From the NCBI RefSeq assembly GCF_000949295.1, contig NZ_JXYS01000066.1, positions 1 to 46,883 of the forward strand: DNA of 46,883 nt, written 5' to 3'. The notes below the pieces were generated by a model, which ran no database searches, was not told where the DNA came from, and saw nothing but the letters and a program-made list of their open reading frames with translations. This document shows, piece by piece, positions 1 to 46,883 of this stretch. The position numbers and the translations under genes were made by a program. Source of the DNA: Acidithrix ferrooxidans. Its GTDB lineage: Bacteria > Actinomycetota > Acidimicrobiia > Acidimicrobiales > Acidimicrobiaceae. Each line of letters begins with the position of its first letter. Within the stretch, counting starts at the first letter, position 1.

Positions 1-650
1 CGTTGAATACCTCAATCACAAAGGGTTCTATATCTAAGACCACAGTTGTCTCAGAGCGTATCGGACGCATCAAGGCCAAGTACCCAAGTATTGCTTCCAA
101 ATACGAGATATCCCTTGAATATCATCAAGACCATGGCAAGATCATCAAAAAGAGACGCTTTGACAAAGTAATCAATCTCACTATTACAGAAAAACCCACT
201 AAAGCCAAAGATGATAATCTCCAAGGAGCCTACGTCATAGACACCAGCCATAGCGAGCTAGATGCAGGTGAGATCTGGAATATCTATACGACTCTCACTA
301 AAGTAGAAGATGCCTTTAGATCCCTCAAGAGTGATCTTGGACTTCGACCGGTCTATCATCAACTAGCTAGCCGAACTGCTGCTCACCTCTTCATCTCAGT
401 ACTTGCCTATCACCTCCTTAGTGCCATTGAGCTGACCTTGAGGCAAAATAACGATAAGAGAAGATGGTCAACCATTAAAGAGCAACTCAACAGTCACCGC
501 CGAGCCACCATAGTTCTTACATCAGATAAAGGCGTTGTCTATCACATCCGCACTAGTGGTGTTTCTGAGCCGGTTCACAAAGAGATCTACCGTCTCTTAG
601 GAGTTAGTGATCCCCTTAAACGGATAAAGACCATTGCGACGCATTTGTAG
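1..650 (+). CDS. IS1634-type (IS4 superfamily) DDE transposase, C-terminal part
   Basis: This is the C-terminal half of a cut-and-paste transposase, open to the left edge of the window, so its true start lies outside. The stretch IYTTLTKVEDAFRSLKSDLG followed by RPVYH is the conserved block around the catalytic Glu of IS1634-like transposases. The hydrophobic AHLFISVLAYHLLSAIE helix after it is also typical. The frame ends at TAG 648-650 with no further disruption, so this half is intact. The element's 3' end must lie within the next few tens of bases, before the truncated gene that begins about 694. Family assignment is confident; whether the whole element is active cannot be judged from one end. 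Confidence 0.85.
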   Translation, partial: LNTSITKGSISKTTVVSERIGRIKAKYPSIASKYEISLEYHQDHGKIIKKRRFDKVINLTITEKPTKAKDDNLQGAYVIDTSHSELDAGEIWNIYTTLTKVEDAFRSLKSDLGLRPVYHQLASRTAAHLFISVLAYHLLSAIELTLRQNNDKRRWSTIKEQLNSHRRATIVLTSDKGVVYHIRTSGVSEPVHKEIYRLLGVSDPLKRIKTIATHL

Positions 651-693
651 TGTCCCAACGTAAGACCACATACTCAACTAGCTGGGAGAATAG

Positions 694-1623
694 GTTGATT
701 TTCGGAAAGATGGGCTAAGTTCAGAATTGCTCCTTCTCGCCTCGAAAGAGCTACCCAGAGTCAAACCGTACAATGGATTGGTAATTCTCGAGGATGGAAC
801 TATAGCCACTAAGGATTTTGCCGGCTCTCGTCCGGGTAATGTCCTTGAAAAATCAGAGCAGATGCCGTCGCATTTAGTGGTTCTGGAGCCAGATAGTCTT
901 GAGATGTTGGATGAGATCGAACTCTCAGAGCCATCGATAGCCAGAATAAGTTCAGTCGCTAACGATATCTATGTTGCTGGCGATCGGACCTTGATGCGGG
1001 TTCGATTTCGAGGCAAATTGGAGTTGGACTCGGAGTTTTTGCCTTTATATAAGACCACCGAGAGTCAAGGATCAGCTTGGGATGTGGTTGTGGGGGACTC
1101 TAGTGCCTGGTTTTTAGATAACGGAGATGATTCCTATCGCTATAACGGCACCCTTATAGGTGTTGGAACTTTGTCAAGTGAGGTCCGATTGTTTCGAGTG
1201 GATTTGGTATCGGGCCAAGTTACATCGGGGCGAATTAGTGACCTGTCCAAGGGTGTTGTGGCCAATCCTCCGCTTGTAGATTTTGAACGTCGGATCGCAG
1301 TTGGATATGACTCCGGAAATGGCATTGTTACGGCCTTCGACTTTGATGACTTGGGAAATATGACTCAGAGATGGAGCCGTTCCCAAAATCACGGTGGCCA
1401 TATGGTCTACCTCAGAGACGAGGGGTTGGTGGTAAGCGATGACTATGATCTGGAGCGAAATATCGCACAAATGGTAATTTTGGAGATTGAAAGCGGTGAC
1501 GAGGTCGTCAGGGTTGACACCGGTAGTCCCGTTCAGTCAGTCCTCTTCCCGGCTGTAGGTTTCAACCACGACCTGTATCTGTGCACTTTTTCTACCATTA
1601 GCCGTATCGCATTTTGTGACTAA
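694..1623 (+). pseudogene. 5'-truncated beta-propeller-like hypothetical protein
   Basis: An open frame runs from just after a stop at 691-693 to TGA/TAA at 1621-1623. The first usable start is a weak TTG at 727, with no ribosome binding site in front. The protein (about 298 residues from that TTG) has repeated short strands with Asp and Trp turns, such as SAWDVVVGDSSAWFLDNGDD and SGNGIVTAFDFDDLGN. This fits a propeller or SMP-30/PQQ-like repeat fold. It has no signal peptide and begins in mid-fold. It starts immediately downstream of the IS1634-type transposase, so the element has probably replaced its promoter and N-terminus. Specific function is not recognised. It could also be intact with the TTG start, which I think less likely. 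Confidence 0.5.
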
Positions 1624-2847
1624 TCTGAGCTCGAGGTGGTCGCTGTCGGCTACCTCGAGAGTTATTTTGTCGGCTCTGCTAAGGCTTGCATAGGTCACTC
1701 GTACTACAAAACCGCTAAGTAACTCTGATGGATTAGTAACTCCGACCAATAGGAGGGGCATTTCGGATTTGACTGTGACTAGGGGTTGAAATTCCCTATT
1801 TATGAAGTCGCTTTAGAGGCGATCGGCTTTAAATGGTTCATCAATTGCTAGTTAGATTGTTGCGTTCATGAATAGGCAGATGAGATTATCTTGAACTTCA
1901 AATGGTGTATTTGATACATCTAAAGCCAAGCAAGTGTCGGTGAGAGTGGAGAGTATTGATGATGAAAAGATGTTCAACAAAGGCGTGATTATTGCGTGTT
2001 TTTGGCACAAACGAGTGTGAAGGTGCCACATGAGCACAAGAATCTTAAGTTGCTAAAGCTAATATTGTCGAGATCAATCGTGAATTAGTAAACATCTCTG
2101 AGCTGGAATTATAGTAACCGATTGCCAGAATGTACCATTGAATTTGAATTATAAATATTTATTTTGCTCCAACAAATCTCACCGCTGTTTGATCTGTTAC
2201 CGTTTCAAGGATCAAACGAGGCGGTGACGGGTGGCTTTGAATTTCGGCCTACAACAAGAACTAGACAAAGAGATCTCTAAGGTGCCTTTGACTACGGGCT
2301 TTTCGAAGCCGCTACTGCTAATTGACCAAAATGCCTTTATGGATTCTGGCCTATTGTCCCCAATGCGAGACAGCCACCTGATTTAGAAATCACATTCTGC
2401 CCGGACAATTAGATTGGTACCTTTTAGGTCTGCTAAGTCAGACTTTTTCCCAATGGCTAAGTATTTGCAAGGAAGCTCGCAATGCTTACACTTGGAGAAA
2501 GTTGTTCGCCACATCGATTTCGCTACATCTATCATTTCTTTGGGTGTTTTATAAGCCGGAAAGACCACAATCTAAGTATCTTTTGTGAGTAATCTGCTAA
2601 AAAATTACACCCGAAAAACCGAAAAATCATCTTTTGGGCAGATGCCGAGCCCAAAATAATTAGCTAGCGTTACTCCTAGTGTTCTATGACTACGGAGGTT
2701 AGCTTCGAATGTGGTGGTAACCATGGGGATGCTTTATGGCAGAATCAATAAATCAAGGGCTTATCCACGATAGGTGAACTCGCTCTACCAGCCGTATTGA
2801 CGAACGCTATCAGCATGATAGCTAATAACAAAGAGGGGATGTTTACG
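1624..2847. other. 1.2-kb gap with only weak small frames
   Basis: No gene here is convincing. Two short frames converge. One is 2231-2385 (+), 51 codons with a GTG start and GAGG nine bases upstream, containing KPLLLIDQNAFMDSG. The other is 2383-2568 (-), a Cys-containing frame with CKHCELPCKY and no ribosome binding site. A 15-base imperfect inverted repeat at 2180-2194/2210-2226 lies directly before the first frame. The segment behaves like decayed accessory DNA next to the IS. Confidence 0.3.
2180..2226. repeat. Imperfect inverted repeat (hairpin)
   Basis: CACCGCTGTTTGATC at 2180-2194 is mirrored by GATCAAACGAGGCGGTG at 2210-2226, with a two-base bulge and a 15-base loop. The right arm contains the GAGG that would serve the small frame starting at GTG 2231, so folding would hide that ribosome binding site. 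It may equally be a relic of a mobile-element end. Confidence 0.4.
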
Positions 2848-3318
2848 GTGGGTATTAAAAGAATAACAGGAAGGATCGCAGTTGGTTTGGGGGCATTGGC
2901 GGTTCTATCTAGTGCAGCGACCTTCGTATCGGCACCCCTAGCAGCAAGCGCATCCCAACTTTCTTCGATCCCACTTCCCAAACCGAACTTACTTATAGGC
3001 GGAGGCGGAACTACATATTTCAGTGGTCCTGCGACTTACGGTCCAAATAATCTGCACCTTTGCACAGAAACTAACTACGATTTGGCTAGGTTCGGTCCGG
3101 TAAGTTTTTGCGCATCGGACGTTCCGTTGGTCAAGCTGCTTGTGGAAGCTGGTGGGGCATGTCTTTTCGCAGGCTTTGGAGTGATAGCGTTGGGTTCCAG
3201 CGAGATTCAGACAGCAGGAGTTCAATTCGCTGTGGGCTGTGCATCTGAGACTGGTGCATGGGGTTGGATTATGGCTATTGGATCTCTAGCGAGTCCTGCG
3301 CATACGGCGAGACCATGA
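2848..3318 (+). CDS. Secreted four-cysteine hypothetical protein, bacteriocin-like
   Basis: I start this gene at GTG 2848 because GAGGGG ends nine bases before it. An ATG at 2839 directly abuts that site. The 156-residue product opens with a Sec signal peptide: basic GIKRITGR, a hydrophobic core to about residue 30, and a likely cleavage after ASA at residue 35. The mature part is Gly/Ala rich, has four Cys (residues 72, 88, 105, 131) that could form two disulfides, and has hydrophobic segments around residues 92-117 and 122-148. No family is recognised. Its TGA overlaps the start of the next gene, a small membrane protein. Secretion plus a coupled membrane partner resembles a bacteriocin/immunity pair, but this is inference from layout only. 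Confidence 0.55.
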   Translation: MGIKRITGRIAVGLGALAVLSSAATFVSAPLAASASQLSSIPLPKPNLLIGGGGTTYFSGPATYGPNNLHLCTETNYDLARFGPVSFCASDVPLVKLLVEAGGACLFAGFGVIALGSSEIQTAGVQFAVGCASETGAWGWIMAIGSLASPAHTARP

Positions 3319-3545
3319 TGGCGAAGGTGAATGTGTTTCGCGTCGGCAAAGAACTTGGATTGTGGATTTTCCTTGTCTTCTTTGGATCTACTGCGTTGGT
3401 GCTTATTTTTTACCATGTTGGTCACGGATTTCAGTTAGAGATTCTTCTCGACTTAGTTGTCACGATCGTGACGTACGGCATTCTCTATCACAGAGTCAAA
3501 GGTGAACTGCAGGCACTTAAGGCGACTCAAGAAGATGAGATTTAA
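3315..3545 (+). CDS. Small two-helix membrane protein, coupled to secreted protein
   Basis: The start is ATG 3315 (or the adjacent ATG 3318), which overlaps the TGA of the preceding gene, so the two are probably translated in a coupled way. The 76-residue product has two predicted membrane helices, GLWIFLVFFGSTALVLIFYH and LEILLDLVVTIVTYGILYH. A short charged cytoplasmic tail follows, ending ATQEDEI. No family is recognised. A small two-helix protein coupled to an exported peptide gene is the usual form of a dedicated immunity or export-helper protein, which is the best guess. A structural partner of the secreted protein is an alternative. Confidence 0.55.
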   Translation: MMAKVNVFRVGKELGLWIFLVFFGSTALVLIFYHVGHGFQLEILLDLVVTIVTYGILYHRVKGELQALKATQEDEI

Positions 3546-3693
3546 TCTAAAAACCTACAGATACAACGGTCGGAGCTGTGCTTGTCGTCAAGGGAGTGGA
3601 GATCCGCAAAATCAATTCCAAGCTGAATGGATTGGGCTCGTAGGTGCTCAACCTGCACATTCAGCTCGATAGATATATGAGAGAGGGCGGACA

Positions 3694-4011
3694 ATGAATT
3701 TCAAAGGCGTCCGTAAATTCATGCGGAACGATCCTCATATCCGACGCATAATCCTGGCAATGGTGACCTTCCCGTTTTTTATGCTTCTTTACTTAAACAT
3801 CCCTATGAAATCGGTCAGAGTTATCGTTTTATGGGGTTTGTACTTGCTGGTGTTTGAAAATGTATTTCGGCCGGTACCTGAGGATTCGCTCCCTAAAGGA
3901 TATAAAGTGATCTGGCGCAGCAGGCAAGGTAAAGAGGCAGGAATTCCTCTGGGATCCTTGGAACTCTTTGTTTCGCGAATTTTTCACCGCAGCACCACGG
4001 GGACCAGGTAA
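3694..4011 (+). CDS. Small two-helix membrane protein, hypothetical
   Basis: ATG 3694 is preceded by GAGAGGGCGG at a good distance, the best ribosome binding site in this neighbourhood, which supports a real gene. The 105-residue product starts with a basic segment (KGVRKFMRNDPHIRR). Two hydrophobic helices follow (about residues 18-36 and 40-57), then a basic soluble tail. No family is recognised. It lies 148 bases after the coupled secreted/membrane pair and in the same direction, so it may belong to the same small cassette. Confidence 0.5.
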   Translation: MNFKGVRKFMRNDPHIRRIILAMVTFPFFMLLYLNIPMKSVRVIVLWGLYLLVFENVFRPVPEDSLPKGYKVIWRSRQGKEAGIPLGSLELFVSRIFHRSTTGTR

Positions 4012-4177
4012 AAGCGAGCTCCTTTTAAAACCAAAGTACCGAGAGTTGCGAGATTCGGGTTGCCTTGTAGTGCTAGATATCGGTACCCTGGTAGATCTGT
4101 AATTGTAGATAGTAGTTTTGTGCGACACCTCTACAGTGCGTTATTTTGTGGAGCCGCCCGAGAGACGGGCATTCACC

Positions 4178-4489
4178 ATGGCGCTAAAGCCGATGGGAAA
4201 ATGGGACCTAAATTATCTAGCTGAGCGAATGCTTATCAGCAACGGCCGCAACGACTTGTCCAAGCTTTCGCAACTAGACCCACAAAAGGCTCTTCGTCAA
4301 CTTTACTCATTATACAAGTTCCACCATCGTAAATGTAGAATTTCTCACGCTCGAGTGTTGACTAGCCAACGACAAGAATGGTTTATTCGCCCGGGTGGTC
4401 TCACAGGATCATTGCTACTACCACTCGGCAAATCGGCCGGCCTTAGGGTCGGCCTTCCATCTCTTTGCCCGAAGCCTATATCTAAGTAA
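4178..4489 (+). CDS. Hypothetical protein, doubtful
   Basis: A 103-codon frame begins at ATG 4178. A TTG at 4118 would add 20 residues but has no ribosome binding site. The N-terminal half (MGKWDLNYLAERMLISNGRN and the following LSQLDPQKALRQLY) looks like an ordinary helical soluble protein. The C-terminal half from about residue 60 is low in coding character and Gly/Leu/Pro rich. A real gene that has suffered a frameshift near 4350 would explain this. No homology is recognised. Confidence 0.25.
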   Translation: MALKPMGKWDLNYLAERMLISNGRNDLSKLSQLDPQKALRQLYSLYKFHHRKCRISHARVLTSQRQEWFIRPGGLTGSLLLPLGKSAGLRVGLPSLCPKPISK

Positions 4490-5114
4490 TCCAGGTACTG
4501 TAATGCCGGTCGATCCCTGTGGGTCCACTGCGACTATCTTCCAACGCGTCTCCTTGGCTGTGCCTTGATCACAATCTTGGTTGGCCATGGCTGTTTGGTG
4601 GGAGTGGTTTCCATTGAACCTGCACCTCCATTGGGCCAATTACGCGTTGGATCATCACTTCCTCCCTCAGGTAGCACTCTGACGAGCAGGGACTTCAGCT
4701 AGCAACGATAGCAAGTAGACCGCCTGGGAGACTCTTAGGAACAAGGTAAAGTTGATTAAGGTTGATTAGCTTTGTGTGGTATCAGCTCCAACTGAAGTAC
4801 CAACTTTTCGGCATTGGCAGTCAGTCAGTTAGTCAGTCAGTGAGTCGTTGGAGCGTAAATCTATGATGAGGTGTCACATTGTCGCCATGTTTCCTTTGAA
4901 CGCTAGTGGCGGTATCTTTTCTCCAGAATGATCACAAGAAAAAACCTTTATGGCTGTCTGCTACCTGAAATCATGCTCTTCATATGGTGCCTGGAGATAG
5001 GGTTAATTTTTTAGATACTTGTCGTAAATCGCGCACTAGCTTTAGCATTCATTTGGTAGCTTTGATCAACTAATAGGCGTTGAGTCGACAGTGAGATTTT
5101 ACTAAGGAGAAGTT
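4490..5114. other. Gap upstream of the glutamine-synthetase-like operon
   Basis: No gene is supported in these 625 bases. They contain a degenerate AGTC tandem repeat (4819-4846), a short direct repeat of GTTGATTA about 4752-4768, and presumably the promoter of the operon that starts at 5115. AAGGAG at 5104-5109 is the ribosome binding site for that gene. Confidence 0.5.
4819..4846 (+). repeat. AGTC tetranucleotide tandem repeat
   Basis: Seven degenerate AGTC units run in tandem here (AGTCAGTCAGTTAGTCAGTC and on to 4846), about 270 bases before the glutamine-synthetase-like gene. Two units carry single changes (AGTT, AGTG), so the tract is no longer perfect. Confidence 0.8.
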
Positions 5115-6497
5115 GTGCCTTATCCCGATTTGAATTTAGGTGATCGTAGCCTTACCTATGAACGACTTCGGTCTGATATCGAACAAGGTGAGATAGACAC
5201 CATTATCGTTGCGTTTACGGATATGCAGGGAAGGTTGGTGGGAAAGAAGCTATCTGCCTCCTTTTTTCTTTCTGAGGTTGTCGCGAACGGAACCGAGGGT
5301 TGCTCCTACCTTCTTGCCTGTGACGTCGACATGAATACGGTATCTGGGTATGAGATAAGCTCGTGGGAGAGTGGCTATGGAGACTTGGTGATGACCTGCG
5401 ACATGTCTACCCTTCGCTATATTCCTTGGCAACAAAATACCGCGATGGTTCAAGCCGATGTGGTGTGGGAAGACGGTTCGATTCTGAGGCAGGCTCCCCG
5501 GTCAATTCTAAAGGCGCAACTCAAGCGTCTAGCCGATCGTGGACTTAGGGCACTTGTCGGAACTGAACTGGAGTTCATCGTCTTTGAGAACTCCTACGAA
5601 GAGGCTTGGGAGGAAGGTTATCGAAATCTCAAGCCCGCAAATAAGTACAATGTCGACTACTCCCTCTTGGGGGTCTCAAGGATAGATGGTCTGCTTCGCG
5701 AGATCCGCCTTGGAATGACCGGTGCGAACATGGAGGTCGAGTCGGTTAAGGGCGAGTGTAATCTAGGCCAGCACGAGATTGCTTTTCGCTATAGTGACGC
5801 ACTTAGGACTGCGGATAATCACGTTGTCTACAAGTTGGGTGCCAAGGAGATCGCAGCGGCACGTAAGAAGTCGATAACCTTTATGGCCAAGTTCAACGAG
5901 CGGGAAGGATCTTCTTGTCATACCCACCTGTCGATACGTGGTCTTGATGACTCGCTAACAATGGTTGATCCTATTGATCCTAAGAAGCTTTCCAACTTTG
6001 GAAGCGCCTTCATCGCAGGCCAGTTGGCGCACATGCGAGAGACGACTCTCTTTATGGCCCCCAATATAAATTCCTATAAACGCTTCGTGGAAGGATCCTT
6101 CGCGCCGACGGCCATTGCTTGGGGTATCGATAATCGAACATGCTCCATACGTCTTGTCGGACGTGGCCCTGGTCTGAGATATGAGAACCGCCTGCCCGGT
6201 GGGGATGCAAACCCCTATCTAGTTATTGCAGCAATGATCGCTAGTGGCCTTGATGGTGTTGACTCGGGCATGACGCTGGAGGAGCCTTATCCTAAGAGTG
6301 CCTATGATGGTGATCTTCCCAGAGTCTCAGATACGCTCAGAAGTGCGCTGGATGACTTTTCATCCTCCGCCTTCAATCGCGCCAGCTTTGGCGATGATGT
6401 TGTTGACCACTATGCCAATATGGCCAAGGTCGAATTGGATGCTTTTAATCGTTCCGTGACCGACTGGGAACGATTCAGAAGTTTCGAAAGGATGTAG
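5115..6497 (+). CDS. Glutamine-synthetase-like gamma-glutamyl-amine ligase
   Basis: A member of the glutamine synthetase fold family, 460 residues, which joins glutamate to an amine using ATP. Visible marks are the N-terminal beta-grasp with FTDMQGRLVGKK (about residues 35-46), the metal-binding ELEFIVFE (about 151), and the NSYKRFVEGSFAPTAIAWG segment. The RTCSIRLVG and YENRLPGGDANPY motifs follow. Residue pattern and the following aldehyde dehydrogenase gene point to a PuuA-like/GlnA3-GlnA4-like enzyme rather than housekeeping glutamine synthetase. The substrate (putrescine, spermidine, ethanolamine or another amine) cannot be read from sequence. GTG 5115 is preceded by AAGGAG. It is first in an operon with the next two genes; the gap to the next gene is seven bases. 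Confidence 0.85.
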   Translation: MPYPDLNLGDRSLTYERLRSDIEQGEIDTIIVAFTDMQGRLVGKKLSASFFLSEVVANGTEGCSYLLACDVDMNTVSGYEISSWESGYGDLVMTCDMSTLRYIPWQQNTAMVQADVVWEDGSILRQAPRSILKAQLKRLADRGLRALVGTELEFIVFENSYEEAWEEGYRNLKPANKYNVDYSLLGVSRIDGLLREIRLGMTGANMEVESVKGECNLGQHEIAFRYSDALRTADNHVVYKLGAKEIAAARKKSITFMAKFNEREGSSCHTHLSIRGLDDSLTMVDPIDPKKLSNFGSAFIAGQLAHMRETTLFMAPNINSYKRFVEGSFAPTAIAWGIDNRTCSIRLVGRGPGLRYENRLPGGDANPYLVIAAMIASGLDGVDSGMTLEEPYPKSAYDGDLPRVSDTLRSALDDFSSSAFNRASFGDDVVDHYANMAKVELDAFNRSVTDWERFRSFERM

Positions 6498-6504
6498 TTG
6501 ACAA

Positions 6505-7872
6505 ATGTCTAGTTCTCTTTTTGACGTTGTAAATCCGTCAAATGAATCTCAAATCAGCCAGGTTGTTCGAAATACCCCCGAACAAACTTCGAGGGCAATA
6601 GAGCGCTCAACTTCGGCGTTCGCTTCTTGGAAGTTGGTGCCACCATCTCAGAGGGCTGCGTTACTGCGCAATTTCTCCGAGACCGTTCGATCCCACGTCA
6701 AGGAATTGGCCGATATTGAGGTGGCAAATTCTGGCCACACTATCTCTAATGCAATTTGGGAAGCCAACAATGTAGCTGACGTTCTTGCCTATTATTCAGG
6801 GTCCGTAGAGCGCCTTGGAGGTCGTGAGATTCCTGTGGCTCAAGGTATTGACATTACTTTCAAAGAGCCAATTGGCCCTGTGGGGATAATTGTGCCGTGG
6901 AACTTTCCCATGCCGATTGCATCATGGGGCTTTGGGCCCGCTCTAGCAGCTGGGTGCACTGTCGTATTGAAGCCAGCAGAGGTGACTCCACTGACTGCTA
7001 TCCGATTGGGGGAACTCGCCCTTGAAGCTGGCATCCCAGAGGACGTTTTTCAAGTGGTGACCGGCTCTGGGAGCGACGTTGGCGAAACTATGGTTTTAGA
7101 CCGAGCAATACGTAAGATTGTCTTTACTGGATCGAGCGCAGTTGGAAGTCGCATACAGAGACTGGCGGCCGATCAAATCAAACGCGTCACCTTGGAGTTG
7201 GGTGGAAAGAGTGCCAACATTATCTTTGACGATGCTGACCTTGACAAAGCGGCTGCATCTGCCCCTTCTTCGGTATTTGATAATGCTGGTCAAGATTGTT
7301 GTGCTCGTTCTCGGCTGTTGGTACAAGAGAGCATATATGACAAGTTTATGGAGCGTTTTGAAGAGGCGGTCAAAGGGGTGAGGGTCGAGGATCCTAGTCT
7401 CGAAACATCACAGATGGGTCCGTTGATTACGGCATCACACAGAGAATCTGTGCGTTCATATGTCGATGAGTCGTTAGTTTTGTTCAAGGGTAGTGCTCCT
7501 GAGGGGCCGGGGTTTTGGTACCCACCCACTGTTATCGGCGGTATTGATCCGTCGCATCGCCTATTTCGCGAGGAGATCTTCGGTCCGGTGGTAACGGTTA
7601 CTAAGTTCAAAGATGAGCAAGAGGCGATAGCGCTCGCAAATGATTCAGACTATGGCCTTTCGGGTTCCATCTGGACGTCCAACCTTGGACGTGGCCTTCG
7701 AGTTGCTCGGGGTGTACAAAGTGGGAACCTTTCGGTCAACTCGCATTCATCGGTACGTTACTCTACGCCATTTGGGGGATATAAGATGTCGGGGCTTGGC
7801 CGTGAGCTTGGACCGGATGCGCCCGATTCGTTCTGTGAAGTTAAAAATGTCTTTATAAGCACTGAGATATAA
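6505..7872 (+). CDS. NAD(P)-dependent aldehyde dehydrogenase
   Basis: Oxidises an aldehyde to the acid. The 455-residue protein has the ALDH marks: PWNF with Asn133, the cofactor-binding FTGS at about 207-210, the general base Glu231 in LELGGKS, and the nucleophile Cys265 in NAGQDCC. The second Cys directly after is common in the family. It is slightly shorter than the usual 480-500 residues because of a shorter N-terminus and central loop, with no motif missing. It follows the gamma-glutamyl ligase by seven bases. The likely job is therefore oxidising a gamma-glutamylated aminoaldehyde, as PuuC does. No amine oxidase or transaminase that would make this aldehyde is in the operon. Confidence 0.9.
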   Translation: MSSSLFDVVNPSNESQISQVVRNTPEQTSRAIERSTSAFASWKLVPPSQRAALLRNFSETVRSHVKELADIEVANSGHTISNAIWEANNVADVLAYYSGSVERLGGREIPVAQGIDITFKEPIGPVGIIVPWNFPMPIASWGFGPALAAGCTVVLKPAEVTPLTAIRLGELALEAGIPEDVFQVVTGSGSDVGETMVLDRAIRKIVFTGSSAVGSRIQRLAADQIKRVTLELGGKSANIIFDDADLDKAAASAPSSVFDNAGQDCCARSRLLVQESIYDKFMERFEEAVKGVRVEDPSLETSQMGPLITASHRESVRSYVDESLVLFKGSAPEGPGFWYPPTVIGGIDPSHRLFREEIFGPVVTVTKFKDEQEAIALANDSDYGLSGSIWTSNLGRGLRVARGVQSGNLSVNSHSSVRYSTPFGGYKMSGLGRELGPDAPDSFCEVKNVFISTEI

Positions 7873-8017
7873 CCCCTTGGCAAAGAGGCACAGGAGTGGT
7901 TGGTTGCCGCCCCAAGGCGATAGCAGCAGCTAATTTTTTGGGTCAAATAAGTAGTTTTAGTAACGATTTGGTGGCTCTGGCTAAGTTCAGGCCGCATTGA
8001 GAAGGAGATTTTAGGGA

Positions 8018-8782
8018 ATGCGTCGTTTAGAAGATCGAGTCGCAATAATTACTGGCGGTGCCTCTGGGATAGGAAAGGCTACTCTTGAGAGGTTTGTCTC
8101 GGAGGGGGCAAAGGTGGTGGTTGCAGATTTTGACATCACTAGCGCACTCAAGGTGGCCTCAGATTTTGGTGCATTGGCGATTGAGACCGATGTAGCTGAT
8201 CCTGCGAGCGTTGATGCCATGGTCGGGCAAGTTATAGATCGATTTGGTCGAATCGATATAGCCTTTAATAACGCCGGGATCTCTCCTCCCGATGACGATT
8301 CAATCCTTGATACCTCAATCGACGCCTATCAGCGTGTGCAAGATGTCAACCTCAAGTCGGTCTTTCTTTGCTGCAAAGCGGTGCTACCTCATATGTTGGC
8401 GGCGAAAAAGGGAAGCATTATCAATACCGCATCCTTTGTCGCAACTTTGGGTGCAGCGACGTCGCAGATCTCTTACACAGCTTCAAAGGGTGGAGTTTTG
8501 GCGATGACGCGTGAACTCGGGGTTCAATTTGCGAGATCTGGTGTTCGGGTGAATGCAATTAGCCCTGGACCGATCAACACCCCATTACTTCAAGAGCTAT
8601 TCGCTAAGGATCCTGAGCGAGCTCAACGACGCCTTGTGCATATCCCGATGGGACGCTTTGGAGAGGCGAGCGAAGTCGCCGCTGCCGTCGCCTTCCTGGC
8701 TTCGGACGACGCATCCTTTATGACCGCTTCGAACTTTTTGGTGGATGGAGGCCTGACCGGTGCCTATGTGACGCCGCTTTAG
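8018..8782 (+). CDS. Short-chain dehydrogenase/reductase
   Basis: A classical SDR of 254 residues. It has the Rossmann TGGASGIGKA (about 12-21), the NNAG motif, the catalytic Ser about 140, and YTASKGG carrying the Tyr and Lys. SPGPINTPL and a C-terminal DGG follow. The acidic Asp after the second strand (VVVADFD) suggests NAD rather than NADP. GAAGGAG lies about nine bases before ATG 8018. It follows the aldehyde dehydrogenase by 145 bases in the same direction. Actinobacterial clusters of a glutamine-synthetase-like ligase, an ALDH and an SDR are known in amine utilisation, so a role in the same pathway is likely. Substrate unknown; it is not the fatty-acid FabG, which is at 21383-22114. 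Confidence 0.85.
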   Translation: MRRLEDRVAIITGGASGIGKATLERFVSEGAKVVVADFDITSALKVASDFGALAIETDVADPASVDAMVGQVIDRFGRIDIAFNNAGISPPDDDSILDTSIDAYQRVQDVNLKSVFLCCKAVLPHMLAAKKGSIINTASFVATLGAATSQISYTASKGGVLAMTRELGVQFARSGVRVNAISPGPINTPLLQELFAKDPERAQRRLVHIPMGRFGEASEVAAAVAFLASDDASFMTASNFLVDGGLTGAYVTPL

Positions 8783-8879
8783 ATCATATCTCGAGCAATC
8801 ATCAGCCTCGGGTTCTGTAGCTTCTATTGGATCGTTTTCAATCGAGCCTTGAATATTTTTCATAAGATTTATGCCATGT

Positions 8880-8941
8880 CGGCCCTTTGAGTGGTCGTTA
8901 CGATTTGCAAGGTGAGATGATTTTTTTGATTCAAAGGGCCG
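8880..8941. repeat. Perfect 11-base inverted repeat
   Basis: CGGCCCTTTGA at 8880-8890 and TCAAAGGGCCG at 8931-8941 are perfect complements separated by 40 bases. A T run lies just inside the right arm. The distance suits a hairpin with internal structure or a protein-binding dyad; no T run follows the right arm, so it is not a standard terminator. Confidence 0.6.
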
Positions 8942-8984
8942 CTACCACGAGAACACTTATGTGCTATTTTCGATTTGAGGCTCG

Positions 8985-9011
8985 CCAAGTTGGTGATGGC
9001 AGCCAACTTGG
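8985..9011. repeat. Nine-base hairpin with embedded direct repeat
   Basis: CCAAGTTGG (8985-8993) and CCAACTTGG (9003-9011) are perfect complements around a nine-base loop. The same place also contains an imperfect direct repeat TTGGTGATGGCAGC / TTGGCGATGGTAGC. Confidence 0.6.
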
Positions 9012-9050
9012 CGATGGTAGCTTTGGGGTAGCACATTGGTCCTTAGATCG

Positions 9051-9116
9051 ATGATGGATTTATGCTTCGTAGGCATCGACGGGAGCGAATCACATCTTCG
9101 CTGGCTCGAGAGATAG
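9051..9116 (+). pseudogene. Relic of a universal stress protein (UspA) N-terminus
   Basis: From ATG 9054 the frame reads MDLCFVGIDGSESHLRWLER and then TAG at 9114-9116. FVGIDGSE followed by a helix start is the signature of the first beta strand and ATP loop of UspA-type proteins. Nothing else of the fold is left in any frame before 9211, apart from a helix-like GAAALALADHL in a shifted frame at about 9175-9207. It is best read as a decayed gene; with only about 20 residues matching, chance cannot be excluded. Confidence 0.35.
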
Positions 9117-9210
9117 CGCTAGATTGTTGGATTTTTGGCCCGATATTTTTGGCCCATCAAACAGGACAACTCCGGTGCGGCGGCTTTGGCGTTGGCTGAT
9201 CATTTGAGGA

Positions 9211-10200
9211 ATGAATTATTTTCAGAACTTAAGCGTTGTAGATAGCACGCATCCGTCTCTTTTGCATTATCTCCTCGTTACTTTGGTGGTATCGAGAGGT
9301 CTCGATCATCGAAAAATAGGAATTCTGATAGTTATGTTGTTTTTTAATGTCGCGGTTTCTCTAAATATTTCGGGAGCCGATGCTGCCAAATATCTTCATT
9401 CGCAACTATCGGCCGATATCTTGGAACTGGGAGTCGGGGAGACCTCACCAACTCTACTTCTTGAGCCAAATGGCCATCTGGTATCCTTGGCTGAAATCCA
9501 TAGGATTAGCAAAGATGAATTTGTCCTAATAGTTCCGGCTGCCGCATTGGAGGCAGTGCTAGTGCGATTGCGGATGTTTTTGATTCGAACTAAGGCAACG
9601 ATCGAAGTAGATAGTTGGCTTAATTTGGTAGTTGATACCGACGACTCATTTTCAGAGAGCGCAATTGCCACCAGCGGATCACTTCCCGGATATTACCAAA
9701 AGGCGCGACCATATCGAGACGAGGAATCGGTTCTCGATGGCGCTATTGACCCGAGCTACATCGGCCTTTGTGCGATCTCGAATTGGCCGGTTTCCATCAG
9801 AGATATAGCTTTAGGGGCACTTCCTAATTCAATTGGTGAGCTTGGTCGCTATGCCTCATTTACTAAAGGTTGCTATACGGGCCAAGAGTTAGTTGAGAGG
9901 GTGGATTCGAGAGGGGCGAAGGCGCCATCGTTGGTAATGGCCTTTGCAGGGACTGGATTTAGTGATGAACTTGGTGCGGAGGTATTTCAGAACTCTAAAG
10001 GCGTAGGCTTTGTTACCTCAATAGCGGCGGTTTCCCACGATCTTTTAGAGTTGGCTAAATTGAATCCCAAGATCGTTCTAGATGATCTCTCTAGCTATGA
10101 GACCGTCGGCTTTATGAGGGTCACTAGAGCTTTTGTGACAGATAATCTAACCTTCCTGGGCGAAACGGCCAAGGAAGTCAAAGTAGCTGCGATCTTTTGA
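9211..10200 (+). CDS. ygfZ: YgfZ/GcvT-type folate-binding protein (Fe-S cluster maintenance)
   Basis: YgfZ-family proteins help maintain certain iron-sulfur enzymes and use a folate. The diagnostic KGCYTGQELVER motif is present at about residue 220, with the redox-active Cys. The upstream LNISGADAAKYLHSQLSADI and LLEPNGHLVSL match the family N-terminus. Relative to that, the frame from ATG 9211 has about 41 extra residues, including an odd hydrophobic run (LLHYLLVTLVV). GAGGA directly abuts ATG 9211. An internal ATG at 9334 (MLFFNVAVSLNISG) gives the normal family length but has no clear ribosome binding site. The true start is unsettled. No operon partner. Confidence 0.8.
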   Translation: MNYFQNLSVVDSTHPSLLHYLLVTLVVSRGLDHRKIGILIVMLFFNVAVSLNISGADAAKYLHSQLSADILELGVGETSPTLLLEPNGHLVSLAEIHRISKDEFVLIVPAAALEAVLVRLRMFLIRTKATIEVDSWLNLVVDTDDSFSESAIATSGSLPGYYQKARPYRDEESVLDGAIDPSYIGLCAISNWPVSIRDIALGALPNSIGELGRYASFTKGCYTGQELVERVDSRGAKAPSLVMAFAGTGFSDELGAEVFQNSKGVGFVTSIAAVSHDLLELAKLNPKIVLDDLSSYETVGFMRVTRAFVTDNLTFLGETAKEVKVAAIF

Positions 10201-10233
10201 ACTAGCGCTTCCATCGAGTCTTTGTTGTTGAAA

Positions 10234-11598
10234 TTAGAGGTCCAGATTTAAATCTGATCGATCAAAGGCAACCGTCATAGCCGTTCCGGAGCTATTTTCT
10301 ACAAAGGGAGATTTATAAGAGATCCTACCGTTCATGTTTTGTGCCAGTCGCGATGCAATCAGAAGGCCAAAGCCCGAGCCAACCTCTCTTGCTTTAGTAT
10401 CTCCAGCTTGGTAAGGGCGTTTGAAAATTGCCTCTTTGGCGGTTTCTGAAATTCCTGGACCATCGTCTGCGATAGTGATTCTTATCTCGTTGTCTTGTAT
10501 CGAACATGTAAGTGCTATGCGCGTGGCTGCAAACTTGTAGGCGTTATCACCGATGTTGGTCAGAATTTGAATCAATCGATCTGGATCGCCTTGGATCTCA
10601 AGATCGGATGAAGTTGAAAAGGGAAGGTATTTAAAGTCGATCTGACTTCGCCTTGCTTTGTCCCCAAGAACCCTTGCTACCTGGTCGGCAATCATCTTGG
10701 GGTCAATCTTTTGAATGGAGAGTGAGAAGGTGTTGGCCTGGAGCTTTGCTAGATCTAGTAGATCTCCTACGAGGCGGCTTAGGCGGTTTGCCTGGTTTAG
10801 AATCGTCTTGGCACCGTCGTTGGGCTCTACCGCACTATCTATAATCCCTTCTGCGTAACCTTTGATCGATGTCAGAGGCGTTCTAAGATCATGTGAAATC
10901 GCAAGGAGAAATTGACTTTGAGCATCCTTTGATTCCGCTAGATCTTGCGCCATCGTATTGATCGACTCGATCAGAAGGTCAAGTTCTTTAAATCTCTGCG
11001 GGTCATCTGGAATGCGAGCCTCAAAGTCTCCTTTGGCGATTTTGGAGGTTGTGGCGATTACTCCAAGTATTGGTTTTGTCAATCTGAAGGTCAGCGCCTC
11101 AGCTGCAACTATTGCGATAAGGATGGCAGTCAGCATGGTGATCGCTAGGAAGATGATTGCGGTATGAATTGGCGGAATCGCACGGGTGATAACTAAGAGG
11201 TTTAACCTAGATTGTGGCGAGCCGACACCGGTATGAATTGGTAGTGCCGCGTATGCAAAGTTTCTAAAGACTCCACTTTGGCCATAGCCTCCAAGGATTT
11301 TTGTTGGCGAAAATATCGAGGCGATCAGTGGCCGCGGTAGGTTGAAGAGGGGCATCCCGGTGGTTTGGTTGATTGGAATTAATTTGGCGCCGTCCAAAGC
11401 GGCTGCGATCCGGATCAACCTTAGGATTTGAGCATTTGCAATATTTGCTTGGTTGGCGATCGTCTCAACCTCTTTGCTTAGTTGAACGACCGCTCCATGC
11501 TGGACTTGGGCCCTTAGGATTAGGACAACTCCGGTTCCCGCAACGATGAGAGCCACTAGTACTACCAATGATATAGTTAGTGCTAGTCGATGTCGCAT
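10234..11598 (-). CDS. Sensor histidine kinase (two-component)
   Basis: A membrane sensor kinase of 454 residues that phosphorylates the regulator encoded just upstream. Order: membrane helix 1 (about 7-28), an extracytoplasmic sensor region (about 30-143), helix 2 (about 146-168), then HAMP (about 170-222). The H-box ISHDLRTPLTSIKGY follows with His236, then the N-box with NIGDNAYKF, the G1 box DDGPGIS, and the G2 box GSGFGLLIASRL. The F-box reads IFKRPYQ instead of the usual IFERFYR, a mild divergence. It follows the regulator gene by 82 bases on the same strand, so they probably form one operon. The stimulus is not evident; the sensor region has no known domain I recognise. Confidence 0.9.
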   Translation of the reverse strand: MRHRLALTISLVVLVALIVAGTGVVLILRAQVQHGAVVQLSKEVETIANQANIANAQILRLIRIAAALDGAKLIPINQTTGMPLFNLPRPLIASIFSPTKILGGYGQSGVFRNFAYAALPIHTGVGSPQSRLNLLVITRAIPPIHTAIIFLAITMLTAILIAIVAAEALTFRLTKPILGVIATTSKIAKGDFEARIPDDPQRFKELDLLIESINTMAQDLAESKDAQSQFLLAISHDLRTPLTSIKGYAEGIIDSAVEPNDGAKTILNQANRLSRLVGDLLDLAKLQANTFSLSIQKIDPKMIADQVARVLGDKARRSQIDFKYLPFSTSSDLEIQGDPDRLIQILTNIGDNAYKFAATRIALTCSIQDNEIRITIADDGPGISETAKEAIFKRPYQAGDTKAREVGSGFGLLIASRLAQNMNGRISYKSPFVENSSGTAMTVAFDRSDLNLDL

Positions 11599-11680
11599 TT
11601 TCTAGGTGACCTTTCATCTTATTGATCTTCGTAAATATCTTTGTTCGTTGCGAGCTACAGTCCTTAGTGGTGATCTTGAT

Positions 11681-12367
11681 TCACTCGAGCCTGTATCCAA
11701 CTCCCCATAGGGTCACTAAATTCAACTCGTCTTTGAATTTTTTGCGCAACTGTCGAATATGAACGTCGATCGTGCGCTCATCTCCAAACCACTCGACACC
11801 CCAAACTGCCTCGAGAATCTGATCTCGATTCAGGGCAATCTTGCGATTCAGTACCAAGTATCGCAGGAGCTCAAATTCCTTAGTGGTAAGAGCAACCTCA
11901 ATGCCGCTACATGTAACACGGTGTGCGAAGGTGTCAATTTTGATATTTCCAGCCTCCATCTGTGGTGTGGGTGCTGGCGTGGAGGTATCGGTTCGCCGCA
12001 GTATCGCCTTTATGCGTGCGATTACTTCCCGAGGTGAAAACGGTTTGGCGACATAGTCGTCTGCTCCTAGCTCAAGTCCTAAAATTCGGTCGATCTCGCC
12101 ATCTCGAGCCGTGACCACCATTATTGGCACCTGGGATTTACCTCTAATCTCCTTGAGCAATTCAAGGCCATCTACTCCACCTGGTAGACCAAGATCCAAT
12201 AAGATCAGCGATGGGCTTGCGGTTTCGATTAGTTGGCGAGCGGAATGGGCGTCACCGGCTATTAGGGCTCGGTAGCCTTCTTTTCGAAGATAGCTGTTTA
12301 AAAGGTCAGCGATATCGGGATCGTCTTCGATGATTGCAATCGTTAGCACATTTTGGCTATTTGTCAA
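11681..12367 (-). CDS. OmpR/PhoB-family response regulator
   Basis: A 228-residue DNA-binding regulator. The receiver domain (about 8-122) has the acidic pair IIEDD (14-16), the phosphoacceptor Asp58 in LILLDLGLPG, and the conserved Lys in DDYVAKPFSP. The winged-helix domain (about 135-228) contains LTTKEFELLRYL and RTIDVHIRQLRKKF, typical of OmpR-type regulators. The start is TTG 12367, with AAGGCGGA six bases upstream. It is the first gene of an operon with the sensor kinase. The genes it controls are unknown; its paired kinase is not adjacent to the pst genes, so it cannot simply be called PhoP. Confidence 0.9.
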   Translation of the reverse strand: MTNSQNVLTIAIIEDDPDIADLLNSYLRKEGYRALIAGDAHSARQLIETASPSLILLDLGLPGGVDGLELLKEIRGKSQVPIMVVTARDGEIDRILGLELGADDYVAKPFSPREVIARIKAILRRTDTSTPAPTPQMEAGNIKIDTFAHRVTCSGIEVALTTKEFELLRYLVLNRKIALNRDQILEAVWGVEWFGDERTIDVHIRQLRKKFKDELNLVTLWGVGYRLE

Positions 12368-13041
12368 TTGGTTCCGCCTTGATGGTCTTGCCTGTCACTT
12401 AAACTAGATGGAGATGTTTAGGAAAATATGATCAATGAGGTTCATCAGTGACTTTTAGGATATCTGATGAGCTTTTTGGATCGTGACTTCCTTTAGGGCG
12501 TTTATATAATTGGAATTTAAGAGTCGCTAGATCGGTGCTTTTGATTTGGAGTTAATTGTAGTCAAATAGATACAAATCAATAGTCGTACCTTAAATAGCT
12601 CTATTTCAGTTATTAGTTTTTTGCCTTTGCCCACATAAGCGGAATCCTGGATAAATCCTCCACGACCCTTATGTGTCTCTCGTCTAAAGTATTTTTCGCT
12701 CAAAATCAAAGAGTTCAAATGATTCGGGTACGCCAACCTAATGGGCCACCTTCTAGGCTTTTAGCGATTTATAGACAACGCAAGGCTTTTCAGTTTGGCA
12801 GTCGCGCCCCTTGTAGGATCTATTCGAATTGCCACATCTTTCGATTTCGAGACGATTCTCATAAAATGTAAGGATGCATACCTCTCTAGAGATTGATCCA
12901 TGGAATTGATAGATGGGCAGAATACAGCCAATCCTCGCATTTGGCTCTTCTTGGGAGGTTTAGTGCTTTGGTCTGGCTAGCCTTGGGTGCAACCCATTTT
13001 GGAAATTAAAGTTTTAAAGACAAAGGTAGATCTGATCGTAA
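12368..13041. other. Divergent intergenic region between regulator and trp operon
   Basis: No gene of normal size is supported in these 674 bases. They must hold the promoters of the two-component operon (leftward) and of trpC (rightward). Notable items are an eight-base inverted repeat CACATAAG/CTTATGTG (12632-12639/12668-12675) and a possible trp leader (12900-13000). Confidence 0.5.
12900..13000 (+). promoter_or_regulatory. Possible trp leader peptide and small attenuator
   Basis: A 26-codon frame (12900-12980) reading MELIDGQNTANPRIWLFLGG and on to LWSG has two Trp codons (15 and 24). Directly after its TAG comes TGGGT-GCA-ACCCA (12984-12996) followed by TTTT, a minimal terminator-like hairpin, 42 bases before trpC. 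The layout fits transcription attenuation. However, the stem is only five pairs, the Trp codons are not adjacent, and I see no clear competing antiterminator. A membrane-protein remnant is the alternative. Confidence 0.25.
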
Positions 13042-13839
13042 GTGGGCGTTGAAGGCACATACTTAGAAAAGATAATGCAATGGCATCGAGATCGATCAAA
13101 GGCTGATCGTCGTGATCGAAGAGATCTCCGTGATCAAGCTTTGGAAATAAAGGCTCCACCGTCTCTGGCGGGTGCCCTCCGGCAAGATCTGGGTGTATCT
13201 GTAATTGCAGAGTGTAAGAGGCGATCGCCCTCACGGGGGGAACTAAATGAAATCAGAGATCCACTAGCTCTTGCGACCATGTATAGCCAAGGCGGAGCTA
13301 GGGCAATTTCAGTTCTAACCGATCGTGAGTTCTTCAGTGGTTCTTTGGATGACCTAGATGTCGTAGCTTCTTCATTGCCGATTGCTATATTGCGCAAGGA
13401 CTTTACTGTAGATGAAAGAGATATCTACGATGCGAAGATTCACGGTGCCAGCGCAGTTCTTTTGATCGTCGCTGGTTTAGAGGCCAATGAGCTTAGAGAC
13501 CTACATTCTTGTGCTCTCGAAGTTGGGTTGGATGTTTTAGTAGAGACGCACGATGAGGCCGAGATTGAGATAGCACTGGCCATCGGGGCCCAAATTATCG
13601 GAATAAATCAGCGTAATTTGAGAGATTTTTCGATCGACACCTATCTTGCAAGTCGTCTTGCTCCACTAATTGGATCGTCGGCTATCAAGGTGGCTGAATC
13701 TGGCGTCTCCACACCGATGCAGATGAGCGAGCTTTTGGCGGCCGGTTTTGATGCAGCTTTAATTGGTGAATCACTTGTTCGCTCGGGGTCTCCTAGGAAT
13801 AGCACTGCCGAATTTGTTTTAAGTGGCCAACCAAGTTAG
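13042..13839 (+). CDS. trpC: Indole-3-glycerol-phosphate synthase
   Basis: Closes the indole ring in tryptophan synthesis, turning carboxyphenylaminodeoxyribulose phosphate into indole-3-glycerol phosphate. The 265-residue protein has the (beta/alpha)8 marks: the N-terminal TYLEKIMQWHRDR, catalytic VIAECKRRSPSRG, ILRKDF, INQRNL and VAESG. The start is GTG 13042, which keeps the family-typical TYL start only five residues in; the ribosome binding site is poor. It is first of trpC-trpF-trpB-trpA, with 13 bases to trpF if trpF starts at 13853. trpE, trpG and trpD are not in the window, so the early steps are encoded elsewhere. Confidence 0.95.
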   Translation: MGVEGTYLEKIMQWHRDRSKADRRDRRDLRDQALEIKAPPSLAGALRQDLGVSVIAECKRRSPSRGELNEIRDPLALATMYSQGGARAISVLTDREFFSGSLDDLDVVASSLPIAILRKDFTVDERDIYDAKIHGASAVLLIVAGLEANELRDLHSCALEVGLDVLVETHDEAEIEIALAIGAQIIGINQRNLRDFSIDTYLASRLAPLIGSSAIKVAESGVSTPMQMSELLAAGFDAALIGESLVRSGSPRNSTAEFVLSGQPS

Positions 13840-13852
13840 GGCGTTGTCGGAA

Positions 13853-14536
13853 ATGTTTATCAAGATATGTGGTATCACAAATGAGGAAGATGCCCTTTTG
13901 GCGGTTGCGCTTGGAGCCGATGCCCTTGGCTTTATCTTTGCACCCTCTCCCCGGATGGTCTCTGTCAATGTTGCGCGCGATATTATCAAACGCTTGCCAA
14001 GTGAAATTTTGACTATCGGTGTATTTGTAAACGAGGATCCAGATGAGTTGGTCAGAATAGTTCATTCGGTTGGGCTGGGCGGTGCTCAACTGCATGGAAA
14101 CGAGAGTGTCGAGACCGTGTTATCGCTGCGATTGAGGCTCAACTACCTCATCAAGGCGCTTCCGGCAGATGGAATGTCGATTAGATCTTTTTTTCGCTAT
14201 CCAGTAGATGCACTTTTAGTCGATAGTGCACAGCCTGGATCAGGAAAGGCCTTTGATTGGTCGATCATTGAGGCAGAACACATGCCCAAAAGGATTATTT
14301 TGGCAGGTGGACTAAATAGCGAAAATGTTCGAGAGGCTATTACCACGGTTAGACCATATGGGGTTGACGTCTCAAGTGGGGTAGAGTCCGCTCCTGGAAA
14401 GAAAGACCCCGTTGCGCTTCGCGCTTTTATTTCAAATGCGAAGTCTGCATTTGTGACTCTAGATAGGGACCCGCTTGGCGATAGCATAAGTGCTACTTCA
14501 AGTTCGCCGATCTTCAATTGGGAGGAACACCTTTGA
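13853..14536 (+). CDS. trpF: Phosphoribosylanthranilate isomerase
   Basis: Performs the Amadori rearrangement of phosphoribosylanthranilate, the step before TrpC. The family start [10 protein letters not shown] with the catalytic Cys (residue 6) fits ATG 13853. A GTG at 13823 would overlap trpC and add ten unmatched residues. [22 protein letters not shown] with the catalytic Asp, LAGGL, and VDVSSGVE with the phosphate-binding loop complete the barrel. The C-terminus extends about 25 residues past the last barrel motif (to NWEEHL). That tail covers the trpB ribosome binding site and ends in a TTGA overlap with the trpB start, suggesting translational coupling. Confidence 0.93.
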
Positions 14537-15723
14537 CAAATCTTAGCCAGGATCCAAAAGCAATTAGTGGAGATTTTGATGGCCGCTTCGGGGACTTTGG
14601 CGGTCGATATATCCCTGAGTCTTTAAACCATGCAGTCGTGGAACTCGAGCGGACATTTAATGAGGCATGGGCTGATCCAGAGTTTATGGCCACATACCTG
14701 TCGATTCTCAATAGTTACGGTGGGCGACCATCTCCGGTCACAAAGTGTAACAACCTTTCACGCTCTCTTGGAATAGAACTTTATTTGAAGAGGGAAGACC
14801 TAAATCACACGGGTAGCCACAAGATAAATAATGTGATCGGTCAAGCCCTTTTGACCAAGCGTATGGGTAAGACCAGAATTATTGCAGAGACTGGGGCCGG
14901 CCAACACGGCGTTGCTACCGCCACAGCAGCGGCGCTACTTGGCCTTAAATGCACCGTTTATATGGGCGAATTAGATACCGAACGTCAAGCGCTCAATGTG
15001 TTTAGGATGAAGTTGTTGGGCTCGGAGGTCGTTGCTGTCACTTCGGGATCTAGGACGCTGAAGGATGCGATTAATGAGGCAATGCGCGAATGGGTTGCAT
15101 GTGTAGAAGATACCCACTATTGCATTGGTTCAGTTATGGGGCCGCATCCATATCCCTATATGGTAAGACAGTTCCAAAAGATTATAGGCGAAGAGGCTCG
15201 ACCGCAGATCAATGCGCTAATTGGCAATGATCCAGATTTTGTAATAGCGTGCGTTGGGGGAGGCTCCAACGCAGCAGGCACCTTCCACGCCTTTGTTGAA
15301 TCTCGGTCGGCTCTTATAGGTGTTGAACCAGCTGGTGGAGCTGCAGTGGGCCGTGGTGTGCCGGGTGTTATCCATGGAATGCGTTCCCAGTTCTTACAAG
15401 ATGAATTTGGTCAGCTACAGGAGGCTCATTCAGTTTCGGCGGGTTTGGACTATCCCGGTGTAGGCCCCGAGCACTCCTATTTGAGTGCTATTGGACGCGC
15501 ACAATATGAGAGTGTGAATGATGAAGAGGTCCTAAGTGCCTTTCAGCTACTTGCACGTTCCGAGGGAATTATTCCGGCATTAGAACCAGCTCATGGCCTG
15601 GCCTATATCGTCAGAGAGGCTGGTAAGGCGATTCCATTTGGCTCCAGTGTGCTTTTGACGATGTCTGGTCGAGGCGATAAAGATGCTGAGACCGTTGCAC
15701 ATATGCTTGGTTATTTTCAATAG
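14533..15723 (+). CDS. trpB: Tryptophan synthase beta chain
   Basis: PLP enzyme that joins indole and serine to give tryptophan, in an alpha2-beta2 complex with TrpA. The start chosen is TTG 14533, which has GGGAGG at 14519-14524 and overlaps the trpF stop as TTGA. The alternative TTG 14518 has no such site. Visible: FGGRYIPE, the PLP Lys97 in the GSHKINN motif, ETGAGQHG, the phosphate-binding GGGSNA, and GRGDKD at the C-terminus. Length 396 is normal for the TrpB1 type. The whole gene is intact, and its stop at 15723 is three bases before the trpA start. Confidence 0.96.
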
Positions 15724-15725
15724 AT

Positions 15726-16532
15726 TTGGGTGAGATTTTGATAGAGAATGAAACCTCTTGTAGTCTTGAGGTGAGGCTAAGAAGCCAGCGAGCAAAAGGT
15801 CGTAAGATCCTCGTGCCATATGTGACAGGGGGCTATGACGACAGCTGGTTAGAGACTATTCAGGCTATCGCTGAGGCTGGAGCTGACGCGATCGAGATCG
15901 GAATTCCATTTTCAGATCCCATTATGGATGGGCCGATTATTCAAGCAGCATCCCAGCAAGCGCTCGATCGAGGGGTGACTCCAGCTTCCATCTTTGCTCA
16001 ATTGGAGAAGTTGGATATCGACGTTCCGTTGATTGCCATGACCTATTGCAACCTTGTCTTTCACAGTGGATTTGAACGTTTTGGCGGGTGGCTCTCGATG
16101 GGCGGAGTAACTGGAACTATCTTTCCGGACCTACCGTTGGAAGAGTCACACAAGTGGTCAGACTATGCAGAGTCGATAGGGATAGCAAATATTCTTTTAG
16201 TCGCGCCTACTTCGTCTATCTCGCGTAGCCAGGAGATTGCCAGCGCTAGCCGTGGCTTTGTATATGGTGTTGGGTTGATGGGCGTTACCGGAATTCGAGC
16301 TAGCCTTGCAGAGAGTGCCTCGAAGGTTGCATCTTCCCTAAAGGCTATTACAGATCGGGTCGTCCTGGTTGGGATCGGCATATCTACTCCTCAGCAGGCG
16401 AAAGAAGTTGCTCAAGTTAGTGACGGTGTGATAGTGGGGTCTGCCTTGGTCAAGCGACTACTCGATGGCGAGGGACCAAATGGTGCCTATGCCTTTATCT
16501 CCTCGTTGCGCTCCGGCCTAGATGACCTTTAG
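15726..16532 (+). CDS. trpA: Tryptophan synthase alpha chain
   Basis: Cleaves indole-3-glycerol phosphate to indole and glyceraldehyde 3-phosphate; indole passes through the tunnel to TrpB. The 268-residue barrel has the catalytic Glu57 and Asp68 in IEIGIPFSDPIMDGP. MTYCN, GTIFPDLPLEE, LVAPTS and GVGLMGVTG also fit, with the phosphate loop GIGIS after them. TTG 15726 is the start that places these at family positions. It is the last gene of the trp cluster; a HIT-like gene follows after 126 bases. No strong terminator hairpin is visible directly after it. Confidence 0.95.
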   Translation: MGEILIENETSCSLEVRLRSQRAKGRKILVPYVTGGYDDSWLETIQAIAEAGADAIEIGIPFSDPIMDGPIIQAASQQALDRGVTPASIFAQLEKLDIDVPLIAMTYCNLVFHSGFERFGGWLSMGGVTGTIFPDLPLEESHKWSDYAESIGIANILLVAPTSSISRSQEIASASRGFVYGVGLMGVTGIRASLAESASKVASSLKAITDRVVLVGIGISTPQQAKEVAQVSDGVIVGSALVKRLLDGEGPNGAYAFISSLRSGLDDL

Positions 16533-16658
16533 GTGTTAACTCCTCTCAATGCTTTTAGCTTGTATATAAAAAATCTTGGACAATTTTAGATAGAGTTGAG
16601 ATCTCGAATTGTCCTAGATGGTATTTCTCTTGTGAACTTTCCGAGCGAGGTGGTAAAA

Positions 16659-16973
16659 ATGACATTCCCGGATTGTGAGCTTTGCCAAGCGATAAAGATT
16701 ACGCCTTGGCTCTATGAAGACGATATTTGCTTCGTGGCGCTGTGTGAATCCTGCGACGTTCCAATGGTTGTTCTACGAGAACACAGTGTTGATCTGTCAG
16801 AAGAGCTGCTTGATGACCTGATCGAAAAGTTAACAAAAGCGGCCAGTTCTTATTTTGGTGAGCGTGAATTTTTCATAGATAAGATTCGACGACAGATCCC
16901 CGATCACTTTCATGCCCATGCTCGGCCGCGCCCTAACTATATGATCTTTCGCCAAGGCCAAGGATCGAATTAG
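16659..16973 (+). CDS. HIT-like zinc-binding protein, hypothetical
   Basis: I start at ATG 16659 because GAGGTGG lies 5 to 8 bases upstream; a longer frame from 16596 has no such site. The 104-residue protein has two Cys pairs, CELC and CESC, and the C-terminal HFHAHARPRP. This is the pattern of HIT-superfamily proteins with a structural zinc and a histidine triad-like active site. Such proteins hydrolyse or transfer nucleotides, but the substrate here is unknown. It follows trpA in the same direction and may be read with it. The triad is HxHxH with basic residues after it. Confidence 0.65.
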   Translation: MTFPDCELCQAIKITPWLYEDDICFVALCESCDVPMVVLREHSVDLSEELLDDLIEKLTKAASSYFGEREFFIDKIRRQIPDHFHAHARPRPNYMIFRQGQGSN

Positions 16974-17372
16974 GTCATATGTTTGGCGGCTTGAGATGTC
17001 GAGCAATCTCTCTGGGTATTGGAGAGATTGTCTCGGGCAAATGACGGGCTTCGCTACCTTCAATGGCTACATTTAATTGAGCATGTACCTATGTTGACGA
17101 TTGATCGATGCTCCAATGGTCCCTCCAAATGAAATTTCGCCTCTAGATGGCGGATATTGGAGCCCATCGCCTAGAGCGACCCTGCATGACTAACTCAGCT
17201 CCTTGGCGGTCGATGCTTTATCGAGGCGGTTTGGACCTAAAGCTAGTGGAAAATTCCCAAAATTCGATCGTATTGTTTTTTGCTTGGATAGCGCAATAAC
17301 TAGATGGCGCAGAAGAACCTATTTGCTGATCGCTGCTGCGCCGTGGTTATTTAATTTTTTACTTCGGTGACC
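16974..17372. other. Convergent gap with a hairpin
   Basis: About 400 bases between a rightward and a leftward gene, so it should hold their transcription ends. The only clear structure is the hairpin 17004-17030. No frame looks coding. Confidence 0.5.
17004..17030 (+). terminator. Hairpin downstream of the HIT-like gene
   Basis: CAATCTCTC (17004-17012) and GAGAGATTG (17022-17030) form a perfect nine-base stem with a nine-base loop, 31 bases after the HIT-like stop. There is no T tract on either side, so termination would be inefficient or factor-dependent. Confidence 0.4.
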
Positions 17373-19046
17373 CTAGTGCTTTTTCTTCGGTAAAAACTTC
17401 GATTTTCGCTGTGATCGTTGGGCATTTTCTTCCATTCGGCTTCGGATGATCTCTCTTCGTTCTCGGAGTTCACGATAGGTAATGGCGTTTGTTTGCTGTT
17501 CGAGGCCCAGTGAGTTTTTGACTCCTTCGAGATCGACAGGCACTTCACGAAGGTCTACTCCCACGTCAGCTGCGATTCGAGCCCCATGCTTGGTTGCAAA
17601 GTAAGCAGCTAAATATGTGATCTCAGAGAATAGATCGACATCGGGGGCGAGCTTCGCGATTGATGAGTCTAGGAATATCATGTTTTTTATAAAGAGCATT
17701 AGCTCCTTAGGCAACTTTGCCCCATAACCTAAAAGTGCTTTGGTAAGCTCACGGATCTCTTTGGTAAGCTCTTCTGGAGACATTGAAGTCGGGTCTTTGG
17801 TGGGACGATCAAGCCCCAGATCTGCTATTACCAATTCGATATCGGTATCTATTGGTAGGGCTCCTAGGTCGCGCAGGGCGCTGGTTTGCATTCTAACGTC
17901 GTTTACCGTACCGCCCATAAGCAGCCGTAGAAATGCCAGTCGTTTTTCCTCGCTAAGCCGTCCGGTTATTCCATAGTCAAGTAGTCCAACAGTACCATCT
18001 TTTTGAACCAGAAGATTGCCTCCATGAAGGTCTCCATGGAAGATTCCAAAGAGCATGGCACCTTCCATGAAACCGACAAGGGCGGCCCTGAGAACCGCTG
18101 AAGTGTCGATTCCCGCATTGCGCATTCCGATTGCGTCGTCCCAGGCAAAGCCTTCTAGACGTTCCATAACTAGGACCCGGCGCGTAACATACCGACGGTG
18201 GGGTCTTGGAACAACGATGGCTCGCTGATCAGTCTCGGCGAGCAGTCTGGCTACATCTAACATGTTGGCCGCCTCTAAACGAAAGTCCAACTCTTCGACG
18301 ATGGTCTCAGCAAATAGTTCAACGAGAGCAGGGGGGTTTGCTAGCGCTGAGACTGGAATTCGACCAATGAGTGCGGGTGCAAACCATGCCATCGCTGCAA
18401 GGTCGCGTGTGACCAGGTCGCCAACGGTACTTCGCTGGACTTTTACCACGACTTGTTCTCCCGAGCGAAGGCGACCCAGGTGGACTTGGGCGATAGATGC
18501 TGAAGCTATTGGCTTTTCTTCAAACTCTAGAAATACCTCTTCGAGCTCTGCGCCAAGGTCCTCTTCAACTGTCTTTCTGACAATCTCGAATGGTTCTGGG
18601 CGCACTCTATCACGGAGTTCTTTGAATTCAGTTACAAGCTCCTCGGGAAAAATTCCTTCACCTGACGAGATAATTTGACCGAGTTTAACGTAAGTCGGAC
18701 CGAGTGCTTCAAAGGAGACCTTTAGTCGCCTAGAAAGTCCAATCCTTGAGATGGGATTCCCTTTGGGCTTTTCTTTGAGTTTCCACATGACTAGCGCTAT
18801 CGCTATCGAGGTGCCTACTTTGACTACTCGGGAGGTGGGAGGAAGCTTTTTTCGGGCCAAAAGGCGTGGTACGGATTCCTGGCTTCGGCGCCTTAGCCGA
18901 TCTATACCTCCAAGCCAGAGATAATGGTCGAGGTCGACTACCCATGGTCCGTTTTTAGAAAATGATCCTATCGAATAATCAGAAGGTGCCTGGATTTGGC
19001 TGGCCTCTTCTACGTTTGTTGCTGCATCTATATTTTGTGATTCCAC
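17373..19046 (-). CDS. AarF/UbiB (ABC1) family atypical kinase
   Basis: Member of the ABC1/UbiB protein-kinase-like family, linked in bacteria to isoprenoid-quinone synthesis or lipid homeostasis. The hallmarks are present: GPTYVKLGQIISS (the KxGQ motif, about residue 120), the Ala-rich SASIAQVHLG in place of a normal P-loop, and VVVKVQR with the ATP Lys. The catalytic loop HGDLHGGNLLV and LLDYGITGRL with the metal Asp also fit. GTG 19046 is chosen because AAGG lies nine bases upstream; TTG 19064 lacks a site. No C-terminal membrane helix is obvious; the tail is basic (RKSKFLPKKKH). It is monocistronic. Menaquinone-related function is an inference, as menC lies 13 kb away. Confidence 0.88.
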   Translation of the reverse strand: MESQNIDAATNVEEASQIQAPSDYSIGSFSKNGPWVVDLDHYLWLGGIDRLRRRSQESVPRLLARKKLPPTSRVVKVGTSIAIALVMWKLKEKPKGNPISRIGLSRRLKVSFEALGPTYVKLGQIISSGEGIFPEELVTEFKELRDRVRPEPFEIVRKTVEEDLGAELEEVFLEFEEKPIASASIAQVHLGRLRSGEQVVVKVQRSTVGDLVTRDLAAMAWFAPALIGRIPVSALANPPALVELFAETIVEELDFRLEAANMLDVARLLAETDQRAIVVPRPHRRYVTRRVLVMERLEGFAWDDAIGMRNAGIDTSAVLRAALVGFMEGAMLFGIFHGDLHGGNLLVQKDGTVGLLDYGITGRLSEEKRLAFLRLLMGGTVNDVRMQTSALRDLGALPIDTDIELVIADLGLDRPTKDPTSMSPEELTKEIRELTKALLGYGAKLPKELMLFIKNMIFLDSSIAKLAPDVDLFSEITYLAAYFATKHGARIAADVGVDLREVPVDLEGVKNSLGLEQQTNAITYRELRERREIIRSRMEENAQRSQRKSKFLPKKKH

Positions 19047-19064
19047 AGAGTTAAACCTTACCAA

Positions 19065-19701
19065 GGCTTGCAGATTATTGGTATGAAAGTCCTTTTAGGA
19101 GCTTTGAATTGGCAATTTTACCCTATCGATTAAGGAATTGTTTTTACGTGCACCACTTTGGATCTTCATGGCCAACGCTATCTCGGAGTTCTTGTTGGGT
19201 GTCGCCTCGTACCGCAGTGCTATCTAACTGAGTTGCTCAGTTTTGTTTAATTTTGCTCAAATCGAGTGATTCCGCCATCTTTATCTTGGATTCGTTTACC
19301 TTTTGATTGCTGTCGTCACATCGAGATTGATACCCAAAATGGCTCAAGGCAAAAATGTAACTGGATAAGCAGAGTTGATCACTTGTCTTCATGGATGGTT
19401 TGACTTCTACTGACCATTTGATTGCACTATTTGGGTCAGTAGTTATTTTTGATTGCGTGCGCATGACTCAAATCGGTAAGTCTTCTAATGCTCATTAAAA
19501 ATTGACATTGATGATAGATCGATTAATGATAAGCCCGAATTTTTTATCGAGGTGGTTTTATCGATCGTCCTCTTTGGGCACTTGTCATATTGAGATGTTT
19601 ATTTGCGCTTGAAAGCTCCGGAATCGCCGTGGAGTAAGTAGTAGTTGATCGCGAAAGTAGCGAGTTTAGCGAAATTTTATAGCTACTACTGCCGCGGTTA
19701 A
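19065..19701. other. Gap upstream of the AarF/UbiB-like gene
   Basis: About 640 bases with no supported gene; the small frames here lack ribosome binding sites and coding character. It should contain the promoter of the leftward AarF/UbiB-like gene. It ends at the fab operon terminator. Confidence 0.5.
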
Positions 19702-19747
19702 AGGCCAAAACCCCATAAATGAGAGTTTCTCTATGGGGTTTTGGCCT
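19702..19747 (-). terminator. Strong terminator hairpin of the fab operon
   Basis: AGGCCAAAACCCCATA (19702-19717) and its exact complement (19732-19747) form a 16-base perfect stem around a 14-base loop that can itself pair GAGA/TCTC. On the minus strand it is 64 bases after the fabF stop and is followed by TTTAA. It can also act on rightward transcripts, as the stem is symmetrical. Confidence 0.85.
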
Positions 19748-19810
19748 GAAAGCAGGTAATCAAAATCATCAGACTTGTTATTACGGAGTTATTGTGATTC
19801 TAGCTACGAG

Positions 19811-21019
19811 CTATCCTTCATATTTCGAAAAGATCAAGCTGCCGTTATGGCCGCCAAAGCCAAATGAGTTTGAAATGATTGCCCCGTCTGGCAGACTCCG
19901 TGCACTCCCAATCACGACATCAATATCGATTTCAGGGTCAACATTTTTAGTATTTGCCGTTGGTGGAATCATCCCGTGCTCAAAGGTGAGACATGAAGCG
20001 ATGGCTTCAATTGCACCAGCGGCACCAAGTGAGTGGCCCAGCGCACCTTTGATGGAGGTGACTGGCGGTCGAGATTGTCCAAAGACCTTTGCAATTGCTT
20101 CGGCTTCGCCACGGTCATTCAACTGAGTTGAGGTGCCGTGAGCATTCACGTGGCCAATTTGCTCAGGAGCTAGCCCCGCATCAGCTAGGGCGAGCTCCAT
20201 GCATCCGGCCGCGCCAACTCCATGGGGAGCGGGAGCGGTAATATGGTGGGCATCCGCATTTGAACCATATCCAGATACGATTCCATAGATATGAGCACCA
20301 CGGGCAATTGCGTGACCAAGCTCTTCCAAGACCACAACCCCAGCGCCTTCGGCCATCAAAAAGCCATCACGCTCGGTGTCGAAGGGCCTAGATATTCCAC
20401 TTGAGGAGGCCGCAGTCATATTTGCGAAGCCAGCAACAGCAGTTGGTGTACTTGCAACTTCAGCGCCACCAGCCAGCATGACGGTTGCACGTCCGGTCGC
20501 AATCTCCCTAGCAGCATTGCCAATTGCCTGGGTTCCAGCCGCACACGCAGTTGCGGTTGTTTGACAGGTGTTTGTAAATCCAAACTTCATCGAAATGGTT
20601 GCCGCATTGGAATTTGCCATCATCATTGGAACTAGGAAAGGTGTTACCCTGTCTGCTCCGCGAGTGTGGCAGATAACTATCTGCGCCTCGAGGGTGGTGA
20701 GCCCTCCTACGCCGGTTCCCATCCATACGCCAGCTCTGGCCGGGTCGACCTCTAGAGAACCCGTGTCTTGCATTGCTAGTATCGAAGCAGCGAGTCCCAT
20801 CTGGTTGTATCTATCGGCACGACGTGCGTCTTTAACACCCATATAAACAGATGGATCGAAATCGGGAATCAGTCGTGAACCGGAGTATTCGGGTTGGTTG
20901 ATTCCATTCCAGAATGCCTCCTTGCCAGTACCGACTGAGGACACGACGCCAACACCAGTGATTGCGACCTGGTATGGCGCTTCAATGCTTTGACCGGCTT
21001 GTGTCCACGCTATCTTCAT
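19811..21019 (-). CDS. fabF: 3-oxoacyl-ACP synthase II
   Basis: Elongating beta-ketoacyl-ACP synthase of type II fatty-acid synthesis, 402 residues. It has the catalytic Cys159 in TATACAAGTQAIG, the first His in NAHGTSTQLND, and the second His in GALGHSLGAAGA. The C-terminal NSFGFGGHN loop also fits. Its ATG overlaps the acpP stop by four bases (ATGA), so it is coupled to acpP. It is last in fabD-fabH-fabG-acpP-fabF, before a strong terminator. The N-terminus is about ten residues longer than usual (MKIAWTQAGQSIEAP), but the overlap supports this start. Confidence 0.95.
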   Translation of the reverse strand: MKIAWTQAGQSIEAPYQVAITGVGVVSSVGTGKEAFWNGINQPEYSGSRLIPDFDPSVYMGVKDARRADRYNQMGLAASILAMQDTGSLEVDPARAGVWMGTGVGGLTTLEAQIVICHTRGADRVTPFLVPMMMANSNAATISMKFGFTNTCQTTATACAAGTQAIGNAAREIATGRATVMLAGGAEVASTPTAVAGFANMTAASSSGISRPFDTERDGFLMAEGAGVVVLEELGHAIARGAHIYGIVSGYGSNADAHHITAPAPHGVGAAGCMELALADAGLAPEQIGHVNAHGTSTQLNDRGEAEAIAKVFGQSRPPVTSIKGALGHSLGAAGAIEAIASCLTFEHGMIPPTANTKNVDPEIDIDVVIGSARSLPDGAIISNSFGFGGHNGSLIFSKYEG

Positions 21020-21258
21020 GCAATTTTGCCTTTTACTAAATTGAAGGCGCCACCAACTGTGTCGACACCTTCGAGTTCAGACTCCTCCACCTTTATGGAA
21101 AAAGAATCTTCCAACTCCATAACCAACTCTACGATATCAAGACTGTCAGCGTCTAGGTCCTCAGCAAAATTTGCTTCCATGACTACTTTGTCTGGGCTTA
21201 CGCCGAGAACCTTGACTGCGCACTCCTTGAACTGCTCAAAAGCCTTAGCGTCGTCCAT
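21016..21258 (-). CDS. acpP: Acyl carrier protein
   Basis: Carries the growing acyl chain on a phosphopantetheine attached to Ser39 of the DADSLDIVELV motif. I prefer ATG 21258, which gives an 80-residue protein of normal ACP length and has AGGA ten bases upstream. An in-frame ATG at 21309 would add 17 residues with a run of Gln (a CAA repeat) and also has a plausible AAGGGAT site. The acidic helix surface and conserved Asp-Ser-Leu are intact. It sits between fabG and fabF, overlapping fabF by four bases. Two products from two starts are possible. Confidence 0.93.
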   Translation of the reverse strand: MDDAKAFEQFKECAVKVLGVSPDKVVMEANFAEDLDADSLDIVELVMELEDSFSIKVEESELEGVDTVGGAFNLVKGKIA

Positions 21259-21382
21259 CTTCGCAACTTCCTTCTTTTGTTGTTGTTGTTTCCCATGAGA
21301 ATCCGCCATCTGGCTTATCCCTTTTTATGCCAAGGTAGTGGCATTCCTTCCGATAAATGATAGCGGATCTGGCGGCGATGGA

Positions 21383-22114
21383 CTAAAAGCCCATCGATAG
21401 TCCTCCGTCAACAGGCAATATCACCCCGGTAATGTACGCAGCTTCTTCCGATACGAGAAACGCTATGGCTCCTGATATGTCCGAAGGCTCCGCAACTCTT
21501 TGCATTGGAATTGATGAAGTCATCTCATCCATGCGCTTTTGGCTCAGATTGGCTGTCATTGCCGTAGCAACGGCGCCGGGCGCAATGACATTGGCCGTAA
21601 TATTTCTGCTTGCCACTTCTCGAGCTAGAGATCTAGCAAAGCCGCTCAGACCTGCTTTTGATGCGGCATAGTTGGCTTGACCAGGTCCCCCCATCCCTGC
21701 GATTACCGATGAGACAAAAACAATTCTACCAAATCTGGCTCGAACCATCGATGGTAGAACTTTTTTCGTGAGTCTAAAGGCTCCGGTCAGGTTGGTTTCG
21801 ATTACAGAATCCCATGCGTCGTGGGACATCCTAAGTAAGAGAGTGTCTTCTGTGATACCTGCATTTACGATTAGAATCTCGATCTTACCGAATTTGGCTT
21901 CAACTTGATCGATAGCGGAATCTATAGAGTCGCTATCTGAGACGTCGCAGGAGACCTCCATGAATCGATCTCCGTATTTGGTTAGATTTTCACTACTGTG
22001 GCGAGATCGATAGGTGACCGCTACCTTGTATCCTCTCTCAAGAAGTACCTCAGAGGTGGCTGCTCCAATTCCAGTTGCGCCACCGGTGATAAATACACAC
22101 CTTGACTCTTGCAC
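21383..22114 (-). CDS. fabG: 3-oxoacyl-ACP reductase
   Basis: NADPH-dependent reductase of the fatty-acid cycle, SDR fold, about 243 residues. It has TGGATGIGAA for the cofactor, the Arg after the second strand (TYRSRHS) that fits NADPH, IVNAG, and the catalytic Ser in SSVIAG. NYAASKAG carries Tyr and Lys, and DGGLSMGF is at the end. GTG 22114 shares one base with the fabH stop and has GGTGGGTGG upstream. A GTG at 22126 overlaps fabH further and has no site. Context within the fab operon separates it from the SDR at 8018. Confidence 0.92.
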   Translation of the reverse strand: MQESRCVFITGGATGIGAATSEVLLERGYKVAVTYRSRHSSENLTKYGDRFMEVSCDVSDSDSIDSAIDQVEAKFGKIEILIVNAGITEDTLLLRMSHDAWDSVIETNLTGAFRLTKKVLPSMVRARFGRIVFVSSVIAGMGGPGQANYAASKAGLSGFARSLAREVASRNITANVIAPGAVATAMTANLSQKRMDEMTSSIPMQRVAEPSDISGAIAFLVSEEAAYITGVILPVDGGLSMGF

Positions 22115-23046
22115 TAAACCACCCACCGTATCACTGCTGCAGCCCAGGTCATTCCGGCTCCAAAGCCGCAGAAGAGAACATGGTCACCATTTTGAAGTCG
22201 TCCCATCTCAGCGGCTGCAACCAAGGCTAATGGAATGCTACCGGAGGAGGTATTGCCAGTTTTATCTAAAACTATCGCGGTTTTTTCAATCGGGATTCCG
22301 AGGCGATTGGTTGCCGCTTCTATGATTCGCAGGTTTGCTTGATGAGGTACGACGAGGGATACATCTGAGGCTGCGATTCCTGCACGCTCCAAGGCTTGCT
22401 TGGAAGACGCAACCATGGCTAGAACTGCCTTCTTGTAGACTTCACGCCCTTCCATCTTCATGTATCCGCCGTGATCACAGTAAAGGATAGGCACGAGACT
22501 TCCATCGACACCTAAGTCCCATCCCAAAAAGGCATTGTCTTGTAACTCTGTACGCTCCATGATTACAGCGCCAGCGCCGTCCGCAAAGAGTACTGCTGTT
22601 GAGCGGTCTTCCTGGTCTGTTATTCGACTCAGGGTATCCGATCCAACGACAAGAATCCGCTTGACTCCAGTTGCAATCATTGAGTTGGCTAGGACCATAG
22701 CATAGACAAAGCCCGCGCATGCCGCGTTGACATCAAAGGCTCCGCAATTGAGGCCGAGCTCTGCTTGCACTGTCGCTGAGGTCGCAGGAATAGTCTGCTC
22801 CGGGGTTGTCGTAGAAAGAATCAAAAGATCGATATCTTTAGGTTCTAGTCCGGCATTCGCCAATGCTTTCTGTGAAGCTTCGATTGCGAGCGAGGATGTG
22901 GTGCCTCCAAATCGACGCTCTTTGATGCCCGTTCGTTCGGTTATCCAAGCATCGTTGGTTTCGAGGCGAGCCTCAAAGTCGGCGTTTGTCACGACGGTGT
23001 CGGGAAGCGCAGAACCCCACCCTACAATCTTTGATCCATAAAACAC
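22114..23046 (-). CDS. fabH: 3-oxoacyl-ACP synthase III
   Basis: Starts fatty-acid synthesis by condensing an acyl-CoA with malonyl-ACP. The 310-residue protein has the catalytic Cys110 in DVNAACAGFVYAM, the His in VPHQANLRI, and the Asn in KTGNTSSGSIPLAL. NDAWITERTGI at the N-terminus also fits. The start is GTG 23046, two bases after the fabD stop. Primer specificity (acetyl versus branched) cannot be read from sequence with confidence. Confidence 0.95.
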   Translation of the reverse strand: MFYGSKIVGWGSALPDTVVTNADFEARLETNDAWITERTGIKERRFGGTTSSLAIEASQKALANAGLEPKDIDLLILSTTTPEQTIPATSATVQAELGLNCGAFDVNAACAGFVYAMVLANSMIATGVKRILVVGSDTLSRITDQEDRSTAVLFADGAGAVIMERTELQDNAFLGWDLGVDGSLVPILYCDHGGYMKMEGREVYKKAVLAMVASSKQALERAGIAASDVSLVVPHQANLRIIEAATNRLGIPIEKTAIVLDKTGNTSSGSIPLALVAAAEMGRLQNGDHVLFCGFGAGMTWAAAVIRWVV

Positions 23047-23048
23047 GT

Positions 23049-24239
23049 TTAGTTATCCAATGCGGTTCGTAGCCAAGCGATTGGCTGTCCTGTAGTTACT
23101 CTTTCACCATCTGAGGCGAGATATCCGCTTAGAATGCCGGTAAATGGCGATCTAACGGCCTCGCTGTTTACCTCTCCGAGGCTATTTCCAACTGAGACTC
23201 GATCTTTGAGTCCAATCTCGTGAGACAGTGAAAATACTCCTGCGTTAGGAGAGACAACTATTCGTTCAGATGCATAAAGATGTTCGCCTAATACCATCTC
23301 GTTAGGTACTGCGGTGCGAGCGTTTGCCTCGACTGCCATGATCAATTTATCGAGGTCGTTAGGGGTCTGAACCGAGATGCCAGTTACGTCTGGAGCGGCT
23401 CGTTTAGCAAGGCCAGTCAATACGTTACCTGGACCAATTTCAACAAGCAACGTTGTACCTAGGTCTCGAAGTTTGGCTAGTGACCTAGTCCACATAACAG
23501 GCGATGTTAGTTGTTGCGCGAGAAGCCGTATCCAGTCTGCTGCACGTCGATACGGAAACGCATCGACATTGGCGACTACGGGTACTTCGGCGTCGTAGAA
23601 ACGGGAATCTAAAAGTGCTCTGCGAAGACGTTGTCTCGCGTGCTCCATATATGGGGTATGAAAGGCACCATTTACAGGTAGAACTAAGGCTTTTTTGGCG
23701 CCAATTTCACGTGCAATATCGATGGCACGTTCGAGGGCGTCGCGCCTTCCAGAGAGTACGACTTGGCCTGGAGCGTTGTAGTTGGCTACCCAAACTTCGC
23801 CTCCGGCTGCATCGCATGCCTTTTCTGCGCCGTCGTCATCGATTCCTAAAAGTGCTGCCATTGCACCCGGATTCTCTTCAGCTGCATTTTGCATGGCTTC
23901 GGCTCGCTCGCCGACCAGTTTTGCACCCGTGTCAAATGGAAGGGCACCTGCGGCGACAAGTGCGCAGTATTCTCCTAGTGAGTGACCGGCGCAAATTGAA
24001 GGAGTGACTCCGGTTCTCTCGATAGCATCAAGCACAAGCATCGACATTGTATAGGTGACGAGTTGAGTGTTGCGAGTTTGAGCAAGCGTCTGCTGGTCAG
24101 CGTACAAAAGTAACGAGGCTATATCTCGATTGGTTGCTTCAGACGCATCGGCCACGACCTCCCATGAAGGATGGTCAACCCACGGAGCTCCCATGCCAGG
24201 TTTTTGGGAACCTTGTCCTGGAAAAGTGAACGCTATCAC
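23049..24239 (-). CDS. fabD: Malonyl-CoA:ACP transacylase with C-terminal lipoyl-like domain
   Basis: Moves malonyl from CoA to ACP. Residues 1 to about 310 are an ordinary FabD: FTFPGQGSQKPGMG, the nucleophile Ser87 in AGHSLGEYCAL, the catalytic His in NGAFHTPYM, and VEIGPGNVLTGL. At 396 residues it is about 85 longer than usual. Residues about 318-392 look like a biotinyl/lipoyl barrel-sandwich: two similar halves, SPNAGVFSLSHEIGLKDRVS and SPFTGILSGYLASDGERVTT, then GQPIAWLR. The hairpin between the halves reads EVNSEAV, so the Lys that normally carries biotin or lipoate is absent. GTG 24239 has AAGG six bases upstream. First gene of the fab operon. Confidence 0.92.
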   Translation of the reverse strand: MIAFTFPGQGSQKPGMGAPWVDHPSWEVVADASEATNRDIASLLLYADQQTLAQTRNTQLVTYTMSMLVLDAIERTGVTPSICAGHSLGEYCALVAAGALPFDTGAKLVGERAEAMQNAAEENPGAMAALLGIDDDGAEKACDAAGGEVWVANYNAPGQVVLSGRRDALERAIDIAREIGAKKALVLPVNGAFHTPYMEHARQRLRRALLDSRFYDAEVPVVANVDAFPYRRAADWIRLLAQQLTSPVMWTRSLAKLRDLGTTLLVEIGPGNVLTGLAKRAAPDVTGISVQTPNDLDKLIMAVEANARTAVPNEMVLGEHLYASERIVVSPNAGVFSLSHEIGLKDRVSVGNSLGEVNSEAVRSPFTGILSGYLASDGERVTTGQPIAWLRTALDN

Positions 24240-24854
24240 TTGGTGCCTTTCATTGCTGCACGTTTAATTTCGTGAAACATATTCCTATTAATTCTAGGCG
24301 TTGCTGCTTTAGTACCATCGGTAACTTGATTTTTATTGCCTAGATGCCTTGACAGTTTGTTGATAATATGTTATGGGAGCCAAGGCGTCTAGCAAAGTTA
24401 TACAAACGACTTGAGCCTCTGTGAGTTAGCCTTCGATGCTTTTGATCAGAGCGACTGCCACGTTTGCGGCTCGGCTGCAACATTGGGTGAAATTAAATTA
24501 TCGAGTTATTCTTCGTCCTTGTCTCGGTGCTCACCCATCTGTATTTGGGCGAAGCAATCTCTTTGTTAGTTGAGTTACGCCCATTTGGTGGGCTCTCTTC
24601 GAATTTAAACCTTATACATTTGACCAATTCTTTCAAATGCATACATATATAGACTCCGAAGAAGACACAAAGGTTACAAATTGATGGAATTAGCATCAAG
24701 GATCAACCGGTAAAAGCAGATGTATGCTTCGAAATTCTTTTAGTGGTCGTTTTTTGGATCAAGTGATTCAAGGTCTTTTTAGTCAATGAAGTGGTTTTTT
24801 TAATTTGAGACGTACTTTGGTGGGCAAGCACCTGTAAGATATTTGTTACACTTT
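24240..24854. other. Gap upstream of the fab operon
   Basis: About 615 bases with no supported gene. A TTGACA at 24349-24354 resembles a -35 box, but for rightward transcription, with no good -10. GCCTTG/CAAGGC flanks it as a weak inverted repeat. The fab operon promoter and the tRNA promoter must lie here. Confidence 0.4.
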
Positions 24855-24937
24855 GCCCGGGTGGTGGAATGGTAGACACGAAGGACTCAAAATCCTTTGC
24901 TCGCAAGGGCGTGCGGGTTCGAATCCCGCTCCGGGTA
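24855..24937 (+). tRNA. tRNA-Leu (anticodon CAA)
   Basis: The acceptor arm GCCCGGG (24855-24861) pairs with TCCGGGT before A73 at 24937. The anticodon arm AAGGA-CTCAAAA-TCCTT gives anticodon CAA, reading UUG leucine. The long variable arm (TGCTCGCAAGGGCGTG region) is the class II form expected for leucine. The T arm is GCGGG-TTCGAAT-CCCGC. CCA is not encoded. No duplicate of the 3' end is visible nearby, so there is no sign of integration at this tRNA. Confidence 0.95.
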
Positions 24938-25594
24938 CTCACGATATGGTTTGGTGCAAACGATTTGGAAGCTATTTGCAATCGTGCATGGCGCACGGCA
25001 CGCGATATGCTGATAAGCCAGCCGATTATTTGAACGCAAATTGTAGTTGGATCTCTGTTTCCGCATTTGTAATCGGTTATCCGAGCAAGTCGGTCGCCCA
25101 AGGCCCGAAATGGTTACGATCATATTTTATTCTTCCACACAGTACATGCTCTATTGACAAAGAGAGATAGGTCTTTCTTTGAGCGATAATCAGCATCCTT
25201 AGTAACTCATTTCCGATTGGAACTGTGTTTAGCCCGGACTGTGGCTAGAAAGGACTGTCACGCTTTTATTGCGACTTTCCTATTGTGGTGATGTGCCCGT
25301 TGGCCTTACTACTGTTCAATTCAGAAGTCGCCCTAATAACACAGGTGTGTGAAAGCGTACAATAACCGATTATGGAGCATCTGTGATCGGATCAAAGAAT
25401 TAGCTGAAGTGGCGAGTGTAAATTTCGCTTGGAGCCGACTTTGGAGATCGATTGCCATAATTATTTGGTATTTGGCCCTTATTAGTTAGATTGATGCATG
25501 CGTCGCGCCTTCTGGATCCAGACCCTGTTGCTGCTTACAGTCGGAACAATAGCTCTTCGGTTGTACTTGATCTATATTCCGCGGTCGCAGACGG
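24938..25594. other. Gap after the tRNA with one weak membrane frame
   Basis: No convincing gene. A 57-codon frame, 25498-25671 (+), begins MRRAFWIQTLLLLTVGTIAL, a good membrane helix. It has no ribosome binding site and runs antisense into the next gene, so I do not call it. The rest shows no repeats or RNA signals I can identify. Confidence 0.4.
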
Positions 25595-26164
25595 CTAGGG
25601 ATTTCTACCTGAAAGTTCAAGGAGGCGTTCGAGTGATCTCTTTGAGCTGTCTATCTCAGCGATTTGGTTAGGCCCGAAGCAGCCTGTTCGTTTGAGTTCG
25701 TTTTTTATGAATAGTGAAGATTCGTAGACGCAATCGGTTAGTTCTTGGTTGAGATCCTCATAGGTCCTAAGTGTTCGAGCTAGATCCCAGGCGTGAATTG
25801 TTAGGTCGCAAGACCTCAATAAGATTAAAGTTTCGATCGAAATATCCCCTTCGGGATGCTCAACTACTCTGTCTTGAGGCCAGCATTCTTCGAGGGACTC
25901 TCGTTGTTCATCGAGAGATTCGAGACACTCCAGGAATAGATCATCGGTGATGGTGGGCAAGGTGGGTAATGCCTCTACCTTTTGATTTGAAGCACCTTGA
26001 GCTAGGTACGCCGCAATTCTTGACCCTTGGGTAACGTGTATCAGTAGGTCTTGAACGTTCCAGCCCGGCCACGGTGTCGGGTTGGTAAGGTCGACATCTT
26101 CGATGGTTAAAAGCCGCTCCCTAAATGCTTCAGTTGCGAGCACTAGTATTCGATTTGGTTCCAT
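25595..26164 (-). CDS. DinB-like/mycothiol-dependent maleylpyruvate isomerase family protein
   Basis: A 189-residue four-helix-bundle protein of the TIGR03083/TIGR03086 type. The N-terminal NPTPWPGWNVQDLLIHVTQG (conserved PWPGW and metal His) and the central CDLTIHAWDLARTL (second metal His) are typical. Some members use mycothiol as cofactor, which only actinobacteria make; many have no known reaction, and none is assigned here. It stands alone, and its ATG at 26164 has a weak ribosome binding site. Confidence 0.75.
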   Translation of the reverse strand: MEPNRILVLATEAFRERLLTIEDVDLTNPTPWPGWNVQDLLIHVTQGSRIAAYLAQGASNQKVEALPTLPTITDDLFLECLESLDEQRESLEECWPQDRVVEHPEGDISIETLILLRSCDLTIHAWDLARTLRTYEDLNQELTDCVYESSLFIKNELKRTGCFGPNQIAEIDSSKRSLERLLELSGRNP

Positions 26165-26468
26165 GGAGTAATTTTACCATTCATAGTCCGTGATGGAATT
26201 GCCTAGATTTTTTAGTAATTATCCGTAGCCTTTAAAACATTGGTCGAATATTTGTTTCATAGGGTTTCCTTATGAATGTTGAGCTGATGCCGACTTATAT
26301 CACTACATTTGCTGTGTAGATATATCTGTCAGCGCATTTGCCAATTGTTTTCGTGTTAGATCGGTTTAAGCTTTTTGTGCTTGGTGTCGATAGTGATGGT
26401 GATGCGATGCACGTAGGACAGTGGATAGCAAGACATCGAACTTCGTCTTAATCTGTTGGAGAGATAGT
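26165..26468. other. Divergent promoter region
   Basis: About 300 bases between two divergent genes. It is AT-rich and should hold both promoters. I can point to no particular operator. Confidence 0.4.
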
Positions 26469-27281
26469 GTGACTTTGCTTAGAGAGGGAACCAGAATCTT
26501 TCTGGATGCGTCGACAACGCCTCAGTCTTTAGAGGGAGCTTTTTCGGTACCCGCTTCGGCTTTGCCGGCGACGTTGTTGTACATGTCAGATCGAGTGGCC
26601 CGGTTGATACTTGAGACGCCCAAGAGCTTTCGTCTAAATTCCAAAGGGGTGCTCTATCGTAAGGTTCGTTTTGGCCTCTTTGGAGCACCATTTGTGGTGG
26701 AAAATAATGAAGATCCATCTCCAAAACTTCTTTCGGTGCGGCTTTTGAATCCGGGCGCTGTTCTTCAGCGGCGAGAGTTCGTTCGAGTCTCAACTGTCCT
26801 TGGAGTTTCGATATTTGTTCTAGAAGATGATAGAGCTATCGCTAATTTTACGGCTGTGGCTATTGATATTTCACAAGGTGGGATGCGGATTAAGACGTCT
26901 CATGGGATACGGGATAACGAGCGAATTAGGATTTCTTTTTTAATTGAAGGAACTACTCTAACGGTGTACGGACGTCTGAAAAGTCGTTTTCCTGATCAAA
27001 CTTATGGTTTTGAATTTGACAGCATCTCTGACTCAAATGCCTCCAAGATTTGCAGATATGTCTTTAGAACTCAAGTTGCCCAGAATCCTCAACTTGGCAA
27101 ACGAGCTAGCTTCTCTGACAATGATGGCGGGTCGACCCCCAGTAACTCTAATCCTGAAGAGGACGAATATTGGGATATCTTCAAAGAGGGGACACTCTCT
27201 TCGATAGCTGTATCGACTGATTATCGTGACTTCAATAAGACAGTATTTGGAGCGTTCAATCGTTTTTCCGTGTTCAATTGA
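26469..27281 (+). CDS. PilZ-domain protein (probable c-di-GMP receptor)
   Basis: GTG 26469 is chosen because GGAGAG lies five bases upstream; GTG 26421 has no site. The 270-residue product has an N-terminal region like the YcgR N-domain (about 1-90). A PilZ domain follows (about 98-200) with RREFVRV, the RxxxR c-di-GMP motif, and AIDISQGGMRI, the D/NxSxxG motif. Both ligand-binding motifs are intact, so it probably binds c-di-GMP. The C-terminal 70 residues are polar and probably disordered. No flagellar, pilus or diguanylate cyclase gene is near, so its target is unknown. Confidence 0.8.
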   Translation: MTLLREGTRIFLDASTTPQSLEGAFSVPASALPATLLYMSDRVARLILETPKSFRLNSKGVLYRKVRFGLFGAPFVVENNEDPSPKLLSVRLLNPGAVLQRREFVRVSTVLGVSIFVLEDDRAIANFTAVAIDISQGGMRIKTSHGIRDNERIRISFLIEGTTLTVYGRLKSRFPDQTYGFEFDSISDSNASKICRYVFRTQVAQNPQLGKRASFSDNDGGSTPSNSNPEEDEYWDIFKEGTLSSIAVSTDYRDFNKTVFGAFNRFSVFN

Positions 27282-27452
27282 CTTAGCACCATGGCTTTGA
27301 TCTTCACCAAAAGAGTCTTGTCGATTGGAGCCTGACGAATGGTCCGATGAATAGTTTGCAACATGGCCAACTGAGCGAGCAAATAAATATAACAAAGCCC
27401 AAAGGGTATGGTCCGGGTCTTGCTAGTTGTCGCCAAATAAGAGATGACGTGA

Positions 27453-28343
27453 CTACCTTTTTGCCTCAGAATGGCGTTGAGTAAAAGCGACAATCAGTCG
27501 AGATATCGCGATTAAAGCAAGGACGAAGATCACAAGTAACATTGCCGCGTCGAAAGAGAGCCTTTGGGCCGCTACGGTTGGTTGGTTGTAGAAGGTCCAC
27601 ACTGCATAGGTTAAATATCCCAGAGGAGAGTGGGTGAGGGCTAGCTTTGGTAGATTTTGTGAGTATCCGGCTGTGTACAGAAGGGGAGCCGTCTCTCCAA
27701 TTGAAATTGCTAGAGCGACTATCAGACCAGTTGCAATCCCTGGAAGGGCAGTTTTGAGTGAAATTCTTGTTAGGATTCGAGTCGGTTTGAATCCTAGGGC
27801 TTCTGCACCTTCTATGTAGGCTGTCGGGACCTGACGCAGCGCTACCTCAGTCGTCTTGGCGATATATGGTACGACCATTGCCGAAAGTGTCAATAGTCCA
27901 GCTCCTAGGGAAAAGCCCCAGTGAAGTCCAACCACTAGGGCCGTGTATCCAATGTAGCCAATGACGATCGAGGGTATTCCAGCTAAAACTTCAGATGACG
28001 AACGTAGAATTACAGCGGTTCGACCTTTTGCAAATTGTGAGAGATAGATACCAGAGAGGATTCCAATTGAGCCAGCGACCACCATCACCCCAGTGGTAAT
28101 GGTAGCCGTTCCAACGATTTCATTCTTTAGGCCGCCTCCCAAACCTACCCCGTTTTGCGTTATGACGCTCCATGAGAAGTGTGGTAGTGCACGAATGATC
28201 ACCTGAAGGACGATCCAAATCGAAGGTGCAATCACCAAGACAAGCGCGATAGAACATAAGACTATGACCGCCAGGTTGATAAGTTTGCGATTTCCACTGT
28301 GGCGTGAAGTATCCTGGCTCAATTTTTTAGACTCCTCTTCCAA
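27453..28343 (-). CDS. pstA: Phosphate ABC transporter permease PstA
   Basis: One of two membrane subunits of the high-affinity phosphate importer. The 296-residue protein has about six membrane helices and the ABC-permease coupling loop EALGFKPTRILTRISLKTAL. SGIYLSQFAKG and GIPSIVIGYIGY, typical of PstA, are also present. It overlaps the pstC end by 17 bases on the same strand, so the two are translated together. It is last in the pst order B-S-C-A. No phoU follows. Confidence 0.93.
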   Translation of the reverse strand: MEEESKKLSQDTSRHSGNRKLINLAVIVLCSIALVLVIAPSIWIVLQVIIRALPHFSWSVITQNGVGLGGGLKNEIVGTATITTGVMVVAGSIGILSGIYLSQFAKGRTAVILRSSSEVLAGIPSIVIGYIGYTALVVGLHWGFSLGAGLLTLSAMVVPYIAKTTEVALRQVPTAYIEGAEALGFKPTRILTRISLKTALPGIATGLIVALAISIGETAPLLYTAGYSQNLPKLALTHSPLGYLTYAVWTFYNQPTVAAQRLSFDAAMLLVIFVLALIAISRLIVAFTQRHSEAKR

Positions 28344-29391
28344 TCGGTAGCGACGTTGATGCGACTCGCCTCACGAGTAGGCGTGCGCCTACATTGGCAA
28401 GAAGTGTTATGAGCATCAGAATTAATGCCGCCTCGGCCAATGTCTCAACCGCTAGTCCGGTTGCGTCGGTCAGGGCTGAGTCAAGCTGACTTACAATTGT
28501 GGCCGCGATGGTCGTGAACGTGCCGTAGATATTCGTGGGATACGAACCTAGCACCACTCCTGAGACCATAGCTACCGCCATGGTCTCTCCAAGGGCTCTC
28601 GCAAAGCCCAAAACGGTAGCGCCGATAACACCGGCGGATATCCAAGGAAAGGTAACTTTTCTTGTTACTTCCCACTCCGTCATGCCAAGGGCAAATGCAC
28701 CTTCTTCGGCGAGCCTGGGAACTTGAGCTATCAAATCTCTGGTAGTCGATGCGATAATAGGAATAATCATTATTCCTAAAATTAAAGATGATGTCAAAAG
28801 CCCCTCACCGGCGCCAGTGCTACCTCTGAAGTATTTTAGTATGAAGATATTGGGGGCGTGGGACGCGATGACTGGATAGATGTCACGCGAAAGTAGAGGA
28901 CCGAGAGTTAAGGCACCCCACAGTCCAAAAACTACACTTGGAATGCCTGCGAGAAGCTCGAGGAATGCTCCGACAAATCCTCTAAGTCTTGGGTGAAGCT
29001 TTTTGGCCACAATGACCGCAGCGCCAACAGACAAGGGGATGGCGAAGATCAGGGCTATTACTGACGATTCGAGGGTACCAATAATCAAAGGAAGCGCACC
29101 ATAACTTGCAAGTAACGGGTGTTGAACCCCATTAGTAGTCACTGGATTTGCATAGAAGTTACCAGGTCGCCAATTGCGACCAATCAGAAAGCCGCCACCG
29201 TTGTACTTGATCGCCGGGTATGCCTTCTTGAAGAGAATCGTTAAAATCCCAATTAAAACCAAAAGTGGTACGCAGGTAGATAGTGCACTAATGACCGTAA
29301 TCGGACTCCATCGCCCCAACTTAGCCGGAATGAATTTTCCGTGATCGTCGGGTGAATTTGCCAAAGCGTCTTCAACAACAGATGTGGCCAT
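28327..29391 (-). CDS. pstC: Phosphate ABC transporter permease PstC
   Basis: The other membrane subunit. It has 354 residues, with a long N-terminal cytoplasmic stretch (about 35) before the first helix. GIPSVVFGLWGAL and the coupling loop EEGAFALGMTEWEVTRKVTFPW are typical PstC motifs. ATG 29391 is 125 bases after the pstS stop, a gap that holds a strong hairpin. It overlaps pstA by 17 bases. No lesions. Confidence 0.93.
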   Translation of the reverse strand: MATSVVEDALANSPDDHGKFIPAKLGRWSPITVISALSTCVPLLVLIGILTILFKKAYPAIKYNGGGFLIGRNWRPGNFYANPVTTNGVQHPLLASYGALPLIIGTLESSVIALIFAIPLSVGAAVIVAKKLHPRLRGFVGAFLELLAGIPSVVFGLWGALTLGPLLSRDIYPVIASHAPNIFILKYFRGSTGAGEGLLTSSLILGIMIIPIIASTTRDLIAQVPRLAEEGAFALGMTEWEVTRKVTFPWISAGVIGATVLGFARALGETMAVAMVSGVVLGSYPTNIYGTFTTIAATIVSQLDSALTDATGLAVETLAEAALILMLITLLANVGARLLVRRVASTSLPIGRGV

Positions 29392-29433
29392 TTGTAGTCC
29401 TCGTCTAATTGGTGGATTGTATTTAATTCTTCG

Positions 29434-29470
29434 ACAAACGACCTGACATGGAAGTCAGGTCGTTTGTTTT
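29434..29470 (+). terminator. Strong hairpin between pstS and pstC
   Basis: ACAAACGACCTGAC (29434-29447) and its exact complement (29454-29467) form a 14-base stem with a six-base loop. The T tract follows on the plus strand (TTTT at 29467-29470), not on the pst coding strand. For pst transcripts it is a stable hairpin just after pstS. That could protect the pstS end of the mRNA or lower permease expression. Confidence 0.75.
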
Positions 29471-29516
29471 GTACAGCCGCTTGGAAATATTCGAATGATT
29501 TCTAGCGGATTATTTT

Positions 29517-30698
29517 TTAGCCAGCTTGGATCTTGTTAATTTGCGCAAGAGAAAGAGCAGCTACGGACGATGGCAGAGGTTGGAAATTGACCTGGCTTAG
29601 ATACGAGGCGGCATTCCCATGACTTGGATCGATCGCCCAGGTAAGTACGGATCTGATGGTGGCTGCTTTGTTCGCATCGGTTTGTGCTGTATTTACTATC
29701 GCGTATTCAAAGTTGATTATCGGATAAGACGCTGTCCCTGGGCCGTAAATAAGCGAGATCGCTTCGTTGCTAGGCACCTTGGCGATGAAGCTTTGGGCTT
29801 CAGCTTGAATGGAAGTTGGGGTTGGGACTACATATTTTCCGGCGGCATTTGAAATGGCTGCCATGGTAAGGTTGGCTTTCTGAGCAGACGATGCAAAGCT
29901 AACACCGACATATGCAATGCAACCCTTAGTGGCGCCGCATGTGGTCACCATTCCACCGTTCCCATTTGCTGATAGAGCAGTCGATACGGCTGGCCATGGC
30001 ACCGTGGTTCCATAGGATACGCTACTTCCCCATCCGCTTGGATCGACAGCTGAGAGATATTGCGTAAATATGAAGGTATCACCTGAGCCATCAATTCTGT
30101 GAACGGGGATGATTGCTAGGTGTGGCAATGTCGCCGAGGGATTTAGGGCTTTGATGGCCGGGTCGTCCCAATATTGAATCTTGCCCTGATAGATCTTTGA
30201 AATGACCGATCCGCTTAGATCAAGTTGTGTCGTTACTCCAGGGATGTTGTAGACGATCTCCTGAGCCGAGATAGCTAGGGGGATATTTACCAGTGTTGGA
30301 CTCTTGGTAGTTTGGGTGGAGGAGAGATATGCATCCGAGGCACCTATGTCGACAGTGGCTGAAGCAGCATCTGCTATTCCGGTCCCAGATCCCGTTCCCG
30401 CAGTAGTTATTGTAATGTTAGGAAATTGCTTTTGATAGTCGGGTGCCCAAAGGTTAAAGAGTGGATAAAGTAGAGTGGAACCGGTCTCTTGTATTGCAAC
30501 CTTTGCAGTCGGTGGATTTTCTCCTGATGCAAAGTTCGGTGCAGTAGTTGTTGAGGCTGACGGGGCGGCGGTCGTAGCTGCTGCTGTGGTAACGCTCGAC
30601 GAGTTTGACGACGATGACTAGGAGCTACCGCAAGCTGATGCGACCAACCCGCCTGACAGAAAGATGCCAGCGAGTAATAGAGGTTTTTTCGGCAACAT
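29517..30698 (-). pseudogene. pstS: Phosphate-binding lipoprotein PstS, interrupted by one in-frame amber stop
   Basis: PstS captures phosphate outside the cell for the PstCAB importer. From ATG 30698 (AAAGGAAA upstream) the frame reads a lipoprotein signal, GIFLSGGLVASACGSS. TAG follows at codon 27 (30618-30620), then about 365 uninterrupted codons to TAA at 29517. The rest is typical PstS: ETGSTLLYPLFNLWAPDY, the phosphate loop AGTGSGTGIADA, VDIGASDAYLS, RIDGSGDTFIFTQYLS, and a GNAASYLSQVNFQPLP end. No start codon follows the TAG until TTG 30128. The stop is in a Ser-rich linker (SSxSSSNSSS), where TCG would fit, so one C-to-A change explains it. Either a very recent lesion, a sequence error, or amber readthrough. 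Confidence 0.9.
30618..30620 (-). other. In-frame TAG (amber) codon in pstS
   Basis: This codon 27 of pstS is the only stop in 394 codons. It is four codons after the lipobox Cys23. TAG is used as a normal final stop elsewhere in this window (trpC, for example), so the code is not globally changed. Confidence 0.9.
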
Positions 30699-30746
30699 GC
30701 CGTTTCCTTTCAATAGAGTGGTTTTTGTCTAGATCGACGTTTTTGT

Positions 30747-31574
30747 TTACCCGATACGTCCGGAGATGTAAAATTGGGTCTCTGGCATCTGAGGGTTTTC
30801 GAATATCTCCGAAGTCACTCCAGATTCCATTAACTTTCCGTCGAAAAAGAACATCGTGTAATCAGAGATTCGTTTGGCTTGAGCCAAGGAATGTGTCACA
30901 ACGATGAAGGTGATCTCTGGGACGAGCTTGGAAAATAGATTTTCTACGGCTTCCACAGAGATCGGGTCAAGCGCAGACGTGGGTTCGTCTAGCAGCAGGA
31001 CTTTTGGTTGCACGGCAAGACTTCTTGCCAAGCACAATAATTGTTGTTGTCCTCCAGAGAGTCTGAAAGGGGAATCATCCAAGCGATCATATACGGCTTT
31101 CCAAAGGCCGACCTTTTCAAGGGCGTCTTGAACGATCTCTTTGTATGCAGCGCGCGGAGCCATTTTGTGGGCTTTGATTCCGGCAAGTACGTTATCCTTG
31201 ATTGACATTGGAAAAGGATTTGGTCGTTGAAAAAGCATTCCTACTTGGCGGCGTAACTCTAGAAGGTCGATCTCCTTGGAGAGGACCTCTTGGTCAAGGA
31301 GATTGATGCTGCCTTTGGTCCAAAAGCCCGATACTTTGTCGTTTAGTCTGTTTACACTTCGTAAAAACGTAGTTTTGCCTGACCCTGTTGGTCCAATTAG
31401 GGAAACGATTGACCCTGTAGGCATCGCTAAATTTACATCTTGGATGACATGCTTGTCTCCGAAACCAATATCAAGATGTCGGACGTTGAGAATTGTTCTC
31501 GACGTACTGACATCTGTCCTTTGAGAGGTCTTATTGCCCGGATCCTCTTCGCGGTCTATAACCAAGTCTTTCAT
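30747..31574 (-). CDS. pstB: Phosphate ABC transporter ATP-binding protein PstB
   Basis: The ATPase that drives the phosphate importer. It has Walker A GPTGSGKTT, the Q-loop MLFQRPNPFPMSI (the RPNPFP segment is typical of PstB), signature LSGGQQQLLCLARSLA, Walker B VLLLDEPTSALDP, and the H-loop His in VTHS. ATG 31574 is chosen because GAGGGG is just upstream; ATG 31610 would add 12 residues without a site. An unusual polar N-terminal extension of about 25 residues precedes the ABC fold. It is the first gene of the pst operon here, whereas pstS is usually first. Confidence 0.92.
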   Translation of the reverse strand: MKDLVIDREEDPGNKTSQRTDVSTSRTILNVRHLDIGFGDKHVIQDVNLAMPTGSIVSLIGPTGSGKTTFLRSVNRLNDKVSGFWTKGSINLLDQEVLSKEIDLLELRRQVGMLFQRPNPFPMSIKDNVLAGIKAHKMAPRAAYKEIVQDALEKVGLWKAVYDRLDDSPFRLSGGQQQLLCLARSLAVQPKVLLLDEPTSALDPISVEAVENLFSKLVPEITFIVVTHSLAQAKRISDYTMFFFDGKLMESGVTSEIFENPQMPETQFYISGRIG

Positions 31575-31645
31575 TTGCCCCTCACCAAGGTGATGCCATT
31601 TGGTTTCCAAGTATTTCTTCGAACCTTGGTTATGAACTTAACGAG

Positions 31646-31667
31646 GCAATGTTAACGCCGGGTAAAC
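31646..31667 (-). promoter_or_regulatory. Candidate Pho box upstream of pstB
   Basis: On the minus strand two 11-base direct repeats stand in tandem: GTTTACCCGGC then GTTAACATTGC. A further GTTAAGTTCATAACC follows. Actinobacterial PhoP sites are 11-base direct repeats of the GTTCACC type, so phosphate-starvation control is likely. The second unit is a poor match, hence moderate confidence. Confidence 0.45.
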
Positions 31668-32094
31668 ATGGACGATTATTTGGATTTATTAATGTGCAAT
31701 ATTGATAGCTCCTATGGTCTTTTCTAGTAATGCTGATGGAATCTAAGTTGGATGAAAGAGCCATAAATAGATCACGAACAGGTATTTAGTAATTGCTATT
31801 GTAGGTTAACTTCGCTGGGAGATATTAATGATAATTTCTGAAACCTTTGTCAGGATTATCGGATTTTGAGGCTCTTTTTTAGTATTAATAGGACGGTTGT
31901 ATCTTAAATGAGTACGATTGATGATTTTGAAATGTATTCTTTTGCTTGTAAGTGGGCTGAGTATAGATGAAGGCGAATTCGCGTATCGATGAGTATTTCA
32001 CTGAGATCTGTTAGGATTGGAATTAATCAGGTTATTAACATGAGCCATTTTTCGCATAAGAGCAGTATGTAACCCAAATGATCATCCACGCAAA

Positions 32095-32115
32095 GTGATC
32101 AGCCAATATGATCAC
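32095..32115. promoter_or_regulatory. TGATCA dyad, candidate operator upstream of menC
   Basis: GTGATCA (32095-32101) and TGATCAC (32109-32115) form a perfect inverted repeat with a seven-base spacer, 59 bases before the menC start. A third TGATCA is at 32079-32084. The spacing fits a dimeric repressor or activator. The cognate protein is not identified. Confidence 0.5.
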
Positions 32116-32173
32116 AATTTTGGACAATCATTGCGGCCTTGGTTGTCGCCTCATATAGGGCTATCGTTATCTT

Positions 32174-33415
32174 ATGGATCTAAACGTAAATGTCCGAAAT
32201 GCCGATGTTGTAACCATCAAAATCCCATTCAACAGAGAACTCCGCTCTTCGCTCCATCGGGATAACTTTAAATCGGGGGTTATCCTGACTTTGGAAGGCG
32301 GTGGCCATCTCGGATTTGGTGAAGCTCCAACATTGGCACTTCCCAGCTATGGCCCAGACTTCACCAATGGGGCATTTGTGGCTGTGGAGTTGTTTCTGGA
32401 GATGGCAAAGGGCTATTACGAATCGAACTCTAAGGAGATTACTATTCCAGTCGGCGACTTTATAGGTAGGTTGCTGCAGAGTTATAGAGGCAACAGACCC
32501 GCTATAGCCGCAATTGAGATGGCGCTTTTGGATCTTTATGCCCGTCAAAATAGTATTGGTCCACTTGAGACTATCGCGCAATATTTGAATCATGGCGAGG
32601 TTGAATATGGAGTCGGTGCCGGGGCTCTTGTGGATCGTTCCGGAGACCTTTTGGACTTTGAACTGGAGCCCCAGGGTGGCTCGCTTGGTTTTCTGCCCCT
32701 ATCTGGGCTGGAGGGTGCCGAGGCGGATGATTCCTATGACTACTCCCAGTATCTAGCTTTGATCGAGTCAGGGTTTCGTCGAATCAAAGTCAAGGTTGAC
32801 GGATCCAAGGGTGGATCGATATTGGGGTCACTTGCTAAGGTTTGTGAACTCAATCAAGGTTTTGTAGAACTATCGGTTGATGCCAACTGTAGTTTACGCC
32901 AGCCATTTCTGCTGGAGAGTATCTACGATATCGGCTTTTCCTACGTTGAGGATCCCTATGAGTTTGATTCTCTAAGCAACCTTGCCGACTCTCTCTCCAA
33001 TAAGAGCGGAAGGGTCGCCTTGGATGGTTGTTTGACTTCGCTTCCTGTGGTCAGCGACTATATCAAACTCGTTAACTTTGACATCGGGGTACTCAAGCTC
33101 GATCGAATGGGATCAATACTTGAGGTTGTGAGGTCGGCAAATGCGCTAGCTCTGGCTGGTAAGAATTTCTACATCGGGGGTATGTACGATAGTCCGATAC
33201 TTCGTCGTTTGAATGGGAATTTGATTCGAGTTCTAAGGCCGACTGAGGCGAGCGACTTAGGCGCCGACGGTGATTACTTTGATTGCGAATTGCTTCCAAG
33301 TGCTCTTCGAATGGATGATGGGAGACTAACGCTCCCAGGTGGAGTGGGTCTTTGTGGCATATTTCTACCAAATGAAGATCAAATCGGTATTTCAACGTCT
33401 CTTTTATTTGTTTGA
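32174..33415 (+). CDS. menC: o-Succinylbenzoate synthase-like enolase-superfamily enzyme
   Basis: Probably dehydrates SHCHC to o-succinylbenzoate in menaquinone synthesis. Enolase-superfamily marks are complete: the KxK pair Lys205/Lys207 in RIKVKV, metal ligands Asp236, Glu259 (YVEDPY) and Asp284, the second-side Lys308 in LKLDRMG, and GGMYDSPILRRLN. At 413 residues it is longer than the usual 320-370. Much of the excess is an acidic loop at about 152-190 between the cap and the KxK strand. ATG 32174 has no clear ribosome binding site. No other men gene is adjacent. A related epimerase or racemase of the superfamily is the alternative. Confidence 0.75.
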   Translation: MDLNVNVRNADVVTIKIPFNRELRSSLHRDNFKSGVILTLEGGGHLGFGEAPTLALPSYGPDFTNGAFVAVELFLEMAKGYYESNSKEITIPVGDFIGRLLQSYRGNRPAIAAIEMALLDLYARQNSIGPLETIAQYLNHGEVEYGVGAGALVDRSGDLLDFELEPQGGSLGFLPLSGLEGAEADDSYDYSQYLALIESGFRRIKVKVDGSKGGSILGSLAKVCELNQGFVELSVDANCSLRQPFLLESIYDIGFSYVEDPYEFDSLSNLADSLSNKSGRVALDGCLTSLPVVSDYIKLVNFDIGVLKLDRMGSILEVVRSANALALAGKNFYIGGMYDSPILRRLNGNLIRVLRPTEASDLGADGDYFDCELLPSALRMDDGRLTLPGGVGLCGIFLPNEDQIGISTSLLFV

Positions 33416-34060
33416 GTTGATGCGCCATCCGCATAAAGATAATTCCACCATAGTCTTGTGCTTCTTTTGGAGTCGATAAAATTAAAGTCTGCGATATCAA
33501 ATACAGCCCGTTGGGTTTGGACGTTCGGCGGACGGGAAAACCTTCGTATTGATCTTGAACAAGTTCTGCGTTGGCGGATCCCAATAGATGTTAATCGAGC
33601 CCCAGTTGAGTATTCCAAAACTCTTTACTAGTCATTGTGGCCTTTTATTCAAGGTCTGTCATCTGAAAACTAGGGTTCGCTCGAATGATCGAGTTCCTAG
33701 ATCGCGATTTCGTTGGGAACGCCAAGCGCTCTAGGCCAAAATTAAATAGTCCAATAGCTTTATGTCGCCTGAGATGTATGTCGTCAATTAGGATAGCTCA
33801 TGCCGCGTATGACCCCTTATGTGGACTAACCGAGTCGTCTTTAAGCGCAATGGTAGAGCGGTTCACGTAAAAGTGTTTTTGAATATTGGTTTAGCGCAAA
33901 GGGTCGATATTATGATCTTCGAGCTATCAGCAACCTTGCAAGAGCTGGATTGCGAAGATCGTCCTTGGCGTCTCTTCGACGTCAATCGGCCAAAGGCGTT
34001 AAATTCAGAGAGGCGCCAAGCTGCTTACTTAGATTCATTTGGCATGAAGACTAATTTTTG
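33416..34060. other. Convergent gap without a supported gene
   Basis: 645 bases. Several short frames exist on both strands, but none has a ribosome binding site or recognisable motif. No terminator hairpin is obvious for either flanking gene. Confidence 0.4.
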
Positions 34061-34771
34061 CTAGCGTCCATGAGTGCGGATAGCCTCTTGGATATAAGGG
34101 TTGGTGAGGCGCTCTGTGCCAATAGTTGTGCTGGGGCCATGGCCTGGTAGCACAACGGTATCGTCTGAAAGTGGCAGGATCTTGGTCACGAGAGACTCCA
34201 TTAGCGAATCGAGCGAACCTCCTGGCAGGTCAGTTCTACCAATTGAGCCCGCGAAGAGATGATCTCCGGTGAATATGAGGGGCGGGAGACCCTCAACCTT
34301 GACTTTAAAGCACGTCGAACCTTGTGTGTGTCCAGGCGTATGAAGGGCGTCGAAAGACAATCCAGCTCCAGAGAATGTCACATCGTCGTCTAGATACTCG
34401 ATCAATTCAGGAATTTTGGTGGACAGGCGTGCTTGAAGAAGAGCTTGGCCAAGCATCGCTGATGAACCTATCGGGTCTCGGATTAACTCTATGTCATTTT
34501 TGTGGGCTATCACTCTGATTTTCTGATGATCCAAGTCGTCTAGGAACTCTTTTTCCTCCACAACAGTTGGAATTCCCCCAATGTGGTCGATATGGCCATG
34601 GGTAGCTATGATGGCTACTACTTTGAGATTGGCGTCTTTGACGAACTTGATTACCTTTGCAGGCTCGGGTGGAACATCTACTAGAACGCACTCCCTCTGG
34701 CTTGTTGAGGATCGAATAACCCAAAAGTTGGTTGCAGCCAGCCACAGTGGCGCTCCATGTATAAGTTCCAT
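34061..34771 (-). CDS. Metallo-beta-lactamase-fold hydrolase (glyoxalase II-like)
   Basis: A 236-residue MBL-fold hydrolase with all five metal motifs. These are ATHGHIDHIGG (HxHxDH), HTPGHTQGS, the bridging Asp in FTGDHLFAGSIGRTDLPGG, and LPGHGPSTT. GSIGRTDLPGG is typical of the hydroxyacylglutathione-hydrolase/MBLAC-like subgroup that acts on thioesters. Actinobacteria lack glutathione, so the thiol partner is more likely mycothiol or another thiol; that is inference. Monocistronic. ATG 34771 has a weak AGAAGA site. Confidence 0.85.
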   Translation of the reverse strand: MELIHGAPLWLAATNFWVIRSSTSQRECVLVDVPPEPAKVIKFVKDANLKVVAIIATHGHIDHIGGIPTVVEEKEFLDDLDHQKIRVIAHKNDIELIRDPIGSSAMLGQALLQARLSTKIPELIEYLDDDVTFSGAGLSFDALHTPGHTQGSTCFKVKVEGLPPLIFTGDHLFAGSIGRTDLPGGSLDSLMESLVTKILPLSDDTVVLPGHGPSTTIGTERLTNPYIQEAIRTHGR

Positions 34772-36217
34772 TTTTGTATCTTCTTTTTTTGATGATCTTT
34801 CTTTGGTGAAAGCTTACATGAGCTACGCCACGTTCAATTTTGAGTGATTGATGTATTTGGGACTGCAACTATGCCGGATGGTCAAAGCTGAATCTGGCAT
34901 CTTCTGATAAAGTTCTACGGATGTGATATCTGTTGGTTTCATCGAACTGAATTCTTTTTTTTATGCGACAATTGCAGTGCTTAGATCCATCTAGCGTCAC
35001 ATCTCGGCGGCTCTTGGCCCTGATGATCACGGCACTGATAATCTCGGATCGAACGGGAAAGTTTCTGGCTATCGGCAAAGGACAAATTAAGGTTTAAAAG
35101 GTTCCCCGTCGTCTCCTTGGCTACCACAACTTCGCAAACCATGGTGACTAGGATCCCCTTTATAAGACGACTTCAAAGTTCAAGTTTCGATGGGACTCTT
35201 TGGCAATTGGCTCGGTTGATTTCACCATGAGTATTCGCATCAAGATGTATTTTTTCTAATCAACCGTATACCTATTCACACCCCGCCTAGAGATCGCTTC
35301 GGGGGTCTTATCGGAGCTTTCACGGGGGGGTGGTTCTCCTGTTGCTAGTCATCGTGATCTTTATCGTCATCTCTTTTTGCGGCTGCTACTTGCTATTTTA
35401 GGTTGGATCGGCTATCTCTATGGGATTTTGCAATTGTTCGTAATAGTTACGAAGTGCAAATTATGGGTGTCAAGCTTGCATTGGCTGTGGATCAACCAGA
35501 TGAGAGGTATCCAGCTTTGGGTCTTTTGATTGCGATCGCTGAGTCCACCCGAGACAAGGATGGATGAGCTGTTGCAAATAGATCTTTAGTTCGCCGACAG
35601 CGGGGTTTAGGATAGAATCCTTGTGGTTTTTCAAATTTGATTACCATATAAAAATTAAAGTGTTATCAAAATGTGTTTGAGGTTAAGGTTCGATTTGAGT
35701 AAAAGATCATCGATCATCTAAGTTACGATGATGGGTTGCGGTTGACTTTGGTTAGAGACGGTCGAGTTTGATTGGTTCGAGGTCGATCTCTTTTTTACGC
35801 CTGGATCCTTCATTTCGCTGGCGAAGGTGATCTCCGGGCGAGCTAATTGAGGTTTACCTCACCTTTTCTGGCAAATCTTTTCCAATCAGCCTTTTTAGAT
35901 TTGCCCATTACTCGTTGACTTGTTTGGAGATATTGACTTACCTTGGGGGTAGTCTGAAATCTTTGCCGAGTTTGCAGATGCCCGGACTCATGCGAACTAT
36001 TTGATATTATTAGCTCTTTTTGAAGTTCTGACCTAGGTTCATCGACATGTGGCATTGAGTGTAGTTTGAGGGATTTATCCTTGTTCTAGACTATCTTCTT
36101 TAGATGTATTGGGATACTACGCAGTAGTTGTCCGGAACTTTTTTCGAAGTTGAGCGGTTTTGTCGCCGCAAAACTTGTGGATTTTGGTCGATGGATCGAG
36201 ATCGAATGGAGGCTCAA
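34772..36217. other. 1.4-kb gap with decayed coding-like segments
   Basis: The longest gap of the window. 35260-35529 (+) is an open stretch with no good start, containing a membrane-helix-like RLLLAILGWIGYLYGILQLF, which may be a broken membrane-protein gene. G/C-rich short repeats occur at 35281-35330. A minus frame 34869-35078 is Arg-rich without recognisable motifs. The last part must hold the promoter of the ANTAR regulator. Confidence 0.4.
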
Positions 36218-36820
36218 ATGGCTCGTGTGGTAATCGCAGAAGACGAAGCGATAATTCGGCTTGATCTGAAGGAAGCTCTTGAAGAGCTTGGGTACGAGGT
36301 AGTTGGCGCAGCAAGTACTGGAGATGAGGGACTGGAAATGATCCGATCCCTAAAGCCCGACTTCGCAATTTTGGATATCAAGATGCCGGGCCTCGATGGA
36401 TTGCAGGTTGCCCATGAAGTGGGCGAAGATAAGATCTGTCCGGTAATTATTTTGACTGCTTTCTCGCAGAGGGCCTTGATTGAACAGGCGAGAGATGCTG
36501 GCGCTCTGGCATATTTAGTTAAGCCATTTCAGCCAGCGGATTTGGTTCCAGCGATTGAGATTGCAATCGCTCGGTTCGCGCAGGCCCGGGCACTTGAAGA
36601 GGAGATCGCAGCACTTTCGGATCGCTCGGATTCACTCAGCGCGCAGCTTGAACTTCGAAAGTTGCTCGATCGTGCAAAAGGAATACTGATGGAGCGTTAT
36701 GATATGACCGAGCCGGAATCATTCAGCTTTATACAGCGATCCGCTATGGACAGCCGCGCGCGAATGTCAGAGGTCGCAACCAAAGTTATCTCTGGGGAGC
36801 TTACCCCGCTGGCTCAATAA
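36218..36820 (+). CDS. ANTAR-domain response regulator (PdtaR-like)
   Basis: A two-domain regulator that controls transcription elongation by binding RNA hairpins through ANTAR, after phosphorylation by a partner kinase. The receiver domain (1 to about 120) has EDE at 8-10, phosphoacceptor Asp53 in FAILDIKMPG, and Lys in YLVKPFQP. The ANTAR domain (about 138-193) has LLDRAKGILMERY and the Ala/Met pattern MSEVATKVI. ATG 36218 is chosen because GGAGG is five bases upstream; earlier in-frame starts from 36128 lack one. Mycobacterial PdtaR is likewise near polA, so orthology is likely. No kinase is adjacent. Confidence 0.9.
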   Translation: MARVVIAEDEAIIRLDLKEALEELGYEVVGAASTGDEGLEMIRSLKPDFAILDIKMPGLDGLQVAHEVGEDKICPVIILTAFSQRALIEQARDAGALAYLVKPFQPADLVPAIEIAIARFAQARALEEEIAALSDRSDSLSAQLELRKLLDRAKGILMERYDMTEPESFSFIQRSAMDSRARMSEVATKVISGELTPLAQ

Positions 36821-36852
36821 GGGTCTCTAGAGATATATCCGCGGCCAAAGGG

Positions 36853-36878
36853 TGAACCTAGCGGGTTCATTTCTATTT
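36853..36878 (+). terminator. Weak terminator after the ANTAR regulator
   Basis: TGAACC (36853-36858) and GGTTCA (36864-36869) form a six-base stem followed by TTTCTATTT. It lies 33 bases after the regulator's stop. The short stem makes this uncertain. Confidence 0.4.
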
Positions 36879-36926
36879 GATACCTATTCCACCCATTCAT
36901 TGGCTCAGATTTAATAAGGCGTAGAT

Positions 36927-39611
36927 ATGAAAAGACTTGTCGTTGTCGATGGATTCAGCCTCGCGTTTCGCGCATTCTTTGCAATTCCATTTGAAACCAT
37001 GCACAACTCTTCTGGCTTACGCACGAATGCGCTTTACGGTCTAGTGTCCATGCTCGACGGTCTACTGGAAAATTGGAAGCCATCGCATATGGCTGTGGCA
37101 CTTGATTTGCCGGAGCCTACCTTTCGCGACGAGTTAAATCCAAACTATAAGGGTCATAGGCCTCCAACTCATGAAGCGCTAGTTGAGCAGTTGGAACTTC
37201 TATCTTTGGCTATAGGTTCGCTAGGAATAGCGGTTGTCTCTAAATCAGGCTTCGAAGCTGATGACATTTTGGCGACCCTGAGTAATTTAGGCAAGGGTGC
37301 TTCGATTGAAACAATTCTTGTAACGGGCGACCGTGATAGCTATCAATTGGTAGAAGACCCATTCGTCAAGGTGCTTTATAATCGTCGGGGTGTTAGCGAC
37401 TATCTCTTGCTCGATGAAGCAGGGGTGATGGAAAAAGTTGGCGCTACCCCTAAAAATTATCCGTTACTAGCTGCTCTTCGAGGAGACCCTTCAGATAACC
37501 TAATGGGCGTTGCCGGGGTAGGGGACAAGACGGCTGCCAAGTTGGCAACTACCTACGAGACACTCGATTCGCTTTTGGGCAACTTGGATGCGTTGACCCC
37601 CAAGATTTCTCGTGCAATTGAGGCTGGCGTCGACAACCTGCGCCTGAATCTTGAGCTTACTCACCTGCGTGGAGATTTGGATCTTTCCTTGTCGCTTGCG
37701 GATTTAGAGCTAGGGCCACTAGACGATTCTAAGGCTAAGGAATTTTTTGATCTAATCGAGTCGAAGAAACTTTATTCACGCACCCTTGGTGCATTTGACT
37801 ATATTGGGCACCTGTCCAGTGGTCATGACAATACTAATGAACCAACAGTAGAGATCAGAGACGTTACCCGTGAAGAGTTTTTTAAAGACATAGGATCTTC
37901 GCAGAATGATTTTGCCGTTGGCATCGATGTTACCTACACAGGCGAGGCAGGAAGAAGTTCGATTGATGTTATCTGGTTGGCAAAAAGAGAGGGACCTGCC
38001 CAAATTGCCACCACCAAGGTGGCGCTAGAGTACCAAGATGAACGTCTTTGCCTTGAGACTCTTATTAGAGATTTGGGCGATCTTTCACTTGTTGGCTTTG
38101 GACTCAAAGAGTTTTTACGAAGACTATTTACAATAGGGCTTACTTCTCCAAAAATAGGTGCGGACTTAGGACTGAGCGCTTATTTGCTCGATAGTTCCCT
38201 GGGGGACTACGACCCATTTTCGGTTTTAGCGGCTTTTACTCCTGAGATAGTTGCTTCTATCCGTCAGGTTGAAGGAGGAAGTGGAGATTTGATACCAGAT
38301 CTCTTCTCAACGCTAAAAGATGATGTTTCATCTATGCAGATCGCATCGATGGCTGCGCTCGCCGATTTGGAGATTCGACGGTTAATCGAAGCTGACAAGA
38401 GTGATTGGCTACTTGATGCGATAGAAAATCCGCTTTTAGTCGTCCTAGCCAAGATGGAGGCGGTAGGTGTGTTGGTCGATCGCGGCTACTTGAGCGATCT
38501 CAAGGACGATTTCATCCGTCAGGCCAGGCAGTTATCGAATCAAATACAATCGATGGCAAGAAGGACCTTCAACGTAAATTCAACCAAGCAATTGGGATCA
38601 GTTCTATTTGAGGATCTGGGTCTAACTCCACCTAAAAAGACAAAGACGGGCTTTTCGACTGACGCCTCGACGCTTGAGAAGCTGATAGGTATCCACCCAA
38701 TCATCGAATTGATTATTCGATATCGAGAGGTGGAAAAGCTACGATCGACTTACGGTGAGAGCCTTTTAGCTGAAGTAGGAGGTGATGACCGTATTCATGC
38801 AACCTTTAATCAAATGGTTGCCCGGACTGGGCGACTATCTTCGGATCATCCAAACCTTCACAATATACCAATTCGTTCCGAAGAGGGAAAGAAGTTTAGA
38901 TTTGCGTTTGTTGCGCCACAAGCAACCAAATTAATCGTTGCGGATTACTCACAAATAGAGTTGCGAGTAATTGCGCACCTGAGCGGAGATCCCGGTCTGG
39001 TGGAAGCTTTTTCATTGGGGACAGATATTCACACCGAGTTGGCATCTCGTGTATTTGGTATCCCCTCGAGCCAGGTAACCTCCGCGCAACGATCAAAAGC
39101 AAAGATGGTCGCTTATGGCCTTGCCTATGGAATGGAGGCATACGGCCTAGCAACACGTTTGAACATCGATGTTGGGGAGGCCGATTCCATTTTGCAAAGC
39201 TTCTTCGGCGCTTTTCCAAAGTTGCGCCAATATATGGATTCAGTAGTTAAAGAGGCCGTCAAGAATGGCTTTACCGAGACCCAGTTCGGTCGCAAAAGAC
39301 GTATTCCGGATCTTTCTAATCCAAACGGGCGACTACGTCAAGGGGCAGAGCGTCAGGCCATGAACTCTGTAATTCAAGGGCTTGCAGCTGATATCTTCAA
39401 ACTTGCGATTGTAAACCTCGACACCAGCCTTGATCCCGAAAATGCACGTCTGATACTTCAGGTGCACGATGAGGTTTTGGTGGAAGTAAGAGCGCCAGTT
39501 GCCCAAGAGGTTGCAGACGTCGTCGTCGACGTGATGGAGAATGCGGCGAGCCTGAAGGTCCCACTGATGGTCAACTCCTACATCGTTGACAAGTGGGGGG
39601 ATTCAAAATGA
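36927..39611 (+). CDS. polA: DNA polymerase I
   Basis: Fills gaps and removes RNA primers. 894 residues: a 5'-3' exonuclease domain (1 to about 290) with VDGFSLAFRAFF, EADD, TGDRDS and GDPSDN. A 3'-5' exonuclease-like domain (about 310-500) has FAVGIDVTY where an active enzyme has DTE, so proofreading is probably lost. The polymerase domain (about 520-894) has motif A DYSQIELR, O-helix RSKAKMVAYGLAYGMEAYG, and motif C VHDE. The Tyr in the O-helix replaces the E. coli Phe762, as in mycobacterial PolA, and is known to raise acceptance of dideoxynucleotides. It stands in the conserved order polA-rpsA-coaE-uvrB. Confidence 0.97.
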   Translation: MKRLVVVDGFSLAFRAFFAIPFETMHNSSGLRTNALYGLVSMLDGLLENWKPSHMAVALDLPEPTFRDELNPNYKGHRPPTHEALVEQLELLSLAIGSLGIAVVSKSGFEADDILATLSNLGKGASIETILVTGDRDSYQLVEDPFVKVLYNRRGVSDYLLLDEAGVMEKVGATPKNYPLLAALRGDPSDNLMGVAGVGDKTAAKLATTYETLDSLLGNLDALTPKISRAIEAGVDNLRLNLELTHLRGDLDLSLSLADLELGPLDDSKAKEFFDLIESKKLYSRTLGAFDYIGHLSSGHDNTNEPTVEIRDVTREEFFKDIGSSQNDFAVGIDVTYTGEAGRSSIDVIWLAKREGPAQIATTKVALEYQDERLCLETLIRDLGDLSLVGFGLKEFLRRLFTIGLTSPKIGADLGLSAYLLDSSLGDYDPFSVLAAFTPEIVASIRQVEGGSGDLIPDLFSTLKDDVSSMQIASMAALADLEIRRLIEADKSDWLLDAIENPLLVVLAKMEAVGVLVDRGYLSDLKDDFIRQARQLSNQIQSMARRTFNVNSTKQLGSVLFEDLGLTPPKKTKTGFSTDASTLEKLIGIHPIIELIIRYREVEKLRSTYGESLLAEVGGDDRIHATFNQMVARTGRLSSDHPNLHNIPIRSEEGKKFRFAFVAPQATKLIVADYSQIELRVIAHLSGDPGLVEAFSLGTDIHTELASRVFGIPSSQVTSAQRSKAKMVAYGLAYGMEAYGLATRLNIDVGEADSILQSFFGAFPKLRQYMDSVVKEAVKNGFTETQFGRKRRIPDLSNPNGRLRQGAERQAMNSVIQGLAADIFKLAIVNLDTSLDPENARLILQVHDEVLVEVRAPVAQEVADVVVDVMENAASLKVPLMVNSYIVDKWGDSK

Positions 39612-39895
39612 ATCGCTACAGGAAGTTGCCGAAATGGACTTCAATCAAAAGATCGTGCAAGGCAACTTTTAGATAGATCGAAGAGGCGTTGCAAAAAATG
39701 TCTTCTAATTGTTTGATTTCGTTTAGGTAATATAAAGTAATTATTAACTATTATTATGCTTTGAGGAAAAAGTATGTCTTCATTACTTAGATTGTGGTAG
39801 AGGTTTATCATAAATGTGGATATGCTTTGAGATGAAGCGTAATCATTTTTTTGATTTGCTTTCAAAATTGTAAGTAAAGAAAGCGTTCTACATTC

Positions 39896-41233
39896 ATGTC
39901 CGATTCGGTTAGCGCGCCAGAAGTTGAAGTTGAAGAAATTCAGCTTGAAGACGAAGGCACACCGCGAGTAATAGTAGCAGACGATCTCGGCGATCTCTCA
40001 TTTGATGATGCGATTGCACAAACGATCGTTCGTTTTGACGATGGAGATATCGTCAAAGGTAAAGTTGTAAGGGTCGATAAAGACGAGGTTCTCCTCGACA
40101 TCGGTTTCAAGTCCGAGGGTGTTATCCCCGCGCGGGAACTTTCGATCCGTCACGACGTCAACCCATTTGAAGTCGTCAAAGTTGGCGACGAGGTTGAGGC
40201 ACTTGTCATCCAAAAGGAAGACAAGGAAGGTCGTCTAATCCTCTCCAAGAAGCGAGCTCAGTATGAGCGCGCTTGGGGCTCTATAGAAGAGGTCAAGGAG
40301 AAGAATGGCTCAGTCAAGGGTGCGGTAATCGAAGTCGTCAAGGGCGGACTTATCGTAGACATCGGACTTCGCGGTTTCTTGCCGGCATCGTTGGTAGAGC
40401 TTCGTCGAGTACGAGACCTCACTCCATACATTGGCAAGATGATGGAAGCTAAGATCATCGAGCTGGATAAGAATCGAAACAACGTTGTTCTTTCACGTCG
40501 AGCATGGTTAGAGGAGACTCAGAAAGAGCAGCGCGAAGAGTTCTTGGCCAACCTCAAGCCTGGCGACGTTCGAAAAGGTGTGGTTTCGTCTATCGTTGCC
40601 TTTGGTGTCTTTGTGGACCTTGGCGGAATGGACGGCCTCGTTCACGTCTCGGAACTTTCATGGAAGCATGTCGACCATCCATCTTCGGTAGTACAAGTTG
40701 GCGATGAGATTGACGTTCAGATTCTTGAAGTGGATCGATCCAAGGAGCGAATTTCGCTCTCCCTCAAGGCAACTCAGCGTGATCCTTGGGAAGAGTTCGC
40801 AAGCGCACATAAGCCTGGAGAATTGGTTTATGGTCGCGTAACTAAGCTGGTTCCCTTTGGTGCATTTATTCAGGTTGCTGAAGGAATCGAAGGTTTGGTC
40901 CATATTTCAGAGATGTCTTTCCAACATGTCGACTCGCCTGACCATGTAGTGGAAGTTGGCGAAGAGCTTTGGATTAAGATCATCGATATCGATCTTGCAC
41001 GTCGACGAATTAGCATCTCCATCAAGCAAGCTGCAGATGGTGGCGAAGTGGCTGCTGAATATCAAGATATCTACGGTGAGCATGCCTACGATGACGATGG
41101 TAACTTTATTGGTACCTATGACTACTCAGCAGTTGACTTTGAACCCGAAACCGAAGCCCAAAAGGCTTGGCTTGCAGACCTAGAGTCCCAGCGGGGCACC
41201 TCGGCGAGCTCAGAAGAGGATTCGCAAGAGTAA
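39896..41233 (+). CDS. rpsA: Ribosomal protein S1
   Basis: Helps 30S subunits bind and unfold mRNA. The 445-residue protein has four S1 OB-folds, at about 50-120, 135-205, 222-292 and 307-378. The last two carry the best RNA-binding pattern: GVVSSIVAFGVFVDLG, GLVHVSELSW, then GRVTKLVPFGAFIQV and GLVHISEMSF. An acidic N-terminus and a Ser/Glu-rich tail flank them. Four domains rather than six is the actinobacterial form. ATG 39896 has only AAAGAAAG far upstream, a very weak site, as is common for autoregulated S1 genes. A good terminator follows. Confidence 0.97.
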   Translation: MSDSVSAPEVEVEEIQLEDEGTPRVIVADDLGDLSFDDAIAQTIVRFDDGDIVKGKVVRVDKDEVLLDIGFKSEGVIPARELSIRHDVNPFEVVKVGDEVEALVIQKEDKEGRLILSKKRAQYERAWGSIEEVKEKNGSVKGAVIEVVKGGLIVDIGLRGFLPASLVELRRVRDLTPYIGKMMEAKIIELDKNRNNVVLSRRAWLEETQKEQREEFLANLKPGDVRKGVVSSIVAFGVFVDLGGMDGLVHVSELSWKHVDHPSSVVQVGDEIDVQILEVDRSKERISLSLKATQRDPWEEFASAHKPGELVYGRVTKLVPFGAFIQVAEGIEGLVHISEMSFQHVDSPDHVVEVGEELWIKIIDIDLARRRISISIKQAADGGEVAAEYQDIYGEHAYDDDGNFIGTYDYSAVDFEPETEAQKAWLADLESQRGTSASSEEDSQE

Positions 41234-41300
41234 TATTTGTCATCAGGAGTTACCTATCAAAGCGACAGCTCGATAGCTATTACTGACGGAAATTACTATA

Positions 41301-41341
41301 AATACTGTCTCAGACCACTTGGTTTGGGACAGTATTTTTTT
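41301..41341 (+). terminator. Rho-independent terminator of rpsA
   Basis: ATACTGTC...GACAGTAT closes a long hairpin (41302-41336, with small mismatches and an ACC/GGT inner stem) followed by seven to eight T. It is 70 bases after the rpsA stop. Confidence 0.9.
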
Positions 41342-41421
41342 ATATAGCCATGATGAATCGTGGGAGTGCTAGTTCAATGTCGCATCTTCGTATCATTGTT
41401 GGGGCTGGTTAGGATAGAGTT

Positions 41422-42027
41422 ATGCGAATCTTTGGTTTGACTGGTGGTATAGGGTCGGGTAAGTCGACGGTTGCTGCGTATTTAGGTAGGAGCGGTTTTG
41501 AAGTCATTGATGCCGATGAGATTGCACGCTATGTGGTAGAACCAGGTACGGCAGCCCTGCTTGAGATTGTCGGGGAATTTGGCACTTCTATCCTCGATGC
41601 CAGTGGTGCATTGGATCGGGCAAAGCTTGCCTCCATTGTATTTTATGATTCGGATAAGTTGCAGCTCTTGAACAGCATCACACATCCAGCCATAGGAGTG
41701 GAGATCGCGAGAAGAATTGGAAAAATTGGAGCTGGTAATCCTGATGGCGTAGTCCTGCTTGACATCCCTCTTTTGGTCGAGGGAGGAGGTAAAGCTAGAT
41801 ACGGTCTTGAAGCGCTAATAGTGGTAGATTGTGATCCCGCTATTGCATTGGAGCGGATCGTAGCCAACCGCGATATTACAAGGCAAGAGGCTCTTGCAAG
41901 GATAAATTCCCAAGTTTCTCGGGAGGTGCGCCTTGGTGTAGCAGATTACGTCCTAGATAACTCTTCGACCAAGGAAGATCTTTTGAGACAGGTTGAAGAT
42001 CTGGTCGACCTATTAGATATTGCCTGA
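41422..42027 (+). CDS. coaE: Dephospho-CoA kinase
   Basis: Last step of coenzyme A synthesis, phosphorylating the ribose 3'-OH of dephospho-CoA. The 201-residue protein starts with the P-loop GLTGGIGSGKST. DADEIARYVVEPG (substrate Asp), HPAIG, and DIPLLVEGG follow, with a lid containing ANRDITRQEALARINSQ. The fused C-terminal GrpB-like domain of mycobacterial CoaE is absent; this is the short form. It sits between rpsA and uvrB, as in other actinobacteria. Confidence 0.95.
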   Translation: MRIFGLTGGIGSGKSTVAAYLGRSGFEVIDADEIARYVVEPGTAALLEIVGEFGTSILDASGALDRAKLASIVFYDSDKLQLLNSITHPAIGVEIARRIGKIGAGNPDGVVLLDIPLLVEGGGKARYGLEALIVVDCDPAIALERIVANRDITRQEALARINSQVSREVRLGVADYVLDNSSTKEDLLRQVEDLVDLLDIA

Positions 42028-42069
42028 GGTACTGGAGTAGCAATTCTCTTCTAATTTGGCTTTCAATAT

Positions 42070-42093
42070 AAATATCCATGAATCTGGATATTT
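42070..42093 (+). terminator. AT-rich hairpin after coaE
   Basis: AAATATCCA (42070-42078) and TGGATATTT (42085-42093) are perfect complements around a six-base loop, 42 bases after the coaE stop. The T run is short (TTTAAATTG). Confidence 0.55.
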
Positions 42094-42186
42094 AAATTGA
42101 ATTGCGATATCCAACTACATTAGATCTTTGAATTTGCTATAAAAGTGCTAGTTTAGGTTTGTAATTCAGCCTCTATCGATTTTTGC

Positions 42187-42228
42187 AGATCCTTTTGGAT
42201 CTCTTGTGAAACAGACCTCAAAGTCTGT
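42187..42228. terminator. Two consecutive small hairpins
   Basis: AGATCC-TTTT-GGATCT (42187-42202) is followed nine bases later by ACAGAC-CTCAAA-GTCTGT (42211-42228). Together they may form a bidirectional transcript end between coaE and the DUF3039 gene. Confidence 0.4.
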
Positions 42229-42409
42229 TGGTCTATATATTTGTCAGATTAAATGGCCAGACAAAGTGATGCTTGTTGGCTTAAGCTTTTCCTCATGTTC
42301 GGTGGTATGACTGAGGGATGAAAGTCCAGATGGCTTTACTGTTTCGAAGACTTCGCTACCAAGATGATCGAGGCGATGTTCTGATCGCACACCTTGTCTG
42401 ATCGAATCT

Positions 42410-42652
42410 TTAGTTGCTTGGTATCTTCCAGCCCTTGGCCTGAGCAACTTCTTTGCACGTGGGACATAGTGGATACTTTTGAGGATCTCGAGTTGGGACC
42501 CAGGTCTTGCCACAAAGGGCTGTGCATGGCTTTCCCGTGATGATAGCTTCGGTAACAGCTGAGGCAGGTAGAACGATATGGGCCATTCGGTCCCTCTCGT
42601 CGATATCGTTATTGTCTGTTCTGGTATCTTCAAGTACGTCAACTCGAGACAT
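42410..42652 (-). CDS. DUF3039 zinc-ribbon-like protein
   Basis: An 80-residue protein of a family found in actinobacteria. The core is VTEAIITGKPCTALCGKTWV followed by PTRDPQKYPLCPTCKEV. The ALCGK and CPTCK Cys pairs look like a zinc knuckle, and SRDP/TRDP between them is the most conserved part of the family. The N-terminal half is acidic and unstructured. ATG 42652 has AAGGGG about ten bases upstream. The function of the family is unknown. It occurs between coaE and uvrB on the opposite strand; mycobacteria also have a small opposite-strand gene there. Confidence 0.85.
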   Translation of the reverse strand: MSRVDVLEDTRTDNNDIDERDRMAHIVLPASAVTEAIITGKPCTALCGKTWVPTRDPQKYPLCPTCKEVAQAKGWKIPSN

Positions 42653-42966
42653 TTATTAGATCCCCTTGCGCAATATATCTTTACTGCTACAATAGTTGAT
42701 TTTGGCTGGAGTCGATCTAAAAAACCTGTCACCGGCTCTCTCGCCTCGTTGATAGGTCAATGGCTACTTCTATCAATTCGCCTCTAGTTTTCATTGTTTG
42801 CAGGTCCAGGGTAAGTTTGACGCAGGGAGTCCCTGTTGTTTTTGTTAATCTGGTCGGAACGGCAAGAGTTGGCGTTGGGGTGGTTCATTTTTTTGTGGGA
42901 ACTTTTGCGGCTTTAAAGGTATAGGTAAGGGAATCGTAGTTTCGGATGGCGCCCTAGATTGATGTT
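42653..42966. other. Divergent promoter region before uvrB
   Basis: About 310 bases that should hold the uvrB and DUF3039 promoters. I looked for an actinobacterial LexA (SOS) box of the GAAC-N4-GTTC type and saw none that is convincing. Confidence 0.4.
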
Positions 42967-44973
42967 GTGACTAAATTCAAAGTTGTTTCTCCTTATCAGC
43001 CTGCAGGGGATCAGCCTACGGCGATAGCCGAGCTAAGCGATGGAATTCAGCGCGGCGAGAGGTTCCAAACCCTTCTTGGAATTACCGGTTCGGGCAAAAG
43101 TGCAACTATAGCTTGGACTATAGAGGCGGTACAGCGCCCGACCCTAGTGATTGCGCCTAATAAATCATTGGCTGCACAATTGGCGAGTGAGTTTCGCGAG
43201 TTTTTTCCAGATAATCGAGTCGAATACTTTGTGTCATATTACGACTACTATCAGCCCGAGGCTTACATACCTTCCTCAGATACCTATATCGAGAAGGATT
43301 CTTCTGTAAATGATGAGATCGATCGATTGCGCCACGCCGCTACCTCTGCTCTTTTGACGCGCCGAGATGTGATTGTAGTGGCATCTGTCTCCTGCATCTA
43401 TGGCCTAGGATCCCCGATCGAATATTCGGAGAGGATGCTCGCCTTTCAGGTCGGGGAGAGCTATGAACTAAGAGGTGTTTTACGAAGGCTTGTCGACATC
43501 CACTACGACCGGAATGATCAAAATCTCGTACGCGGAAAGTTTAGGGTTAGGGGGGATACACTAGAGATTCACCCAGCTTATGAAGAGAGGGCCTATCGCT
43601 TTGAGTTTTTTGGTGACGAATTGGAGCGGATTCAGGGTTACGACGTTTTGACCGGAGAGGTTACGGAGGAGCTCGCCGAGTATGTGGTCTTTCCTGCTAC
43701 CCACTACGTAGCTAGTAACGAGACTATGACAAGGGCCATCGCGTCGATCGAAGTCGAGTTGGGCGAGCGCCTGCGGGAATTAGAGGGTACCAATAGGCTT
43801 CTTGAGGCGCAAAGACTTAGGATGCGAACTGAATTTGACCTTGAGATGATGGCTGAAGTCGGATTCTGTAATGGTATTGAGAACTATTCGCGACACCTAG
43901 ACGGACGATCGCCAGGAGAGCCTCCCTTTACTCTGTTGGACTTCTTTCCCAAGGACTTTCTTTTGGTGATTGACGAGTCCCACGTTAGCATTCCACAATT
44001 GCATGGTCAATATGCAGGCGATAGAAGTCGAAAAGAGAACCTCGTTGAGTTTGGTTTTCGGCTTCCTTCTGCTCTGGACAATCGACCGCTTAGGTTTGAT
44101 GAATTTTATGAGAGAATCAATCAGGTCGTCTTTTTGTCTGCAACGCCCTCGAAATACGAGATCGCCCAATCCAGTCAGGTTGTCCAGCAAATAGTAAGGC
44201 CCACTGGACTGCTCGATCCTAAGGTAGTCGTGCGTCCTACTCAGCATCAGATAGATGACCTTCTTTCGGAGATTCGCGTTCGAATTGAAAAAAATGAACG
44301 TATCCTCGTGACTACTTTAACGAAAAAGATGGCGGAGGATCTAAGCGATTACCTTCTTGAACAGGGGCTTAGGGTTCGTTATTTGCACTCGAATATAGAC
44401 ACCCTTGAGAGGGTGACCATTCTTCGAGACCTGCGTCTTGGTGAGTTTGACGTTTTAGTGGGTATCAACCTTCTTCGAGAGGGTTTGGATCTGCCCGAGG
44501 TTACTTTGGTTGCGATACTCGATGCAGATAAGGAGGGGTTTTTGCGCTCTGAGACAGCTTTGATACAGACTATCGGGAGGGCTGCAAGGAATTCGGAGGG
44601 ATTTGTGATCTTGTATGCGGATACAATTACAAATTCCATGACGAGAGCTATCTCTGAGACTGAGCGTCGCAGGGCCCTCCAGCAGGCCTACAACCTAGAG
44701 CATAATATAAACCCTGTAACAATCACTAAAGCGGTAACAGACATATTGGACCAATTGAGACCATCCAAGACTGCTCCGCTTCCCAAATCTAATTCAAGAC
44801 GAAATAAGGGTATCTCGGACTATGCAACTATGAATATGAATGAGGTGGTAGCGCTTGTTCAAACCCTAGAGGCCGAGATGGCCGAAGCCGCAGCCGACCT
44901 TCGTTTTGAATATGCCGGAAGACTGAGAGATGAGATTAAAGAGTTGCGTAAGTATCTCGCTGATGTGGGTTGA
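42967..44973 (+). CDS. uvrB: Excinuclease ABC subunit B
   Basis: Damage-verifying helicase-like subunit of nucleotide excision repair. 668 residues: Walker [13 protein letters not shown] (about 39-50) and the damage-probing beta-hairpin [20 protein letters not shown] (about 93-112). [14 protein letters not shown] (Walker B) and helicase motifs V/VI with [10 protein letters not shown] and QTIGRAARN follow. A C-terminal UVR domain (about 627-662) binds UvrC. All essential parts are present. The GTG start at 42967 has only a weak ribosome binding site. uvrA and uvrC are not in the window. Confidence 0.97.
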
Positions 44974-45124
44974 ATAAATTGCAACATAGAAGAATCGACA
45001 CTACTCTTGTAGCTGGATTTGTGGTCCTAATTGTTAGATATTCCACTTATCAACGGGTTACCTGGAAGTTGAAATTCTGGGTTGATAGAATTTCCTAGCT
45101 ACGATTTTTACGGAAGGTCTTGGT

Positions 45125-45769
45125 TTGTCTCTTATCTATCTTCAAAGAGCGCTGTTACCTCTTGATGCACTGAACCCTGGCGTTGGTATGGATCATCCGA
45201 TGCGAAAAGTTGTCAGGCAGGTCGCTTTTGAGAGGGATGGATGGACGAAAGAGCGTGCTAAAAAAGTAGGCGACCTCTTTGATTCAATGGCAGAAGACTG
45301 GAGTCAGAGGAGCGGCGCAGAAAGGACTGAAGCCCTCTTGGACGGACTTAACCGCGCTCAGTATTTGAATGGAAGATGCTTGGAGATCGGATGTGGCACT
45401 GGATCTAATCTAGAACTCCTCTGTAATTTCTTCGGGGAGGTAGTTGGTATCGACTTATCTCTGTCCATGCTTTTAAAAATGACCACTCAATCGCCGCCGG
45501 TTATCAATTGTGATGCCAGTTGTTTGCCATTTAGCGACGAAAGCTTCGATTCAATTGTGATTCAGAATTCATTTCTCTTTCGAGACGAAGTTTTGCGACT
45601 ACTACGTCCGAGTGGAGCCCTCTTTTGGGTCTCTACAAACGCAGATCGAACTCCTATTTATTTGAGTCCATACGATGTCCACAAAGCGCTTGGGGCCGAT
45701 TTTAACGGAGTCACCTCGCTCGCTGGGAATGGCATTTGGTCGGCGTTCTCAAGATCCATGACGACCTAG
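45125..45769 (+). CDS. SAM-dependent methyltransferase, class I
   Basis: A 214-residue Rossmann methyltransferase. Motif I is CLEIGCGTGSNLELL (about 94-108), and VVGIDLSLSML carries the ribose-binding Asp. CDASCLPFSDESFDSIVIQN is the family post-II region, and LLRPSGALFWVST is the late strand. An N-terminal helix bundle with WTKERAKKVGDLFDSMAEDW resembles UbiE/COQ5-like and small-molecule methyltransferases. Substrate unknown. TTG 45125 has GGAAGG about ten bases upstream; ATG 45188 is an alternative. It follows uvrB by 151 bases in the same direction. Confidence 0.8.
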   Translation: MSLIYLQRALLPLDALNPGVGMDHPMRKVVRQVAFERDGWTKERAKKVGDLFDSMAEDWSQRSGAERTEALLDGLNRAQYLNGRCLEIGCGTGSNLELLCNFFGEVVGIDLSLSMLLKMTTQSPPVINCDASCLPFSDESFDSIVIQNSFLFRDEVLRLLRPSGALFWVSTNADRTPIYLSPYDVHKALGADFNGVTSLAGNGIWSAFSRSMTT

Positions 45770-46148
45770 GAGGTCTCAGGCTTTTTCAGATCGCCCTTGC
45801 CTGTTGGGGTATATCTTCGAAGGAAGATTTTGTGACTGGTTTATCTTCAGACGAATCTTCCTAACCAGAGTCACTAGGAGGCAATTGCGCAATTCATAAT
45901 TCGACTCTTTCAGGTGGCATTTTTTGACTCAGAATGCAGGTACTATACCTTGTTGGGCATTAAGTGCGGACCTTAAAATCCAAAACGGGTAACAATCCAC
46001 TTATGCAAGTGTCTCCTAGGCCTTTGCCGAAGCCAAATCCTTCGAGCTATACATTTTTTAGCTGTTTGTATGAGGATAGAGGGACTTCGGATTTAAGTGG
46101 GGAATTTAGTCAGGTGTAGCCACGCACCAGGGGTGAGTTTGGGAGGGT
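45770..46148. other. Gap before the right-hand IS
   Basis: About 380 bases without a gene. It holds a nested set of complementary segments (45821-45874) and then the outer end of the ISL3-type element, whose exact left terminus I cannot fix without the right one. Confidence 0.4.
45821..45874 (+). repeat. Interleaved complementary segments (pseudoknot-like)
   Basis: AGGAAGATT (45821-45829) pairs with AATCTTCCT (45854-45862), and GTGACTGGTT (45832-45841) pairs with AACCAGAGTCAC (45863-45874, two-base bulge). The order is arm 1, arm 2, arm 1', arm 2', the layout of a pseudoknot rather than nested hairpins. It lies 52 bases after the methyltransferase stop. Confidence 0.5.
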
Positions 46149-46207
46149 CACAGGGGCTCTGCCAGAATGGGATAGTTCAACAACTCATCACTGGAGGGCC
46201 CCTGTGG
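46148..46207 (+). promoter_or_regulatory. Hairpin masking the transposase translation start
   Basis: CACAGGGGC (46149-46157) pairs perfectly with GCCCCTGTG (46198-46206), and flanking wobble and CT/AG pairs extend the stem to about 12-13. The right arm contains the end of the ribosome binding site GGAGGG (46193-46198) and the GTG start (46204-46206). In read-through mRNA both would be hidden, limiting transposase production. Confidence 0.6.
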
Positions 46208-46883
46208 AAGAAAATCCTATTCGAATTGCCGAGATCTTGCTCGATCTTATGGATGTCAATTTGATTGGCATCGAGGATCTGGGTGACCAAGGTTCAAAGA
46301 CACCCCTTCGGGTCCATATCGAGTGTCGAGGCGAACGACCAAAATGCCCAGTATGTAATGGGATGAGTTATTCCAAGGGAGGCTCACTAGTAGAGCTGAT
46401 TGATCTACAAAGCTTTGGCCGTGCCGTCAGACTCATCTGGCACAAACGCAGGTGGGAGTGCAAGGATGGGAACTGTTCCGCCCCGTCGTGGAGTGACGTG
46501 GACACTAGGATCGCAGCTCCAAGACTCAAGCTCACCGATAGGGCAGCTAGATTCGCAACCCGAGTGGTTGGTAGAGATGGTCGATCGGTGTCATCGGTAG
46601 CCAGAGAGCTCGATTGTGATTGGCACACGATCAATGACGCTGTCATTGCCTATGGGACTCCCCTCGTAGAGGATCCAAGTCGCTTTGGTAAGGTTCGTGC
46701 ACTCGGATTAGATGAGACCTTGTTTTGTCGCGAGGGTCGCTATCGGACCCAGAAGTGGTCTACCTCAATCGTGGACGTTACGAGTCCAACCCTTCTTGAT
46801 GTCGTGCCTGGTAGAGAGGGAAAGGAGCCAAAGAAGTGGATAGCCAGTCAGTCCAAGGAGTGGCGTGATGATATCAAGTGGGG
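46204..46883 (+). CDS. ISL3-family transposase, N-terminal part
   Basis: Opens at GTG 46204 with GGAGGG five bases upstream and runs off the right edge of the window after about 226 codons, with no stop. The N-terminus has a zinc-finger-like set, CRGERPKCPVCNG and WECKDGNCSAPSW, typical of ISL3 transposases. A helix-turn-helix region follows (VSSVARELDCDWHTINDAV) and then the first catalytic Asp in RALGLDETLF. The frame is intact so far. It is a different family from the IS at the left edge, so the two do not form a simple composite transposon. Confidence 0.9.
   Translation, partial: MEENPIRIAEILLDLMDVNLIGIEDLGDQGSKTPLRVHIECRGERPKCPVCNGMSYSKGGSLVELIDLQSFGRAVRLIWHKRRWECKDGNCSAPSWSDVDTRIAAPRLKLTDRAARFATRVVGRDGRSVSSVARELDCDWHTINDAVIAYGTPLVEDPSRFGKVRALGLDETLFCREGRYRTQKWSTSIVDVTSPTLLDVVPGREGKEPKKWIASQSKEWRDDIKW

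Follow-up and report, generated by a model that had tools for sequence, protein, structure and literature searches.

An in-frame amber codon after the lipobox of pstS in Acidithrix ferrooxidans, probably a recent nonsense mutation

The described proteins closest to the gene analyzed here are the substrate-binding subunits (PstS) of PstSCAB phosphate importers, specifically those of the Mycobacterium tuberculosis PstS-1 type (1pc3). The A. ferrooxidans pstS resembles this type in the alignment of the protein body, in a lipoprotein signal accompanied by a Ser/Thr-rich linker, and in the adjoining pstC, pstA and pstB genes, but differs from it by an in-frame TAG between the lipobox and the body. 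Pyrrolysine and amber-suppressor decoding is similar insofar as UAG lies within an open frame; A. ferrooxidans differs in that a CUA tRNA was not found, the PylS profile scored below its cut-off, and UAG is absent from the relatives examined. The third comparison is to point nonsense pseudogenes of isolate genomes, with which the locus shares the single substitution-type stop, the intact remainder of the gene and the open frames in relatives. Unlike the usual cases of this kind, the interrupted gene is the apparent sole PstS hit in a genome with no Pit or NptA match, so that a high cost of its loss is to be expected.

The pstS frame and its internal stop codon

We analyzed a 46,883-nucleotide stretch of the A. 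ferrooxidans genome, contig C66 (hereafter, the window), in which the pst genes and the parts of the interrupted frame are arranged as follows:

27453..28343, minus strand: pstA, permease, with TAG as its own stop codon (best match TIGR00974, 192.5 bits, just below the cut-off of 193.45)
28327..29391, minus strand: pstC, permease (TIGR02138, 280.5 bits; cut-off 196.45)
29517..30698, minus strand: pstS frame interrupted by one TAG, for the substrate-binding lipoprotein of the phosphate ABC transporter (retranslation, TIGR00975, phmmer to 1pc3)
29520..30617, minus strand: PstS body of 366 codons downstream of the TAG, intact, with no second stop or frameshift (profile, phmmer, relatives)
30618..30620, minus strand: in-frame TAG, codon 27, where genus relatives have a Ser or Thr codon
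30621..30698, minus strand: first 26 codons, with a putative lipoprotein signal peptide and its lipobox (VASAC), the predicted sole product of normal termination (translation; relatives similar)
30747..31610, minus strand: pstB, ATPase (TIGR00972, 331.7 bits, just below the cut-off of 343.2; best of 189 families)

Codon-by-codon retranslation shows that the pstS frame extends on the minus strand from the ATG at 30698-30696 to the terminal TAA at 29519-29517 (394 codons) without a frameshift, and that the TAG at 30620-30618 is the only lesion in it, interrupting at codon 27 what would otherwise be a continuous frame from the signal peptide to the end. The frame begins with a putative lipoprotein signal followed by a Ser/Thr-rich linker, and the Cys at codon 23, within the motif VASAC that we take to be the lipobox, places the TAG four codons beyond the Cys. 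Beyond the TAG, an in-frame ATG, GTG or TTG first occurs at 30128 (TTG). The part of the frame after the TAG matches the PstS equivalog family of NCBIfam (TIGR00975) with 345.7 bits (cut-off 205) across profile positions 1-314 of 315, and PF12849 with 113.3 bits (cut-off 27); in a phmmer comparison, it aligns with residues 19-362 of the 366 residues of M. tuberculosis PstS-1 (E = 4e-116). The frames of pstC, pstA and pstB, which adjoin pstS, are all open. These results agree with a sequence-only reading of the window, which had described 394 codons with a single TAG and no frameshift, the TAG four codons past the lipobox Cys, an intact PstS following it, no start codon before TTG 30128, and an otherwise intact importer.

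Scans for promoters and terminators around the pst operon remained at the chance level (7 promoters found vs. 6.4 expected, and 4 terminators found vs. 4.2 expected). Among ten more frames of the window, mostly located between long ORFs, a Pfam scan yielded no match for 8 and no split family. An open frame at the end of the window (46120-46881, plus strand) matches an ISL3-type transposase (PF14690, 25.6 bits, cut-off 25.5), and scores below the cut-off for PF13542 (22.9 bits vs. 27.4).

Conservation of pstS in relatives and the age of the lesion

We searched 60 genomes, including that of A. ferrooxidans, for pstS, and obtained matches in 36. Among the 11 other members of the genus, 9 contain a pstS match, and the two genomes without one are 65% and 73% complete. 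In all 9 matched genus relatives, pstS is open, including the signal peptide and the linker, and the signal peptide and Cys are similar to those of A. ferrooxidans. The equivalent of codon 27, the fourth codon past the Cys, encodes Ser (6 relatives) or Thr (3 relatives) according to both protein and DNA alignments, and TAG is found at this position in none of the 9. Thus, the TAG is private to the A. ferrooxidans genome among the genomes examined. A TGA inside the pstS match of one searched genome (G043) is the terminal stop of that gene itself and does not represent a second interrupted pstS.

We further compared nine pstS loci from named contigs, out of 51 loci in a collection from which records of the A. 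ferrooxidans genome itself may be missing. These nine copies are identical to those of the nine relatives already found and hence provide names but no fresh evidence. The order pstB-pstS-pstC-pstA is kept in all nine contigs. Among the four Pst subunits, pstS shows the highest identity in 8 of the 9 named relatives (74-82%, in alignments that omit the linker; 67-72% for pstC), which indicates that pstS was under constraint until lately. Of the 51 named pstS loci (L081-L131), 20 belong to Alicyclobacillus, a genus of acidophilic Bacillota, with identities of 47-55%, and this share may reflect transfer between acidophiles.

Synonymous sites are saturated between A. ferrooxidans and all nine genus members (pS = 0.742-0.832), so dN/dS on the A. 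ferrooxidans branch is not measurable, and amino-acid changes alone were compared. In relative-rate counts of A. ferrooxidans against five of the nine genus relatives with three outgroups, chi-square was below 0.9 in 14 of 15 comparisons, and the largest value was 3.81 (37 changes in A. ferrooxidans vs. 22 in the relative L010, with L014 as the outgroup). At the 96 alignment columns that are invariant in 19 relatives, A. ferrooxidans departs at 2, compared to 0-1 for the other nine genus members and 0-9 for the more distant relatives; at the 230 columns shared by the other nine genus members, it departs at 14, compared to 0-3 for the others. These departures at conserved columns are explained by a longer branch, and slight relaxation would fit them too. 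Given that amino-acid change after the TAG is no faster than in the relatives, the lesion looks young. The absence of further stops is, by itself, a weak clock: of the 3528 possible single changes in the pstS frame, 135 create a stop, and the lack of a second stop reaches a probability of 5% only after about 77 neutral changes. When all data are considered together, constraint on pstS appears to have held until recently.

A single lesion together with open orthologues in close relatives is the pattern of a point nonsense pseudogene. Accordingly, our preferred explanation, which we consider probable, is that the TAG is a recent single-base nonsense mutation in pstS of the sequenced A. ferrooxidans Py-F3 culture. 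Ribosomes would start at 30698, produce the signal peptide and lipobox, and halt at codon 27, such that little or no phosphate-binding lipoprotein would be made, with at most traces arising via ordinary background misreading of UAG. Under this explanation, the TAG would truly be present in the cells, it would be of recent origin (perhaps in culture), and PstS would be largely lost. Of the three options offered by the sequence-only reading, the evidence favors a fresh lesion: the rest of the gene is intact, its counterparts in relatives are open, and its rate of change is not raised. The published coverage lowers the likelihood of a base-call error, and readthrough finds no support, as detailed in the following sections.

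Phosphate uptake and the deposited sequence

A search of the A. ferrooxidans genome with the PstS protein matched one place only. With the PBP_like_2 profile, one more match emerged, on contig C89, at 28.2 bits (cut-off 27), but we rejected it as a second pstS: the 304-aa protein reads, from its sequence, as a putative LysR-type regulator. A single pstC scored above the cut-off, and neither the PHO4/Pit family nor Na_Pi_cotrans (the NptA family) had a match in this genome. Among eight genus relatives examined for Pit, several of them incomplete, it was not found in six and was found in two (G004 and G006); overall, the Pit search gave a match in 3 of 13 genomes, A. ferrooxidans included among the 13. 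Since neither a convincing second copy of pstS or pstC nor a match to the Pit or NptA family turned up, complete loss of PstS should be costly. The earlier statement that losing PstS would matter therefore holds for the families tested, and the second pstS for which it had proposed to look did not turn up in convincing form with either the protein or the profile search.

Because the loss should be costly, some weight is left for explanations in which functional PstS is made. The first of these is a base-call or assembly error, in which case pstS is intact in the cells and the TAG is confined to the deposited contig. Beyond the apparent role of Pst as the sole phosphate importer among the families tested, this alternative is consistent with the lack of clear decay in the remainder of pstS and with the nature of the assembly, a 2015 draft of 183 contigs generated by Newbler and MIRA (PMC4417699). 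The genome analyzed here comprises 4,019,867 bases in 183 contigs and is rated 97.98% complete; the published draft describes A. ferrooxidans Py-F3 as an isolate, with 4.02 Mb, 183 contigs and 46 tRNAs (PMC4417699). The published average coverage of 203x Illumina and 18.4x 454, a genome-wide figure, counts against a sequencing error and makes a wrong base call unlikely (PMC4417699). Furthermore, the reading frame of pstS is kept, which argues for a substitution rather than an indel of the 454 homopolymer type, and pstS matches one place in the genome, which makes a collapsed repeat unlikely. We consider an error in the deposited sequence to be a tentative alternative, of fairly low probability.

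If the TAG is real, little or none of the only evident phosphate-binding protein is made by the sequenced stock of the type strain. This would matter for work on phosphate, arsenate and growth yield with this strain, and would raise the question of how its cells take up phosphate. In the case of an error, an intact key gene is masked by one position of the reference genome. In the openly accessible A. ferrooxidans literature, including proteomics and pstS, the titles and abstracts that we found do not mention a pstS lesion; the words phosphate and pst do not occur in the main text of PMC8305228. For another isolate, Acidithrix sp. C25, a PacBio genome of 4.10 Mb has been published (PMC8223813). 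At 4.0 Mb, the genome of A. ferrooxidans compares to 1.9-2.8 Mb for the 11 other genus genomes returned, which are 65-95% complete.

Decoding of UAG

The remaining alternatives assume a real TAG that is read through. In one of these, useful PstS is made via leaky misreading of UAG by near-cognate tRNAs, at a level that suffices in phosphate-replete medium. The intact PstS body and the seeming need for the importer are compatible with such leakage, and a Ser-rich linker should tolerate any residue. In addition, tRNA-Lys(CUU), tRNA-Lys(UUU) and tRNA-Arg(CCU) of A. ferrooxidans are drawn with 4-bp anticodon stems. In PMC13092985, stems of this length are linked to near-cognate reading, as demonstrated for tRNA-Trp at UGA, and are reported in 11% of tRNA-Lys(UUU) genes. 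We compared 20 tRNA-Lys loci from 21 genomes, A. ferrooxidans included, and observed the 4-bp stem in 13 of 14 tRNA-Lys(CUU) loci (including that of A. ferrooxidans) and in 2 of 6 tRNA-Lys(UUU) loci of relatives. Being shared with relatives, the 4-bp tRNA-Lys stem is not specific to this genome and is not an adaptation to the pstS TAG.

Observations on termination at UAG also weigh against leakage. The release factor RF1 gene is free of internal stops and scores 485.8 bits (cut-off 423.25). In a sample of 53 stretches of the genome, the 87 distinct ORFs that are 150 aa or longer end in TAG (33), TGA (29) or TAA (25), such that TAG is the commonest stop (before the removal of 10 repeats, the counts were 39, 31 and 27 of 97). 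The median run to the next stop in the 87 ORFs is 11 codons after TAG, 12 after TGA and 17 after TAA, that is, there is no unusual extension beyond TAG. One long ORF in the sample has a TGA followed by 160 open codons, which we read as probably the next gene lying in frame. A 101-base segment around the pstS TAG, folded once, forms a stem-loop no better than those of shuffled sequences (z = 0.61). Taken together, these observations render leaky translation an improbable explanation.

Dedicated suppression or recoding, whereby a suppressor tRNA, pyrrolysine or regulated readthrough inserts a residue at the TAG, is favored by the intact downstream frame and by nothing else. The sequence-only reading had raised programmed or suppressor-tRNA readthrough and proposed a genome search for amber suppressor tRNAs. 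That search, in which 150 of 213 first-look candidates were scored and 48 tRNA-family matches obtained, revealed no CUA anticodon among the 46 distinct tRNAs reported by ARAGORN, a count equal to the published 46 (PMC4417699). The PylS profile reached 21.9 bits in this genome, far below its cut-off of 178.15, and none of the 60 ABC_tran matches in the genome contains an internal stop. The sampled ORFs and the ABC_tran matches show no sign of general TAG decoding in A. ferrooxidans. These results, along with the uninterrupted RF1 gene, the common use of TAG as a stop, the lack of a stem-loop beyond chance, and the absence of the TAG from all 9 genus members in which pstS was matched, speak against the readthrough option, and we regard dedicated recoding as extremely improbable. 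The pstS TAG is weak evidence for new decoding.

A variant that we deem highly unlikely is that the TAG is stable in the species and the sole phosphate-binding protein is made by UAG misreading alone, with no dedicated suppressor, such that uptake is throttled at translation. In that variant, such throttling might, for example, limit trouble from arsenate or metal phosphates in mine water. An event of an ordinary kind appears to account for the pstS TAG: most likely a recent nonsense mutation, then an error in the deposited sequence, then leaky readthrough.

Beyond the 46 tRNAs, the two remaining tRNA-family matches are a tRNA-like stretch and a partial copy of a tRNA-Arg. The tRNA-like stretch (G000:C26:100185-100283) scores 37.9 bits against RF00005 and is reported by ARAGORN only when an intron is allowed and the threshold is lowered, in which case it is labeled as a 72-base tRNA-SeC with a 28-base intron and the anticodon TCA. 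It may be an unusual tRNA that reads UGA, or else a tRNA pseudogene. We considered selenocysteine in this context and dismissed it, given that a TCA anticodon would read UGA, not UAG, and has no bearing on the pstS TAG. The partial copy (G000:C7:66086-66133) is an exact 48-base duplicate of the 3' half of tRNA-Arg(TCG), the whole gene for which lies at C26:86744, and resembles the distal end of an element that inserted into a tRNA gene.
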